A model generated the notes under the pieces. That model was not told where the DNA came from, searched no databases, and worked only from the letters and a program-made list of their open reading frames with translations. A stretch of 38,538 nucleotides of DNA from Deltaproteobacteria bacterium (GTDB lineage: Bacteria; Desulfobacterota; Desulfobacteria; Desulfobacterales; Desulfosalsimonadaceae), in the NCBI GenBank assembly GCA_013151835.1, contig JAADHK010000134.1, positions 1 through 38,538 on the forward strand, written 5' to 3'. The translations under genes and the position numbers were made by a program. Every line of letters begins with the position of its first letter. Position 1 is the first letter of the stretch. This document shows positions 1 through 38,538 of this stretch, in pieces.

Positions 1-702
1 ATTGATATCAATATATTCTATAATTCAAGCAAGGTGACCTATGCCGGCTATGATACGAATACGTTTTTAAATGCCGGAGATACTGTAGTCACCCCTGAAG
101 TTGTCGATGTCCAGGACGATTCTGGTAATGCGGATAACGATTCAGATACAGATAAAATGATTCAAATGTCATGGACAAGTTCCTCTGACACCTGGCCTGA
201 CGTAAGCCTGCCCGCATTGCTTGAAGATTTGAATTTTACGGTAAACGAGTCATTGCAGGAAGGTGATGAACTTCCATTCTCTATAATTGATAATAGCCAT
301 GCTACAGGCTACTCTTTCTGTGGACAGGGTATTGTGGCTACGGTTAATATCTGGAATCTGGATGTGGATGGCGACGGCAGTGTATTTAACACTAGTGATG
401 GACTTATGATTGCGCGGTATTTATTTCATATGAACGGCTCTGCGGGCTGGACGTCTGATCTTGTCACTGCCGGTGCTACGCGAAGTGAAGAAGAAATTGG
501 TGAATATATACAAGCCGGAGTAGATAATCTGATACTTGATGTGGATGGCGACGGCAGTGTCTTTAATACTAGTGATGGACTTATGGTTGCGCGGTATTTA
601 TTTCATATGAACGGCTCTGCGGGCTGGACGTCTGATCTTGTCACTACCGGCGCGACGCGAGATGAAGCCGCTATTGGCACTTATATTAATTCTTTAAAAT
701 AA
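1..702 (+). CDS. Cohesin-like/dockerin-like secreted protein, 5' end missing
   Basis: The reading frame is open from the first base, so the true start lies outside the window; the first possible internal start is a GTG at 34. The N-terminal part (FYNSSKVTYAGYD) closely resembles the cohesin-like segment of the next gene (FYDSNKLTYIGYD), so it is the end of a cohesin-type beta-sandwich. It is followed by two copies of a dockerin-type EF-hand motif (DVDGDGSVFNTSDGL then MxARYL), 59 residues apart. Aspartates at alternate positions match the calcium loop of type I dockerins. Such proteins are exported and assemble by cohesin-dockerin pairing. It is probably co-transcribed with the gene 39 bp downstream. 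The domain reading is fairly secure; the ligand and partner are unknown. Confidence 0.7.
   Translation: MDINIFYNSSKVTYAGYDTNTFLNAGDTVVTPEVVDVQDDSGNADNDSDTDKMIQMSWTSSSDTWPDVSLPALLEDLNFTVNESLQEGDELPFSIIDNSHATGYSFCGQGIVATVNIWNLDVDGDGSVFNTSDGLMIARYLFHMNGSAGWTSDLVTAGATRSEEEIGEYIQAGVDNLILDVDGDGSVFNTSDGLMVARYLFHMNGSAGWTSDLVTTGATRDEAAIGTYINSLK
361..672 (+). repeat. Near-identical tandem repeat encoding two dockerin-like motifs
   Basis: Two in-frame DNA copies, about 361-495 and 538-672 with a period of 177 bp (59 codons), differ at only a few bases. Such high DNA identity points to a recent duplication or gene conversion rather than two old domains. Confidence 0.85.
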
Positions 703-741
703 CTGTTTTTTTTAAAACAACTTCAAATTTGGAGGATAATA

Positions 742-1386
742 ATGATTAAGCCTATTTTTCGATTGACTCCAAGAAAGGCTGTGCTTGTAATTTTTGCAAT
801 CTGCCTCTCTTGCTTTGTTTTGGGGCTGTCATCCGCCTATGCGGATACTACTACCCAAATCGTAACATTGAACGCCAGTCCTGACACTCCAACTGTGGAT
901 GATACGGTAACAGTGGGAGTGGATTATGATGTGTCCCCAGTCGATAATACGCTTCCCGGACTTGATCTCAAAATATTTTATGATTCAAATAAGTTGACTT
1001 ACATCGGGTATGATAATTATTTTACTCGGGCCGGTGATTTCGGTGCGAACCCGGATAATAATGCTCCAAGTACGGATACTGATAATTTGGATGGTGACAC
1101 TTCAACCGACAAATTCCTCATAATAAGTTGGGGAGCGCTTGCCGGAAATTGGCCGGGTGATGACCAGACTCTTCCACTTCGCCTTGTTGATTTAAAATTT
1201 ACCCCCTTAAGCGAGGCTACAAGCAATGTAAATGTTAAAATCCAGACCGTTCAATATCTAGGGGAAGAGCATAATACAACTGTCACAGTTACATGCCCAA
1301 CCGCGACGATCGATTCGTTTTCTGCGGATAACACGGGCCTTTGCTCGGGCCAGAGCGCAACCCTGTCATGGGCAACAACGGCGTAA
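742..1386 (+). CDS. Secreted cohesin-like protein, N-terminal part of a frameshifted gene
   Basis: The start ATG follows a good ribosome site (GGAGG at 731-735). Residues 1-35 form a Sec signal peptide with a basic N-region, a hydrophobic core and cleavage near SSAYAD. Residues about 40-185 form a cohesin-like domain related to the preceding protein. The last 30 residues (IDSFSADNTGLCSGQ, then LSWATT) begin the first of a series of Ig/PKD-like repeats, but the frame ends at TAA 1384-1386 in the middle of that repeat. The rest of the repeat and seven more continue in another frame from about 1380, so this and the next entry are almost certainly one gene of about 1,120 codons. The two parts may come from a real mutation or a one-base sequencing error. 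Confidence 0.75.
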   Translation: MIKPIFRLTPRKAVLVIFAICLSCFVLGLSSAYADTTTQIVTLNASPDTPTVDDTVTVGVDYDVSPVDNTLPGLDLKIFYDSNKLTYIGYDNYFTRAGDFGANPDNNAPSTDTDNLDGDTSTDKFLIISWGALAGNWPGDDQTLPLRLVDLKFTPLSEATSNVNVKIQTVQYLGEEHNTTVTVTCPTATIDSFSADNTGLCSGQSATLSWATTA

Positions 1387-4109
1387 CGCTGGATGACGGC
1401 ACCGGGCCGGTGACAGCGGACGCCACCGGAAGCCAGACCGTGACACCCTCGGTGACAACAACCTACACGTTGACGGCCACGAACTCCTGTGGGCCGGTAA
1501 CTCAAAGCGTTACGGTTACAGTAAGCGATTCTCCGACGGTCGACAGCTTTACCGCCTCACCCACAGCTATTTGCAATGGCGACAGCACGATACTTAGCTG
1601 GGGAACCACCGGTGCCACGAGCATGACCATTGATGATGGAAGCGGAGCCGTTGAGACGACAGAGACGAACAAGACCGTTACTCCCACGTCCACGACGACC
1701 TATACGTTGACTGCGATCAATGGCTGTGGATCAGATTCAAAGACAGTCACCGTAACGGTAAATAATGCCCCTGTAATTGAATCATTTACAGCCTCCGATA
1801 TATGCACAAACATCAGTGGGAGTGCAGACCTTAGCTGGTCGGTGATCGGGGCTGACAGCGTAAGCATAGACAAAAGTGTTGGCGATGTTAACCCTGCCAG
1901 CGGAACATATTCTGTTTCACCGTCCGTTGACACGACTTATACGCTTACGGCGACAAACAGCTGTAGCGAGGTTCCTACGACAGCCACGGTGACAATTGCC
2001 GTCAAGGCACTCCCGGTAATCAATTCCTTTACGATTTCTAAAGATACCATCTGCAAAGGATTGGATACCATAGATCTGGCCTGGTCGGTGGATGGCGCCG
2101 ACAGTCTGACTATAAATAATGAAGTAGGTACGGTTACAAATACTACAAGCAAAGAAGGCCTTGCTCCAACAGCCTCTACAACATACACGCTTACCGCCAC
2201 CAATAGCTGCGGCTCTGTTACGGCGGATGTCTCTGTAACGGTGAATGACAAGCCTGTAATCAGCAGTTTTACGGCGGCCGATTCAACCGTCTGCCCGGAC
2301 GGAAGCACTACCCTTAACTGGGATGTGACAGATGCGGATACCATAAGCATCGATAACGGCGTAGTGATTGGAGAGGGAACGAGCGTAACCGTTCACCCGG
2401 CAGGCACCACAACCTACACGCTTAGCGCGACCAATACCTGTGGTACCACCACAAAGAGCGTGACAGTGTCTGTGACTGCTGCTCCGGCTATCGGCACATT
2501 TACGGCAACCAATGCAACGATCTGCAGCGGAAGTCAAACCACCCTGCAGTGGAGCGATGTTACCGGCGCCTCCAGCCTGAGCATTGATAACAGCGTGGGA
2601 ACGGTCACGGAAACGAGCGAGAGCGTTTCCCCGACTGTGACCACGACCTATACGCTGACCGCGACTAATAGCTGCGGCGTCACGGATACCAAAACAGTTA
2701 CCGTAAATGTAACGGCAATGCCGGTGATTTCAGATTTTACAGCTACACCGGACTCTATTTGCAAGGGTCAAAGCACCACCCTTGCATCGACGGTAACCGG
2801 CGCCACAACCATCACCATTGACCACGGTGTAGGAACGGTCGGCGGGGGAACAAGCACGGCTGTTGTTTCGCCCACAACTACAACAACCTATACGCTTACA
2901 GCGAGCAACGGCGACTGCCAGGTGACGGAAACGGTCACGGTTACGGTAAATGACAAGCCTGTGATCACCTCGTTTACCGCCAGTCCGACAAACGTGCTTG
3001 CGGGCGGGGATGTCACCCTTTCCTGGGCGATTACCAATGCGACCGGCGCCGCCATCAGCGGCGTCGACAGCCCGGTAAATGCATCTTCGGGCACAATTGT
3101 AGTCAACCCCACCGAAGATACGCCCTATACCCTGACGGCAACCAACGGGTGCGGGGATACAACATCGGATGTTACGGTCACCGTTATCCTGAACAACCCG
3201 CCCGACAAGCCGGTGATGAGTTCACCCACGGACGGTGCAACCGGTGTGTCCCTGATGCCGGAGCTTACGGCCGGGGCATATAACGATGCTGACGGTGATC
3301 CCCAGACCATGACCTGGTGGCAAATTTCGACCGACAGCACTTTTACCGATGATGGCTCCCTGGTCTATGACGAAAAAACAGACACCTATCTTACCTCGAT
3401 TGTCGTTCCGCCCAACCTGATCCTTGACGTTGCGACCATGTATTACTGGCGGGTCAGGTATTTTGACGGCAAGAACTGGTCGGATTCAGATGTTTATTCC
3501 TTTACCACCACGCCCAACGGCGCGCAGTATACCGATGGCGTACAGAACGGGGACCGGATTCCGGATAACGAGGTTACCATTGCGGGTTTTGCGGACGAAC
3601 ACGGAAAGCCGGTTAACACGCCAACGAAAAAGGCCTTTGTTTCCAAGGTTAACAAAAATATCCAGATCGGTGTAGAGGCTGCGGACGCCGTTATCGACCG
3701 GTGCGGCTCCGTTGATCCAAAAGATTTTAAAGACATGGCTCCCAAGGTTCCGCATATGCCTTACGGATTGATTGAGATTGCGCTGACCGTACCTAATCCC
3801 GGGGATACCGCAACCGTGACGGTCTACTTTACAAGGAAACTTCCGAATGCGAATGATTTCGTCTGGTGGAAGTATGATCCAAACCTTGGTGAGTTTTATA
3901 ACTATGGCGAAGCTGCGGCCGCACTCGGTGTGGCTGATGCCGTTGTGGTCAGTGAAGACCGCATGTCCGTCACCCTGAAATTCAAGGATGGCGGATACGG
4001 CGACCTGATCGAAACCCCGGACAGCCGGATTATAGATCCTTCCGGCGTGGGTGACGAGGGCGGCGGAAGCAACGGCGGCACTTGCTTTGTCGACACGATT
4101 ACCAGGTAG
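1368..4109 (+). CDS. Ig/PKD-like repeat surface protein, C-terminal part of a frameshifted gene
   Basis: This is the continuation of the gene starting at 742. About seven and a half repeats of 75-80 residues follow one another up to about 3185. Each has the pattern P-x-I-x-S-F-T-A, then a cysteine (I-C-x-G), L-x-W, a serine/threonine-rich strand, and T-T-Y-T-L-T-A-T-N-x-C-G. The paired cysteines suggest one disulfide per repeat, fitting an exported protein. An FnIII-like domain follows (about 3196-3518, ending YYWRVRYFDGKNW), then a domain like the choice-of-anchor U family (TVTVYFTRKLP, WWKYDPNLGEFYNY). The tail is a Gly/Ser-rich GGGSNGGTCFVDT and then a stop. ATG 1368 and TTG 1341 are the only local starts; neither is convincing, so I do not think this part is translated on its own. 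The likely role is a surface or extracellular adhesin/scaffold. Confidence 0.7.
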   Translation: MGNNGVTLDDGTGPVTADATGSQTVTPSVTTTYTLTATNSCGPVTQSVTVTVSDSPTVDSFTASPTAICNGDSTILSWGTTGATSMTIDDGSGAVETTETNKTVTPTSTTTYTLTAINGCGSDSKTVTVTVNNAPVIESFTASDICTNISGSADLSWSVIGADSVSIDKSVGDVNPASGTYSVSPSVDTTYTLTATNSCSEVPTTATVTIAVKALPVINSFTISKDTICKGLDTIDLAWSVDGADSLTINNEVGTVTNTTSKEGLAPTASTTYTLTATNSCGSVTADVSVTVNDKPVISSFTAADSTVCPDGSTTLNWDVTDADTISIDNGVVIGEGTSVTVHPAGTTTYTLSATNTCGTTTKSVTVSVTAAPAIGTFTATNATICSGSQTTLQWSDVTGASSLSIDNSVGTVTETSESVSPTVTTTYTLTATNSCGVTDTKTVTVNVTAMPVISDFTATPDSICKGQSTTLASTVTGATTITIDHGVGTVGGGTSTAVVSPTTTTTYTLTASNGDCQVTETVTVTVNDKPVITSFTASPTNVLAGGDVTLSWAITNATGAAISGVDSPVNASSGTIVVNPTEDTPYTLTATNGCGDTTSDVTVTVILNNPPDKPVMSSPTDGATGVSLMPELTAGAYNDADGDPQTMTWWQISTDSTFTDDGSLVYDEKTDTYLTSIVVPPNLILDVATMYYWRVRYFDGKNWSDSDVYSFTTTPNGAQYTDGVQNGDRIPDNEVTIAGFADEHGKPVNTPTKKAFVSKVNKNIQIGVEAADAVIDRCGSVDPKDFKDMAPKVPHMPYGLIEIALTVPNPGDTATVTVYFTRKLPNANDFVWWKYDPNLGEFYNYGEAAAALGVADAVVVSEDRMSVTLKFKDGGYGDLIETPDSRIIDPSGVGDEGGGSNGGTCFVDTITR

Positions 4110-4122
4110 CCGTTATTTAAAA

Positions 4123-4162
4123 TACCGGGGGATGCATTGCAGTTTCGATGCTTCCCCCGGTA
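4123..4162 (+). other. Inverted repeat just after the surface-protein gene
   Basis: TACCGGGGGA (4123-4132) pairs perfectly with TCCCCCGGTA (4153-4162), and the stem continues inward as GCAT/ATGC after one mismatch. No T-run follows. It may stabilise the 3' end of the mRNA or help termination with the hairpin 30 bp downstream. Confidence 0.6.
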
Positions 4163-4192
4163 CTTGCAGTCAATTCCATGATGAAGCAGTAA

Positions 4193-4228
4193 AAAAACCG
4201 CAGGGCGTATTAAGGCCCTGCGGTTTTT
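4193..4228 (+). terminator. Rho-independent terminator
   Basis: A 14-bp stem (4193-4206 with 4215-4228) contains the GC core CCGCAGGGC/GCCCTGCGG. It is flanked by A7 on the left and T5 on the right, so it could work in both directions. It ends transcription of the surface-protein genes before the toxin-antitoxin pair. Confidence 0.9.
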
Positions 4229-4276
4229 CTGTTTAGATGATTTATGATCATAGCCTGTGGCTGCGCGCATTGATAT

Positions 4277-4320
4277 TTTTTATTGATTATGGCCATCATT
4301 ATGGCCATAATCAATAAAAA
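4277..4320 (+). promoter_or_regulatory. Probable autoregulatory operator of the toxin-antitoxin pair
   Basis: A perfect 20-bp inverted repeat (4277-4296 and 4301-4320) with a 4-base spacer holds two ATGGCCAT palindromes (4289-4296 and 4301-4308), 12 bp apart. It ends 26 bp before the antitoxin start. Antitoxins of the Phd/YefM type normally repress their own operon through such paired palindromes, so this is the expected operator. The AT-rich arms probably overlap the promoter. Confidence 0.7.
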
Positions 4321-4346
4321 CATAGTTTGTGAAGGAGGATGCAGCC

Positions 4347-4625
4347 ATGCAAAAACAATTTTCAATTGCCGAAGCAAAAAACAGGCTTCCTGCAATAATC
4401 CATGATGTTGAAAAAGGCCCTTATGTGGAATTGACAAGACGTGGAAAACCGGTTGCCATCTTGCTGTCTATTCAGGAATATGAACGGATCAGTCGTAAAA
4501 ATACCGGGTTTTGGAGCGCTGTTTTAAATTTTCGGCAAAAATTCATGGATGAATCTGTTGGCATTTCCGATGATGATTTCAAAGGGCTTCGTGATATTTC
4601 TTCCGGAAGGGACGTTGTGTTATAA
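4347..4625 (+). CDS. Phd/YefM-type antitoxin
   Basis: This 92-residue protein begins at ATG 4347, 8-9 bp after AGGAGG; an upstream GTG at 4329 lacks this spacing. The N-terminal half has the Phd/YefM DNA-binding and dimerisation pattern: FSIAEAKNRLPAIIHDVE, then YVELTRRGKPVAIL and S-x-Q-E-Y-E-R-I. The C-terminal 45 residues should be the toxin-neutralising tail. Its stop overlaps the toxin start (TAATG), so the two are translationally coupled. It should bind the toxin and repress the operon at the palindrome upstream. The family is clear; the exact subclass (VapB-like versus Phd) is less so. Confidence 0.88.
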   Translation: MQKQFSIAEAKNRLPAIIHDVEKGPYVELTRRGKPVAILLSIQEYERISRKNTGFWSAVLNFRQKFMDESVGISDDDFKGLRDISSGRDVVL

Positions 4626-5044
4626 TGATGAAATATCTCATTGATACAAATGTGCTCTCTGAGCCGGTCAAGACCGTACCGGATCAATCGGCCCTGAAGA
4701 TGATTGAAAAACATCAGCACGAACTTGTTACGGCTGCTCCTGTCTGGCATGAGCTTCAATTCGGTTGCCGGCGTCTTCCGCAGTCCCGCAAGCGCGAGGT
4801 TATTTCTTTATTCCTAGACAACGTCGTCAAACGCACAATGCCCATTCTTCCCTATGATGAAAGGGCGGCGGAGTGGCATGCAAGGCAGCGGGCCCGACTG
4901 TCGGCAAAAGGGATGCCCCCGCCATTTGTCGATGGACAGATTGCGGCAATAGCTGCGGTAAATAGTCTGATTCTCGTGACGCGGAATATGGACGATTTTA
5001 AATGCTTTTCAAAATTAAAGATTGAAATCTGGCATGGTATGTGA
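4625..5044 (+). CDS. vapC: VapC-type PIN-domain ribonuclease toxin
   Basis: This 139-residue PIN-domain protein has the acidic metal-binding residues expected of VapC: D7 in YLIDTNVLSE, E43 in VWHELQFG, D103 in FVDGQIAAIA, and D123/D124 in TRNMDDF. PIN toxins cleave RNA, often initiator tRNA or rRNA loops; the target here cannot be told from sequence. The start overlaps the antitoxin stop by one base, and a second ATG follows at 4628. The length is normal and all catalytic positions are present, so the toxin should be active. Confidence 0.92.
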   Translation: MMKYLIDTNVLSEPVKTVPDQSALKMIEKHQHELVTAAPVWHELQFGCRRLPQSRKREVISLFLDNVVKRTMPILPYDERAAEWHARQRARLSAKGMPPPFVDGQIAAIAAVNSLILVTRNMDDFKCFSKLKIEIWHGM

Positions 5045-5070
5045 TGATTCTTGAACCAGGGAGATTGTAA

Positions 5071-6105
5071 ATGCTTATCGTTATGCACAAAAACGCGGCA
5101 CGGGCCGAGGTTGACAATGTAGTTGCCGCTGTCGAGGCAAGGGGGTGCACGGCCCGGCCCATACCCGGAGGGGACAGGGTTTCTATCGCCATACTCTATA
5201 ATCAGGGGGCGGTTGAACCGGGGTGGTTTTCGGGTATGCCGGGCGTCAAGGAGACCATTGCCGTCACAAGGCCGTATAAACTCGTGAGCCGGGAAATGCA
5301 TCCGCATGACACCGTTATCCGTGTGGGAAATATCGAGATCGGCGGCCGCTACCCCGTGATCATGGCCGGGCCTTGCGCGGTGGAAAGCAGGGACCAGGCC
5401 ATGACAATCGCCGGGCATGTAAAAAAAGCCGGTGCCCATATTTTCAGGGGAGGGGCCTTTAAACCGAGGACATCCCCTTATTCCTTTCAGGGCATGGAAG
5501 AGGAAGGGCTCAAAGTCCTTGCCGAAGTAAGGGGCCGGTTTGATCTGCCGATCGTGACCGAGGTCATGGATATCGCGCATTTCGACATGGTGGAGGCTTA
5601 TGCGGACATCATCCAGATCGGCACCCGGAACATGCAGAATTTCAGCCTGCTCAAGCGCGCCGGGGAATCCGAAAAACCGGTTCTTTTAAAACGCGGGATG
5701 TCGGCCACTGTGGATGAATGGCTTATGGCGGCGGAATACATAATGTCACGGGGCAATACCGGGATTATCCTGTGTGAGCGGGGGATAAGGACTTTTGTGC
5801 GGCACAGCCGCAATACGCTCGACCTTTCGGCCGTTCCCGTGGTGAGAAGGGAGAGCCATCTTCCGGTGATCGTAGATCCGAGCCATGCGGCGGGTTTTCG
5901 TGACCAGGTAATGCCCCTTGCACGCGCGGCGTGCGCGGCAGGCGCCCAAGGGCTCATGGTCGAGGTTCATCATGCCCCTGAAACAGCGGTTTCCGACGGG
6001 GCGCAATCCCTTTTACCCGACCAGTTTGCCCGTTTATGCAAGGATATCCGGGCCATTTCCCGGATTCTCGAACCAGGTCCGGGCAAGGAACAGGTTGCCC
6101 CATGA
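5071..6105 (+). CDS. aroF: 3-deoxy-7-phosphoheptulonate (DAHP) synthase, type I-beta
   Basis: This enzyme condenses phosphoenolpyruvate with erythrose 4-phosphate, the first step of the shikimate pathway. Residues 1-75 form the ferredoxin-like N-terminal domain of Thermotoga-type enzymes, usually the site of tyrosine/phenylalanine feedback. The TIM-barrel motifs follow in order: MAGPCAVES, FKPRTSPYSFQG, TEVMD, IQIGTRNMQNF, LLKRG, CERGIRTF and IVDPSHAAG. These include the metal-binding Cys, His, Glu and Asp residues of the family. At 344 residues it is a normal length. Its stop overlaps the aroB start (ATGA), so the two are coupled. The start follows a weak AGGGAG at 5058-5063. Confidence 0.93.
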   Translation: MLIVMHKNAARAEVDNVVAAVEARGCTARPIPGGDRVSIAILYNQGAVEPGWFSGMPGVKETIAVTRPYKLVSREMHPHDTVIRVGNIEIGGRYPVIMAGPCAVESRDQAMTIAGHVKKAGAHIFRGGAFKPRTSPYSFQGMEEEGLKVLAEVRGRFDLPIVTEVMDIAHFDMVEAYADIIQIGTRNMQNFSLLKRAGESEKPVLLKRGMSATVDEWLMAAEYIMSRGNTGIILCERGIRTFVRHSRNTLDLSAVPVVRRESHLPVIVDPSHAAGFRDQVMPLARAACAAGAQGLMVEVHHAPETAVSDGAQSLLPDQFARLCKDIRAISRILEPGPGKEQVAP

Positions 6106-7127
6106 AGCAGCTTACCATTAAAGGTGCGACCGGGAATTCGGAAATTTTTATCAATGAACGTCTTGAAAACCTTTCCGCGTACCTGCCCGACACCCGGGTG
6201 ATCATCATCACGGACACCAATGTGTCAAACCTTTATGCAGACCGTTTTCCGGATACTGAAATTATAACCATCGGCACGGGAGAAGTCATAAAGACCATGG
6301 ACACGGCGGCAAATATTTACCGCCGCCTGATTGAACTTCAAGCCGACCGGTCTTCATTTCTCGTTGGAATCGGCGGCGGAATCGTGTGCGACATCACCGG
6401 GTTTGCGGCTTCAACCTATATGCGCGGTATTGGGTTCGGGTATGTGGCAACAACGCTCCTGGCCCAGGTGGATGCGAGCGTGGGCGGAAAAACCGGCGTG
6501 AATTTCATGGGTTATAAAAACATGGTCGGCGTTTTTAATCAGCCGGATTTTGTTCTCTGTGATCCGAATGTGCTGCAAACGCTTTCGACCCGGGATCTGG
6601 CCTGCGGGTTTGGCGAGATAATCAAGCACGCCGCCATTACCGACGCGGATTATTTTTCATACTTAGAAGCGCATAGCGCGGATGCCGGAGCCTTGAATGC
6701 CCCGGTCATGGAAAAGATTATTTTTGACTCGGTCCGGATAAAGGCGGATGTCGTCAACCGGGATGAAAAAGAGGCGGGAGAGCGGAGAAAACTTAATTTT
6801 GGACATACGCTCGGCCATGCCGTGGAAAAGACAACAAAACTTCCCCACGGGGAAGCCGTGGCCGTCGGTATGATTGCCGCAGCCAGGTTGTCCGCCGAAC
6901 AGGGCCTCATATCAAAGGCCGACGTTGAACGGCTCCGCCGCCTTGTTTTATCATACGGCCTTCCGGTATCGGCCGGCATTGATAAAAAAGCAATCATGGA
7001 TGCCATGGCCCGCGACAAGAAGCGGAAGGGAGCAGGCATACATTTTGTGCTCCTTGCCGCCATCGGGCAAGCCGTCATAGAGGAAATTTCCATGGATGAG
7101 CTTGAAGCGGTTGTTGATTTGCTTTAG
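6102..7127 (+). CDS. aroB: 3-dehydroquinate synthase
   Basis: This enzyme converts DAHP, the product of the preceding gene, into 3-dehydroquinate using NAD and a divalent metal. I chose ATG 6102, which overlaps the aroF stop, over an upstream in-frame start at 6036 inside aroF. The 341-residue protein has the NAD-binding GIGGGIVCDITGF, the ATTLLAQVDASVGGKTGVN segment, GFGEIIKHA, and the metal-ligand motifs NFGHTLGHAVE and LPHGEAVAVGM. The length is slightly under the usual 350-360, with all core motifs present. It ends 10 bp before the convergent patatin gene. Confidence 0.95.
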   Translation: MKQLTIKGATGNSEIFINERLENLSAYLPDTRVIIITDTNVSNLYADRFPDTEIITIGTGEVIKTMDTAANIYRRLIELQADRSSFLVGIGGGIVCDITGFAASTYMRGIGFGYVATTLLAQVDASVGGKTGVNFMGYKNMVGVFNQPDFVLCDPNVLQTLSTRDLACGFGEIIKHAAITDADYFSYLEAHSADAGALNAPVMEKIIFDSVRIKADVVNRDEKEAGERRKLNFGHTLGHAVEKTTKLPHGEAVAVGMIAAARLSAEQGLISKADVERLRRLVLSYGLPVSAGIDKKAIMDAMARDKKRKGAGIHFVLLAAIGQAVIEEISMDELEAVVDLL

Positions 7128-7137
7128 GGTGGGTATC

Positions 7138-8040
7138 TCACCGTATAAACCGTCCAATCTGCATACGCGCGCACTGGTAACCTTCCTCAAGGAGTCTTTC
7201 CGCATGCCGGGGCGTAAAGTTTAACAGGGACTTGAATCCGAGCATCCGGGTGGGTGCAACAGTTGCCAGGCGTTTTCCCTTAAGGGCTAACTGGAGCTGT
7301 GGAGAATCGGGAAGCGGCGTGTCATAAGATGCCGCATCTTTTCCGACTTGCCAGCTATTGTTGTGAAGCGCCACGGTATATGATCCAATGAGAAATTGTT
7401 CAAAGACCAGTTCCGCCACCTCCCTGTGGGTTTTCGGCATTTTTGCGGCAAAGGCCCCAAGGGGAGAGAGCAGAACCACGATAATTTCCTTTGCCCCTAG
7501 CCCCAGGGCCGGTGCGATGGGTGTATTTGCCATTATACCGGCGTCCCAGTAAGGTGAGCCGTCAATATACTGCCAGGGAAAGAGCATTGGAATGGCGCCT
7601 GCCGCCATGAGATGCTCAATCTCTATGACCCGGTGCGTAAAATACCGGATCTGTGATGTCCGCATATTCAAGGCGGCAACCAATATCTCAGTGGAGCTGT
7701 TCCGAAGCGACCCTATATCGAAGCTTTCCTTGATAAGTCGTTTTAATGGCCGGGTGTCAGACAGGGGTGAAAATTTACGGCCGGAAAGCAGGGTCCGAAG
7801 GAATGCCGGTGTGGTAAAGTGGTACATCTGTTTCCGGTGATACTTCTTCCAGAGTCCGATCATGTCCTCAATCGACATGCCGGATCCGATTGCCGCCGCG
7901 TTTATGGCGCCCACGGAGGTCCCGCAGATAAGGTCGGGCCGCCATCCTTTTTCCTCCAGATATTTTATAACGCCGACCTCAAATGCGCCCCGTGCGCCCC
8001 CTCCCGAAAGAATCAGCGCGCGTTCAATCTTTTTCCCCAT
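7138..8040 (-). CDS. Patatin-like phospholipase (RssA/NTE type)
   Basis: This 300-residue protein has the patatin Ser-Asp dyad: the oxyanion loop GGGARGAFE (13-21), the nucleophile S42 in GTSVG, and D166 in WDAGIMAN. The family hydrolyses acyl esters of phospholipids or neutral lipids. There is no signal peptide, so it is probably cytoplasmic or membrane-associated. It is transcribed away from the phasin-like gene, and the 257-bp spacer between them holds several GCAWTGC palindromes, one of them 40 bp upstream of this start. That suggests joint control with granule genes. A function in mobilising granule lipid or polymer is plausible but inferred. Confidence 0.88.
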   Translation of the reverse strand: MGKKIERALILSGGGARGAFEVGVIKYLEEKGWRPDLICGTSVGAINAAAIGSGMSIEDMIGLWKKYHRKQMYHFTTPAFLRTLLSGRKFSPLSDTRPLKRLIKESFDIGSLRNSSTEILVAALNMRTSQIRYFTHRVIEIEHLMAAGAIPMLFPWQYIDGSPYWDAGIMANTPIAPALGLGAKEIIVVLLSPLGAFAAKMPKTHREVAELVFEQFLIGSYTVALHNNSWQVGKDAASYDTPLPDSPQLQLALKGKRLATVAPTRMLGFKSLLNFTPRHAERLLEEGYQCARMQIGRFIR

Positions 8041-8079
8041 GGGAAGACCCCTCTTTTTTATGGATTATCAATACAACAA

Positions 8080-8227
8080 TGACGCATTGCATTATTTTTG
8101 GTATTAATTTTATTTATAAAAAACAAAATGTTGAAAACGATACTGAGAAAAAAAGAATAAAAAGTGAAAGTTTTACTTGACAGATAACGCATTGCGTCAT
8201 ATATTCTCTCCTAACGCAATGCATCAT
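8080..8227 (+). promoter_or_regulatory. Cluster of ACGCAWTGC palindromic sites, candidate PhaR-type operators
   Basis: Three close relatives of one sequence lie in the spacer between the divergent patatin and phasin-like genes: TGACGCATTGCATTAT (8080-8095), TAACGCATTGCGTCAT (8185-8200) and TAACGCAATGCATCAT (8212-8227). All are centred on the 7-bp palindrome GCAWTGC. PhaR repressors are known to bind TGC-rich palindromes at phasin promoters. Genes for two PhaR-domain proteins lie nearby, so these are their likely binding sites. The assignment is inferred. Confidence 0.65.
8177..8205 (+). promoter_or_regulatory. Strong sigma70-type promoter of the phasin-like gene
   Basis: TTGACA (8177-8182), a 17-bp spacer and TATATT (8200-8205) make an almost consensus promoter. 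One candidate operator fills the spacer (8185-8200) and a second covers the predicted start of transcription near 8212. A repressor bound there would block RNA polymerase. The leader to the ATG is about 85 nt. Confidence 0.85.
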
Positions 8228-8297
8228 ATTGCATTTTATTTTTATCCCATAGCATAATTTTATGTATTATTAAATCCTAACTACGGAGGGCAGAACC

Positions 8298-8843
8298 ATG
8301 GCAAAAGCAACCAAGAAGACCGAAACCACCCAGGCGACAATCACCGAAAAAATTCGGAAGGCCGCAGATACCTTAACCGAAAAGGTCAAGGAGTACAACG
8401 AAAAATATGTTGCCGCCAACATCGAGAAGGGCAAGGAAACGCTTAAGGAGTATAACGAAAAATACCTTGAAAAAACGATCGAAAAAGGTAAGGATACGTT
8501 CAGGGAATACAATGACAAGTATGTTTCAAAGTACGTTGAAAAAGGTAAATCCTATGTTGAAGGTCCTTACAAGAAGGTGTCCGGACAGGTCGACGAACTC
8601 CTTGAAAAAGGACGGGAGATCGAAAAGGACGCAGTGAAAAAAATCGAAGACGTGCTTGAAAAAGGGAAAAAGCTGGCTGCAAAGCTTCCCATGGCCGATA
8701 CCATTGAAAAGAAGGTTACCGCCGGCCTGAACGCCGTACCGTCTCTGGTCAATCTTCCCGTAAAAGAAGATATCCAAAAACTGACCAAGGCAATGAATAC
8801 CTTAAATTCGAATATCGAAACATTAAAGAAGAAGGCTGCTTAA
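8298..8843 (+). CDS. Phasin-like granule-coat protein with 19-residue repeats
   Basis: This 181-residue lysine- and glutamate-rich protein is almost entirely amphipathic helix. Between about residues 28 and 120 it carries degenerate 19-residue repeats built on EYNEKYLEKTIEKGKDT, five in number with the last two weaker. The C-terminal segment (LPVKEDIQKLTKAMNTL) matches the short coiled coil (P-x-x-x-D-x-x-x-L-x-x) that ends many phasins and PhaF-like proteins. There is no signal peptide or cysteine. A strong ribosome site (GGAGGG, 8284-8289) and a near-consensus promoter predict high expression, as expected of a granule coat. Phasins cover PHA granules; coating a wax-ester or TAG inclusion is equally possible here. 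The role rests on composition and context rather than a clear family match. Confidence 0.7.
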   Translation: MAKATKKTETTQATITEKIRKAADTLTEKVKEYNEKYVAANIEKGKETLKEYNEKYLEKTIEKGKDTFREYNDKYVSKYVEKGKSYVEGPYKKVSGQVDELLEKGREIEKDAVKKIEDVLEKGKKLAAKLPMADTIEKKVTAGLNAVPSLVNLPVKEDIQKLTKAMNTLNSNIETLKKKAA

Positions 8844-9175
8844 TTTCCTGATGGCGTCGTAAAAAGCTATGTATTCTGCGCCACAGTATTTTTGCGGGAA
8901 GTAATTTTTATAGGGTAGCCCGGGTTTCTTTTCCGGCGATTCACATGACAATTTTATTTGTCGGAAAAGAATTCCGACCTACCGGCGTTGCAATGTTTTT
9001 CATTTTTTCCATCCCGGCGGACCGGCCATGGGGGTCGGTCCGCCGGGCTCCAGTGACGGACCGTTTTTTTTGTCCCGGCATCTCCAATCGATTTCTCCTT
9101 ATTTACCCGTGTCCGTCTATCAATCGTCTGGTTCCACTGATTCCACTGGTTCCGGATTAGCCACAGGAGGGAGTT
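8844..9175 (+). other. Non-coding spacer with alternative hairpins before the PhaR-like gene
   Basis: No convincing gene lies in these 332 bp. CCCGGCGGACCG (9013-9024) pairs perfectly with CGGTCCGCCGGG (9036-9047). The segment CGGTCCG at 9036-9042 can instead pair with CGGACCG at 9057-9063, which is followed by eight T residues (9064-9071), giving a terminator-like hairpin. A further small hairpin (TCGGAA/TTCCGA) lies at 8961-8977. The region may end most phasin transcripts or attenuate read-through into the regulator. Confidence 0.6.
8851..8866 (+). repeat. Half copy of a dispersed palindromic repeat
   Basis: The 16 bases here are identical to the reverse complement of 19706-19721, the right end of the repeat in front of argC. 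The match begins 8 bp after the phasin-like stop codon. No opposite arm is present, so it looks like a remnant. Confidence 0.7.
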
Positions 9176-9760
9176 ATGTATCTTATCAAGAGGTATGCAA
9201 ACGGCCGTTTTTATGACACTGTTGAAAAGAATTTCGTAAACCGGAAAGATATCAAGGAGCTTATGCGCAAAGGCAAAAAGATATCCATCACCGACACCAG
9301 GACGGGCAAGGATATCACCGCTGATGTTAAGTCCAAGATCGAGGCCACGGCAGCACGTGCCTCAAAGAAACCCGGCGGGAAAAAGAAGAAAAAAGCTGAT
9401 GACAGTGCCGGTATTTTTGTCCAGCTTTTCCGAAAAGGGAGCGATACTCTTTTTGATTACGGCAAGAAATACTCCTCAATGTGGCAGAACCTCGTTACCA
9501 TGTCTAAGGACGAAGTCGACAAGGTAATAAACATGCTTAAAAAGGAAAACAGGCTCTCGGACATTGAAGCCGGGAAGCTGAAGGATGAAATCAACCGCTA
9601 CCGGAGCAATATCCAGGGATGGATTAACCGCAATATCGATTCCCGCATAAATGAGATATTAAGCAAAATGAATCTTGCAAATCGGGACCAGGTACTTGAA
9701 TTAACGGGTAAAATTAAAGACCTGACCAAGAAGATCAAGAAGATGGAGAAAAAGAAGTAG
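9176..9760 (+). CDS. PhaR-type DNA-binding protein fused to a phasin-like C-terminus
   Basis: Residues 1-50 fit the PHB/PHA accumulation regulator N-terminal domain: IKRYANGRFYDT, then a helix and ISITDTRTGKDITADV. A basic linker (KKPGGKKKKK, about 63-75) joins it to a helical half with YGKKYSSMWQNLVTMSKDE and a terminal coiled coil beginning NRDQVLELTGKIKDL, like phasin and PhaF tails. In known systems PhaR binds both granules and phasin promoters and is released from DNA as granules form. This 194-residue protein seems to hold both abilities in one chain. Its start follows AGGAGGGAG at the right distance. A paralogue is encoded at 13978. The likely targets are the palindromes at 8080-8227. 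Confidence 0.82.
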   Translation: MYLIKRYANGRFYDTVEKNFVNRKDIKELMRKGKKISITDTRTGKDITADVKSKIEATAARASKKPGGKKKKKADDSAGIFVQLFRKGSDTLFDYGKKYSSMWQNLVTMSKDEVDKVINMLKKENRLSDIEAGKLKDEINRYRSNIQGWINRNIDSRINEILSKMNLANRDQVLELTGKIKDLTKKIKKMEKKK

Positions 9761-9798
9761 AGAAAATCCATTCTCAGGCTCAAGGAATTTTGCCGGTA

Positions 9799-10773
9799 AT
9801 GATTCAACCCCGAAAGCCCTATGATATAAATGAATTGTTAAGCTGCCACGGCGATTTGGAAGCAGTTTCCAATCTGCTTTCAAGTCGCCTGATTTTTGTC
9901 ATGGGCAAGGGCGGCACCGGCAAGACTACGTTATCTGTCTGCCTTGCTTTTATTGCTGAAAAAATGGGCCTCACGACTTTGATTGTCGAGATCGGCGACA
10001 GTGCCGGGACAGCCCAGTTTTTTGGAGAGTCGGACGCCGGGAACGAACCTTCCCGGGTTTCTTCCAGAATATGGACCACCGGTGTTGACCCAAGGGCCGA
10101 ACTGGTTGCCTACACTCACCACCACATGAAGTCAGGCTTTATTGCCGGCCGCATCACAAAAAGCCGGCTTTTTGATTATCTCCTTGCGGCGACCCCGGGT
10201 TTAAAGGAGATAATGACCCTTGGCAGGATATGGCGGTGGTTTACGGGAGGACCGGATAAAGATGGGCCCGCATTTGACCGGATAATCGTTGATGCACCTG
10301 CAACAGGACATGGACTGAGTCTCCTGAGCCTGCCGAAAAACCTCGGTGATATGATACGGGTCGGCCCCATAGCCGCCCAGGTGGAGGACATCCGAAAACT
10401 CGTTACCGATTCTTCGCGCACGGCCGTTACCGTTGCCACACTTCCGGAGGAATTACCCGTTAATGAAACCCTTGAAATGATGGCGGCCGCCAAAAGAGAT
10501 GTCGGCGTTGATGTTTCCCCGATTTTTATCAATTCAGTCTATCCCGATATTTTTACCTCTGAAGAATCCGAGGACATAAAACGGTTCTTTCCCGACAGGG
10601 GACAGACGCGGCTTATCAAATCATGGGTCAATCGGTGTCAGTCCCAGCAGGCTTATATCGATCAGATTCTGGCAAACGTAACATGCCCGGTGATCCGGCT
10701 TCCCTTTTTTTTTACGAACGAATTGTCGACACAAGAGGTCAGGAAACTCTCCTGGAGTCTGAAAAAGGCCTGA
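9799..10773 (+). CDS. ArsA/GET3-family ATPase, first of a tandem pair
   Basis: This protein of about 324 residues has the deviant Walker A GKGGTGKTT including the signature lysine, a short VEIGDSAGTAQFFG in place of the usual D-P-A segment, and VDAPATGHGLSLLSLP as the switch/A-loop region. It lacks a membrane segment. ArsA/GET3 ATPases are dimers that couple ATP hydrolysis to moving a metalloid or a hydrophobic tail-anchored protein. There is no ars gene nearby, so arsenite export is unlikely. The gene lies 38 bp after the PhaR-like gene and 3 bp before a paralogue. ATG 9799 is preferred, but TTG 9790 is possible because AAGGA (9782-9786) lies awkwardly between them. Confidence 0.85.
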   Translation: MIQPRKPYDINELLSCHGDLEAVSNLLSSRLIFVMGKGGTGKTTLSVCLAFIAEKMGLTTLIVEIGDSAGTAQFFGESDAGNEPSRVSSRIWTTGVDPRAELVAYTHHHMKSGFIAGRITKSRLFDYLLAATPGLKEIMTLGRIWRWFTGGPDKDGPAFDRIIVDAPATGHGLSLLSLPKNLGDMIRVGPIAAQVEDIRKLVTDSSRTAVTVATLPEELPVNETLEMMAAAKRDVGVDVSPIFINSVYPDIFTSEESEDIKRFFPDRGQTRLIKSWVNRCQSQQAYIDQILANVTCPVIRLPFFFTNELSTQEVRKLSWSLKKA

Positions 10774-10776
10774 TTC

Positions 10777-11928
10777 ATGGAATACAGGGATATTCGAGAC
10801 ACGATCCGTACCGACGAAGCCGACCCCATGGTTATCGTCTGCTGCGGCAGCGGGGGAGTGGGAAAAACTACAATTTCAGCGGCTCTGGGACTATCCTGTG
10901 CCATGTCCGGTCACAAGACCCTGGTTCTTACCGTGGACCCCGCCAGGCGGCTTGCCGACGCCCTTGGAGTTTCTCCGTTAAGCCATGAACCCCAGCGTGT
11001 AAACACAGGTAAGACCCCGGAACTGTCCGGGGAGCTTTATGCCATGATGCTTGATCCGCAATATACTTTCGATATGCTGATCAAACGATATGCGCCGAAC
11101 GGACTTAAAGACCATATCTTAAACAATCGTTACTACATGCATATTTCCCGAAATATGGCCGGTTCCCATGAATACATGGCCATGGAAAAGCTTTATGAGG
11201 TTTTTACCGGGGGGGGGTATGACCGGATAGTACTCGATACACCGCCCAGTCGTCGGGCGCTTGATTTTCTGGAGGCTCCCCAGAGGGTTTTAGACCTTCT
11301 CGGGCACCGGTATTTTCTCAAGCTGTTCCAGCCCTATATCAAGGCGGGACAATGGAGCAGCCGAATTTTTAATTTTCTGGCGACACCTGTCTTAAAAGCC
11401 GTCGGCCAGGTCGTGGGGCATAACGCATTAACCGATCTCCTGGCTTTTTTTCAGCTCTGGAATGATCTGCTTTTTGACGGTTTCAGGCGCCGTGCGTCCG
11501 CTGTAAAATCACTCCTGTCAAGCCCTTCAACCATTTTTTTTGCCGTTACCACTCCACAGGCGTTTCCGAGAACCGAAGCGGTCGGTCTTGCACATAAACT
11601 CGTTGAACGCAAGTTTTCGTTTGCGGGGTTTATCGTCAACAGGGTCCATGAATTTAAAAATCATGATTCCCTTGAAAAAGACCCGCCCCAGTTTCAGCCC
11701 GGGGAACTCGGAGAAAAAATTTCAATCGCATACCGACTGGAACAACGGCTCGCGCGAAGCGATGCCCATGCATTAAAGGCTCTGGAAACGGAAGCTGGAC
11801 CTGCTGGTGTTATCCATACTATCCCGTTTTCAGATGAGTCCATACATGATCTTTCCGGGTTAATTGAGGTGTGCCGGCATCTGATGCGGTTGCCGGTTAA
11901 CGGTTCTCGGTTCAAAACAGAGGAGTAA
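10777..11928 (+). CDS. ArsA/GET3-family ATPase, second of a tandem pair
   Basis: This 383-residue partner starts 3 bp after the first ATPase stop. Its Walker A reads CCGSGGVGKTT: the first lysine of the GKGGxGKT motif is a serine, while the P-loop lysine remains. TVDPARRLADALG follows, as in ArsA proteins, and LDTPPSRRALDFLEAP forms the switch region. From memory, paired ArsA-like ATPases of actinobacteria (the Rv3679-Rv3680 type) show the same asymmetry, one GKGG and one GSGG subunit, and act as a complex. A heterodimer with the preceding protein is therefore likely. Its position among granule genes suggests a lipid- or granule-related role, which remains inference. Confidence 0.87.
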   Translation: MEYRDIRDTIRTDEADPMVIVCCGSGGVGKTTISAALGLSCAMSGHKTLVLTVDPARRLADALGVSPLSHEPQRVNTGKTPELSGELYAMMLDPQYTFDMLIKRYAPNGLKDHILNNRYYMHISRNMAGSHEYMAMEKLYEVFTGGGYDRIVLDTPPSRRALDFLEAPQRVLDLLGHRYFLKLFQPYIKAGQWSSRIFNFLATPVLKAVGQVVGHNALTDLLAFFQLWNDLLFDGFRRRASAVKSLLSSPSTIFFAVTTPQAFPRTEAVGLAHKLVERKFSFAGFIVNRVHEFKNHDSLEKDPPQFQPGELGEKISIAYRLEQRLARSDAHALKALETEAGPAGVIHTIPFSDESIHDLSGLIEVCRHLMRLPVNGSRFKTEE

Positions 11929-11966
11929 GTGCTCTTACCCGTCAAGTGTAAACCGCAAACGGATAT

Positions 11967-12008
11967 AAAAAAAGGAGGCGGCCTCGGTGATGGCTGTCTC
12001 CTTTTTTT
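11967..12008 (+). terminator. Bidirectional Rho-independent terminator
   Basis: AAAAAAAGGAG (11967-11977) pairs perfectly with CTCCTTTTTTT (11998-12008) around a 20-nt loop. It lies between the convergent ArsA-type and acyltransferase genes and has A/T runs on both sides, so it can serve both. Confidence 0.88.
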
Positions 12009-12026
12009 CGGTTTTTATAATGCAGA

Positions 12027-13688
12027 TTATCCGGCGGAACTCTCTTTATTTTCGTTTTCCGTCAGTTTTTCATACTTGGTGAGGTGAATGGTGCAGTACA
12101 TGGAGTTTGTGGCGGCACGGTTCAGGCATTGCTTGCCGCTTTTGGTCGTTGCCTTGCAGCGGATGGCCTGGACATTTGTGGCCGGCATGACCTGTGGCGG
12201 GACAGGAATGTCGGCCTCCATGGATCTGTCATTTATGACAAGCGGATCTTTTTCCATTTTGCCCGCCTTATACATGCCAAGAAGCATTCTGAATTCATTT
12301 ACAAAATTTTCCAAAATGGTTTTCGGGTCTTTTACCAGCCCAGTATCGGTTGCAATGCCGACCGAGACCCGGTTGTTATAACTGATAATGCTGATACCTA
12401 TGCCCAGGCCGCCGATCCGGGGCACCCAGAACATGATTTTCTTGATTTCCTCGCCTGCGAAATACAGGGCATGGCGCGGGCCGGGAACATTGCTCAAAAC
12501 CCCGGTGGTTTTGTTGGCAAACATTGTGGCGCCTGTCTTTGCAAGCTTTGCCGATGAAACGCCGAGGGCGTTTAAGACCACCCATGCAACAGCCGCATCC
12601 GGCGCCTCCTTGAGGTCCCTGATCCTGCGCTGAACTTCGCGTATCCTTAATACGGGATCATCTATATGAACGGGGAGCGCCACAAGAATCAGGCTGAACT
12701 GGTTCCCGAGTTCTATTTTGCTGTCCATGGGCCGGATGTTGATCGGCATTGCCATGCGAAGGTCAAGGTCGCCAACCAGGTTATTGCATTGCTGAAGATA
12801 CCTGCGCAATGCGCCGGTAACAAGGGCCACAAGGATATCGTTAATTGTGGCGTTAAAGTATTTACCAACAGCCTTGATATCCTGGAGGGGGAGATCTTCC
12901 GACCATGCAAGGCTTTTCCGAACCCCGAGTCCACCCTTAAAGGCTGTTTTACGGTCTGCAGGAAGCAGCATGATCTTGCTGAGCACCGTTGCGGTGTCCA
13001 GGATGAATTTACTCACGGTCTTGCTTCGTTCCAGGAAATGCAAGGGATTGGAGATGCTTGCATCAATCTCTTTTGTCATAAAACGGGCCGCTTTGCTGGC
13101 GCGTCGCTTGGCCCTGGAAATTTTTTTAAATGCCGATTCAAGAGGCGGGAACATGTCAAATACAGGCTCTTTTTCACGTTTTTTCTCTTTCATGACGGCG
13201 CTCCACTGGGCATCTGGCGTTTCATCGGCCATGGAAAGGAGAAGTTTGACAAGAGCTATGCCGTCGGCGATGCAATGGTGAATCCTCGAGAAAAGGACTG
13301 AACCGCCGTTTTTATAATTTTCGATATAATGAAACTGCCACGGGGGCTTGGTTGAATCAAGGGGGGACACGCTCAGATCACTGAGCACCTCCTCGAGTTC
13401 AGCCTTGCCACCCGGGGACGGAAGGGCAATGCGCTGGAGATGGGAGCGCAGATCGAAATGAGGGTCAAGTTCCCACACGGCATTTCCAACACCGGTCATG
13501 GGACGAACGATCCGTTTTTTGAATCTGTCATAGCAGAGGAGTCGGTTCTTTATGGTTTCCGTAAGGCGTTCAAAGTCAAGGGGCTTGTCGAATTGCATGA
13601 AGCCGGTGATGATCATTAAGTTGGTTGGATTGTCCATGTGAAGCCAGAAATTATCAATATTATCCATTATCTCAACATTTTTTTTCAT
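12027..13688 (-). CDS. Wax ester synthase/diacylglycerol acyltransferase (WS/DGAT) with a Cys-rich tail
   Basis: The enzyme joins acyl-CoA to a fatty alcohol or diacylglycerol, making wax esters or triacylglycerol. The catalytic HHCIADG lies at residues 137-143. NDILVALVTGALRRYL, the segment around MAMPINIRP and LSNVPGP are further family motifs. I start at the ATG whose first base is 13688, just after an AAGGAG ribosome site; an in-frame start at 13769 has no such support. The protein has 553 residues, longer than the usual 450-480, because of a C-terminal extension with C511-x9-C521-x10-C532-x2-H535, probably a small zinc-binding knuckle. It faces away from the PhaR-like paralogue at 13978. 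The acyltransferase assignment is firm; the role of the tail is unknown. Confidence 0.93.
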   Translation of the reverse strand: MKKNVEIMDNIDNFWLHMDNPTNLMIITGFMQFDKPLDFERLTETIKNRLLCYDRFKKRIVRPMTGVGNAVWELDPHFDLRSHLQRIALPSPGGKAELEEVLSDLSVSPLDSTKPPWQFHYIENYKNGGSVLFSRIHHCIADGIALVKLLLSMADETPDAQWSAVMKEKKREKEPVFDMFPPLESAFKKISRAKRRASKAARFMTKEIDASISNPLHFLERSKTVSKFILDTATVLSKIMLLPADRKTAFKGGLGVRKSLAWSEDLPLQDIKAVGKYFNATINDILVALVTGALRRYLQQCNNLVGDLDLRMAMPINIRPMDSKIELGNQFSLILVALPVHIDDPVLRIREVQRRIRDLKEAPDAAVAWVVLNALGVSSAKLAKTGATMFANKTTGVLSNVPGPRHALYFAGEEIKKIMFWVPRIGGLGIGISIISYNNRVSVGIATDTGLVKDPKTILENFVNEFRMLLGMYKAGKMEKDPLVINDRSMEADIPVPPQVMPATNVQAIRCKATTKSGKQCLNRAATNSMYCTIHLTKYEKLTENENKESSAG

Positions 13689-13977
13689 AACCGCGTCTCC
13701 TTGAAAAATAAAAATTATCCCGATAATCTTTGCCGCCGAGAAGTTTTTATAACATAAAAACCTGCTCAATTACGATTCGAACCGGGGCCACGGGGCCAGG
13801 AGTGTATTGATCCAGTGTATTAATATGGGGAGAAATGCATAAAATTTTTATTAACAGGATTTTATTTGAAATGCAATCCTAATTTTTGCTACACATACAT
13901 CCGTTAACGTTTGACCATGCATCCGCCCGGATGATCTTGCGGGCAATCAGGCTTTCGTCATTCCACAAGGAGGAAAA

Positions 13978-14547
13978 ATGCATTTAATCAAAAAGTATAC
14001 CAACAGAAAGCTCTATGATACCAATGATAAACAGTATATTACCATGGAGAAAATCGCTGAACTGATTAAATCAGGCGTGGAAGTAATGATAATCGATAAT
14101 GAAAGCGGGGATGATCTGACGGCAAAGCTTGTCTCCCAGCTTCTGGGTCGTGAAAAAAAGGAGACCGGCAAGGCGCTGCCGTCTTCAGTATTGATGCAGA
14201 TGCTGAGAAAGGGCAGGGGAACATTGTTTGGCTACGGCCGTAAGTATGTTTCACTGTGGCAGAACGCGTTTACAATGTCTAAAGATGAGATCGAAAGGTT
14301 AATAAACACCCTGGTGCGGGATAAAGAGATATCCGAATCCGAAGGGAAAAATCTTAAAAATGAGATTGTATCCTATACCAGCGGTGTAAAGAACTGGATA
14401 CTTGAAAATATAGATCAGAGTGTCACGGATGCTCTGGCCATGATGAACCTTGCCTCAAGGGACCAGGTCAACAAGTTGACAAAGAGGGTCGACTCCCTTT
14501 CAAGAAAGGTTATCTCACTGGAAAAAGAAATCAGGGGCAGGAAGTAA
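13978..14547 (+). CDS. Second PhaR-type/phasin-like hybrid protein
   Basis: This 189-residue paralogue of the protein at 9176 has the PhaR N-terminal domain in cleaner form (IKKYTNRKLYDTNDKQYIT, then IIDNESGDDLTAKLVSQLL). The second half aligns with its paralogue over YGRKYVSLWQNAFTMSKDE and ASRDQVNKLTKRVDSL, but it lacks the lysine-rich linker. A strong AGGAGG lies 7 bp before the ATG. The 289-bp spacer towards the WS/DGAT gene holds no clear GCAWTGC site, only an 8-bp hairpin at 13745-13763 (GTTTTTAT/ATAAAAAC). It may share operators with its paralogue or act mainly as a granule protein. Confidence 0.85.
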   Translation: MHLIKKYTNRKLYDTNDKQYITMEKIAELIKSGVEVMIIDNESGDDLTAKLVSQLLGREKKETGKALPSSVLMQMLRKGRGTLFGYGRKYVSLWQNAFTMSKDEIERLINTLVRDKEISESEGKNLKNEIVSYTSGVKNWILENIDQSVTDALAMMNLASRDQVNKLTKRVDSLSRKVISLEKEIRGRK

Positions 14548-14548
14548 G

Positions 14549-14806
14549 CTAAATCCAGCGGCCGTTTCTCTTAATGAGATTAATGGCCCCTGCAACCGGC
14601 GCGGATGTTGCAGGCGACGGAAGGAAGAAGGTGACCGCAGACCAGGCACTGATAAAAGTGATTACCGTGCCGGTGCACATTATCAGCAGTCCGCCCGCAC
14701 ACCCGGTTATGGCGCCGATTCCGATCATTACGATCAGCCCGCCGATTATAAAGGCGATGATGCTTCCGACAAAAAGCATTAACTGAAACATGGTTTGTGC
14801 TTCCAT
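14549..14806 (-). CDS. Small two-helix membrane protein, function unknown
   Basis: I do not recognise this 85-residue ORF. Two hydrophobic helices (about residues 7-31 and 33-62) are rich in Gly, Ile and Met, with a short polar tail ending INLIKRNGRWI. An internal ATG at 14791, five codons in, has a weak GGAAG ahead of it and may be the true start. It ends one base after the convergent PhaR-like gene. The strong hydrophobic pattern favours a real gene over an antisense 70-residue frame at 14574-14786. Confidence 0.55.
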   Translation of the reverse strand: MEAQTMFQLMLFVGSIIAFIIGGLIVMIGIGAITGCAGGLLIMCTGTVITFISAWSAVTFFLPSPATSAPVAGAINLIKRNGRWI

Positions 14807-14949
14807 TGTCTGTGAAATTGTATTAAGGGTTACGCCGTCATGGTAAATATGGCACTTTTTTAAAATTTACGCTATCAATTGATGTATATCATTTCTTTTT
14901 TGAATTTTCAACATTAAAAATCCATGTCAATAAAGAGGATCAGGTATAA

Positions 14950-16347
14950 ATGTCAGTGAAAAAAAGGCTGCCGCCCGGAACGTTTTTTCTCATCATAATA
15001 GTGTCGTTTTTTTATATGCCTCCGGGTACAAGCCCTACCCATGCCGCCGTTAATCTCCGGGAAAACGACGTTGTCAGGGCTGTTCGGCAAATCAGCCCTG
15101 CAGTCGTCAATATCAGCACACAATACGAGGTCCGAAGGCGTGTCAATCCCTTTTCAGCTCATGGACGGGATGATTTTTTCAAGAATTTTTTCGATCCCGG
15201 CGTTGAAAAACGGCAGAAACTAACCAGCCTCGGTTCAGGCGTCATCATAGACGGAAAACGGGGTTTTATTCTTACCAACGCCCATGTCATTGCCCGGGGG
15301 GGCAAAATAACCGTTGTCCTGAAAGACGGGCGACGGCTTGAGGCCGAAATTGTCGGTGCGGATTCCGAATCGGATCTTGCCGTTCTGAGAATAGCACCCG
15401 ATGAATTGCTCCCGGATGTAAAAATGGGGAATTCCGACGACCTTATGATAGGGGAGACGGTGATTGCCATAGGCAACCCCTATGGGTTTTCCAATACAGT
15501 CACGACCGGGGTTGTGAGCGCCGTGAATCGCAGTGTACGTATCGACAAGCATATTTTTCGTAATTTTATCCAGACGGATGCGTCCATCAATCCAGGCAAC
15601 AGCGGGGGGCCGCTGTTGAATATCCTGGGCGAACTCATCGGCATCAATTCCGCCATTTACAAAAACGCCGAAGGGATCGGGTTTGCCATTCCGATCAACA
15701 GGGCGAAAAAGATCGTTGCCGACCTGATAGACTACGGCGAAGTCGTTCCCGGGTGGATAGGTCTTATTGTTGGCAACATTTCCCCAAACCTTGCCGACTA
15801 TCTAAATATAAAAAAAGGAAACGGCGTTGTCGTAAAATCCGTTGCCCCATCCAGCCCGGCCGGGAAAATCAATATCACGCCGGGAGATGTTATACTTGAA
15901 CTGGATAAAACCCTTATTCATTCGGTCTATGATTACCGGTCTGTTTTAAGGGGAGCCTCAAAAGGCCGGACAATGCCCATAAAGATTTTAAGGGGAAAGA
16001 AGAATCTTTCAGGAAAGGTTGTTGCCGGTATTTTTCCGGAGGATCTGGCGCCGTCTCTTGGCCATCGTCTTCTCGGCATAAAGGTGGTCGGCATTGACAA
16101 AAAAAATAATTTTAACAATATTTATGCCTCATCAGGGGTTATTATCTCTCAAATCGATTCCGGATCGCCCCTTGCCGGCATAGGTGTCAGGCCCGGGGAT
16201 GTGATCAGAAAGATTGATAACCAGATATGCAATGATACGGATGCATTTTACAGGGCTGTTGTTAAAAAACGCTGGAAAGAGTCGGTTGTTATTCTTCTGC
16301 AGAGGGGAGAACATGGTTATTATATTACCGTAAAGCTGGCTGAATGA
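14950..16347 (+). CDS. Periplasmic HtrA/DegP-like serine protease with two PDZ domains
   Basis: This 465-residue protein starts with a signal peptide (hydrophobic residues 11-23, cleavage near PTHAA). The trypsin-like domain has the triad H112 (LTNAHVI), D142 (SDLAVL) and S218 (NPGNSGGPL). Two PDZ domains follow at about 255-350 and 360-465; the typical SPAGKINITPGDVI and SPLAGIGVRPGDVI segments are visible. Such proteases remove misfolded proteins from the envelope. The stop overlaps the start of the next gene by four bases (ATGA), so it is translationally coupled to the second patatin, an uncommon pairing. Confidence 0.93.
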   Translation: MSVKKRLPPGTFFLIIIVSFFYMPPGTSPTHAAVNLRENDVVRAVRQISPAVVNISTQYEVRRRVNPFSAHGRDDFFKNFFDPGVEKRQKLTSLGSGVIIDGKRGFILTNAHVIARGGKITVVLKDGRRLEAEIVGADSESDLAVLRIAPDELLPDVKMGNSDDLMIGETVIAIGNPYGFSNTVTTGVVSAVNRSVRIDKHIFRNFIQTDASINPGNSGGPLLNILGELIGINSAIYKNAEGIGFAIPINRAKKIVADLIDYGEVVPGWIGLIVGNISPNLADYLNIKKGNGVVVKSVAPSSPAGKINITPGDVILELDKTLIHSVYDYRSVLRGASKGRTMPIKILRGKKNLSGKVVAGIFPEDLAPSLGHRLLGIKVVGIDKKNNFNNIYASSGVIISQIDSGSPLAGIGVRPGDVIRKIDNQICNDTDAFYRAVVKKRWKESVVILLQRGEHGYYITVKLAE

Positions 16348-17276
16348 ATTTCATTGAAGGAACATCTTATATTTCCAGGAGTGTCCGGTCCAGATTGAGG
16401 GGCTTTCCGAATAAAAAGGTCCTGGTTCTCGAGGGCGGAGGGATGCGCGGTATTTTTACCGTGGGCGTACTCCAGGCATTCACGGAACATGGCTTCAATC
16501 CGTGGAAGCTTATAATCGGCGCCTCGGCCGGTGCATTAAACGGCATCGTATATGCGGCAAACCAGATACACATCGCCAGGGACGCTTTTTTTTCTGAGCT
16601 GACTTGTGGCCATTTTATCCGGATAAGCAATATTTTCAGGCCGGAAAAACATATTTTAAATCTCGACTGGATGACGGATTACATCATTTCGGGGGATGAG
16701 CCGTTAAACATCAAGCGATTAAGAACCATGGCCTGTCCGGTTCTGCTTGCGGCGACCCGTTTTTTTCGGGACGCGCCACCCGACATTCTGTTTTTGAACA
16801 GCAAGACCGACAACTTATCCGATGCCATGAAGGCAACCGCTGCAATGCCTTTTTTTTACCGGGGGTTTGTTCCATACGGAAAAGATCTGCTTATAGACGG
16901 TGGAGTGCTGGATGCCATACCTTTCGAAAAAGCCCTTGAAATGGGCTTTGAGGAAAAAGATATTCTCGTTGTGCTCACACGGCCGAAAGGTTACCGTAAA
17001 TACACGGACTCTTTTTGGGTGAATATGCTCTATGAGACATATTACCGGGATGAACAATACAGCTTTCTCCTGTCCGCTCTCCAGGGACATTATGACGCTT
17101 ACAACCGTAAGCTCGATAAACTTGAGCGGCATCACAGCATAGATGTGATTTATCCGCCCCGGCATTTTAAAATAAACCGGCTCAGCAAAAACGAACAAAA
17201 GATCGTTGAAGGATTTGAGCAGGGGGTTTCCGCTGCTAAATCATATCTTCATAAAAAGCACATCAGGCATGAATAA
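16344..17276 (+). CDS. Patatin-like phospholipase (YjjU type)
   Basis: This 310-residue patatin has the oxyanion loop EGGGMRGIF (30-38), nucleophile S61 in GASAG, and D185 in LIDGGVLDAIP. The layout and the C-terminal part (LVVLTRPKGYRK; RHFKINRLSKNE) fit the YjjU-like group more than the RssA-like protein at 7138. No signal peptide is seen. It overlaps the HtrA-like gene by four bases, so the two are made together. The physiological substrate is unknown; membrane phospholipid or granule lipid are the candidates. Confidence 0.88.
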   Translation: MNFIEGTSYISRSVRSRLRGFPNKKVLVLEGGGMRGIFTVGVLQAFTEHGFNPWKLIIGASAGALNGIVYAANQIHIARDAFFSELTCGHFIRISNIFRPEKHILNLDWMTDYIISGDEPLNIKRLRTMACPVLLAATRFFRDAPPDILFLNSKTDNLSDAMKATAAMPFFYRGFVPYGKDLLIDGGVLDAIPFEKALEMGFEEKDILVVLTRPKGYRKYTDSFWVNMLYETYYRDEQYSFLLSALQGHYDAYNRKLDKLERHHSIDVIYPPRHFKINRLSKNEQKIVEGFEQGVSAAKSYLHKKHIRHE

Positions 17277-17334
17277 ATTTTACATTCCGTAATCAGGCTT
17301 AAAAAGATATAATCGGATTTTTGGGAGAAAATAT

Positions 17335-18663
17335 ATGAGTTTTTTTGATATCTTCAGGGGGAAGTCTCCGGAGGAGCATGAATTCAAGGGTGATGAATTC
17401 TTAAAAAAATCCGCTTTTGGTGACGCTAAAATAGAATTTGAAAAGGCAATCGATAAGATAACCAGGCGGTATCCGGAAAAAATTCACTTTCTTGACAGGA
17501 TAGAGACAAAGCATCGTGATGCGGCCGAAGCCCTTGCCCGCGGACATGTCGGAACCGGTGACGAGATGGCCCAACTGGGAGATCATGAGGAAGCCAGGAC
17601 CTTTTATCGTCTGGCCCTTGAACTTACGACGGATGGTTCTTTTTCAACCATGGTTGAGAAAAAGATCGCGTCTCTTTCTTCGGGGGGGCAAGAAGCAGAA
17701 ACTGAGTGCCTGACGGAATCGCCAATGGATTTGGATAGCGGGAATGAAGAAACTCGTACCGGTTTTGTTGAAGCCGATAAGGATGAGGGCGGAGAGGTTG
17801 AATCTGCGGCACAGCCCCTTGTCCTTTCCGAACCCGTGGATATGACGCCCCAGTCCGAGAACGAAATATTTTCAATCCTTCTTCACGCCCTTCCGGAAGC
17901 GGTTCAAAAGGCATATGCCGGATACGGGGATGCTTTTAAAAAAGGATATATCGCATTGAACCAGGCGGATTTTGCAGCTGCGGTTCGTGAACTGACCATG
18001 GCACATGAGGAAAATGCCGGTTCAACTACCTTTATTCCGCTTGAGCTTGCAACGGCTTATATCCATTTGCCCGATTTTAACAACGCCCTGGCTCTTTTGG
18101 ATGAATATGTGGCACAGAGTCCCTATGATATAAGGGTGTATCAGCTCTTCTGCGAACTTTTCTGGGAAGCGGGGACCCCGAAAATAGCCATGGCCCGCCT
18201 TTCGACCGCCCCTGAATCGATCCGGTCGGCAAAGCCCATGCAACTGCTTGCCGGGGAGACGCTTTTCCAGATCGGGGCCTATGACGCAGCTGAAAATGTT
18301 TTCAATCAGGGTATTCGGATGCACGGCAAGGACGAACACCTGACAAGGGGGCTTGCCAAAACTTACGAAGCAAGGGGCGAGATCGTCAAGGCCCGTGAAT
18401 CGTACGCATGGATACTCAACCATTGCGCCGGATGCGGATGCGCGGTTGATCCCATTGTAAAACGTCGTTATGCTGATCTCTGTTTCAAATCCAACGACCG
18501 GTCTGCACGTCTTCTCGAGGTATATTTTTCTCTTGTCACCGATGATCCGGATAACCGTAAGGCTACTTTCGAGAAAATCGCACAAATTTATGAAGAGAAC
18601 GGGAACAATTCCGAAGCCCGGCGTTACAGGGCTCTTGCCGGTAAGTCGGCAGCTCACGGGTAA
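17335..18663 (+). CDS. TPR-repeat protein with a CxxCxC motif
   Basis: This 442-residue soluble protein is built of tetratricopeptide-like helical pairs. One set is at about 20-100 (GDEFLKKSAFGDAKIEFEKAI, then a region with DHEEARTFYRLALE). A longer set runs from about 200 (AYIHLPDFNNALALLDEYV; GAYDAAENVFNQGI; GEIVKARESYAWIL). An acidic low-complexity stretch separates them (about 115-170). Near residue 365 is NHCAGCGCAVDP, a C-x2-C-x-C cluster that may bind metal. TPR proteins usually act as scaffolds. The ATG follows GGGAG. No partner can be named from context. Confidence 0.8.
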   Translation: MSFFDIFRGKSPEEHEFKGDEFLKKSAFGDAKIEFEKAIDKITRRYPEKIHFLDRIETKHRDAAEALARGHVGTGDEMAQLGDHEEARTFYRLALELTTDGSFSTMVEKKIASLSSGGQEAETECLTESPMDLDSGNEETRTGFVEADKDEGGEVESAAQPLVLSEPVDMTPQSENEIFSILLHALPEAVQKAYAGYGDAFKKGYIALNQADFAAAVRELTMAHEENAGSTTFIPLELATAYIHLPDFNNALALLDEYVAQSPYDIRVYQLFCELFWEAGTPKIAMARLSTAPESIRSAKPMQLLAGETLFQIGAYDAAENVFNQGIRMHGKDEHLTRGLAKTYEARGEIVKARESYAWILNHCAGCGCAVDPIVKRRYADLCFKSNDRSARLLEVYFSLVTDDPDNRKATFEKIAQIYEENGNNSEARRYRALAGKSAAHG

Positions 18664-18714
18664 GCGCTTTTTGCAGGATAAAAGTCCCATATTCCTAGAT
18701 GGAGGATAACCGTT

Positions 18715-19485
18715 ATGAAGACGCTTTTTTATAACCAGACAGCATACATATCTGATTTGGATCTAAACGGGGATAGCGATAAAACGCTTTTTCTGGTCCA
18801 TGGCGCCGGTCTTTCCAAGGGGCTGTGGGAGCGCCAGCTTGGCGCTTTCCCCGGGCTTGCGGCAACCATCGCAATTGATCTCCCGGGACACGGGGAAAGC
18901 CGGAACCCGGCCAAAAAAAACATCACCGAATATGCCGATGCGGTTATGGACCTGGTGAGACACACGGGGGCCAGGCAGCCGGTCCTTTGCGGCCTCAGCA
19001 TGGGCGGGGCTGTCTGTCTCGACCTGCTGATCAGGTATCCGGAATTTTTTGTCGCCGGAATTCTCATGCACACGGGGGCAAAGCTTACGGTTAACAGGCT
19101 CCTCTTCGATACCCTCAAAAAGGGGATCGAAGAGCATCTTGACATGATTGCCGCCTTTGCCGTTTCTCCCAAATCGGATTCAAAAAAAATGAAGCCGCTG
19201 ATCAGGGATATTTCGGTTTTATCGGTGGAGACGGCAACAGGGGATTTTACAGCCTGCAACACCTTTGACCGGATGGGTGATCTTTCTGCAGTCAAGGTCC
19301 CGGTGCTTGTTGTTACCGGGAGCGATGATCTTATCACGCCTGGTAAATACGGCGCTTATCTGGTCGAACATATATCCGACTCGAGGCTGTTTATTATAAA
19401 GGACGCAGGCCATCTTTCACCCCTTGAACGCCCGGAAGCCGTTAATGAAGTTATTTCCGGTTTTCTGACGGAGATTTCCGGATAA
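18715..19485 (+). CDS. Alpha/beta-fold hydrolase
   Basis: This 256-residue single-domain hydrolase carries the catalytic serine S95 in CGLSMGGAV, the acid in VTGSDDLITPG and the histidine in KDAGHLSPLERPE. An HGAGLSKGLW oxyanion loop and a DLPGHGES strand are typical of the BioH/MhpC/lipase-like group. The size is normal for the fold. It lies 51 bp after the TPR gene with a good GGAGG site, so it may share that transcript. The substrate is unknown; esterase or lipase action would fit the two patatins and the acyltransferase nearby. Confidence 0.88.
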   Translation: MKTLFYNQTAYISDLDLNGDSDKTLFLVHGAGLSKGLWERQLGAFPGLAATIAIDLPGHGESRNPAKKNITEYADAVMDLVRHTGARQPVLCGLSMGGAVCLDLLIRYPEFFVAGILMHTGAKLTVNRLLFDTLKKGIEEHLDMIAAFAVSPKSDSKKMKPLIRDISVLSVETATGDFTACNTFDRMGDLSAVKVPVLVVTGSDDLITPGKYGAYLVEHISDSRLFIIKDAGHLSPLERPEAVNEVISGFLTEISG

Positions 19486-19557
19486 CGGGGTGCGGTCTCC
19501 ATTGCCCCGGAAAACCTCTTGAGTCAATGGAAAAGATTTGATAAACACAGAAAACGA

Positions 19558-19721
19558 TTTTTACGAGGCCGTCATTTTTGACGGACTCGTAAAAAGTCAG
19601 GCAACCCGGTAAAGATGGCTAAGTAGAAAGTTCCATATACAAGGCGTAGTGGTGTCGCGAAAGCGGAGGCATACATCGCGACCCGCTACAACGCAGTAGA
19701 TGGGACTTTTTACGACGCCAT
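19558..19721 (+). repeat. Palindromic repeat element upstream of argC
   Basis: A near-perfect hairpin opens the element: TTTTTACGAG-x-CCGTCA (19558-19574) against TGACGG-x-CTCGTAAAAA (19579-19595), with a 4-base loop. The element then runs to an inverted end, with CGTAAAAAGTC (19588-19598) matching GACTTTTTACG (19704-19714). An internal hairpin GTCGCGA/TCGCGAC lies at 19654-19682. Read in reverse, its interior resembles the copy at 22092-22156. It ends 21 bp before the argC start and may also end transcription of the hydrolase gene. Confidence 0.8.
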
Positions 19722-19742
19722 TATTTTTAAAGGAATAATTTT

Positions 19743-20780
19743 ATGATCAGGGTCGGTATTGTTGGAGCGACCGGTTATGCCGGAGCGGAGCTGATCCGTA
19801 TCCTTTCGGGGCATCCCGGGGTTGAAATTACGATCCTGACATCCAGACAATATGCCGGGCAAAGGATTGAAGATATATTTCCAGCCTTGCGGGGTCGTGT
19901 CGATCTTCGGTGTGAGCCGATAGATACCGGGCAATTGTGTGCAAAGACCGATATCGTCTTTACGGCCTTGCCTCATCGTATTCCCATGAATTTTGTCCCG
20001 GACCTGCTGGAATGCAATAAAAAAGTCATCGATCTTTCGGCTGATTTCAGGTTTTCAGACCCAAACCTGTATGAATCCGCATATGAGTCCCACTTGTGCC
20101 CGGACCTGCTGAAAACGGCAGTTTACGGATTAAGTGAAATTTACCGTGCTGATATCGCGGTTGCGTCTTTGGTTGGGAATCCCGGCTGTTATCCTACCTG
20201 CACTCTTCTTCCCCTTCTTCCCCTGGTTTCCGATGGGATTATTTCTGCCTCCGGGATTATTGTTGATGCAAAATCGGGCGTCTCCGGTGCGGGCCGCGGG
20301 CTTTCACTGCCAACCCATTTCTGCGAGGCCAATGAATCCGTAAGGGCTTATAAAGTAGCGGCTCACAGGCATGAGCCCGAAATAGAGGAGATCCTTTGCC
20401 TGTTCGCAGGCGAACCGGTAGATATCACGTTCGTGCCCCATCTCATGCCCATGTCCAGAGGCATGGAGTCGACCATTTACGCTGATCTTTCGGCCGGCGC
20501 CGGGTCGGACGATATTGCTCAATGCCTTAAAAAATATTACTCGGATAAAAAATTCATCAGGATAAATACCGATGGAACGTCTCCTGACACCAGGAACGTC
20601 CGTTTTACCAATTATTGCGATATTGGATTTGTAATTGATGAAAAGAACCGGCGTCTGATCCTGATGTCGGCCATAGACAACCTTGTCAAGGGCGCTGCCG
20701 GACAGGCGGTCCAGAACATGAATATTATGGCCGGACTCGATGAAGGCACCGGGCTTTGCCCGGTTCCGTTTCCTTTATAA
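19743..20780 (+). CDS. argC: N-acetyl-gamma-glutamyl-phosphate reductase
   Basis: This NADPH-dependent enzyme makes N-acetylglutamate semialdehyde in arginine synthesis. The nucleotide-binding VGIVGATGYAGAELIRIL opens the protein. The catalytic C149 sits in VGNPGCYPT, and KSGVSGAGRG and FVPHLMPMSRG follow as expected. The 345-residue length is normal for the family. The ATG has an AAGGA site at 19730-19734. No other arg gene is adjacent, so it is expressed alone or with the upstream hydrolase. A repeat element occupies its whole upstream region. Confidence 0.96.
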   Translation: MIRVGIVGATGYAGAELIRILSGHPGVEITILTSRQYAGQRIEDIFPALRGRVDLRCEPIDTGQLCAKTDIVFTALPHRIPMNFVPDLLECNKKVIDLSADFRFSDPNLYESAYESHLCPDLLKTAVYGLSEIYRADIAVASLVGNPGCYPTCTLLPLLPLVSDGIISASGIIVDAKSGVSGAGRGLSLPTHFCEANESVRAYKVAAHRHEPEIEEILCLFAGEPVDITFVPHLMPMSRGMESTIYADLSAGAGSDDIAQCLKKYYSDKKFIRINTDGTSPDTRNVRFTNYCDIGFVIDEKNRRLILMSAIDNLVKGAAGQAVQNMNIMAGLDEGTGLCPVPFPL

Positions 20781-20941
20781 CCCATCAGATCATGTAGCTT
20801 GCTGTTGACACGGCGCCTGAAAATGATATTCATATCGCTTATGCACAAATTTTTTTTGTATTATAAGGTGAGTTTGCGCTTTTGCTTTGAGTCGCCGTTA
20901 AGGCAGGTGTGTCGCTAACAAAAACAATTAGGAGGGGTATG

Positions 20942-22087
20942 ATGAAAAGAAAAGTCGTATTACTGATCGTAACTGGCCTGTTTATTTTTACGTCGATTGC
21001 CGCTTATGCCGCTGAAAAGTCTTACAAGGTGGGATGCATCTACGCCATTACGGGGAAAGCCTCCTGGCTCGGTGAGCCCGAGATGAATACGGTTAAAATG
21101 ATCGCCGAGAAGATCAACGCCGCCGGTGGTATCAACGGCCATAAACTAGAACTTTACATCGAGGATAGCCAGGGGCAGAACACCAGGGCCGTAAATGCCG
21201 CAAAGAAACTTATCAAAAAAGACAAGGTATGCGCCATAATCGGTCCATCCAGAAGCGGGACATCCCTTGCCTGCGTTCCGATCGTTTCAGCGGCAAAGGT
21301 GCCCATGATTTCCTGCGCTGCTGCGGAAAGCATCATAACTCCCGTGAGCGAACGGAAATGGATATTCAAGACAGCCCAGAACGACAGCGACGCCGTGCGC
21401 AGGATTTATGAAAATATGAATGAACGCGGCATAAAAAAGGTCGGGCTCATAACCGGTACAACCGGTTTCGGAAATGCCGGGAGGAAGCAGCTCAAATCAA
21501 TGGCCGGGAAATATGGCCTTGAAATTGTGGCGGATGAAACCTATACCCCGGCCGATACCGATATGACGGCCCAACTGGTAAATATCAGAAATGCCGGGGC
21601 ACAGGCCATTGTCAACTGGTCAATTGTTCCTGCTCAGTCCATTGTTCCGAAAAACATGGCCCAGCTTAAAATGAATATTCAGCTCTACCAGAGCCACGGG
21701 TTTGGAAACATCAAGTATGTTAAAGCTGCGGGCAAGGCTGCGGACGGACTCATCTTTCCCGGCGGCAGGCTTCTTGCCGTTGATACGGTTGCCGAAGACA
21801 ATCCTCAGAAAAAGGTTCTAACCGCCTATAAGGCCGAATACGAAGCCCGCTTCAAGGAGCCGTCCAGCACGTTCGGCGGTCATGCATATGATGCCATTAA
21901 TATCATAGTAAAGGCCCTGAAAATGGCCGGTGACAACCCGGCCGCAATCCGGGACGCTATTGAAAAAATCAGGTTTGTGGGAATCAGCGGTTCGTTTAAG
22001 TTCTCTCCGACCGATCACAGCGGCCTGGACAAGAGCTCTTTTGACATGCTGACTGTCAAGAACGGGAAGTTTGTCGTCCTGAAGTAG
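20942..22087 (+). CDS. livK: Periplasmic substrate-binding protein of a branched-chain amino acid-type ABC transporter
   Basis: The mature protein captures the substrate in the periplasm and delivers it to the LivHM permease. A signal peptide (KRKVVLLIVTGLFIF, cleavage after AAYA) is followed by the type I periplasmic-binding fold: YKVGCIYAITGKASWLGE, GPSRSGTSL, then the second lobe. At 381 residues it is the family's usual size. I favour ATG 20942, 6 bp after GGAGG; ATG 20939 is equally possible, and the GTG at 20909 is unlikely. A possible -35 TTGACA lies at 20805-20810. Substrates of this family range from leucine to urea, amides and aromatic acids. Confidence 0.92.
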   Translation: MKRKVVLLIVTGLFIFTSIAAYAAEKSYKVGCIYAITGKASWLGEPEMNTVKMIAEKINAAGGINGHKLELYIEDSQGQNTRAVNAAKKLIKKDKVCAIIGPSRSGTSLACVPIVSAAKVPMISCAAAESIITPVSERKWIFKTAQNDSDAVRRIYENMNERGIKKVGLITGTTGFGNAGRKQLKSMAGKYGLEIVADETYTPADTDMTAQLVNIRNAGAQAIVNWSIVPAQSIVPKNMAQLKMNIQLYQSHGFGNIKYVKAAGKAADGLIFPGGRLLAVDTVAEDNPQKKVLTAYKAEYEARFKEPSSTFGGHAYDAINIIVKALKMAGDNPAAIRDAIEKIRFVGISGSFKFSPTDHSGLDKSSFDMLTVKNGKFVVLK

Positions 22088-22091
22088 ATGA

Positions 22092-22156
22092 TGACGGACT
22101 CGTAAAAAGCCCATCTGCGGCGTTGCGCTCGCCGTGCATATGGAGCTTTTTACGAG
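22092..22156 (+). repeat. Palindromic repeat element after livK
   Basis: CTCGTAAAAAGC (22099-22110) and GCTTTTTACGAG (22145-22156) form a perfect 12-bp inverted repeat around a 34-base centre. The stretch TGACGGACTCGTAAAAAG (22092-22109) is identical to 19579-19596. It begins 5 bp after the livK stop codon. Confidence 0.85.
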
Positions 22157-22175
22157 CCCTAAGGCATTTGTGTTA

Positions 22176-22214
22176 TCCGTCCGCTGTCAATCATATTGGC
22201 AGCGGACGGATTTT
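22176..22214 (+). terminator. Rho-independent terminator between livK and livH
   Basis: TCCGTCCGCTG (22176-22186) pairs perfectly with CAGCGGACGGA (22200-22210), followed by TTTT and an AT-rich tail. It would end much of the livK transcription, making more binding protein than permease, as is common in such operons. Confidence 0.85.
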
Positions 22215-22246
22215 ATATATGGTTATCAGTTATCGGTTTACGGTAA

Positions 22247-22290
22247 CCGGTTGACGGTTTGTTCCAATAATTCATGCAACCGTCAACCGG
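22247..22290 (+). promoter_or_regulatory. Inverted repeat ahead of livH
   Basis: CCGGTTGACGGTT (22247-22259) pairs perfectly over 13 bp with AACCGTCAACCGG (22278-22290) around an 18-nt loop. It ends 22 bp before the livH start and has no T-run, so it is more likely an operator, an RNA structure controlling translation, or a repeat than a terminator. Confidence 0.55.
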
Positions 22291-22311
22291 GCTTATTAAA
22301 TGGATTGAGAT

Positions 22312-23205
22312 GTGATAAATCCAAACGACATACTGCAATTTCTTTTCATGGGGATTCAGCGGGGAAGCATTTATGCGCTGGTTGCCATTGGTTTTAATAT
22401 GATTTACAATTCCACCGGGATTATCAATTTCGCACAGGGCGAGTTTGTCGTGCTCGGAGGCCTGATGATGGTTACCCTGACAATGAACTTAAGCCTCTCA
22501 ATGCCGTTTGCTTTTCTGCTTTCCGTTCTTTTTGTCACCATTGTCGGTTTTCTCATGGAAAGATTGACCATCAACCCCGTCAGGGAGCCGACGGTACTTC
22601 GCCTGATAATAATCACAATCGCGGTTTCAATCCTTTTAAAAGGCTTGGCCATGTGTATCTGGGGCAAGGGGTCTCTTTATATGCGCCAGTTCACTCAGAC
22701 CGGCCCCATTGAATTCTTCGGAGCCACGATAATGCCTCAGACTCTCTGGATTATCGGCATACTTGCAGCGGTGGTCTCAGCGTATATCCTTTTTTTTAAT
22801 TTCACTCTCACCGGCAAATGCATGCGGGCCTGTTCCATAAACCGGGACTCGGCCAGGCTTTGCGGTATAAACGACCGGCTCATGGTCATGCTTTCATTTG
22901 CACTGTCCGCCGGCATCGGAGCCGTCGCCGGAATTATTATCACGCCGATTATCCAGATGGATTACGGCCGGGGAGCGCTTCTTGGCCTGAAAGGGTTCGG
23001 CGCCGCCGTTCTCGGGGGGCTCGGCAACAGCGGAGGCGCGGTTGTGGCCGGTCTGTTGATCGGGATCCTCGAAGCCATGTCCGGCGGGTATATATCGTCC
23101 CATTACATGGACGCCATTGCCCTTATCGTAATGCTTTTTGTCCTTTTCGTGCGTCCCGGCGGTATCTTTGGAAAATCCGAAGAGATCCGTCTAAAAGAGT
23201 TCTGA
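22312..23205 (+). CDS. livH: LivH-type inner-membrane permease
   Basis: One of two membrane subunits of the importer. The 297-residue protein has about eight hydrophobic helices, the N-terminal GSIYALVAIGFNMIYNSTG and GIINFAQGEFVVLGG typical of LivH, and the coupling segment (FGAAVLGGLGNSGGAVVAGLLIG). The GTG start gives the correct family N-terminus but has only a weak ribosome site. It is followed after one base by livM (TGA-T-ATG). Confidence 0.93.
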   Translation: MINPNDILQFLFMGIQRGSIYALVAIGFNMIYNSTGIINFAQGEFVVLGGLMMVTLTMNLSLSMPFAFLLSVLFVTIVGFLMERLTINPVREPTVLRLIIITIAVSILLKGLAMCIWGKGSLYMRQFTQTGPIEFFGATIMPQTLWIIGILAAVVSAYILFFNFTLTGKCMRACSINRDSARLCGINDRLMVMLSFALSAGIGAVAGIIITPIIQMDYGRGALLGLKGFGAAVLGGLGNSGGAVVAGLLIGILEAMSGGYISSHYMDAIALIVMLFVLFVRPGGIFGKSEEIRLKEF

Positions 23206-23206
23206 T

Positions 23207-24220
23207 ATGCAAGGGAAGGATTACATAGGATTCTCGGTGTTCGTTATTTTCATGCTTGCGCTTCCCCATTGGATATCAAACGATTACTATCTCGGAGTAC
23301 TCGTATTTACCGCCTTTAACTGTATGGCCTGCGTTGGACTCTGCCTTTTGATGGGGTATGCGGGTCAGATTTCCCTGGGCCACGGCGCCTTTGTGGCCAT
23401 CGGCGCCTATGCGGCCGGTATCCTGACAACACATCTGGGCTGGTCCCCCTGGCTTGCCATGGGAGCGGGTGTGCTTGCGGCCGTTTTTATCGCACTGGTG
23501 ATCGGCGTTCCTTCATTGCGCTTAAAAGGCCATTACCTGGCAATGGCCACCCTCGGGTTTGCGTCCATCGTTCATATCGTCTCTGTTGCCGCCATTGATA
23601 TCACCAATGGTCCGGCCGGAATAATCGATATCCCGAGAATAAAATTATTCGGCTTTGCCCTTGATTCGGATATCAGGTATTATTATTTTGTCTGGATTAT
23701 TTTTGCCGTTGGCCTTTTTTTTGCCATAAATCTTGTGAAATCAAGGGTTGGAAGGGGACTTCGTGCCATACACGGCAGTGAAGACGCAGCATCGGCCGTT
23801 GGGGTTAACATTACGCGCTACAAGATACAGATATTTATCTTAAGCGCGGTATATGCGGCCGTGAGCGGAAGCCTATATGCCTATTACGTGAACTATATAG
23901 ACCCCGGTCCCTTTGATATCATGTATTCCGTTCTGCTCGTGACCATGGTGGCGGTGGGCGGGCTGCACTCCCTCTGGGGAGCCGTTGCCGGGGGTATTCT
24001 CCTTTCTCTTCTTCCCGAACTCCTTTCCATGGCTGCGGATACCTTCGCCGGTGTCGGCATTGCTTATAAACCCGACTACGATACCATCGTTTACGGCGGT
24101 ATCCTTCTTTTTATAATGCTCTTTATGCCGGAAGGGCTGTTCGGCGGGATTTCGACATTGGGCTCACTGGTCTTCAAAGCCATTGCCAGGATGGCGGGGA
24201 GGCGTTATCCTAGTGGGTGA
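23207..24220 (+). CDS. livM: LivM-type inner-membrane permease
   Basis: The second membrane subunit, 337 residues and mostly hydrophobic. It shows the LivM hallmarks LLMGYAGQISLGHGAFVAIGAYAAG, split here by helices, then SLRLKGHYLAMATLG and a late GGLHSLWGAVAGGILL coupling loop. It starts one base after livH and its end overlaps livG by eight bases, so all four genes downstream of the terminator are translated as a unit. Confidence 0.93.
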   Translation: MQGKDYIGFSVFVIFMLALPHWISNDYYLGVLVFTAFNCMACVGLCLLMGYAGQISLGHGAFVAIGAYAAGILTTHLGWSPWLAMGAGVLAAVFIALVIGVPSLRLKGHYLAMATLGFASIVHIVSVAAIDITNGPAGIIDIPRIKLFGFALDSDIRYYYFVWIIFAVGLFFAINLVKSRVGRGLRAIHGSEDAASAVGVNITRYKIQIFILSAVYAAVSGSLYAYYVNYIDPGPFDIMYSVLLVTMVAVGGLHSLWGAVAGGILLSLLPELLSMAADTFAGVGIAYKPDYDTIVYGGILLFIMLFMPEGLFGGISTLGSLVFKAIARMAGRRYPSG

Positions 24221-24974
24221 ACCAATCCTTGAATTTTATGGTTTGAGAAAGGAATTCGGCGGAGTCGTGGCCGTGGACCGCCTTGATTTTGTCGTGGACC
24301 GTGACACCGTCACCTCCGTGATAGGACCAAACGGGGCGGGTAAGACAACCATATTTAACATGGTTACCGGCTTTTTGCCGCCGACATCCGGGAGAATCGT
24401 TTTTAAAAACCGGGATATTAATGCTTGCAAACAACACGTGATCGCCTCTTTAGGTATATGCCGGACATTTCAGAGTGTACAGATATTTTCTGAAATGACG
24501 GTTATTGAAAACGTCATGGTCGGCCGGCACTTAAGATCAAAGACGGGTTTGATCCTTTCGTGCATTCTCCCGCCGGTTATGCGCCCGGAAGAGAAAAAAA
24601 TACGCGAAGATGCAAGACATTGGTTAAGATTCGTGGGACTGGACGCTTCAGCGGATATCCTTGCCGGAAGCCTTCCTTTGGGAAACCAGAGGATGCTTGA
24701 AATCGCAAGGGCGCTTGCAACCGAGCCGAAGCTATTGCTTTTAGACGAGCCTGCATCGGGCTTGAATACCCGTGAAACCATTGCCATGGGCGAGCTGATC
24801 GGAAACATCAGGGCCCTGGGCGTAACTGTTGTCCTGGTCGAACACGACATGGAGCTGGTCATGGGTATTTCAGACCATGTTGCAGTGCTTAATTTTGGAA
24901 TGCTCATCGCCGAGGGGACACCGGCACAAATTCAGGAAAATCCGGATGTCATCACCGCATATCTGGGTGAATAG
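24213..24974 (+). CDS. livG: LivG-type ABC transporter ATPase
   Basis: One of two ATPases that power the importer. From the GTG start at 24213 the protein has 253 residues: Walker A GPNGAGKTT (38-46), a Q-loop region at CRTFQSVQIF, the signature-like LPLGNQRMLEIARAL, Walker B LLLLDEPASGLN, and the switch histidine in VLVEHDMELVM. The start is chosen because it begins just before the livM stop, with GGGGAGG 10 bp upstream; an earlier in-frame codon at 24183 would add ten unlikely residues. The signature LSGGQ is replaced by LPLGNQ, as is usual in LivG. Confidence 0.93.
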   Translation: MGEPILEFYGLRKEFGGVVAVDRLDFVVDRDTVTSVIGPNGAGKTTIFNMVTGFLPPTSGRIVFKNRDINACKQHVIASLGICRTFQSVQIFSEMTVIENVMVGRHLRSKTGLILSCILPPVMRPEEKKIREDARHWLRFVGLDASADILAGSLPLGNQRMLEIARALATEPKLLLLDEPASGLNTRETIAMGELIGNIRALGVTVVLVEHDMELVMGISDHVAVLNFGMLIAEGTPAQIQENPDVITAYLGE

Positions 24975-24991
24975 AGGAGATTTGACCACCT

Positions 24992-25729
24992 ATGCTCCGC
25001 CTCGTAAATGTGAACAGTAATTACGGCCTGGTTCATGTTCTCAAGAACGTTTCCCTCCACGTTGGAAAGGGTGAGGTCGTTACCATTATAGGCGCAAACG
25101 GGGCGGGGAAGACCACCACCTTAAGGGCCATAAGCGGGTTGCAGCCGGTAGCCGAAGGGCAGATATATCTCGACGGCAAAGATATCACAGGCATTGCCGC
25201 TCAGAAACTCGTGGCCATGGGGGTCGCCCATGTTCCTGAAGGAAGGCAGATTTTTGCCCCAATGTCAGTCCACGACAATCTCGAGCTTGGCGGGCTCCAG
25301 GTTTACCGCCGCTTTGGCCGCAAACAACTGAAGTGCGAAATCGAGTCAATGTTTGAACGCTTCGAGGTATTACGGGACCGGCAGAATCAGTACGCGGGCA
25401 CTCTTTCAGGTGGCGAACAGCAGATGCTGGCTTTGGCCATGGCCCTGATGTCGAGGCCGCGGCTCCTGCTTTTAGATGAACCATCCATGGGTCTTGCACC
25501 TTTGATTGTTAAGGAAATCTTTCGCATCATAGAAGAACTGCAATCTGAAAACGGGCTTACGGTTCTGCTCATCGAACAAAACGCCAATGCCGCCTTAAAG
25601 ATTTCGGACAGGGGTTACGTGCTTGAAACAGGAAGGATCGTCCTTGAGGCGGACGCCGAAAAACTTCTTTCAAATCCCGAGGTAAAAAGGGCGTATCTTG
25701 GCCGTGAACAGCGCGAGATCTGGGAATAG
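24992..25729 (+). CDS. livF: LivF-type ABC transporter ATPase
   Basis: The second ATPase of the importer, 245 residues. Walker A is IGANGAGKTTTLRA, the signature is TLSGGEQQMLALAMALM, Walker B is LLLLDEPSMGLAP, and the switch histidine is replaced by glutamine (LLIEQNANAAL), as in most LivF. It starts 17 bp after livG. Its TAG stop forms part of the left arm of the palindrome that follows. Confidence 0.94.
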   Translation: MLRLVNVNSNYGLVHVLKNVSLHVGKGEVVTIIGANGAGKTTTLRAISGLQPVAEGQIYLDGKDITGIAAQKLVAMGVAHVPEGRQIFAPMSVHDNLELGGLQVYRRFGRKQLKCEIESMFERFEVLRDRQNQYAGTLSGGEQQMLALAMALMSRPRLLLLDEPSMGLAPLIVKEIFRIIEELQSENGLTVLLIEQNANAALKISDRGYVLETGRIVLEADAEKLLSNPEVKRAYLGREQREIWE

Positions 25730-25829
25730 ACTTTTCGACAATCAATTTGACTGCGTTATCGGTCGGAGATATACGAAATAAGTATTATCTTCCTCCCTCT
25801 GGCCTTGTCAAATTGATTGTCGAAAAGTC
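25729..25829 (+). repeat. Large palindromic element with 23-bp perfect arms
   Basis: The 23 bases at 25729-25751 are the exact reverse complement of 25807-25829 (arm core TTTTCGACAATCAATTTGAC). The 55-base centre is also partly self-complementary (GGAGATATAC against GTATTATCTTCC). The left arm begins in the livF stop codon. Confidence 0.88.
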
Positions 25830-25977
25830 TATCGATTGAAAAGGAGAGCAAACGATGCCGTTTGACTGCGTTATCGGTCGGAGATATACGAAAGAAGTAT
25901 TATCTTCCTCCCTCCGGCCTTGTCAAATTGATTGTCGAAAAAGCCTGTAGCTTGAAAAGGAGGATTAAACCATGCCG
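25746..25977 (+). repeat. Tandem duplication including a ribosome site and start codon
   Basis: Copy 1 (25746-25860) and copy 2 (25861-25977) match over about 115 bp with roughly a dozen differences. Each ends in a GGAG ribosome site and ATGCCG. Copy 2 supplies the start of the CoA ligase gene. Copy 1 supplies a decoy start. Confidence 0.9.
25855..25950 (+). CDS. Possible 31-residue leader peptide created by the duplication
   Basis: ATG 25855 lies 8 bp after GGAG and opens a 31-codon frame ending at TAG 25948-25950, 21 bp before the CoA ligase start. The peptide (MPFDCVIGRRYTKEV and so on) copies only the first three residues of the ligase; the rest is translated palindrome. It may be translated and could affect ligase translation. 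I do not claim that the peptide itself has a function. Confidence 0.3.
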   Translation: MPFDCVIGRRYTKEVLSSSLRPCQIDCRKSL

Positions 25978-27264
25978 TTTTGGAAGCAGGAGATTGAATG
26001 CATCGATCGTGAGGAACTTTCGCAGGTTCAATTGGAAGGCCTGCAGGCGACATTAAACCGTGTGTATAAAAACGTTCGCCATTTTCGGAAAATATTTCGG
26101 GAAATCGATTTCGTGCCCGAGGACCTGCGCTCTTTAGATGATTTAAAAAGACTCCCGTTTCTCACCCGAAAGGATCTGGGCAAAAATTATCCCTATGATC
26201 TTTTTGCCGTGCCCCTGCGGGAGGTTGTGCGCCTGCACACGACCTCGTTTAATTTTGACGAGCCCATCGTCATAGGTTTTACCCGAAACGACATGATTAA
26301 TTGGACCGAACTTACGGCCCGGAATCTTTTTGCCATGGGCGTGACTAAAGACGATGTGCTCCAGGTGGCTTTAAATTTCGGGAGCATGTCCGGCCCGTTT
26401 GGATTCCAGGCCGGAGCCGAACGGATCGGCGCATCGGTCATCCCCATGTCGGGCGGCAAGCCGGCCGAACAGGTAAAAGTCATGAGGGATTTTAAAACCA
26501 CTGTTTTAATTTCAACCCCGACCGCCGCCCTGAGACTGGCCAGAGCCATGGAGGAAATGGACGTTGATCCCCATGCACTTGTACTGAAACTGGGCGTGTT
26601 TGGCTCCGAACCATGGGGGGAGTCCATGCGCGCGGAGATTGAATCCCGCCTCCATATCCCGGCGGCGGATACTTACGGGCTTACGGAAGCCTTCGTTCCG
26701 GGTGTGGCCTGGGAATGCCCGGCGAAAAACGGCCTTCACCTTGCCGAAGATCATTTTATCGCCGAAGTGATTGATCCCGCAACAGGCGACGTGCTTCCGC
26801 CAGGTTCGGAAGGAGAGCTTGTTATCACGACCATTTCAAAAGAGGCGTTTCCCCTTATCCGTTTTAAAACAGGCGATATCACAAAGATCGACGAAGCTCC
26901 GTGTTCGTGCGGCAGGACCCATTGCAGGATTTCCCGTATATTTTCGCGTTGTGACGATGTAATGATTTTAAGGGGCGTAAGCATCACGCCGGACCAGATC
27001 GGCAGGATACTGGCGCGCATAAACGGGTCTGCGCCAGTGTTCCAGCTTGTTGTGGAGCGTAATGATGATGCAGACCAGCTTTTTGTCCGTATTGAAATAT
27101 CAGACCGTTTCTTTTTTGACGAAATGAAAAAACAGAGGCGTTTTGTCGAGGAAGTACACAAGGCGGTTTCTGAATTTCTAGGCTGGGAGGTAAATGTCCG
27201 GCTCGTGGAGTCCGGGACATTTGACCATAATAAACAAGTACTCGACATGCGGCGGTTTGTATGA
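25972..27264 (+). CDS. Phenylacetate-CoA ligase-like adenylate-forming enzyme with altered P-loop
   Basis: PaaK-family enzymes activate aryl or acyl acids with ATP and CoA. The 430-residue length and the order of motifs fit: LKRLPFLTRKDLGKNYP, VFGSEPWGESMR, ADTYGLTEAFVPGVAWEC, EGELVITTISKEAFPLIRF, the TGDIT turn, CSCGRTHCRISRI and a terminal NKQVLDMRRF holding the probable catalytic lysine. The phosphate loop, normally close to TSGTTGKP, reads TTSFNFDEPIVIGFT, with the glycines and lysine lost. It may use a different acid, work poorly or be non-catalytic. It follows the liv genes, so it may act on what they import. Its start lies in copy 2 of the duplication, with AGGAGG ahead. Confidence 0.85.
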   Translation: MPFWKQEIECIDREELSQVQLEGLQATLNRVYKNVRHFRKIFREIDFVPEDLRSLDDLKRLPFLTRKDLGKNYPYDLFAVPLREVVRLHTTSFNFDEPIVIGFTRNDMINWTELTARNLFAMGVTKDDVLQVALNFGSMSGPFGFQAGAERIGASVIPMSGGKPAEQVKVMRDFKTTVLISTPTAALRLARAMEEMDVDPHALVLKLGVFGSEPWGESMRAEIESRLHIPAADTYGLTEAFVPGVAWECPAKNGLHLAEDHFIAEVIDPATGDVLPPGSEGELVITTISKEAFPLIRFKTGDITKIDEAPCSCGRTHCRISRIFSRCDDVMILRGVSITPDQIGRILARINGSAPVFQLVVERNDDADQLFVRIEISDRFFFDEMKKQRRFVEEVHKAVSEFLGWEVNVRLVESGTFDHNKQVLDMRRFV

Positions 27265-28214
27265 TGAAACGACTTTTTTTTCTTTTTGTAATCTGCGCGG
27301 CGGCTGGGTGCATGGGTATGAGCACAATCCAGCTTAACGATGGGACATCAATAACGGCTGGAATTATTGAAAAAAAATCGGATCGTATTTTTGTGGACCT
27401 TGGTTTTACCCTCCTTGCCATCCCAAAGGATAACATCACCGCCGTTCTGGACACATCTTCGCCTGCCCAAAAAGGGGATTTTACGAAAAATCTCTACAGG
27501 GTTTTGAAAAAGGGACGTCTTGCTCCCATCCGGGATCTTGTTGAAAATGAAGGCGGCTCGGTTGTCACCGTTCAGACGCCCACCGGGCTGGGGTCCGGGT
27601 TTATTATCAATCAAAAGGGGTATCTTATCACCAACCACCATGTAATTGCCGGTGAAAACCGCATAACGGTGACCGTGTTCGAAAAGGCCGGATCCGACAT
27701 TTCGACCATGACAAAAAAACGGTTTGAAAATATCCGGATTGTGGCTGACAGCCCGGACTGGGACCTGGCCCTGTTAAAGATTGATGACAAGGACCATCCC
27801 AAATTTTCAACCGTCCCCATAGGCGATTCAGACATTCTGAAACAAGGCGAGCCGGTCTTTGCCATTGGAAATCCGCTAGGCCTTGAGCGCTCTGTTTCAA
27901 GGGGAATTGTAAGCATTAAGAATCGTCTTATTTCAGGCCGTCTTTATGTGCAGACCACGGCCCAGATCAGCCCCGGTAACTCCGGGGGGCCGCTTTTTAA
28001 TCTCAGGGGAGAGGTGGTCGGCGTCAATAACATGAAGGTGATTGCGGCGGGAGCCGAAGGGCTCGGTTTTGCCATCCCTGCGGCCGTATTGAAGATGTTT
28101 CTGACCAACCGGGACACTTTTGCCTTTGATCCCAGAAACCCTAATAATGGCTACAGGTATAATCTGCCTGTAAAACAGGAAAATAAATCAGATCGGGAAA
28201 TCCAAAAAAATTGA
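27261..28214 (+). CDS. Exported trypsin-like serine protease, probable lipoprotein
   Basis: This 317-residue protein has a short signal with a lipobox-like AAGC, the cysteine at 17, so it is likely anchored to the outer or inner membrane. A small beta-rich domain (about 20-65) precedes the protease domain with the triad H127 (TNHHVIA), D168 (DWDLALL) and S241 (SPGNSGGPL). There is no PDZ domain, unlike the protease at 14950. It starts inside the ligase stop (ATGATGA overlap) and its own stop overlaps the next gene start, so three genes are coupled in translation. Confidence 0.88.
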   Translation: MMKRLFFLFVICAAAGCMGMSTIQLNDGTSITAGIIEKKSDRIFVDLGFTLLAIPKDNITAVLDTSSPAQKGDFTKNLYRVLKKGRLAPIRDLVENEGGSVVTVQTPTGLGSGFIINQKGYLITNHHVIAGENRITVTVFEKAGSDISTMTKKRFENIRIVADSPDWDLALLKIDDKDHPKFSTVPIGDSDILKQGEPVFAIGNPLGLERSVSRGIVSIKNRLISGRLYVQTTAQISPGNSGGPLFNLRGEVVGVNNMKVIAAGAEGLGFAIPAAVLKMFLTNRDTFAFDPRNPNNGYRYNLPVKQENKSDREIQKN

Positions 28215-30046
28215 AGTTTATAAAAATCACATGTCTTTTTGTCGCCCTTGTCATGGCGTTGCCTTTATCGGCCGCAAGTGCGCGGAACGTTCCGGACCTT
28301 GTGCGCGCCCTTCCCGAAGATACGCTTGCGTGTCTTTATATCCGGAATCTGAAGTCTTTTCAAAAACAATGGAAAGCCCATCCATTACATAAATACGCAC
28401 AGAAGCTGCTTTCAGGCAAAGTTGCTCCGGGCTCCGGCAAAAAAGTGATGCAATCCAGCAAAAAGGCCGATATGAACGCAATTGAAAAGAGCTTTGCACT
28501 CTCTTTTGAAGAAGAAATGGGCATTCCCCTTGAAAGGCTCCCCGATATTTTTCCGGGTCAATGGATGGTCGCTTGGGTCGGGTCTGATATTGAAAAATTC
28601 ATGGAGGATAAAAAGAACGGAAAAAAGGACGATATCCCGGTTGTTTTTCTGATGGAGCATAACGGAGACATTGATACCATTGTTTCCATGATCCGCTCAT
28701 CCGCCGCACACGATGCCCGCAAAGAAGGCTCGAAACACCGGATACTGGAGGAAAAATATCTGGGCGCGTCCCTTTATATCGAAGAAGTTGAAAAAGACTC
28801 GCATGTTCGTGATGCCGGTGGATATGCCATAACCGGCCGGGTTCTGGTGATGTCCAACAGCATTGCCAGGCTAAAAGATACGATTGCGCGTTTAGGCAAT
28901 GACCATGGCCCGTCATTACGTGATTCCGCCCGGTTTTCAGAGGCCATGGACCGGGTTGGCAGGGACGGGGCTTATTTTTATGTCGATTTTACCAGGCCGG
29001 TTCAATGGATTAAGAAGGCCGCAAGGAAAATAAATGAAAAAAAGACTAAAAAAGGCCAAAAAGCAAACGCGCCCCAAATGTTTTCACCCGAGCTTGTCCT
29101 GGCTGGCCTGCATCTTGAATCTTTTGCCGCCGCCTTTATCGGAATCGATCCGGATATCAGCGTATCCAGGATTGATTCGGGTTTGTTGTTAAACGACAGA
29201 AAAGGGCTGGCCTCTCTTCTCCAATACGGCAAAGGCCCCCTTGCATTGCCGGATTACATACCCGGAAATGTTGTAAGCGCCAGGGTTACATTATTTGATC
29301 TTCCGGCCTTTCTCACCAGGCTTGAGGCGCTTGTTAATTCTTCGGCCCCTTTGATCGGCGGAATATATAACGGCTATCTGGCTCAACTCAAGGTCAATAC
29401 CGGCGTGGATATTCGTGAAAGCCTTTTGAAAAACATGGGCACGGGTCTTTCCCTTATTAATTTTGCGCCGGATGCTCAGGATTCCGCCCCGGCAGCGGGC
29501 AAAAATCCCGTTTCCGAGGTGGTCTGCATAAATATTTCCGACCGCCAGGGATTTACAACAGCCGTAGAAGGCATTAAAACCCTGATCGGCGGCCCTGATC
29601 GATTTGAAAAAAGCACTTATCTGGGCTATGAAATTTATACCATGAAGGCCCCCGGTCAGACAAAGGGGACAGGCCAGGGATTTTCATACGTCATTTGTGA
29701 TGACACGTTTTTTTTCAGCTACGGCAGCATGTACGGATTAAAAAAAGTGCTCGCCCGGGTAAACCGCCCGGAAAAAACCATCTGGAAAACAGGGCCAATG
29801 AAAAAGGCCATGAAAATTCTTCCTTCCGGAAACGTGGCATTATCATATATTGACGTGGATCAGTTCATCCACGCGATTTCCACCGCCGCCGCATTTGCGG
29901 AAAAAAATCTGGCAAAAAATAAAAAAGGCATGTTTGCGTTTAAAGACATTGATAAATCGAGCCTGCCGTTTTGCCTGATTTCCGCCACATATTCTGAAAA
30001 AAAGGGGATATTTTCCCGTGCGATATTGCTTGAAAAAGACAAATAG
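28211..30046 (+). CDS. Exported DUF3352-like protein, function unknown
   Basis: This 611-residue protein starts at a TTG that overlaps the protease stop (TTGA). No ATG or GTG upstream of the signal peptide is in frame. The signal peptide is CLFVALVMALPLSAASA. The opening of the mature part (LVRALPEDTLACLYIRNLKSF) and a similar sequence later (VALSYIDVDQFI) resemble DUF3352-type proteins, which I recall only loosely. It contains a lysine-rich stretch near 275-290. The weak ribosome site and TTG start point to dependence on upstream translation. The final 29 bases overlap the next gene. Confidence 0.7.
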   Translation: MKFIKITCLFVALVMALPLSAASARNVPDLVRALPEDTLACLYIRNLKSFQKQWKAHPLHKYAQKLLSGKVAPGSGKKVMQSSKKADMNAIEKSFALSFEEEMGIPLERLPDIFPGQWMVAWVGSDIEKFMEDKKNGKKDDIPVVFLMEHNGDIDTIVSMIRSSAAHDARKEGSKHRILEEKYLGASLYIEEVEKDSHVRDAGGYAITGRVLVMSNSIARLKDTIARLGNDHGPSLRDSARFSEAMDRVGRDGAYFYVDFTRPVQWIKKAARKINEKKTKKGQKANAPQMFSPELVLAGLHLESFAAAFIGIDPDISVSRIDSGLLLNDRKGLASLLQYGKGPLALPDYIPGNVVSARVTLFDLPAFLTRLEALVNSSAPLIGGIYNGYLAQLKVNTGVDIRESLLKNMGTGLSLINFAPDAQDSAPAAGKNPVSEVVCINISDRQGFTTAVEGIKTLIGGPDRFEKSTYLGYEIYTMKAPGQTKGTGQGFSYVICDDTFFFSYGSMYGLKKVLARVNRPEKTIWKTGPMKKAMKILPSGNVALSYIDVDQFIHAISTAAAFAEKNLAKNKKGMFAFKDIDKSSLPFCLISATYSEKKGIFSRAILLEKDK

Positions 30047-32345
30047 ATTTTTATTGGTAATATTTATCATATTTTTTACCAGTTCGCTCTCGCTTGGCGC
30101 CTCACCATATACGCTGTCACGACCATTGGTCGTAAAGCTTGACTGGAACATCCGCGGGCTTACCGGGGCCGACGTGAACGCAGACGGGTTAAACGATCTT
30201 CTTGTCATAAACAACGCCAAAGCAAAGATAGATGTGTTATACCAGTCGGACGGGTCGCATCCACCGCCGGACATGGAGCGGATTATACGCAAAAATCGAT
30301 GGGAACCGCTTCTTTCAGATGCCAAATTTTACAATGATCCATTTGTAACCGGCCAGAATGTATTTGCGCTTGCGGCGGGCGATTTAAACGGCGACGGAAA
30401 AATCGATATCGCCTATACGGGCGACATCATGCCTCTGACAGTCTGCTTTCAGGGGGCGGACGGTACATTTTCAACCCAGTGGACATTCGATCACCTTGAG
30501 CCTTTAAAATCCAAATTTACAATCTTTGTCTTCGACCTGGATAAAGACGGAAAAAACGAGCTTGTGGTCATGGCCCAGCGGCGCATTTTTATTTTTGATC
30601 AATCAGAAGGTGAGTCCCTTAAAAAAACAAAAACGCTTCGACTTTCATCAATTAAAAACTTTCATCTCATGCTCACCGATATAGACGGTGACAACAAAAC
30701 AGACCTTGCTTATTTTATGAAGGGCGACATTTCGCACCTGGTGGTCAGATTGCAAAAAGCGGCAAAAAACTTTGGGCCGGAATCGGTAATAGACCTTAAA
30801 AAAGATATTTATCCTTTGATCCCGTTCTCATCTGCTTCCCATGCCAAAGCCTTTGCGGGTATTGCCTCGCAAACCGGCATGATCCGGACCTTTGAATTAA
30901 AGAAAAAAGCGCCGGACCGGATTCCCGGCATTTGCCTCGATATTTACTCGGGAGATATCTCTTTAAATAATGGGGCCGTATATTCAGTCGGTGATTTTAA
31001 CGGTGATGGCCTACGGGATATTGCCGTGGCCGACCCCGGAGGCGCCAAGATTCTTGTTTATTTGCGCAGGCCAGATGATTCCGGTTTTATGGAGGCAAAA
31101 TCATACCCGTCTCTGGCTTCTATTGATGCAATCGATTCGATTGAAACCCGCGATGGCAGTCCCGACGCCCTGCTGGTCGTCAGCGGAAAAGAAGAAGTGG
31201 CGGGTGTGTCCGTGTTTGATTTGCGTAAAAACCGTCGCCTGGAATTTCCTGCCCTCATGCGCACAAAGGCAAAGCCTGTAACCGGGGCTGCTATAAATAC
31301 AGGCAGGAAAACAGGCGATGATATCGTGCTGTTTGAAAAGAAAGGGGATTCAGATTATCTGCTTGAATTGATTGCCGCGAATGCAGACGATTTTTCAGAT
31401 TCACTTTTCCGCAGGAAGGTTCACGATATTCACCGGGAACCGGAAAGCATCTTTGTAATGGACCTCGACGGCGACGGCATGGAAGATATAATGCTTTTGA
31501 TCCCGAGGGAGCCTGCCAGGGTGTTCAGGCAGACCCGTCGCGGCCGTTTTTCGGAAACGGCAATTGATTCGGCAGTCAGGCGCGGGGTGTTAAATGATTT
31601 GCGCAAAAGCAGGATCGGACGGGGCGATATGAACGATGACGGAAAAGACGAACTCCTGGTTTCTTCAGATGGTTATGTGCGTGCGCTTAAACTCGATGAA
31701 AACGGAAACTTTATTGTATTGGATCAGTATAATTCTGCGGATGCCGGAAGCGCGCTTTACGCCCCCGTAATTGCGGATATTGACGGGGACGGTAAAAAGG
31801 AGCTTTTAGTCTATGGCGGCGCATCTCAATCCATGGAGCTGTTCGAAAGAGACTCCGACAATATGTTCAGATCAGACCGTTTTATACCCATACCGGCAGT
31901 GGACCTGGTATACGGTATTCTTGCCGGAGGCACCGATTCTTCCGAGCTGCTTTATTTCGGCTCGGACCGGTTTTTAGACCTGAGATTTACGGAAAAAGTC
32001 TGGGCGCCGGACGATATCGCCCCTCCCTATGAGACGAATCTAAAGGACGTGGCATATACAAAAATCGCGGCCGGAAATTTTCACGCGGGAAGCGGCGCTG
32101 ATTTTGTCGCTATTGACGGGAAAAGTCATGTCCTTGATCTCCTCTCTTTTGATGAATCACAGGGGCTTGCAAGCAAACTCTTTTTTACCATTTTTGATGA
32201 AAACCAGGAATACGGACGCCGGCGGCGAAGCGGCGCTCCCGAACCCAGGGAAATGCTTGTGGGCGATTTTACCGGAAACGGGCTTGATGATATCGTGTTC
32301 CTGATTCACGACAGGGTTCTGATTTATCCCCAGAAAGGACAGTAG
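30018..32345 (+). CDS. Exported FG-GAP/VCBS beta-propeller protein with nine calcium-loop repeats
   Basis: The 775-residue protein has a signal peptide (FLLVIFIIFFTSSLSLGA) and nine loops of the D-x-[DN]-x-D-G-x-x-[DE]-[LI] type, for example AGDLNGDGKIDIAY, TDIDGDNKTDLAYF, VGDFNGDGLRDIAV, MDLDGDGMEDIML, ADIDGDGKKELLVY and VGDFTGNGLDDIVF. These bind calcium in integrin-like propellers, which usually mediate binding outside the cell or in the periplasm. The start is GTG 30018, inside the preceding gene; TTG 30030 would give a neater signal peptide. It is the last gene of the coupled exported run. Confidence 0.85.
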   Translation: MRYCLKKTNRFLLVIFIIFFTSSLSLGASPYTLSRPLVVKLDWNIRGLTGADVNADGLNDLLVINNAKAKIDVLYQSDGSHPPPDMERIIRKNRWEPLLSDAKFYNDPFVTGQNVFALAAGDLNGDGKIDIAYTGDIMPLTVCFQGADGTFSTQWTFDHLEPLKSKFTIFVFDLDKDGKNELVVMAQRRIFIFDQSEGESLKKTKTLRLSSIKNFHLMLTDIDGDNKTDLAYFMKGDISHLVVRLQKAAKNFGPESVIDLKKDIYPLIPFSSASHAKAFAGIASQTGMIRTFELKKKAPDRIPGICLDIYSGDISLNNGAVYSVGDFNGDGLRDIAVADPGGAKILVYLRRPDDSGFMEAKSYPSLASIDAIDSIETRDGSPDALLVVSGKEEVAGVSVFDLRKNRRLEFPALMRTKAKPVTGAAINTGRKTGDDIVLFEKKGDSDYLLELIAANADDFSDSLFRRKVHDIHREPESIFVMDLDGDGMEDIMLLIPREPARVFRQTRRGRFSETAIDSAVRRGVLNDLRKSRIGRGDMNDDGKDELLVSSDGYVRALKLDENGNFIVLDQYNSADAGSALYAPVIADIDGDGKKELLVYGGASQSMELFERDSDNMFRSDRFIPIPAVDLVYGILAGGTDSSELLYFGSDRFLDLRFTEKVWAPDDIAPPYETNLKDVAYTKIAAGNFHAGSGADFVAIDGKSHVLDLLSFDESQGLASKLFFTIFDENQEYGRRRRSGAPEPREMLVGDFTGNGLDDIVFLIHDRVLIYPQKGQ

Positions 32346-32360
32346 GATCATATTCCAATT

Positions 32361-33194
32361 ATGCGCATTAACAACCCCATGGAGATATTCAAACATCTCC
32401 CGCATACCAATTGCAAAAAGTGCAATGAAAAGACCTGCCTGGCCTTTGCCGTCGAGGTTTTCAAGAAAAGGAAAAAATTAACCCGCTGCCCCTATGTGAA
32501 AGACGATATTATTCTGCGTTTTTGCGGAGATATTGCAGGCGGGGATGCCATTTACGTCCCCAACACCATAGACGAGGACATGGCCGAGGCGGTTGACCGC
32601 CTGAAGGGAAAAATTGCTCAAATCGATCTCGAGGCGGCGGCAAGACGGCTTGGGGCCTCGTTTTCACAAAACAGACTTTCCATCAGAGTTTTTGGCAAAC
32701 CCTTTTCCGTTGACGCTGATGGAAATATTTCGACTCAACTCCATATCAATCCATGGATCGTATTTCCGGCCTTGAATTATATTTTAAATGCTGAGGGGAG
32801 GGCTTTTTCAGGTAAATGGGCGCCTTTTCGTGAACTTTCCGGCGGGTGGGACAGGTATCCCATTTTTCAGAAAAGGGTTGAAATACCCATGAAAAGAATA
32901 GTGGACGCAGACCCCTCGCTGTTTGCCGACATACTGGGAATATTTCTTGGAAAAGATGCGCAACATATCGTTGAGGCAGATATTTCAATGATCCTGCATC
33001 CGCTTCCAAAAGTGCCGCTTATGATTTGCTACTGGCTGCCGGAGGAGGGGATTGAATCCGGCCTGAGTCTCTTTTTTGACGCCCATGCCGAAAAAAATCT
33101 CGATCTGGACTCGCTCTACACCCTTACGGCCGGCATCGTAAATATGTTTGAAAAAGTCGCCGCAAGAAACGGGGTAGGTGCCATTACAAATTAA
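32361..33194 (+). CDS. DUF3786 protein with N-terminal Fe-S cluster motif
   Basis: The 277-residue protein opens with HLPHTNCKKCNEKTC and a later RCPY: C18-x2-C21-x4-C26-x16-C43. This is the four-cysteine pattern that holds a 4Fe-4S cluster in the corrinoid Fe-S protein and related proteins. The remainder (about 65-275: NPWIVFPALNYILNAEG, GKWAPFRELSGGWDRYP and YWLPEEG) fits DUF3786, an anaerobe-enriched family of unknown function. No signal peptide. It starts 16 bp after the propeller gene, with a modest AGGAT site. Confidence 0.85.
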   Translation: MRINNPMEIFKHLPHTNCKKCNEKTCLAFAVEVFKKRKKLTRCPYVKDDIILRFCGDIAGGDAIYVPNTIDEDMAEAVDRLKGKIAQIDLEAAARRLGASFSQNRLSIRVFGKPFSVDADGNISTQLHINPWIVFPALNYILNAEGRAFSGKWAPFRELSGGWDRYPIFQKRVEIPMKRIVDADPSLFADILGIFLGKDAQHIVEADISMILHPLPKVPLMICYWLPEEGIESGLSLFFDAHAEKNLDLDSLYTLTAGIVNMFEKVAARNGVGAITN

Positions 33195-33695
33195 ACAAGT
33201 ACAAGTCCCCCGGACTCCGTTTTCTTTGTCAACAGTGTTATTCCGGCCGGGGGCGCATGGGCAGAGCCGTAAAAGTCGATCGAATAGATTGATGCATTCT
33301 GATAGATAGCGCTCGCCTTTTTCGGTTTGAACCCCCATGGATTCTATCTTTATCACCTTTTGGCATGAAAAATCAGACTTTAACGTTAACGTCCGGTAAT
33401 TAAATAAAAAAAGTCTTGACAAACAATATAAATTATTTAAAAAGGACGATTCGGTTCCAGTAACCTCCCCTTTTTTTATTTTTCGCTCGTCGTGAAAAAG
33501 CTCTAAGCAATGCGTGAATTTTTTGTTGGAGGGATGAAAAATCAGCACGCTTGCTTGTTGCGAGTATCCAGGCGTTTGTCTTTTCCTTACGCGACCCGCC
33601 GGAAATCTTTTCGTCGTAATATTGCACGACCCCTCCTGATATAGATATTCCAATACGCTTGTGTAATAACTCCATTTTAAAAGAAGGAGCTTGAG
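33195..33695 (+). other. Intergenic region, no gene seen
   Basis: No plausible gene lies in these 501 bp. CCCCCGG (33207-33213) and CCGGGGG (33247-33253) can pair after the DUF3786 gene. TTGACA at 33416-33421 is a possible -35 element without a well-spaced -10. A run CCCCTTTTTTTATTTTT lies near 33467-33483. A 222-codon antisense frame here runs into the DUF3786 gene and is rejected. Confidence 0.5.
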
Positions 33696-36600
33696 TTGAA
33701 ACCATCTGCGCGCAGGTTCAACAAAGGGACATGTCTATTTGCGTGGTTTGCGTTTATTTCACTTATCTGTTGCGGCCAGTCTCCCGCCTTTGCCGATGTG
33801 GGAATGGATATACGCACTGCAGGACCGCTTGTTTCAAACAATACATCCATACCCTATGTTGTCGTGATCGATGACTGCACGGACGTTATCTCAGTCGGCC
33901 TGTCCGCCGGTGATAATTCCGTTGAAATTTCCGTATCCGACATGGAACGTATATCCGACCTGCCCGCAGGGCGCGGTTTTGTCTTTACCGGAACCGGCGC
34001 CGACAGGTTCTCCCCGTATGTTACCATCCATTTCCGCGACGGTTCGCTTCAGACCCATTCCGAAACCTTCGAGGCCGAGGATATCAAGCCGTCACTTTCC
34101 TTCAGGGAGGTCGGTCTGTCCATGGCTGACGGCCGGCAGTTTCTCGTGGTATCCGCAGATGCTCAGGATAATGTGGATATCTCCTATCTCGATTTTTCGG
34201 TTACCGGCCTGAGAGCATCGGCCCTCAGGGCGGCGGGCGGGGTCGTCGAGCGTGCCCGTGAACAGGCATTTGCCGCCACTGACGGATTTCAAAGAGTTTA
34301 TCCGGCTCAAAACAGCCAGGAAACCTATTTACTCTCCGTCCCGATCGGAACTGAGATGGATACGGCCGCATTCTCCCATGACGGGCTGGTCCTGCTCGAT
34401 ATCGTCGCCGTGGATGCCTCGGGCAACCAGGCCTCGCTTTCCAGGATCGCCTTTACCGGCAAGGATGTTGTCGAACAGGCGTCCAACCTCTCGGTACAGC
34501 CGAATTCGATTGTTTTTAATAACCTACTGCAGACCGCCACCCTGATCCCCTCCGTGTTTTTCCAGTTCAGGGGTGAAACCCCTTTGCCCGGTCCGGGAAA
34601 CGGAGTGACCTATGCGTCTTCAGATCCCTCAAGGGTTTCGGTAACCTCTTCCGGAGTTGTCTATCCTCTTGCCGAAACAGGGGATGAGGATGTCCGTGTA
34701 ACGGTTTCCTATCCCGGGGTTTCCCCGGTCGAGGTGCCGATCAATGTCGATACGAGCAAGCACCTTGTATCCCTTACGGTTTCGGGCCTGGACCCCGACG
34801 GCCGCCTCGTGCTGGACCGTCTTAATCACTGGTTTTCCTTCCCGGCCGTCACCGGCGTGTTCGATGACGGGTCCGAGGCCGAGGTGGCGTCCCAGTTTTC
34901 TCTTGAATACATCGTGGACGGGAGCGCGGCCGGGATTATCGAAACAGACGACCTAAGAGGCCTTTATCCAAAGGCCATCATCCCTTCCAGCACTCCGCTT
35001 CAGCTTGAGATCCGCCTCGTATCCAGTCCCGAAATAAAGTGCGATGTCCCGGTCGTGGCCGAGGACGCCCTTCCCGGGATAAAACTATCGCTTCCTTCCC
35101 GGGTCAAATCGGGTGACCAACTGAAACTTATTGCCGAGGCCATTGATGATGTGGGCATATCCGAGGTCCGTTTCCTTTTGGACGGAAACGTGATCGGCGT
35201 AAGCAGGCAGGCGCCCTATAACCTCATTATGGACATCGGAACACGTTACCTGCACAAGACCTTTAATTTCCAGGCCATGGCCGTTGATTCGGCCGGCCAA
35301 CAGTCCCTTTCCGCGATTACCCGTGTTGCCGTGGTTGACAAGTTCGTGGCGAATCTGCCGAAAATTTCGATGGAGCAGCCGCTCGACATGCAGCGGATCG
35401 TCGAAGGCGCGCCCATCAAGTACCAGGCAGCGGCCGAGATCGCAGGGCCCCAGTCCCAAAGCGGTATATCCTACGTGGAGTTTTTTGCCAATGGCAACCG
35501 GGTGGGACAGGCCTTTTTCCCTTTGTACGAGGAGCGGAGCCAGCCCGATGAATCCGGGCAACCGGTTGACAAGTATTTCGAGATTTGGCGCATGGACGGG
35601 ATCACCCCGGAAATCTCGACCTCCGAGACGAGTATGGGAGTTTATGCCATTGCACATGATTCGGCCGGTGGGCAGGTGAAATCAGCCATGCGCCTGATCC
35701 GTGTTGTTGCAAACCAGGCCCCGGAAATACGGATCATTTCTCCCGAACAGGGTACCGGAGTCTGCGCGGGCCAGCCCATGGACATTAAATTGGAGATGGC
35801 GGACGACACGCTTTCCCTCGGACTTTCCACGAGGCTTCTGGTAAACGGTGAGCTCTTCGCCACATACGATCCCGGGAAGGATTCGGACGGGCTTGAGGAG
35901 AGCATCGGCATGCAGCGCATGACTCATTCCTTTCAATTTCCCGTGGCTGAAGGCCTTGTGGGCGCAACCCTGGCAATCGAGGCCCGGGCCGTCGATTTTC
36001 ACGGCATCGAATCCTCGTCATCGGTTGTCAAAGTCCCGGTCAGGGGAGACACTCCTCCGTCTGTCGCCATATCGTATCCCACGGAAGGAATGCACTTCGT
36101 GGCGGGCCTGCCGGTCGAAATCAGGGCTTCTGCCACGGACGACGTGGAGATAAAAAGGGTCGATTTTTACGTGGATGACCACCTGGTCGGATCTGACGAC
36201 AATGCTTTTTTTGCCTGCACCTTTCCCACGAAAAAAGGCTTTTCAAGCGAAAAACAGGTGAAGATACATGCCGTGGCCATCGATTCCGCAGGCCACGAGA
36301 CCCGAAGCGCTCCTGTTATCGTCACCGTGGGCAGGGATAACCAGCCACCGGTGGTCAACATAGTATCACCGGCGATAAACCGGATCAGCGGCGGCGATGA
36401 CGTGGCGTCGGTCATAGAGGAGAGTGAAATCGCCTTCAAGGTCACGGGGTACGATAACGTAGATGTCACCCGCCTGGAACTCAGAGGCATCAAAAAGGTC
36501 TCCGGACGGTATGAGCTGACCGGCAACATGGATGACACCCTGACGGAAAGTGAATTTTCGCCCCAGCAGATCCCCGGGTCTACCCTGCACGCCTTTTCCG

Positions 36601-38538
36601 CAGTAAAACTCGTCCACGTTCCTCTTTTTTCAAGGACTGACGGGGTCGATTACGATGCCTACCCCGTCGCGGTTAAGGCCTTTGATGCCGCCGGGAATCA
36701 ATCGGTGGCCCCGGCGGTGATCGCCGTTTATCCCGATACCCCGCCAGAGATAGACGGTGCCGTGACGGACCGGGTAAATTATACGGCTAAGGATACGGTC
36801 TTTCTGGATGTCCGTGCAAAAGACGACGTGGGTGTTTCATCCATATCGATCGATTTTCTCACAAGTGACGGCCAGACCGTGCTCGTCTCCCTTACGACGC
36901 CGTCTCAAAGCGTGCACGCATCGTTTTCCCTCGATCTTGCAGCCCTCAACCTGCCCGCTGACACGGCCGGCATCCGGGCAAGGATCGTGGCCATGGACAC
37001 CGGGGGTCGACGTTCCGACGGCCAGTCCCCCTTTGTCATCGATCTTCCTATCGTTTCCGATGCCATTGGTCCCATTGCCGCCATAAATACCCCGGTCCCG
37101 GGAACTACCCTCTATCACGGCCAGGCCGTGACGTTCTCTTGGAAGGCGGTTGACGGCACGGGGCTTGCGGAAATAAAGGCGGAATCCGGGGCAACGATCC
37201 TGTTTTCAGAGTCCCTGGACGGCAGGAAACGGTCCGGTCAGTTTAATTATACGGTCCCGGCTGCGGGTGAAAGCCTCGCCATCATGCTCACGGCGACCGA
37301 TGTGTTCGGGAACGCGTCCTCGACCACCTGGGAGTATACCCTTTCAGACGACACTCCTCCGGTCATCGTGATTCGAAGCCCGGCCCAGGGGACGCGGCTC
37401 TCCGAGGGAGAGCCCTTTACCATGGCCGCCGGTGTGACCGACAACAGGCAGGTGGCTTCGGTAACCTTTTTTATTGACCAGGGCGAGACGACCCTTTTTT
37501 CAAAGGATTTTACGGGGGCGCAGGCAGAGGCGGCCATGGAAGCAGGGACGTATCTTACGGCCAGCATGCGGGTTCCCCACCGTCCGGATGAAGGCAGCCC
37601 GCCTCTCGTGTTCGGGGTGCTGAGCACGGACGATGCCGGGCTCAGCGCCACCGCGACCCTTGATCTTTCCCTGCTGGAAGATACCACTGCGCCCTCGGTG
37701 ATCCTCGAAAAACCGGATAGTGACTTTTCTATTGCACCGGCCGCCATGATCCAGGTGGCAGGCAAGGGTGACGACGATTATTACATCGAGAGCGTGACGC
37801 CTTTGCTTATTGATTCCGAAAATAACGAGACCATACTGCCATGGGCTTTTTTTTCACGAAAGGACCGGGTCGAGGAGCTTACCGCTCCCAACCCGGATTC
37901 ATTCGGCGCGGTCATGGCGGGCCGCCATTTTTTCCTTGATTTTTCCGGAGGCATCCAGTTACCGGCCTCATTTTTGGAAAAGGCCGGCCAGGTATTTTCG
38001 CTTGTTTTCGTTGCCCGGGATTATGGTTATAACGAGTCGCGGACCAGGGCCGTTTCCTTTACCGTGCTCGGCGACGAGCAGGCGCCGGGTATAACCATTC
38101 TTTCCCCCGGACAGCAGGTTCTGGAAAATCAAAATGTGCCCGTTAGTATCAGGATTACGGATGATTACGGGATCAGCGGTTACAGAATATATCTTGAGGG
38201 GCAGGCCGACCAGCCCCTGGCCGAGGTCGACGGCCTCGATTCCAGAACGGAGGAGACACACGGTATCAACATCGGCATCGGGGCCTATGACCACGGCAAT
38301 CCGGACGCAAACCGGATATTGATCGTGGCCGAGGCCACGGACGCATCCGGGAACACGGCCCGGAAGGTGGTTGTCGCGCGGATAATCGAGGACCTCCCTC
38401 CTGTTTTTACCGTGACGGACGAATATCCCGCCGGTGAAATCATTTCCGGCGGTCTGGCCTTTCAGACGATCCGGATGGAGGAGAGCCTTGCGGCATCCGA
38501 TACACCGGTATCCTATTTTCCGGTATTCACTTCGTTTG
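33696..38538 (+). CDS. Giant secreted Ig-like repeat protein, 3' end missing
   Basis: I read this frame codon by codon and most lines were checked to the window end with no stop, giving at least 1,614 residues. It starts at TTG 33696, 6 bp after GAAGGAG, and no closer ATG or GTG is in frame before the signal peptide (FAWFAFISLICCGQSPAFA). Residues about 264-350 look like a BIG2-type Ig domain (TYASSDPSRVSVTSSGVV). From about 455 on come roughly ten domains of the bacterial Ig Big_7 pattern, for example PPSVAISYPTEGMHF followed by ATDDVEIKRVDFYVDDHLVG. They begin near residues 458, 555, 675, 787, 884, 1016, 1125, 1223, 1332, 1463 and 1568. Such proteins are adhesins or surface-layer components. 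Confidence 0.85.
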   Translation, partial: MKPSARRFNKGTCLFAWFAFISLICCGQSPAFADVGMDIRTAGPLVSNNTSIPYVVVIDDCTDVISVGLSAGDNSVEISVSDMERISDLPAGRGFVFTGTGADRFSPYVTIHFRDGSLQTHSETFEAEDIKPSLSFREVGLSMADGRQFLVVSADAQDNVDISYLDFSVTGLRASALRAAGGVVERAREQAFAATDGFQRVYPAQNSQETYLLSVPIGTEMDTAAFSHDGLVLLDIVAVDASGNQASLSRIAFTGKDVVEQASNLSVQPNSIVFNNLLQTATLIPSVFFQFRGETPLPGPGNGVTYASSDPSRVSVTSSGVVYPLAETGDEDVRVTVSYPGVSPVEVPINVDTSKHLVSLTVSGLDPDGRLVLDRLNHWFSFPAVTGVFDDGSEAEVASQFSLEYIVDGSAAGIIETDDLRGLYPKAIIPSSTPLQLEIRLVSSPEIKCDVPVVAEDALPGIKLSLPSRVKSGDQLKLIAEAIDDVGISEVRFLLDGNVIGVSRQAPYNLIMDIGTRYLHKTFNFQAMAVDSAGQQSLSAITRVAVVDKFVANLPKISMEQPLDMQRIVEGAPIKYQAAAEIAGPQSQSGISYVEFFANGNRVGQAFFPLYEERSQPDESGQPVDKYFEIWRMDGITPEISTSETSMGVYAIAHDSAGGQVKSAMRLIRVVANQAPEIRIISPEQGTGVCAGQPMDIKLEMADDTLSLGLSTRLLVNGELFATYDPGKDSDGLEESIGMQRMTHSFQFPVAEGLVGATLAIEARAVDFHGIESSSSVVKVPVRGDTPPSVAISYPTEGMHFVAGLPVEIRASATDDVEIKRVDFYVDDHLVGSDDNAFFACTFPTKKGFSSEKQVKIHAVAIDSAGHETRSAPVIVTVGRDNQPPVVNIVSPAINRISGGDDVASVIEESEIAFKVTGYDNVDVTRLELRGIKKVSGRYELTGNMDDTLTESEFSPQQIPGSTLHAFSAVKLVHVPLFSRTDGVDYDAYPVAVKAFDAAGNQSVAPAVIAVYPDTPPEIDGAVTDRVNYTAKDTVFLDVRAKDDVGVSSISIDFLTSDGQTVLVSLTTPSQSVHASFSLDLAALNLPADTAGIRARIVAMDTGGRRSDGQSPFVIDLPIVSDAIGPIAAINTPVPGTTLYHGQAVTFSWKAVDGTGLAEIKAESGATILFSESLDGRKRSGQFNYTVPAAGESLAIMLTATDVFGNASSTTWEYTLSDDTPPVIVIRSPAQGTRLSEGEPFTMAAGVTDNRQVASVTFFIDQGETTLFSKDFTGAQAEAAMEAGTYLTASMRVPHRPDEGSPPLVFGVLSTDDAGLSATATLDLSLLEDTTAPSVILEKPDSDFSIAPAAMIQVAGKGDDDYYIESVTPLLIDSENNETILPWAFFSRKDRVEELTAPNPDSFGAVMAGRHFFLDFSGGIQLPASFLEKAGQVFSLVFVARDYGYNESRTRAVSFTVLGDEQAPGITILSPGQQVLENQNVPVSIRITDDYGISGYRIYLEGQADQPLAEVDGLDSRTEETHGINIGIGAYDHGNPDANRILIVAEATDASGNTARKVVVARIIEDLPPVFTVTDEYPAGEIISGGLAFQTIRMEESLAASDTPVSYFPVFTSF

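Follow-up and report, generated by a model that had tools for sequence, protein, structure and literature searches.

A conserved block of PhaR/phasin-type genes, a BagA/BagB-like ATPase pair and a WS/DGAT acyltransferase suggests re-use of a granule-sensing switch for oil droplets in Desulfosalsimonadaceae

Gene content and conservation of the block

The stretch of DNA analysed here (the window; 38,538 nucleotides) carries a block of seven open reading frames in the order patatin (Pat1, divergent), Phs, PR1, BagA-like ATPase, BagB-like ATPase, WS/DGAT acyltransferase (convergent) and PR2 (Table 1). An earlier reading of the letters alone (the sequence-only reading) had listed these frames, and an ORF check of the window found all seven in place. 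Its family assignments could be upheld for the patatin, the PhaR domains, the ArsA_ATPase proteins and the WS/DGAT, but not directly for the phasins: no protein in the window passed the PF05597 Phasin cut-off of 28.8 bits (Phs 15.0, PR1 19.2, PR2 27.1), and support came from relatives, where this profile was matched at E<=0.01 by 8/17 Phs, 16/17 PR1 and 12/12 PR2 proteins (best Phs relative, E 5.3e-05).

Table 1. Features of the block, with positions in the window.
Feature	Position	Strand	Support
Pat1, patatin-like phospholipase/lipase, divergent from operon	7138..8040	-	PF01734 102.4 bits
Operator copy TGACGCATTGCATTA, 40 bp from Pat1 start	8080..8094	.	one mismatch to TRACGCANTGCGTYA
Sigma-70-like promoter TTGACA-17-TATATT of Phs operon	8177..8205	+	11/12 matches
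Main operator TAACGCATTGCGTCA, palindrome filling promoter spacer	8185..8199	.	exact match; conserved in relatives
Second operator TAACGCAATGCATCA, just 3' of -10 box	8212..8226	.	one mismatch
Phs, phasin-like amphipathic-helix protein, 19-residue tandem repeats	8298..8843	+	sub-threshold Phasin match
PR1, hybrid: degenerate PhaR DNA-binding domain (NGRFYDT) and phasin-like C-terminus	9176..9760	+	PHB_acc_N 52.8 bits
BagA-like ATPase: GKGGTGKT P-loop, switch I without DPA	9790..10773	+	NF053622 124.4 bits; best solved relative Rv3679, 6bs3 chain A
BagB-like ATPase: GSGGVGKT P-loop, DPA retained	10777..11928	+	NF053621 267.6 bits; best solved relative 6bs3 chain B
Terminator-like stem, 17 pairs, between BagB and WS/DGAT	11967..12008	+	weak
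WS/DGAT acyltransferase, HHCIADG motif, C-terminal Cys/His motif	12027..13769	-	TIGR02946 374.1 bits
PR2, hybrid: intact PhaR DNA-binding domain and phasin-like C-terminus; candidate operator-binding repressor	13978..14547	+	PHB_acc_N 77.2 bits

The WS/DGAT exceeds the curated TIGR02946 cut-off (309.95 bits), its HHCIADG represents the HHxxxDG active-site motif, and both motif and C-terminus recur in relatives; we regard it as a putative wax-ester or TAG producer. Pat1 shows GTSVG and DAG motifs in its translation. Both PR1 and PR2 pass the PHB_acc_N cut-off of 25 bits and miss that of the TIGR01848 PhaR equivalog (109.45; PR1 41.4, PR2 73.2 bits). Residues N9, G10, R11 and F12 of PR1 are invariant in 17/17 aligned relatives, and the NRKLYD signature of PR2 in 12/12. 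Phs contains a 57-bp repeat (8388-8512), its hydrophobic moment exceeds those of 500/500 shuffles at both 98.2 and 100 degrees, and hhalign pairs the C-termini of Phs and PR2 with a probability of 78% (E 1.7e-5). AlphaFold models of Phs (pLDDT 56, largely a single long helix) and PR2 (mean pLDDT 70, pTM 0.34) were too weak for a fold search. Since terminator-like sites in the region were as numerous as expected by chance (11 versus 10.5), the stem behind BagB is rated as weak.

The sequence-only reading had set conservation of the neighbourhood in advance as a refuting test, and its idea survived: the block is genuine and conserved across the family. PR1 lies directly 5' of BagA in 23/23 family loci holding both genes, and BagB adjoins WS/DGAT in 21/21, which is more than chance. 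Adjacency was looser for Phs and PR1 (19/23 loci), for WS/DGAT and PR2 (15/23), and for Pat1, which sits beside Phs in 13/23 loci and beside PR1 in three more. Among 36 family genomes, 21 contain both BagB and WS/DGAT, one WS/DGAT alone and none BagB alone (Fisher p 4e-9, a value that overstates independence because the family MAGs are related); in the single exception, G019, the contig ends inside BagA. One genus (9 genomes) has neither BagB, PhaR-type proteins nor WS/DGAT. Three g2 genomes carry a second locus comprising WS/DGAT, an alpha/beta-hydrolase-like ORF, Phs, PR1 and a further WS/DGAT.

A family-profile search of the window found no PHA synthase in the block, as the sequence-only reading had said; elsewhere in the genome, however, a class III PhaC lies on another contig (C69:67660-68712) with a third PhaR 4.8 kb away, and the suggestion that this strain makes both storage materials may therefore hold. 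One could accordingly suppose that the block serves the PHA granules of this synthase and that WS/DGAT is a chance neighbour, as might also fit two genomes of family f8 in which PhaR lies directly 5' of BagAB, a class I PhaC is encoded elsewhere and WS/DGAT has no match. We consider this quite improbable. PhaC was found in 12/36 family genomes, and 11/22 family genomes with WS/DGAT had no PhaC match, two of them 99-100% complete (threshold E<=1e-10, which detected the class I control from Caulobacter; the class I/II model PF07167 was left out for the family). In those genomes the PhaR/phasin parts are unlikely to serve PHA, and a PHA-only reading was rejected as the main one on this count. In addition, BagB follows WS/DGAT (p 4e-9) more closely than it follows PhaC (p 0.005), and the operators of the phaC-near PhaR genes are flanked differently, as described below.

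Operators in the Phs promoter

The promoter and operators at 8080-8226 are new, being absent from the sequence-only reading. Between 7100 and 15000 there are 13 promoter-like sites, a number near the shuffle mean of 9.5, and this promoter is the best of them. Allowing one mismatch at most, the 3.3-Mb genome contains three operator sites, all in the Pat1/Phs gap and near no other gene (reversed-pattern control, 0). Relatives have tandem copies spaced by 22-28 bp, and operators are present at the second locus of the g2 genomes as well. The core agrees with YGCRNYGCR, the PhaR consensus given in the accessible text of PMC12542648, according to which two such sites lie around the -35 box of phaP1 and phaP2 in S. 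meliloti. A palindromic operator of this predicted PhaR type was found upstream of Phs in 19/19 loci, compared with 0/21 for PR1 and 2/22 for BagA.

The flanks differ from those of known sites. The PhaR consensus of Ralstonia and Bradyrhizobium is TGC..GCA, and the block operator deviates from it at two outer positions (CGC..GCG). In the same genomes, the PhaR genes close to phaC have a GCANTGC-type core with the TGC..GCA flanks (11/12 cases). Spaced PhaR-like TGC..GCA dyads, which were sought first, were not enriched in the island gaps; the operator has the inverse order, GCA-N-TGC, which matches the published PhaR layout. Since all sites of the CGC..GCG operator in this genome lie in the Pat1/Phs gap while the phaC-near PhaR genes carry TGC..GCA, a PhaR paralogue probably has its own operator, and PR2 is the best candidate. 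The PR2 promoter of the window itself has no operator; in relatives, one precedes 10/15 main-locus PR2 genes, with two mismatches in 7 of the 10. An exact copy is flanked by a TetR-like gene and a divergent ORF in genome G028, and another lies upstream of a Pal-like gene in G018.

Palindromes of 15 bp are typical of TetR proteins, and a regulator from a different family, such as TetR, encoded elsewhere in the genome might bind the operator, with PR1 and PR2 acting as droplet coats only. The degenerate DNA-binding signature of PR1 and the G028 copy beside a TetR-like gene would agree with this. We give the idea little credence, however, because PR2 retains NRKLYD, the phaC-near PhaR genes share the core, no other gene of the genome lies near a site, and the core fits the consensus in the accessible text of PMC12542648.

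The ATPase pair and its genomic company

Both ATPases belong to the ArsA_ATPase family (92.8 and 90.2 bits, cut-off 24.3), as the sequence-only reading had proposed. By sequence the pair is nearest to mycobacterial BagA/BagB rather than to the GET3 that it had named: the GET3 model TIGR00345 (cut-off 135) was missed by both (84.1 and 82.0 bits), although the NCBIfam equivalog cut-offs for BagA and BagB were missed too (NF053622, 124.4 versus 400; NF053621, 267.6 versus 521 bits). Each partner lacks a different ATP-site residue, BagA the DPA motif and BagB the P-loop signature lysine. BagA keeps the lysine and lacks DPA in 22/22 family proteins (one shortened BagA left out), and BagB shows the reverse in 21/21. 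In an evenly drawn phylum sample of 218 genomes, BagA had lysine without DPA in 15/16 cases, one having no P-loop, and BagB was non-lysine in 18/19 with DPA in 17/19. Serine was found in 69/71 BagB proteins of named genomes, a count biased by the pattern used for that scan, CGSGGV, unlike the count from the phylum sample.

None of the island proteins has a hydrophobic tail anchor, and delivery of a tail-anchored client is thus not suggested by sequence; with both ATPases under the GET3 cut-off, GET3-type delivery of such proteins was rejected. The broader notion of delivery to the granule found weak support, in the gene-order link to PhaR-type genes and the co-occurrence with WS/DGAT. A 2019 paper in J. 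Bacteriol. reportedly deals with mycobacterial Get3 homologues, and we know of no client of the bacterial Get3-like BagAB.

Beyond the family, WS/DGAT occurred in 7 genomes of the phylum sample, all among the 14 with BagB (Fisher p 8e-10); the other 7 BagB genomes had no WS/DGAT match. BagAB adjoined WS/DGAT in 0/19 stretches outside the family, and most pairs of the sample had no storage gene beside them. This last result, together with the wide distribution of BagAB in Actinomycetota and the protection against glycerol and nitric oxide toxicity in which the accessible text of PMC10597346 implicates mycobacterial bagAB, would fit a general house-keeping function (redox, glycerol or nitric oxide stress) merely co-transcribed with droplet genes. 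This alternative comes close to an even chance. Against it, a PhaR-type gene directly precedes BagA in all 23 loci of the family as well as in two genomes from a different one, BagB is present in 7/7 WS/DGAT genomes of the phylum sample, and WS/DGAT in 37/49 BagB genomes outside the family (49 of 71 loci, hand-chosen and BagB-positive only). A survey of lipid-inclusion proteins in mycobacteria (PMC10699116) names no Rv36-numbered protein in its main text.

A putative droplet module and its relation to known systems

Read from the sequences, the gene order, co-occurrence and operator of the block suggest that a switch for sensing granules has been adopted for oil droplets. We consider it likely that PHA-granule parts have been assembled here into a module for neutral-lipid droplets, with a PhaR-paralogue switch, a Phs/PR1 coat and BagAB. 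WS/DGAT would make wax ester or triacylglycerol. As we infer, a PhaR paralogue, most likely PR2, would occupy operators of its own in the Phs promoter until droplets appear, and would then be pulled, by way of its phasin-like C-terminus, to their surface; this titration would free the Phs-PR1-BagA-BagB operon and might do the same for the divergent patatin. The droplet would be coated by Phs and PR1, with the patatin releasing fatty acids from it. As for BagA and BagB, our guess is that they pair as a Get3-like heterodimer and either handle amphipathic proteins of the droplet or govern its assembly, and we hypothesize that they load phasin onto droplets. In the fullest version, neutral-lipid droplets instead of PHA would be sensed by a PhaR paralogue that has an operator code of its own, and BagA/BagB, sharing one competent composite ATP site, would act as a Get3-like loader of bacteria, bringing amphipathic phasins to the droplet surface; this version is rather unlikely.

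The sequence-only reading is thus partly supported: re-use of PhaR/phasin machinery for lipid droplets is supported by the conservation of the block, its linkage to WS/DGAT rather than PhaC, and the PhaR-type operators in the Phs promoter. Several observations count against the droplet module, namely the PR2 promoter without operator, the outer-position difference from the PhaR consensus, the G028 and G018 copies, the BagB genomes without WS/DGAT, the missing adjacency outside the family and the unnamed Rv36 proteins.

To our knowledge, little is known of how wax or fat droplets are coated and regulated in bacteria other than Actinomycetota. In mostly non-subscription papers on ArsA with phasin, PhaR with lipid droplets or WS, and wax esters or wax ester synthase in sulfate reducers and Desulfobacterota, we found no description of such a system. 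In the block, this question and that of the BagAB client meet in a single small operon whose operator is defined. Gene duplication together with an exchange of two bases in the operator flank may be how a sensor for one storage material comes to serve another, and, if the droplet-loader reading is true, BagAB of Actinomycetota would be a lipid-droplet factor as well.

With the PhaR/phasin system of PHA granules (Ralstonia, Sinorhizobium, Bradyrhizobium) the block shares the PHB_acc_N domain, a phasin-like target gene and tandem palindromic YGCRNYGCR-core operators around the promoter boxes. It differs in its adjoining enzyme (WS/DGAT, not PhaC), in regulators fused to a phasin-like instead of the usual PhaR C-terminus, in its CGC..GCG flanks and in having two divergent paralogues. 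GET3/TRC40 has the ArsA_ATPase fold family and P-loop in common with the block ATPases, which form a heteromeric pair, fall below the TIGR00345 cut-off, have CxxC in neither protein (by reading) and lack a tail-anchored client in the block. The BagA/BagB (Rv3679/Rv3680) heterodimer (PDB 6BS3-6BS5) is matched by two adjacent genes, each resembling its own chain, with the same loss of the lysine in BagB and of DPA in BagA, whereas scores are well below the equivalog cut-offs and the neighbours are PhaR/phasin and WS/DGAT genes. In the actinobacterial lipid-inclusion proteins TadA/HBHA and MLDS, a lysine-rich repeated amphipathic helix coats the TAG inclusion. Phs resembles them by description, with such a helix and with WS/DGAT in the genome, but is phasin-like and stands under a PhaR-type operator.

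Composition and gene order of the island

The sequence-only reading had described the 7138-14547 block as a patatin, a phasin-like protein, two PhaR/phasin hybrids, an ArsA-type ATPase pair and a WS/DGAT. Searches with Pfam and NCBIfam models placed the patatin (Pat1), PHB_acc_N in both hybrids (PR1 and PR2), the ATPases (BagA-like and BagB-like) and WS/DGAT above cut-off, and left every phasin match in the window below it. Among relatives, PF05597 was matched at E<=0.01 by 8/17 phasin-like (Phs), 16/17 PR1 and 12/12 PR2 proteins. PR1 and PR2 (hhalign 100%, E 8.9e-54, 38% identity) are full-length paralogues. Phs is helical and rich in lysine, none of 500 shuffles reached its hydrophobic moment at either 98.2 or 100 degrees per residue, and its 19-residue repeats, encoded by a 57-bp tandem repeat, vary in copy number among relatives.

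Features of the window
Feature	Position	Strand	Remarks
Repeated DVDGDGSVFNTSDGLM segments	34-702		similar, on reading alone, to calcium-binding repeats of dockerin type
Operator-type site	1498		<=2 mismatches; unrelated place
Two overlapping ORFs	4329-5044		Phd/YefM antitoxin-like and PIN/VapC toxin-like; by reading only
Pat1	within 7138-14547	-	patatin; one of seven ORFs
Operator-type site	8080		<=2 mismatches
TTGACA-17-TATATT	8177-8205		
Operator-type site	8185		exact
Operator-type site	8212		<=2 mismatches
Phs	within 7138-14547	+	ORF
Tandem repeat	8388-8512		in Phs
PR1	within 7138-14547	+	ORF
BagA-like	within 7138-14547	+	ORF
BagB-like	within 7138-14547	+	ORF
WS/DGAT	within 7138-14547	-	ORF
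Cys/His motif	12027-12170		WS/DGAT C-terminus
PR2	within 7138-14547	+	ORF
Protease and patatin pair	14950-17276		HtrA-type protease, then second patatin (79.6 bits) with DUF6363 domain

The window's own genome (3.33 Mb, 147 contigs, 97.6% complete), whose named near relatives are Desulfobacteraceae, Desulfobacterales and Desulfococcus MAGs, was considered within a family sample of 36 genomes. BagB (>=266 bits) was found in 21 of these, WS/DGAT in 22 and PHB_acc_N in 25, and all 21 BagB genomes carried WS/DGAT; in the 22nd WS/DGAT genome, G019, a contig end truncates BagA. A contig end also truncates BagA in G007 (77% complete), which gave no WS/DGAT match. Neither PHB_acc_N nor WS/DGAT nor a BagB match above 50 bits was found in the nine genomes of genus g4.

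The neighbourhood expected in related genomes was indeed conserved. Counting only the seven island families, PR1 adjoined BagA in 23/23 loci and BagB adjoined WS/DGAT in 21/23, that is, in every locus with BagB, followed by Phs-PR1 (19/23), WS/DGAT-PR2 (15/23) and Pat1-Phs (13/23); contig ends account for several of the missing adjacencies. One further ORF separates BagB from WS/DGAT in G027, and in G025 (L037:1242-7195) BagA and BagB lie ∼5 kb apart; the scaffold holds unrelated ORFs as well as runs of N in this interval, owing to either an insertion or a scaffolding error. Three genomes of genus g2 divide the island between a locus with Pat1, PR1, BagA, BagB and a divergent WS/DGAT, and another with a second WS/DGAT, an alpha/beta-hydrolase-like ORF, Phs, PR1 and a third WS/DGAT; PR2 was recognised beside this second type of locus in G005. 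We read the island as a conserved droplet module that groups WS/DGAT with a Bag-type ATPase pair, phasin-like proteins and a PhaR paralogue. Its gene order, its co-occurrence pattern and the operator are evident from the sequences; which protein is the regulator, its titration and the coating of droplets are inferred.

The HtrA-type protease and second patatin also lie downstream of PR2 in G020 and G023. The Cys/His motif of WS/DGAT, RCKA..SG..C.NRAA...YC..H, matched DUF5763/HGGxSTG below threshold; it occurs in island WS/DGATs of 16 genomes and is absent from the BagAB-adjoining WS/DGATs of the three g2 genomes.

The earlier suggestion to search relatives for phaC was followed, and the outcome makes a PHA role unlikely for the PhaR/phasin parts of those genomes that have WS/DGAT but no PhaC match. 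PhaC (TIGR01836, E<=1e-10, a search that detected the class I control Caulobacter, with the class I/II model PF07167 outside this family-wide count) was present in 12/36 genomes, and at the same threshold no match was found in 11 of the 22 WS/DGAT genomes (G006, G019, G020, G021, G023, G025, G027, G028, G030, G033 and G034), including G023 and G028 with completeness of 99 and 100%. In the window's own genome, contig C69 carries PhaC as well as a third PhaR, so that both storage materials may be made by this strain.

The BagA/BagB pair

The best solved relatives of BagA and BagB were chains A (Rv3679; E 4e-24) and B (E 1.1e-58) of 6bs3. All 21 family BagB proteins have serine for the P-loop signature lysine and keep DPA, and all 22 BagA proteins examined keep the lysine and lack DPA; alignments to the 6bs3 chains showed the identical split. 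In Get3, the signature lysine reaches across the dimer and the DPA aspartate acts within its own subunit, and by this analogy one site would be competent in a BagA/BagB heterodimer. Among 218 genomes sampled evenly from the phylum, the lysine was absent from 18/19 BagB (S 11, A 2, E 2, T 2, P 1) and present in 15/16 BagA proteins.

In this sample BagB (E<=1e-40) occurred in 14 genomes and WS/DGAT in seven, all seven within the BagB set (p 8e-10); cross-reading gave PHB_acc_N in 10/14 BagB genomes vs 24/204 others. Outside the family, WS/DGAT was present in 37/49 BagB genomes, a count that has no BagB-negative set for comparison, and in 19 stretches of up to 20 kb containing BagB it never lay beside that gene. 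Two genomes of another family (f8) carry a PhaR-type gene immediately upstream of BagAB, no WS/DGAT, and a class I PhaC elsewhere. A survey of lipid-inclusion proteomes mentions no Rv36-numbered protein in its main text (PMC10699116). We hypothesise that BagAB has a role in the droplet module.

A putative operator upstream of Phs

When dyads were counted de novo, ACGCA-N-TGCGT was present in 11/13 Pat1/Phs gaps, and none of 60 shuffles gave more than 2. In the window, TRACGCANTGCGTYA had four sites when two mismatches were allowed (shuffle mean 0.27; 0/100 shuffles reached four), and with up to one mismatch it had exactly three in the whole genome (8080, 8185 and 8212), vs none for the reversed-pattern control, which gave 1-2 matches in several family genomes. 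The exact site occupies the spacer of TTGACA-17-TATATT. Across the family, at least 34 exact sites were present among the matches listed, 32 of these in island-type loci; one-mismatch sites also occur in a few island-less genomes (G003, G004 and G012). The two remaining exact copies among those listed lie upstream of a Pal-like ORF, between it and a TolB-like ORF, in G018 (L253:2089), and, in G028 (L254:5291), in the gap that separates a TetR-like ORF from a divergent one.

The core YGCRNYGCR lay upstream of Phs in 19/19 loci, and upstream of PR1, BagA and PR2 in 0/21, 2/22 and 2/15. Allowing two mismatches, an operator was found at 10/15 main-locus PR2 genes; the window's own PR2 gene had no site at this level. 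On phaC contigs, 11/12 PhaR genes had a TGC..GCA core within 400 bp.

PR2 keeps NRKLYD in 12/12 proteins, whereas PR1 reads NGRFYDT in 17/17; PR2 is therefore, on these residues, the likelier DNA binder. Nascent granules are described as sequestering PhaR, which frees phaP1 (PMC12849132); transferred from granules to droplets, such sequestration would titrate the regulator from the Phs promoter region. The island sites differ at outer positions from the PhaR motifs given for Ralstonia (YTKNTGCRNYGCANMAR; PMC12849132) and Bradyrhizobium (TGCRNYGCASMA; PMC6201568), but fit that of S. meliloti, WNWD2NYGCRNYGCRNH2WNW, where phaP1 and phaP2 are each reported to carry two motif copies flanking the -35 element (PMC12542648).
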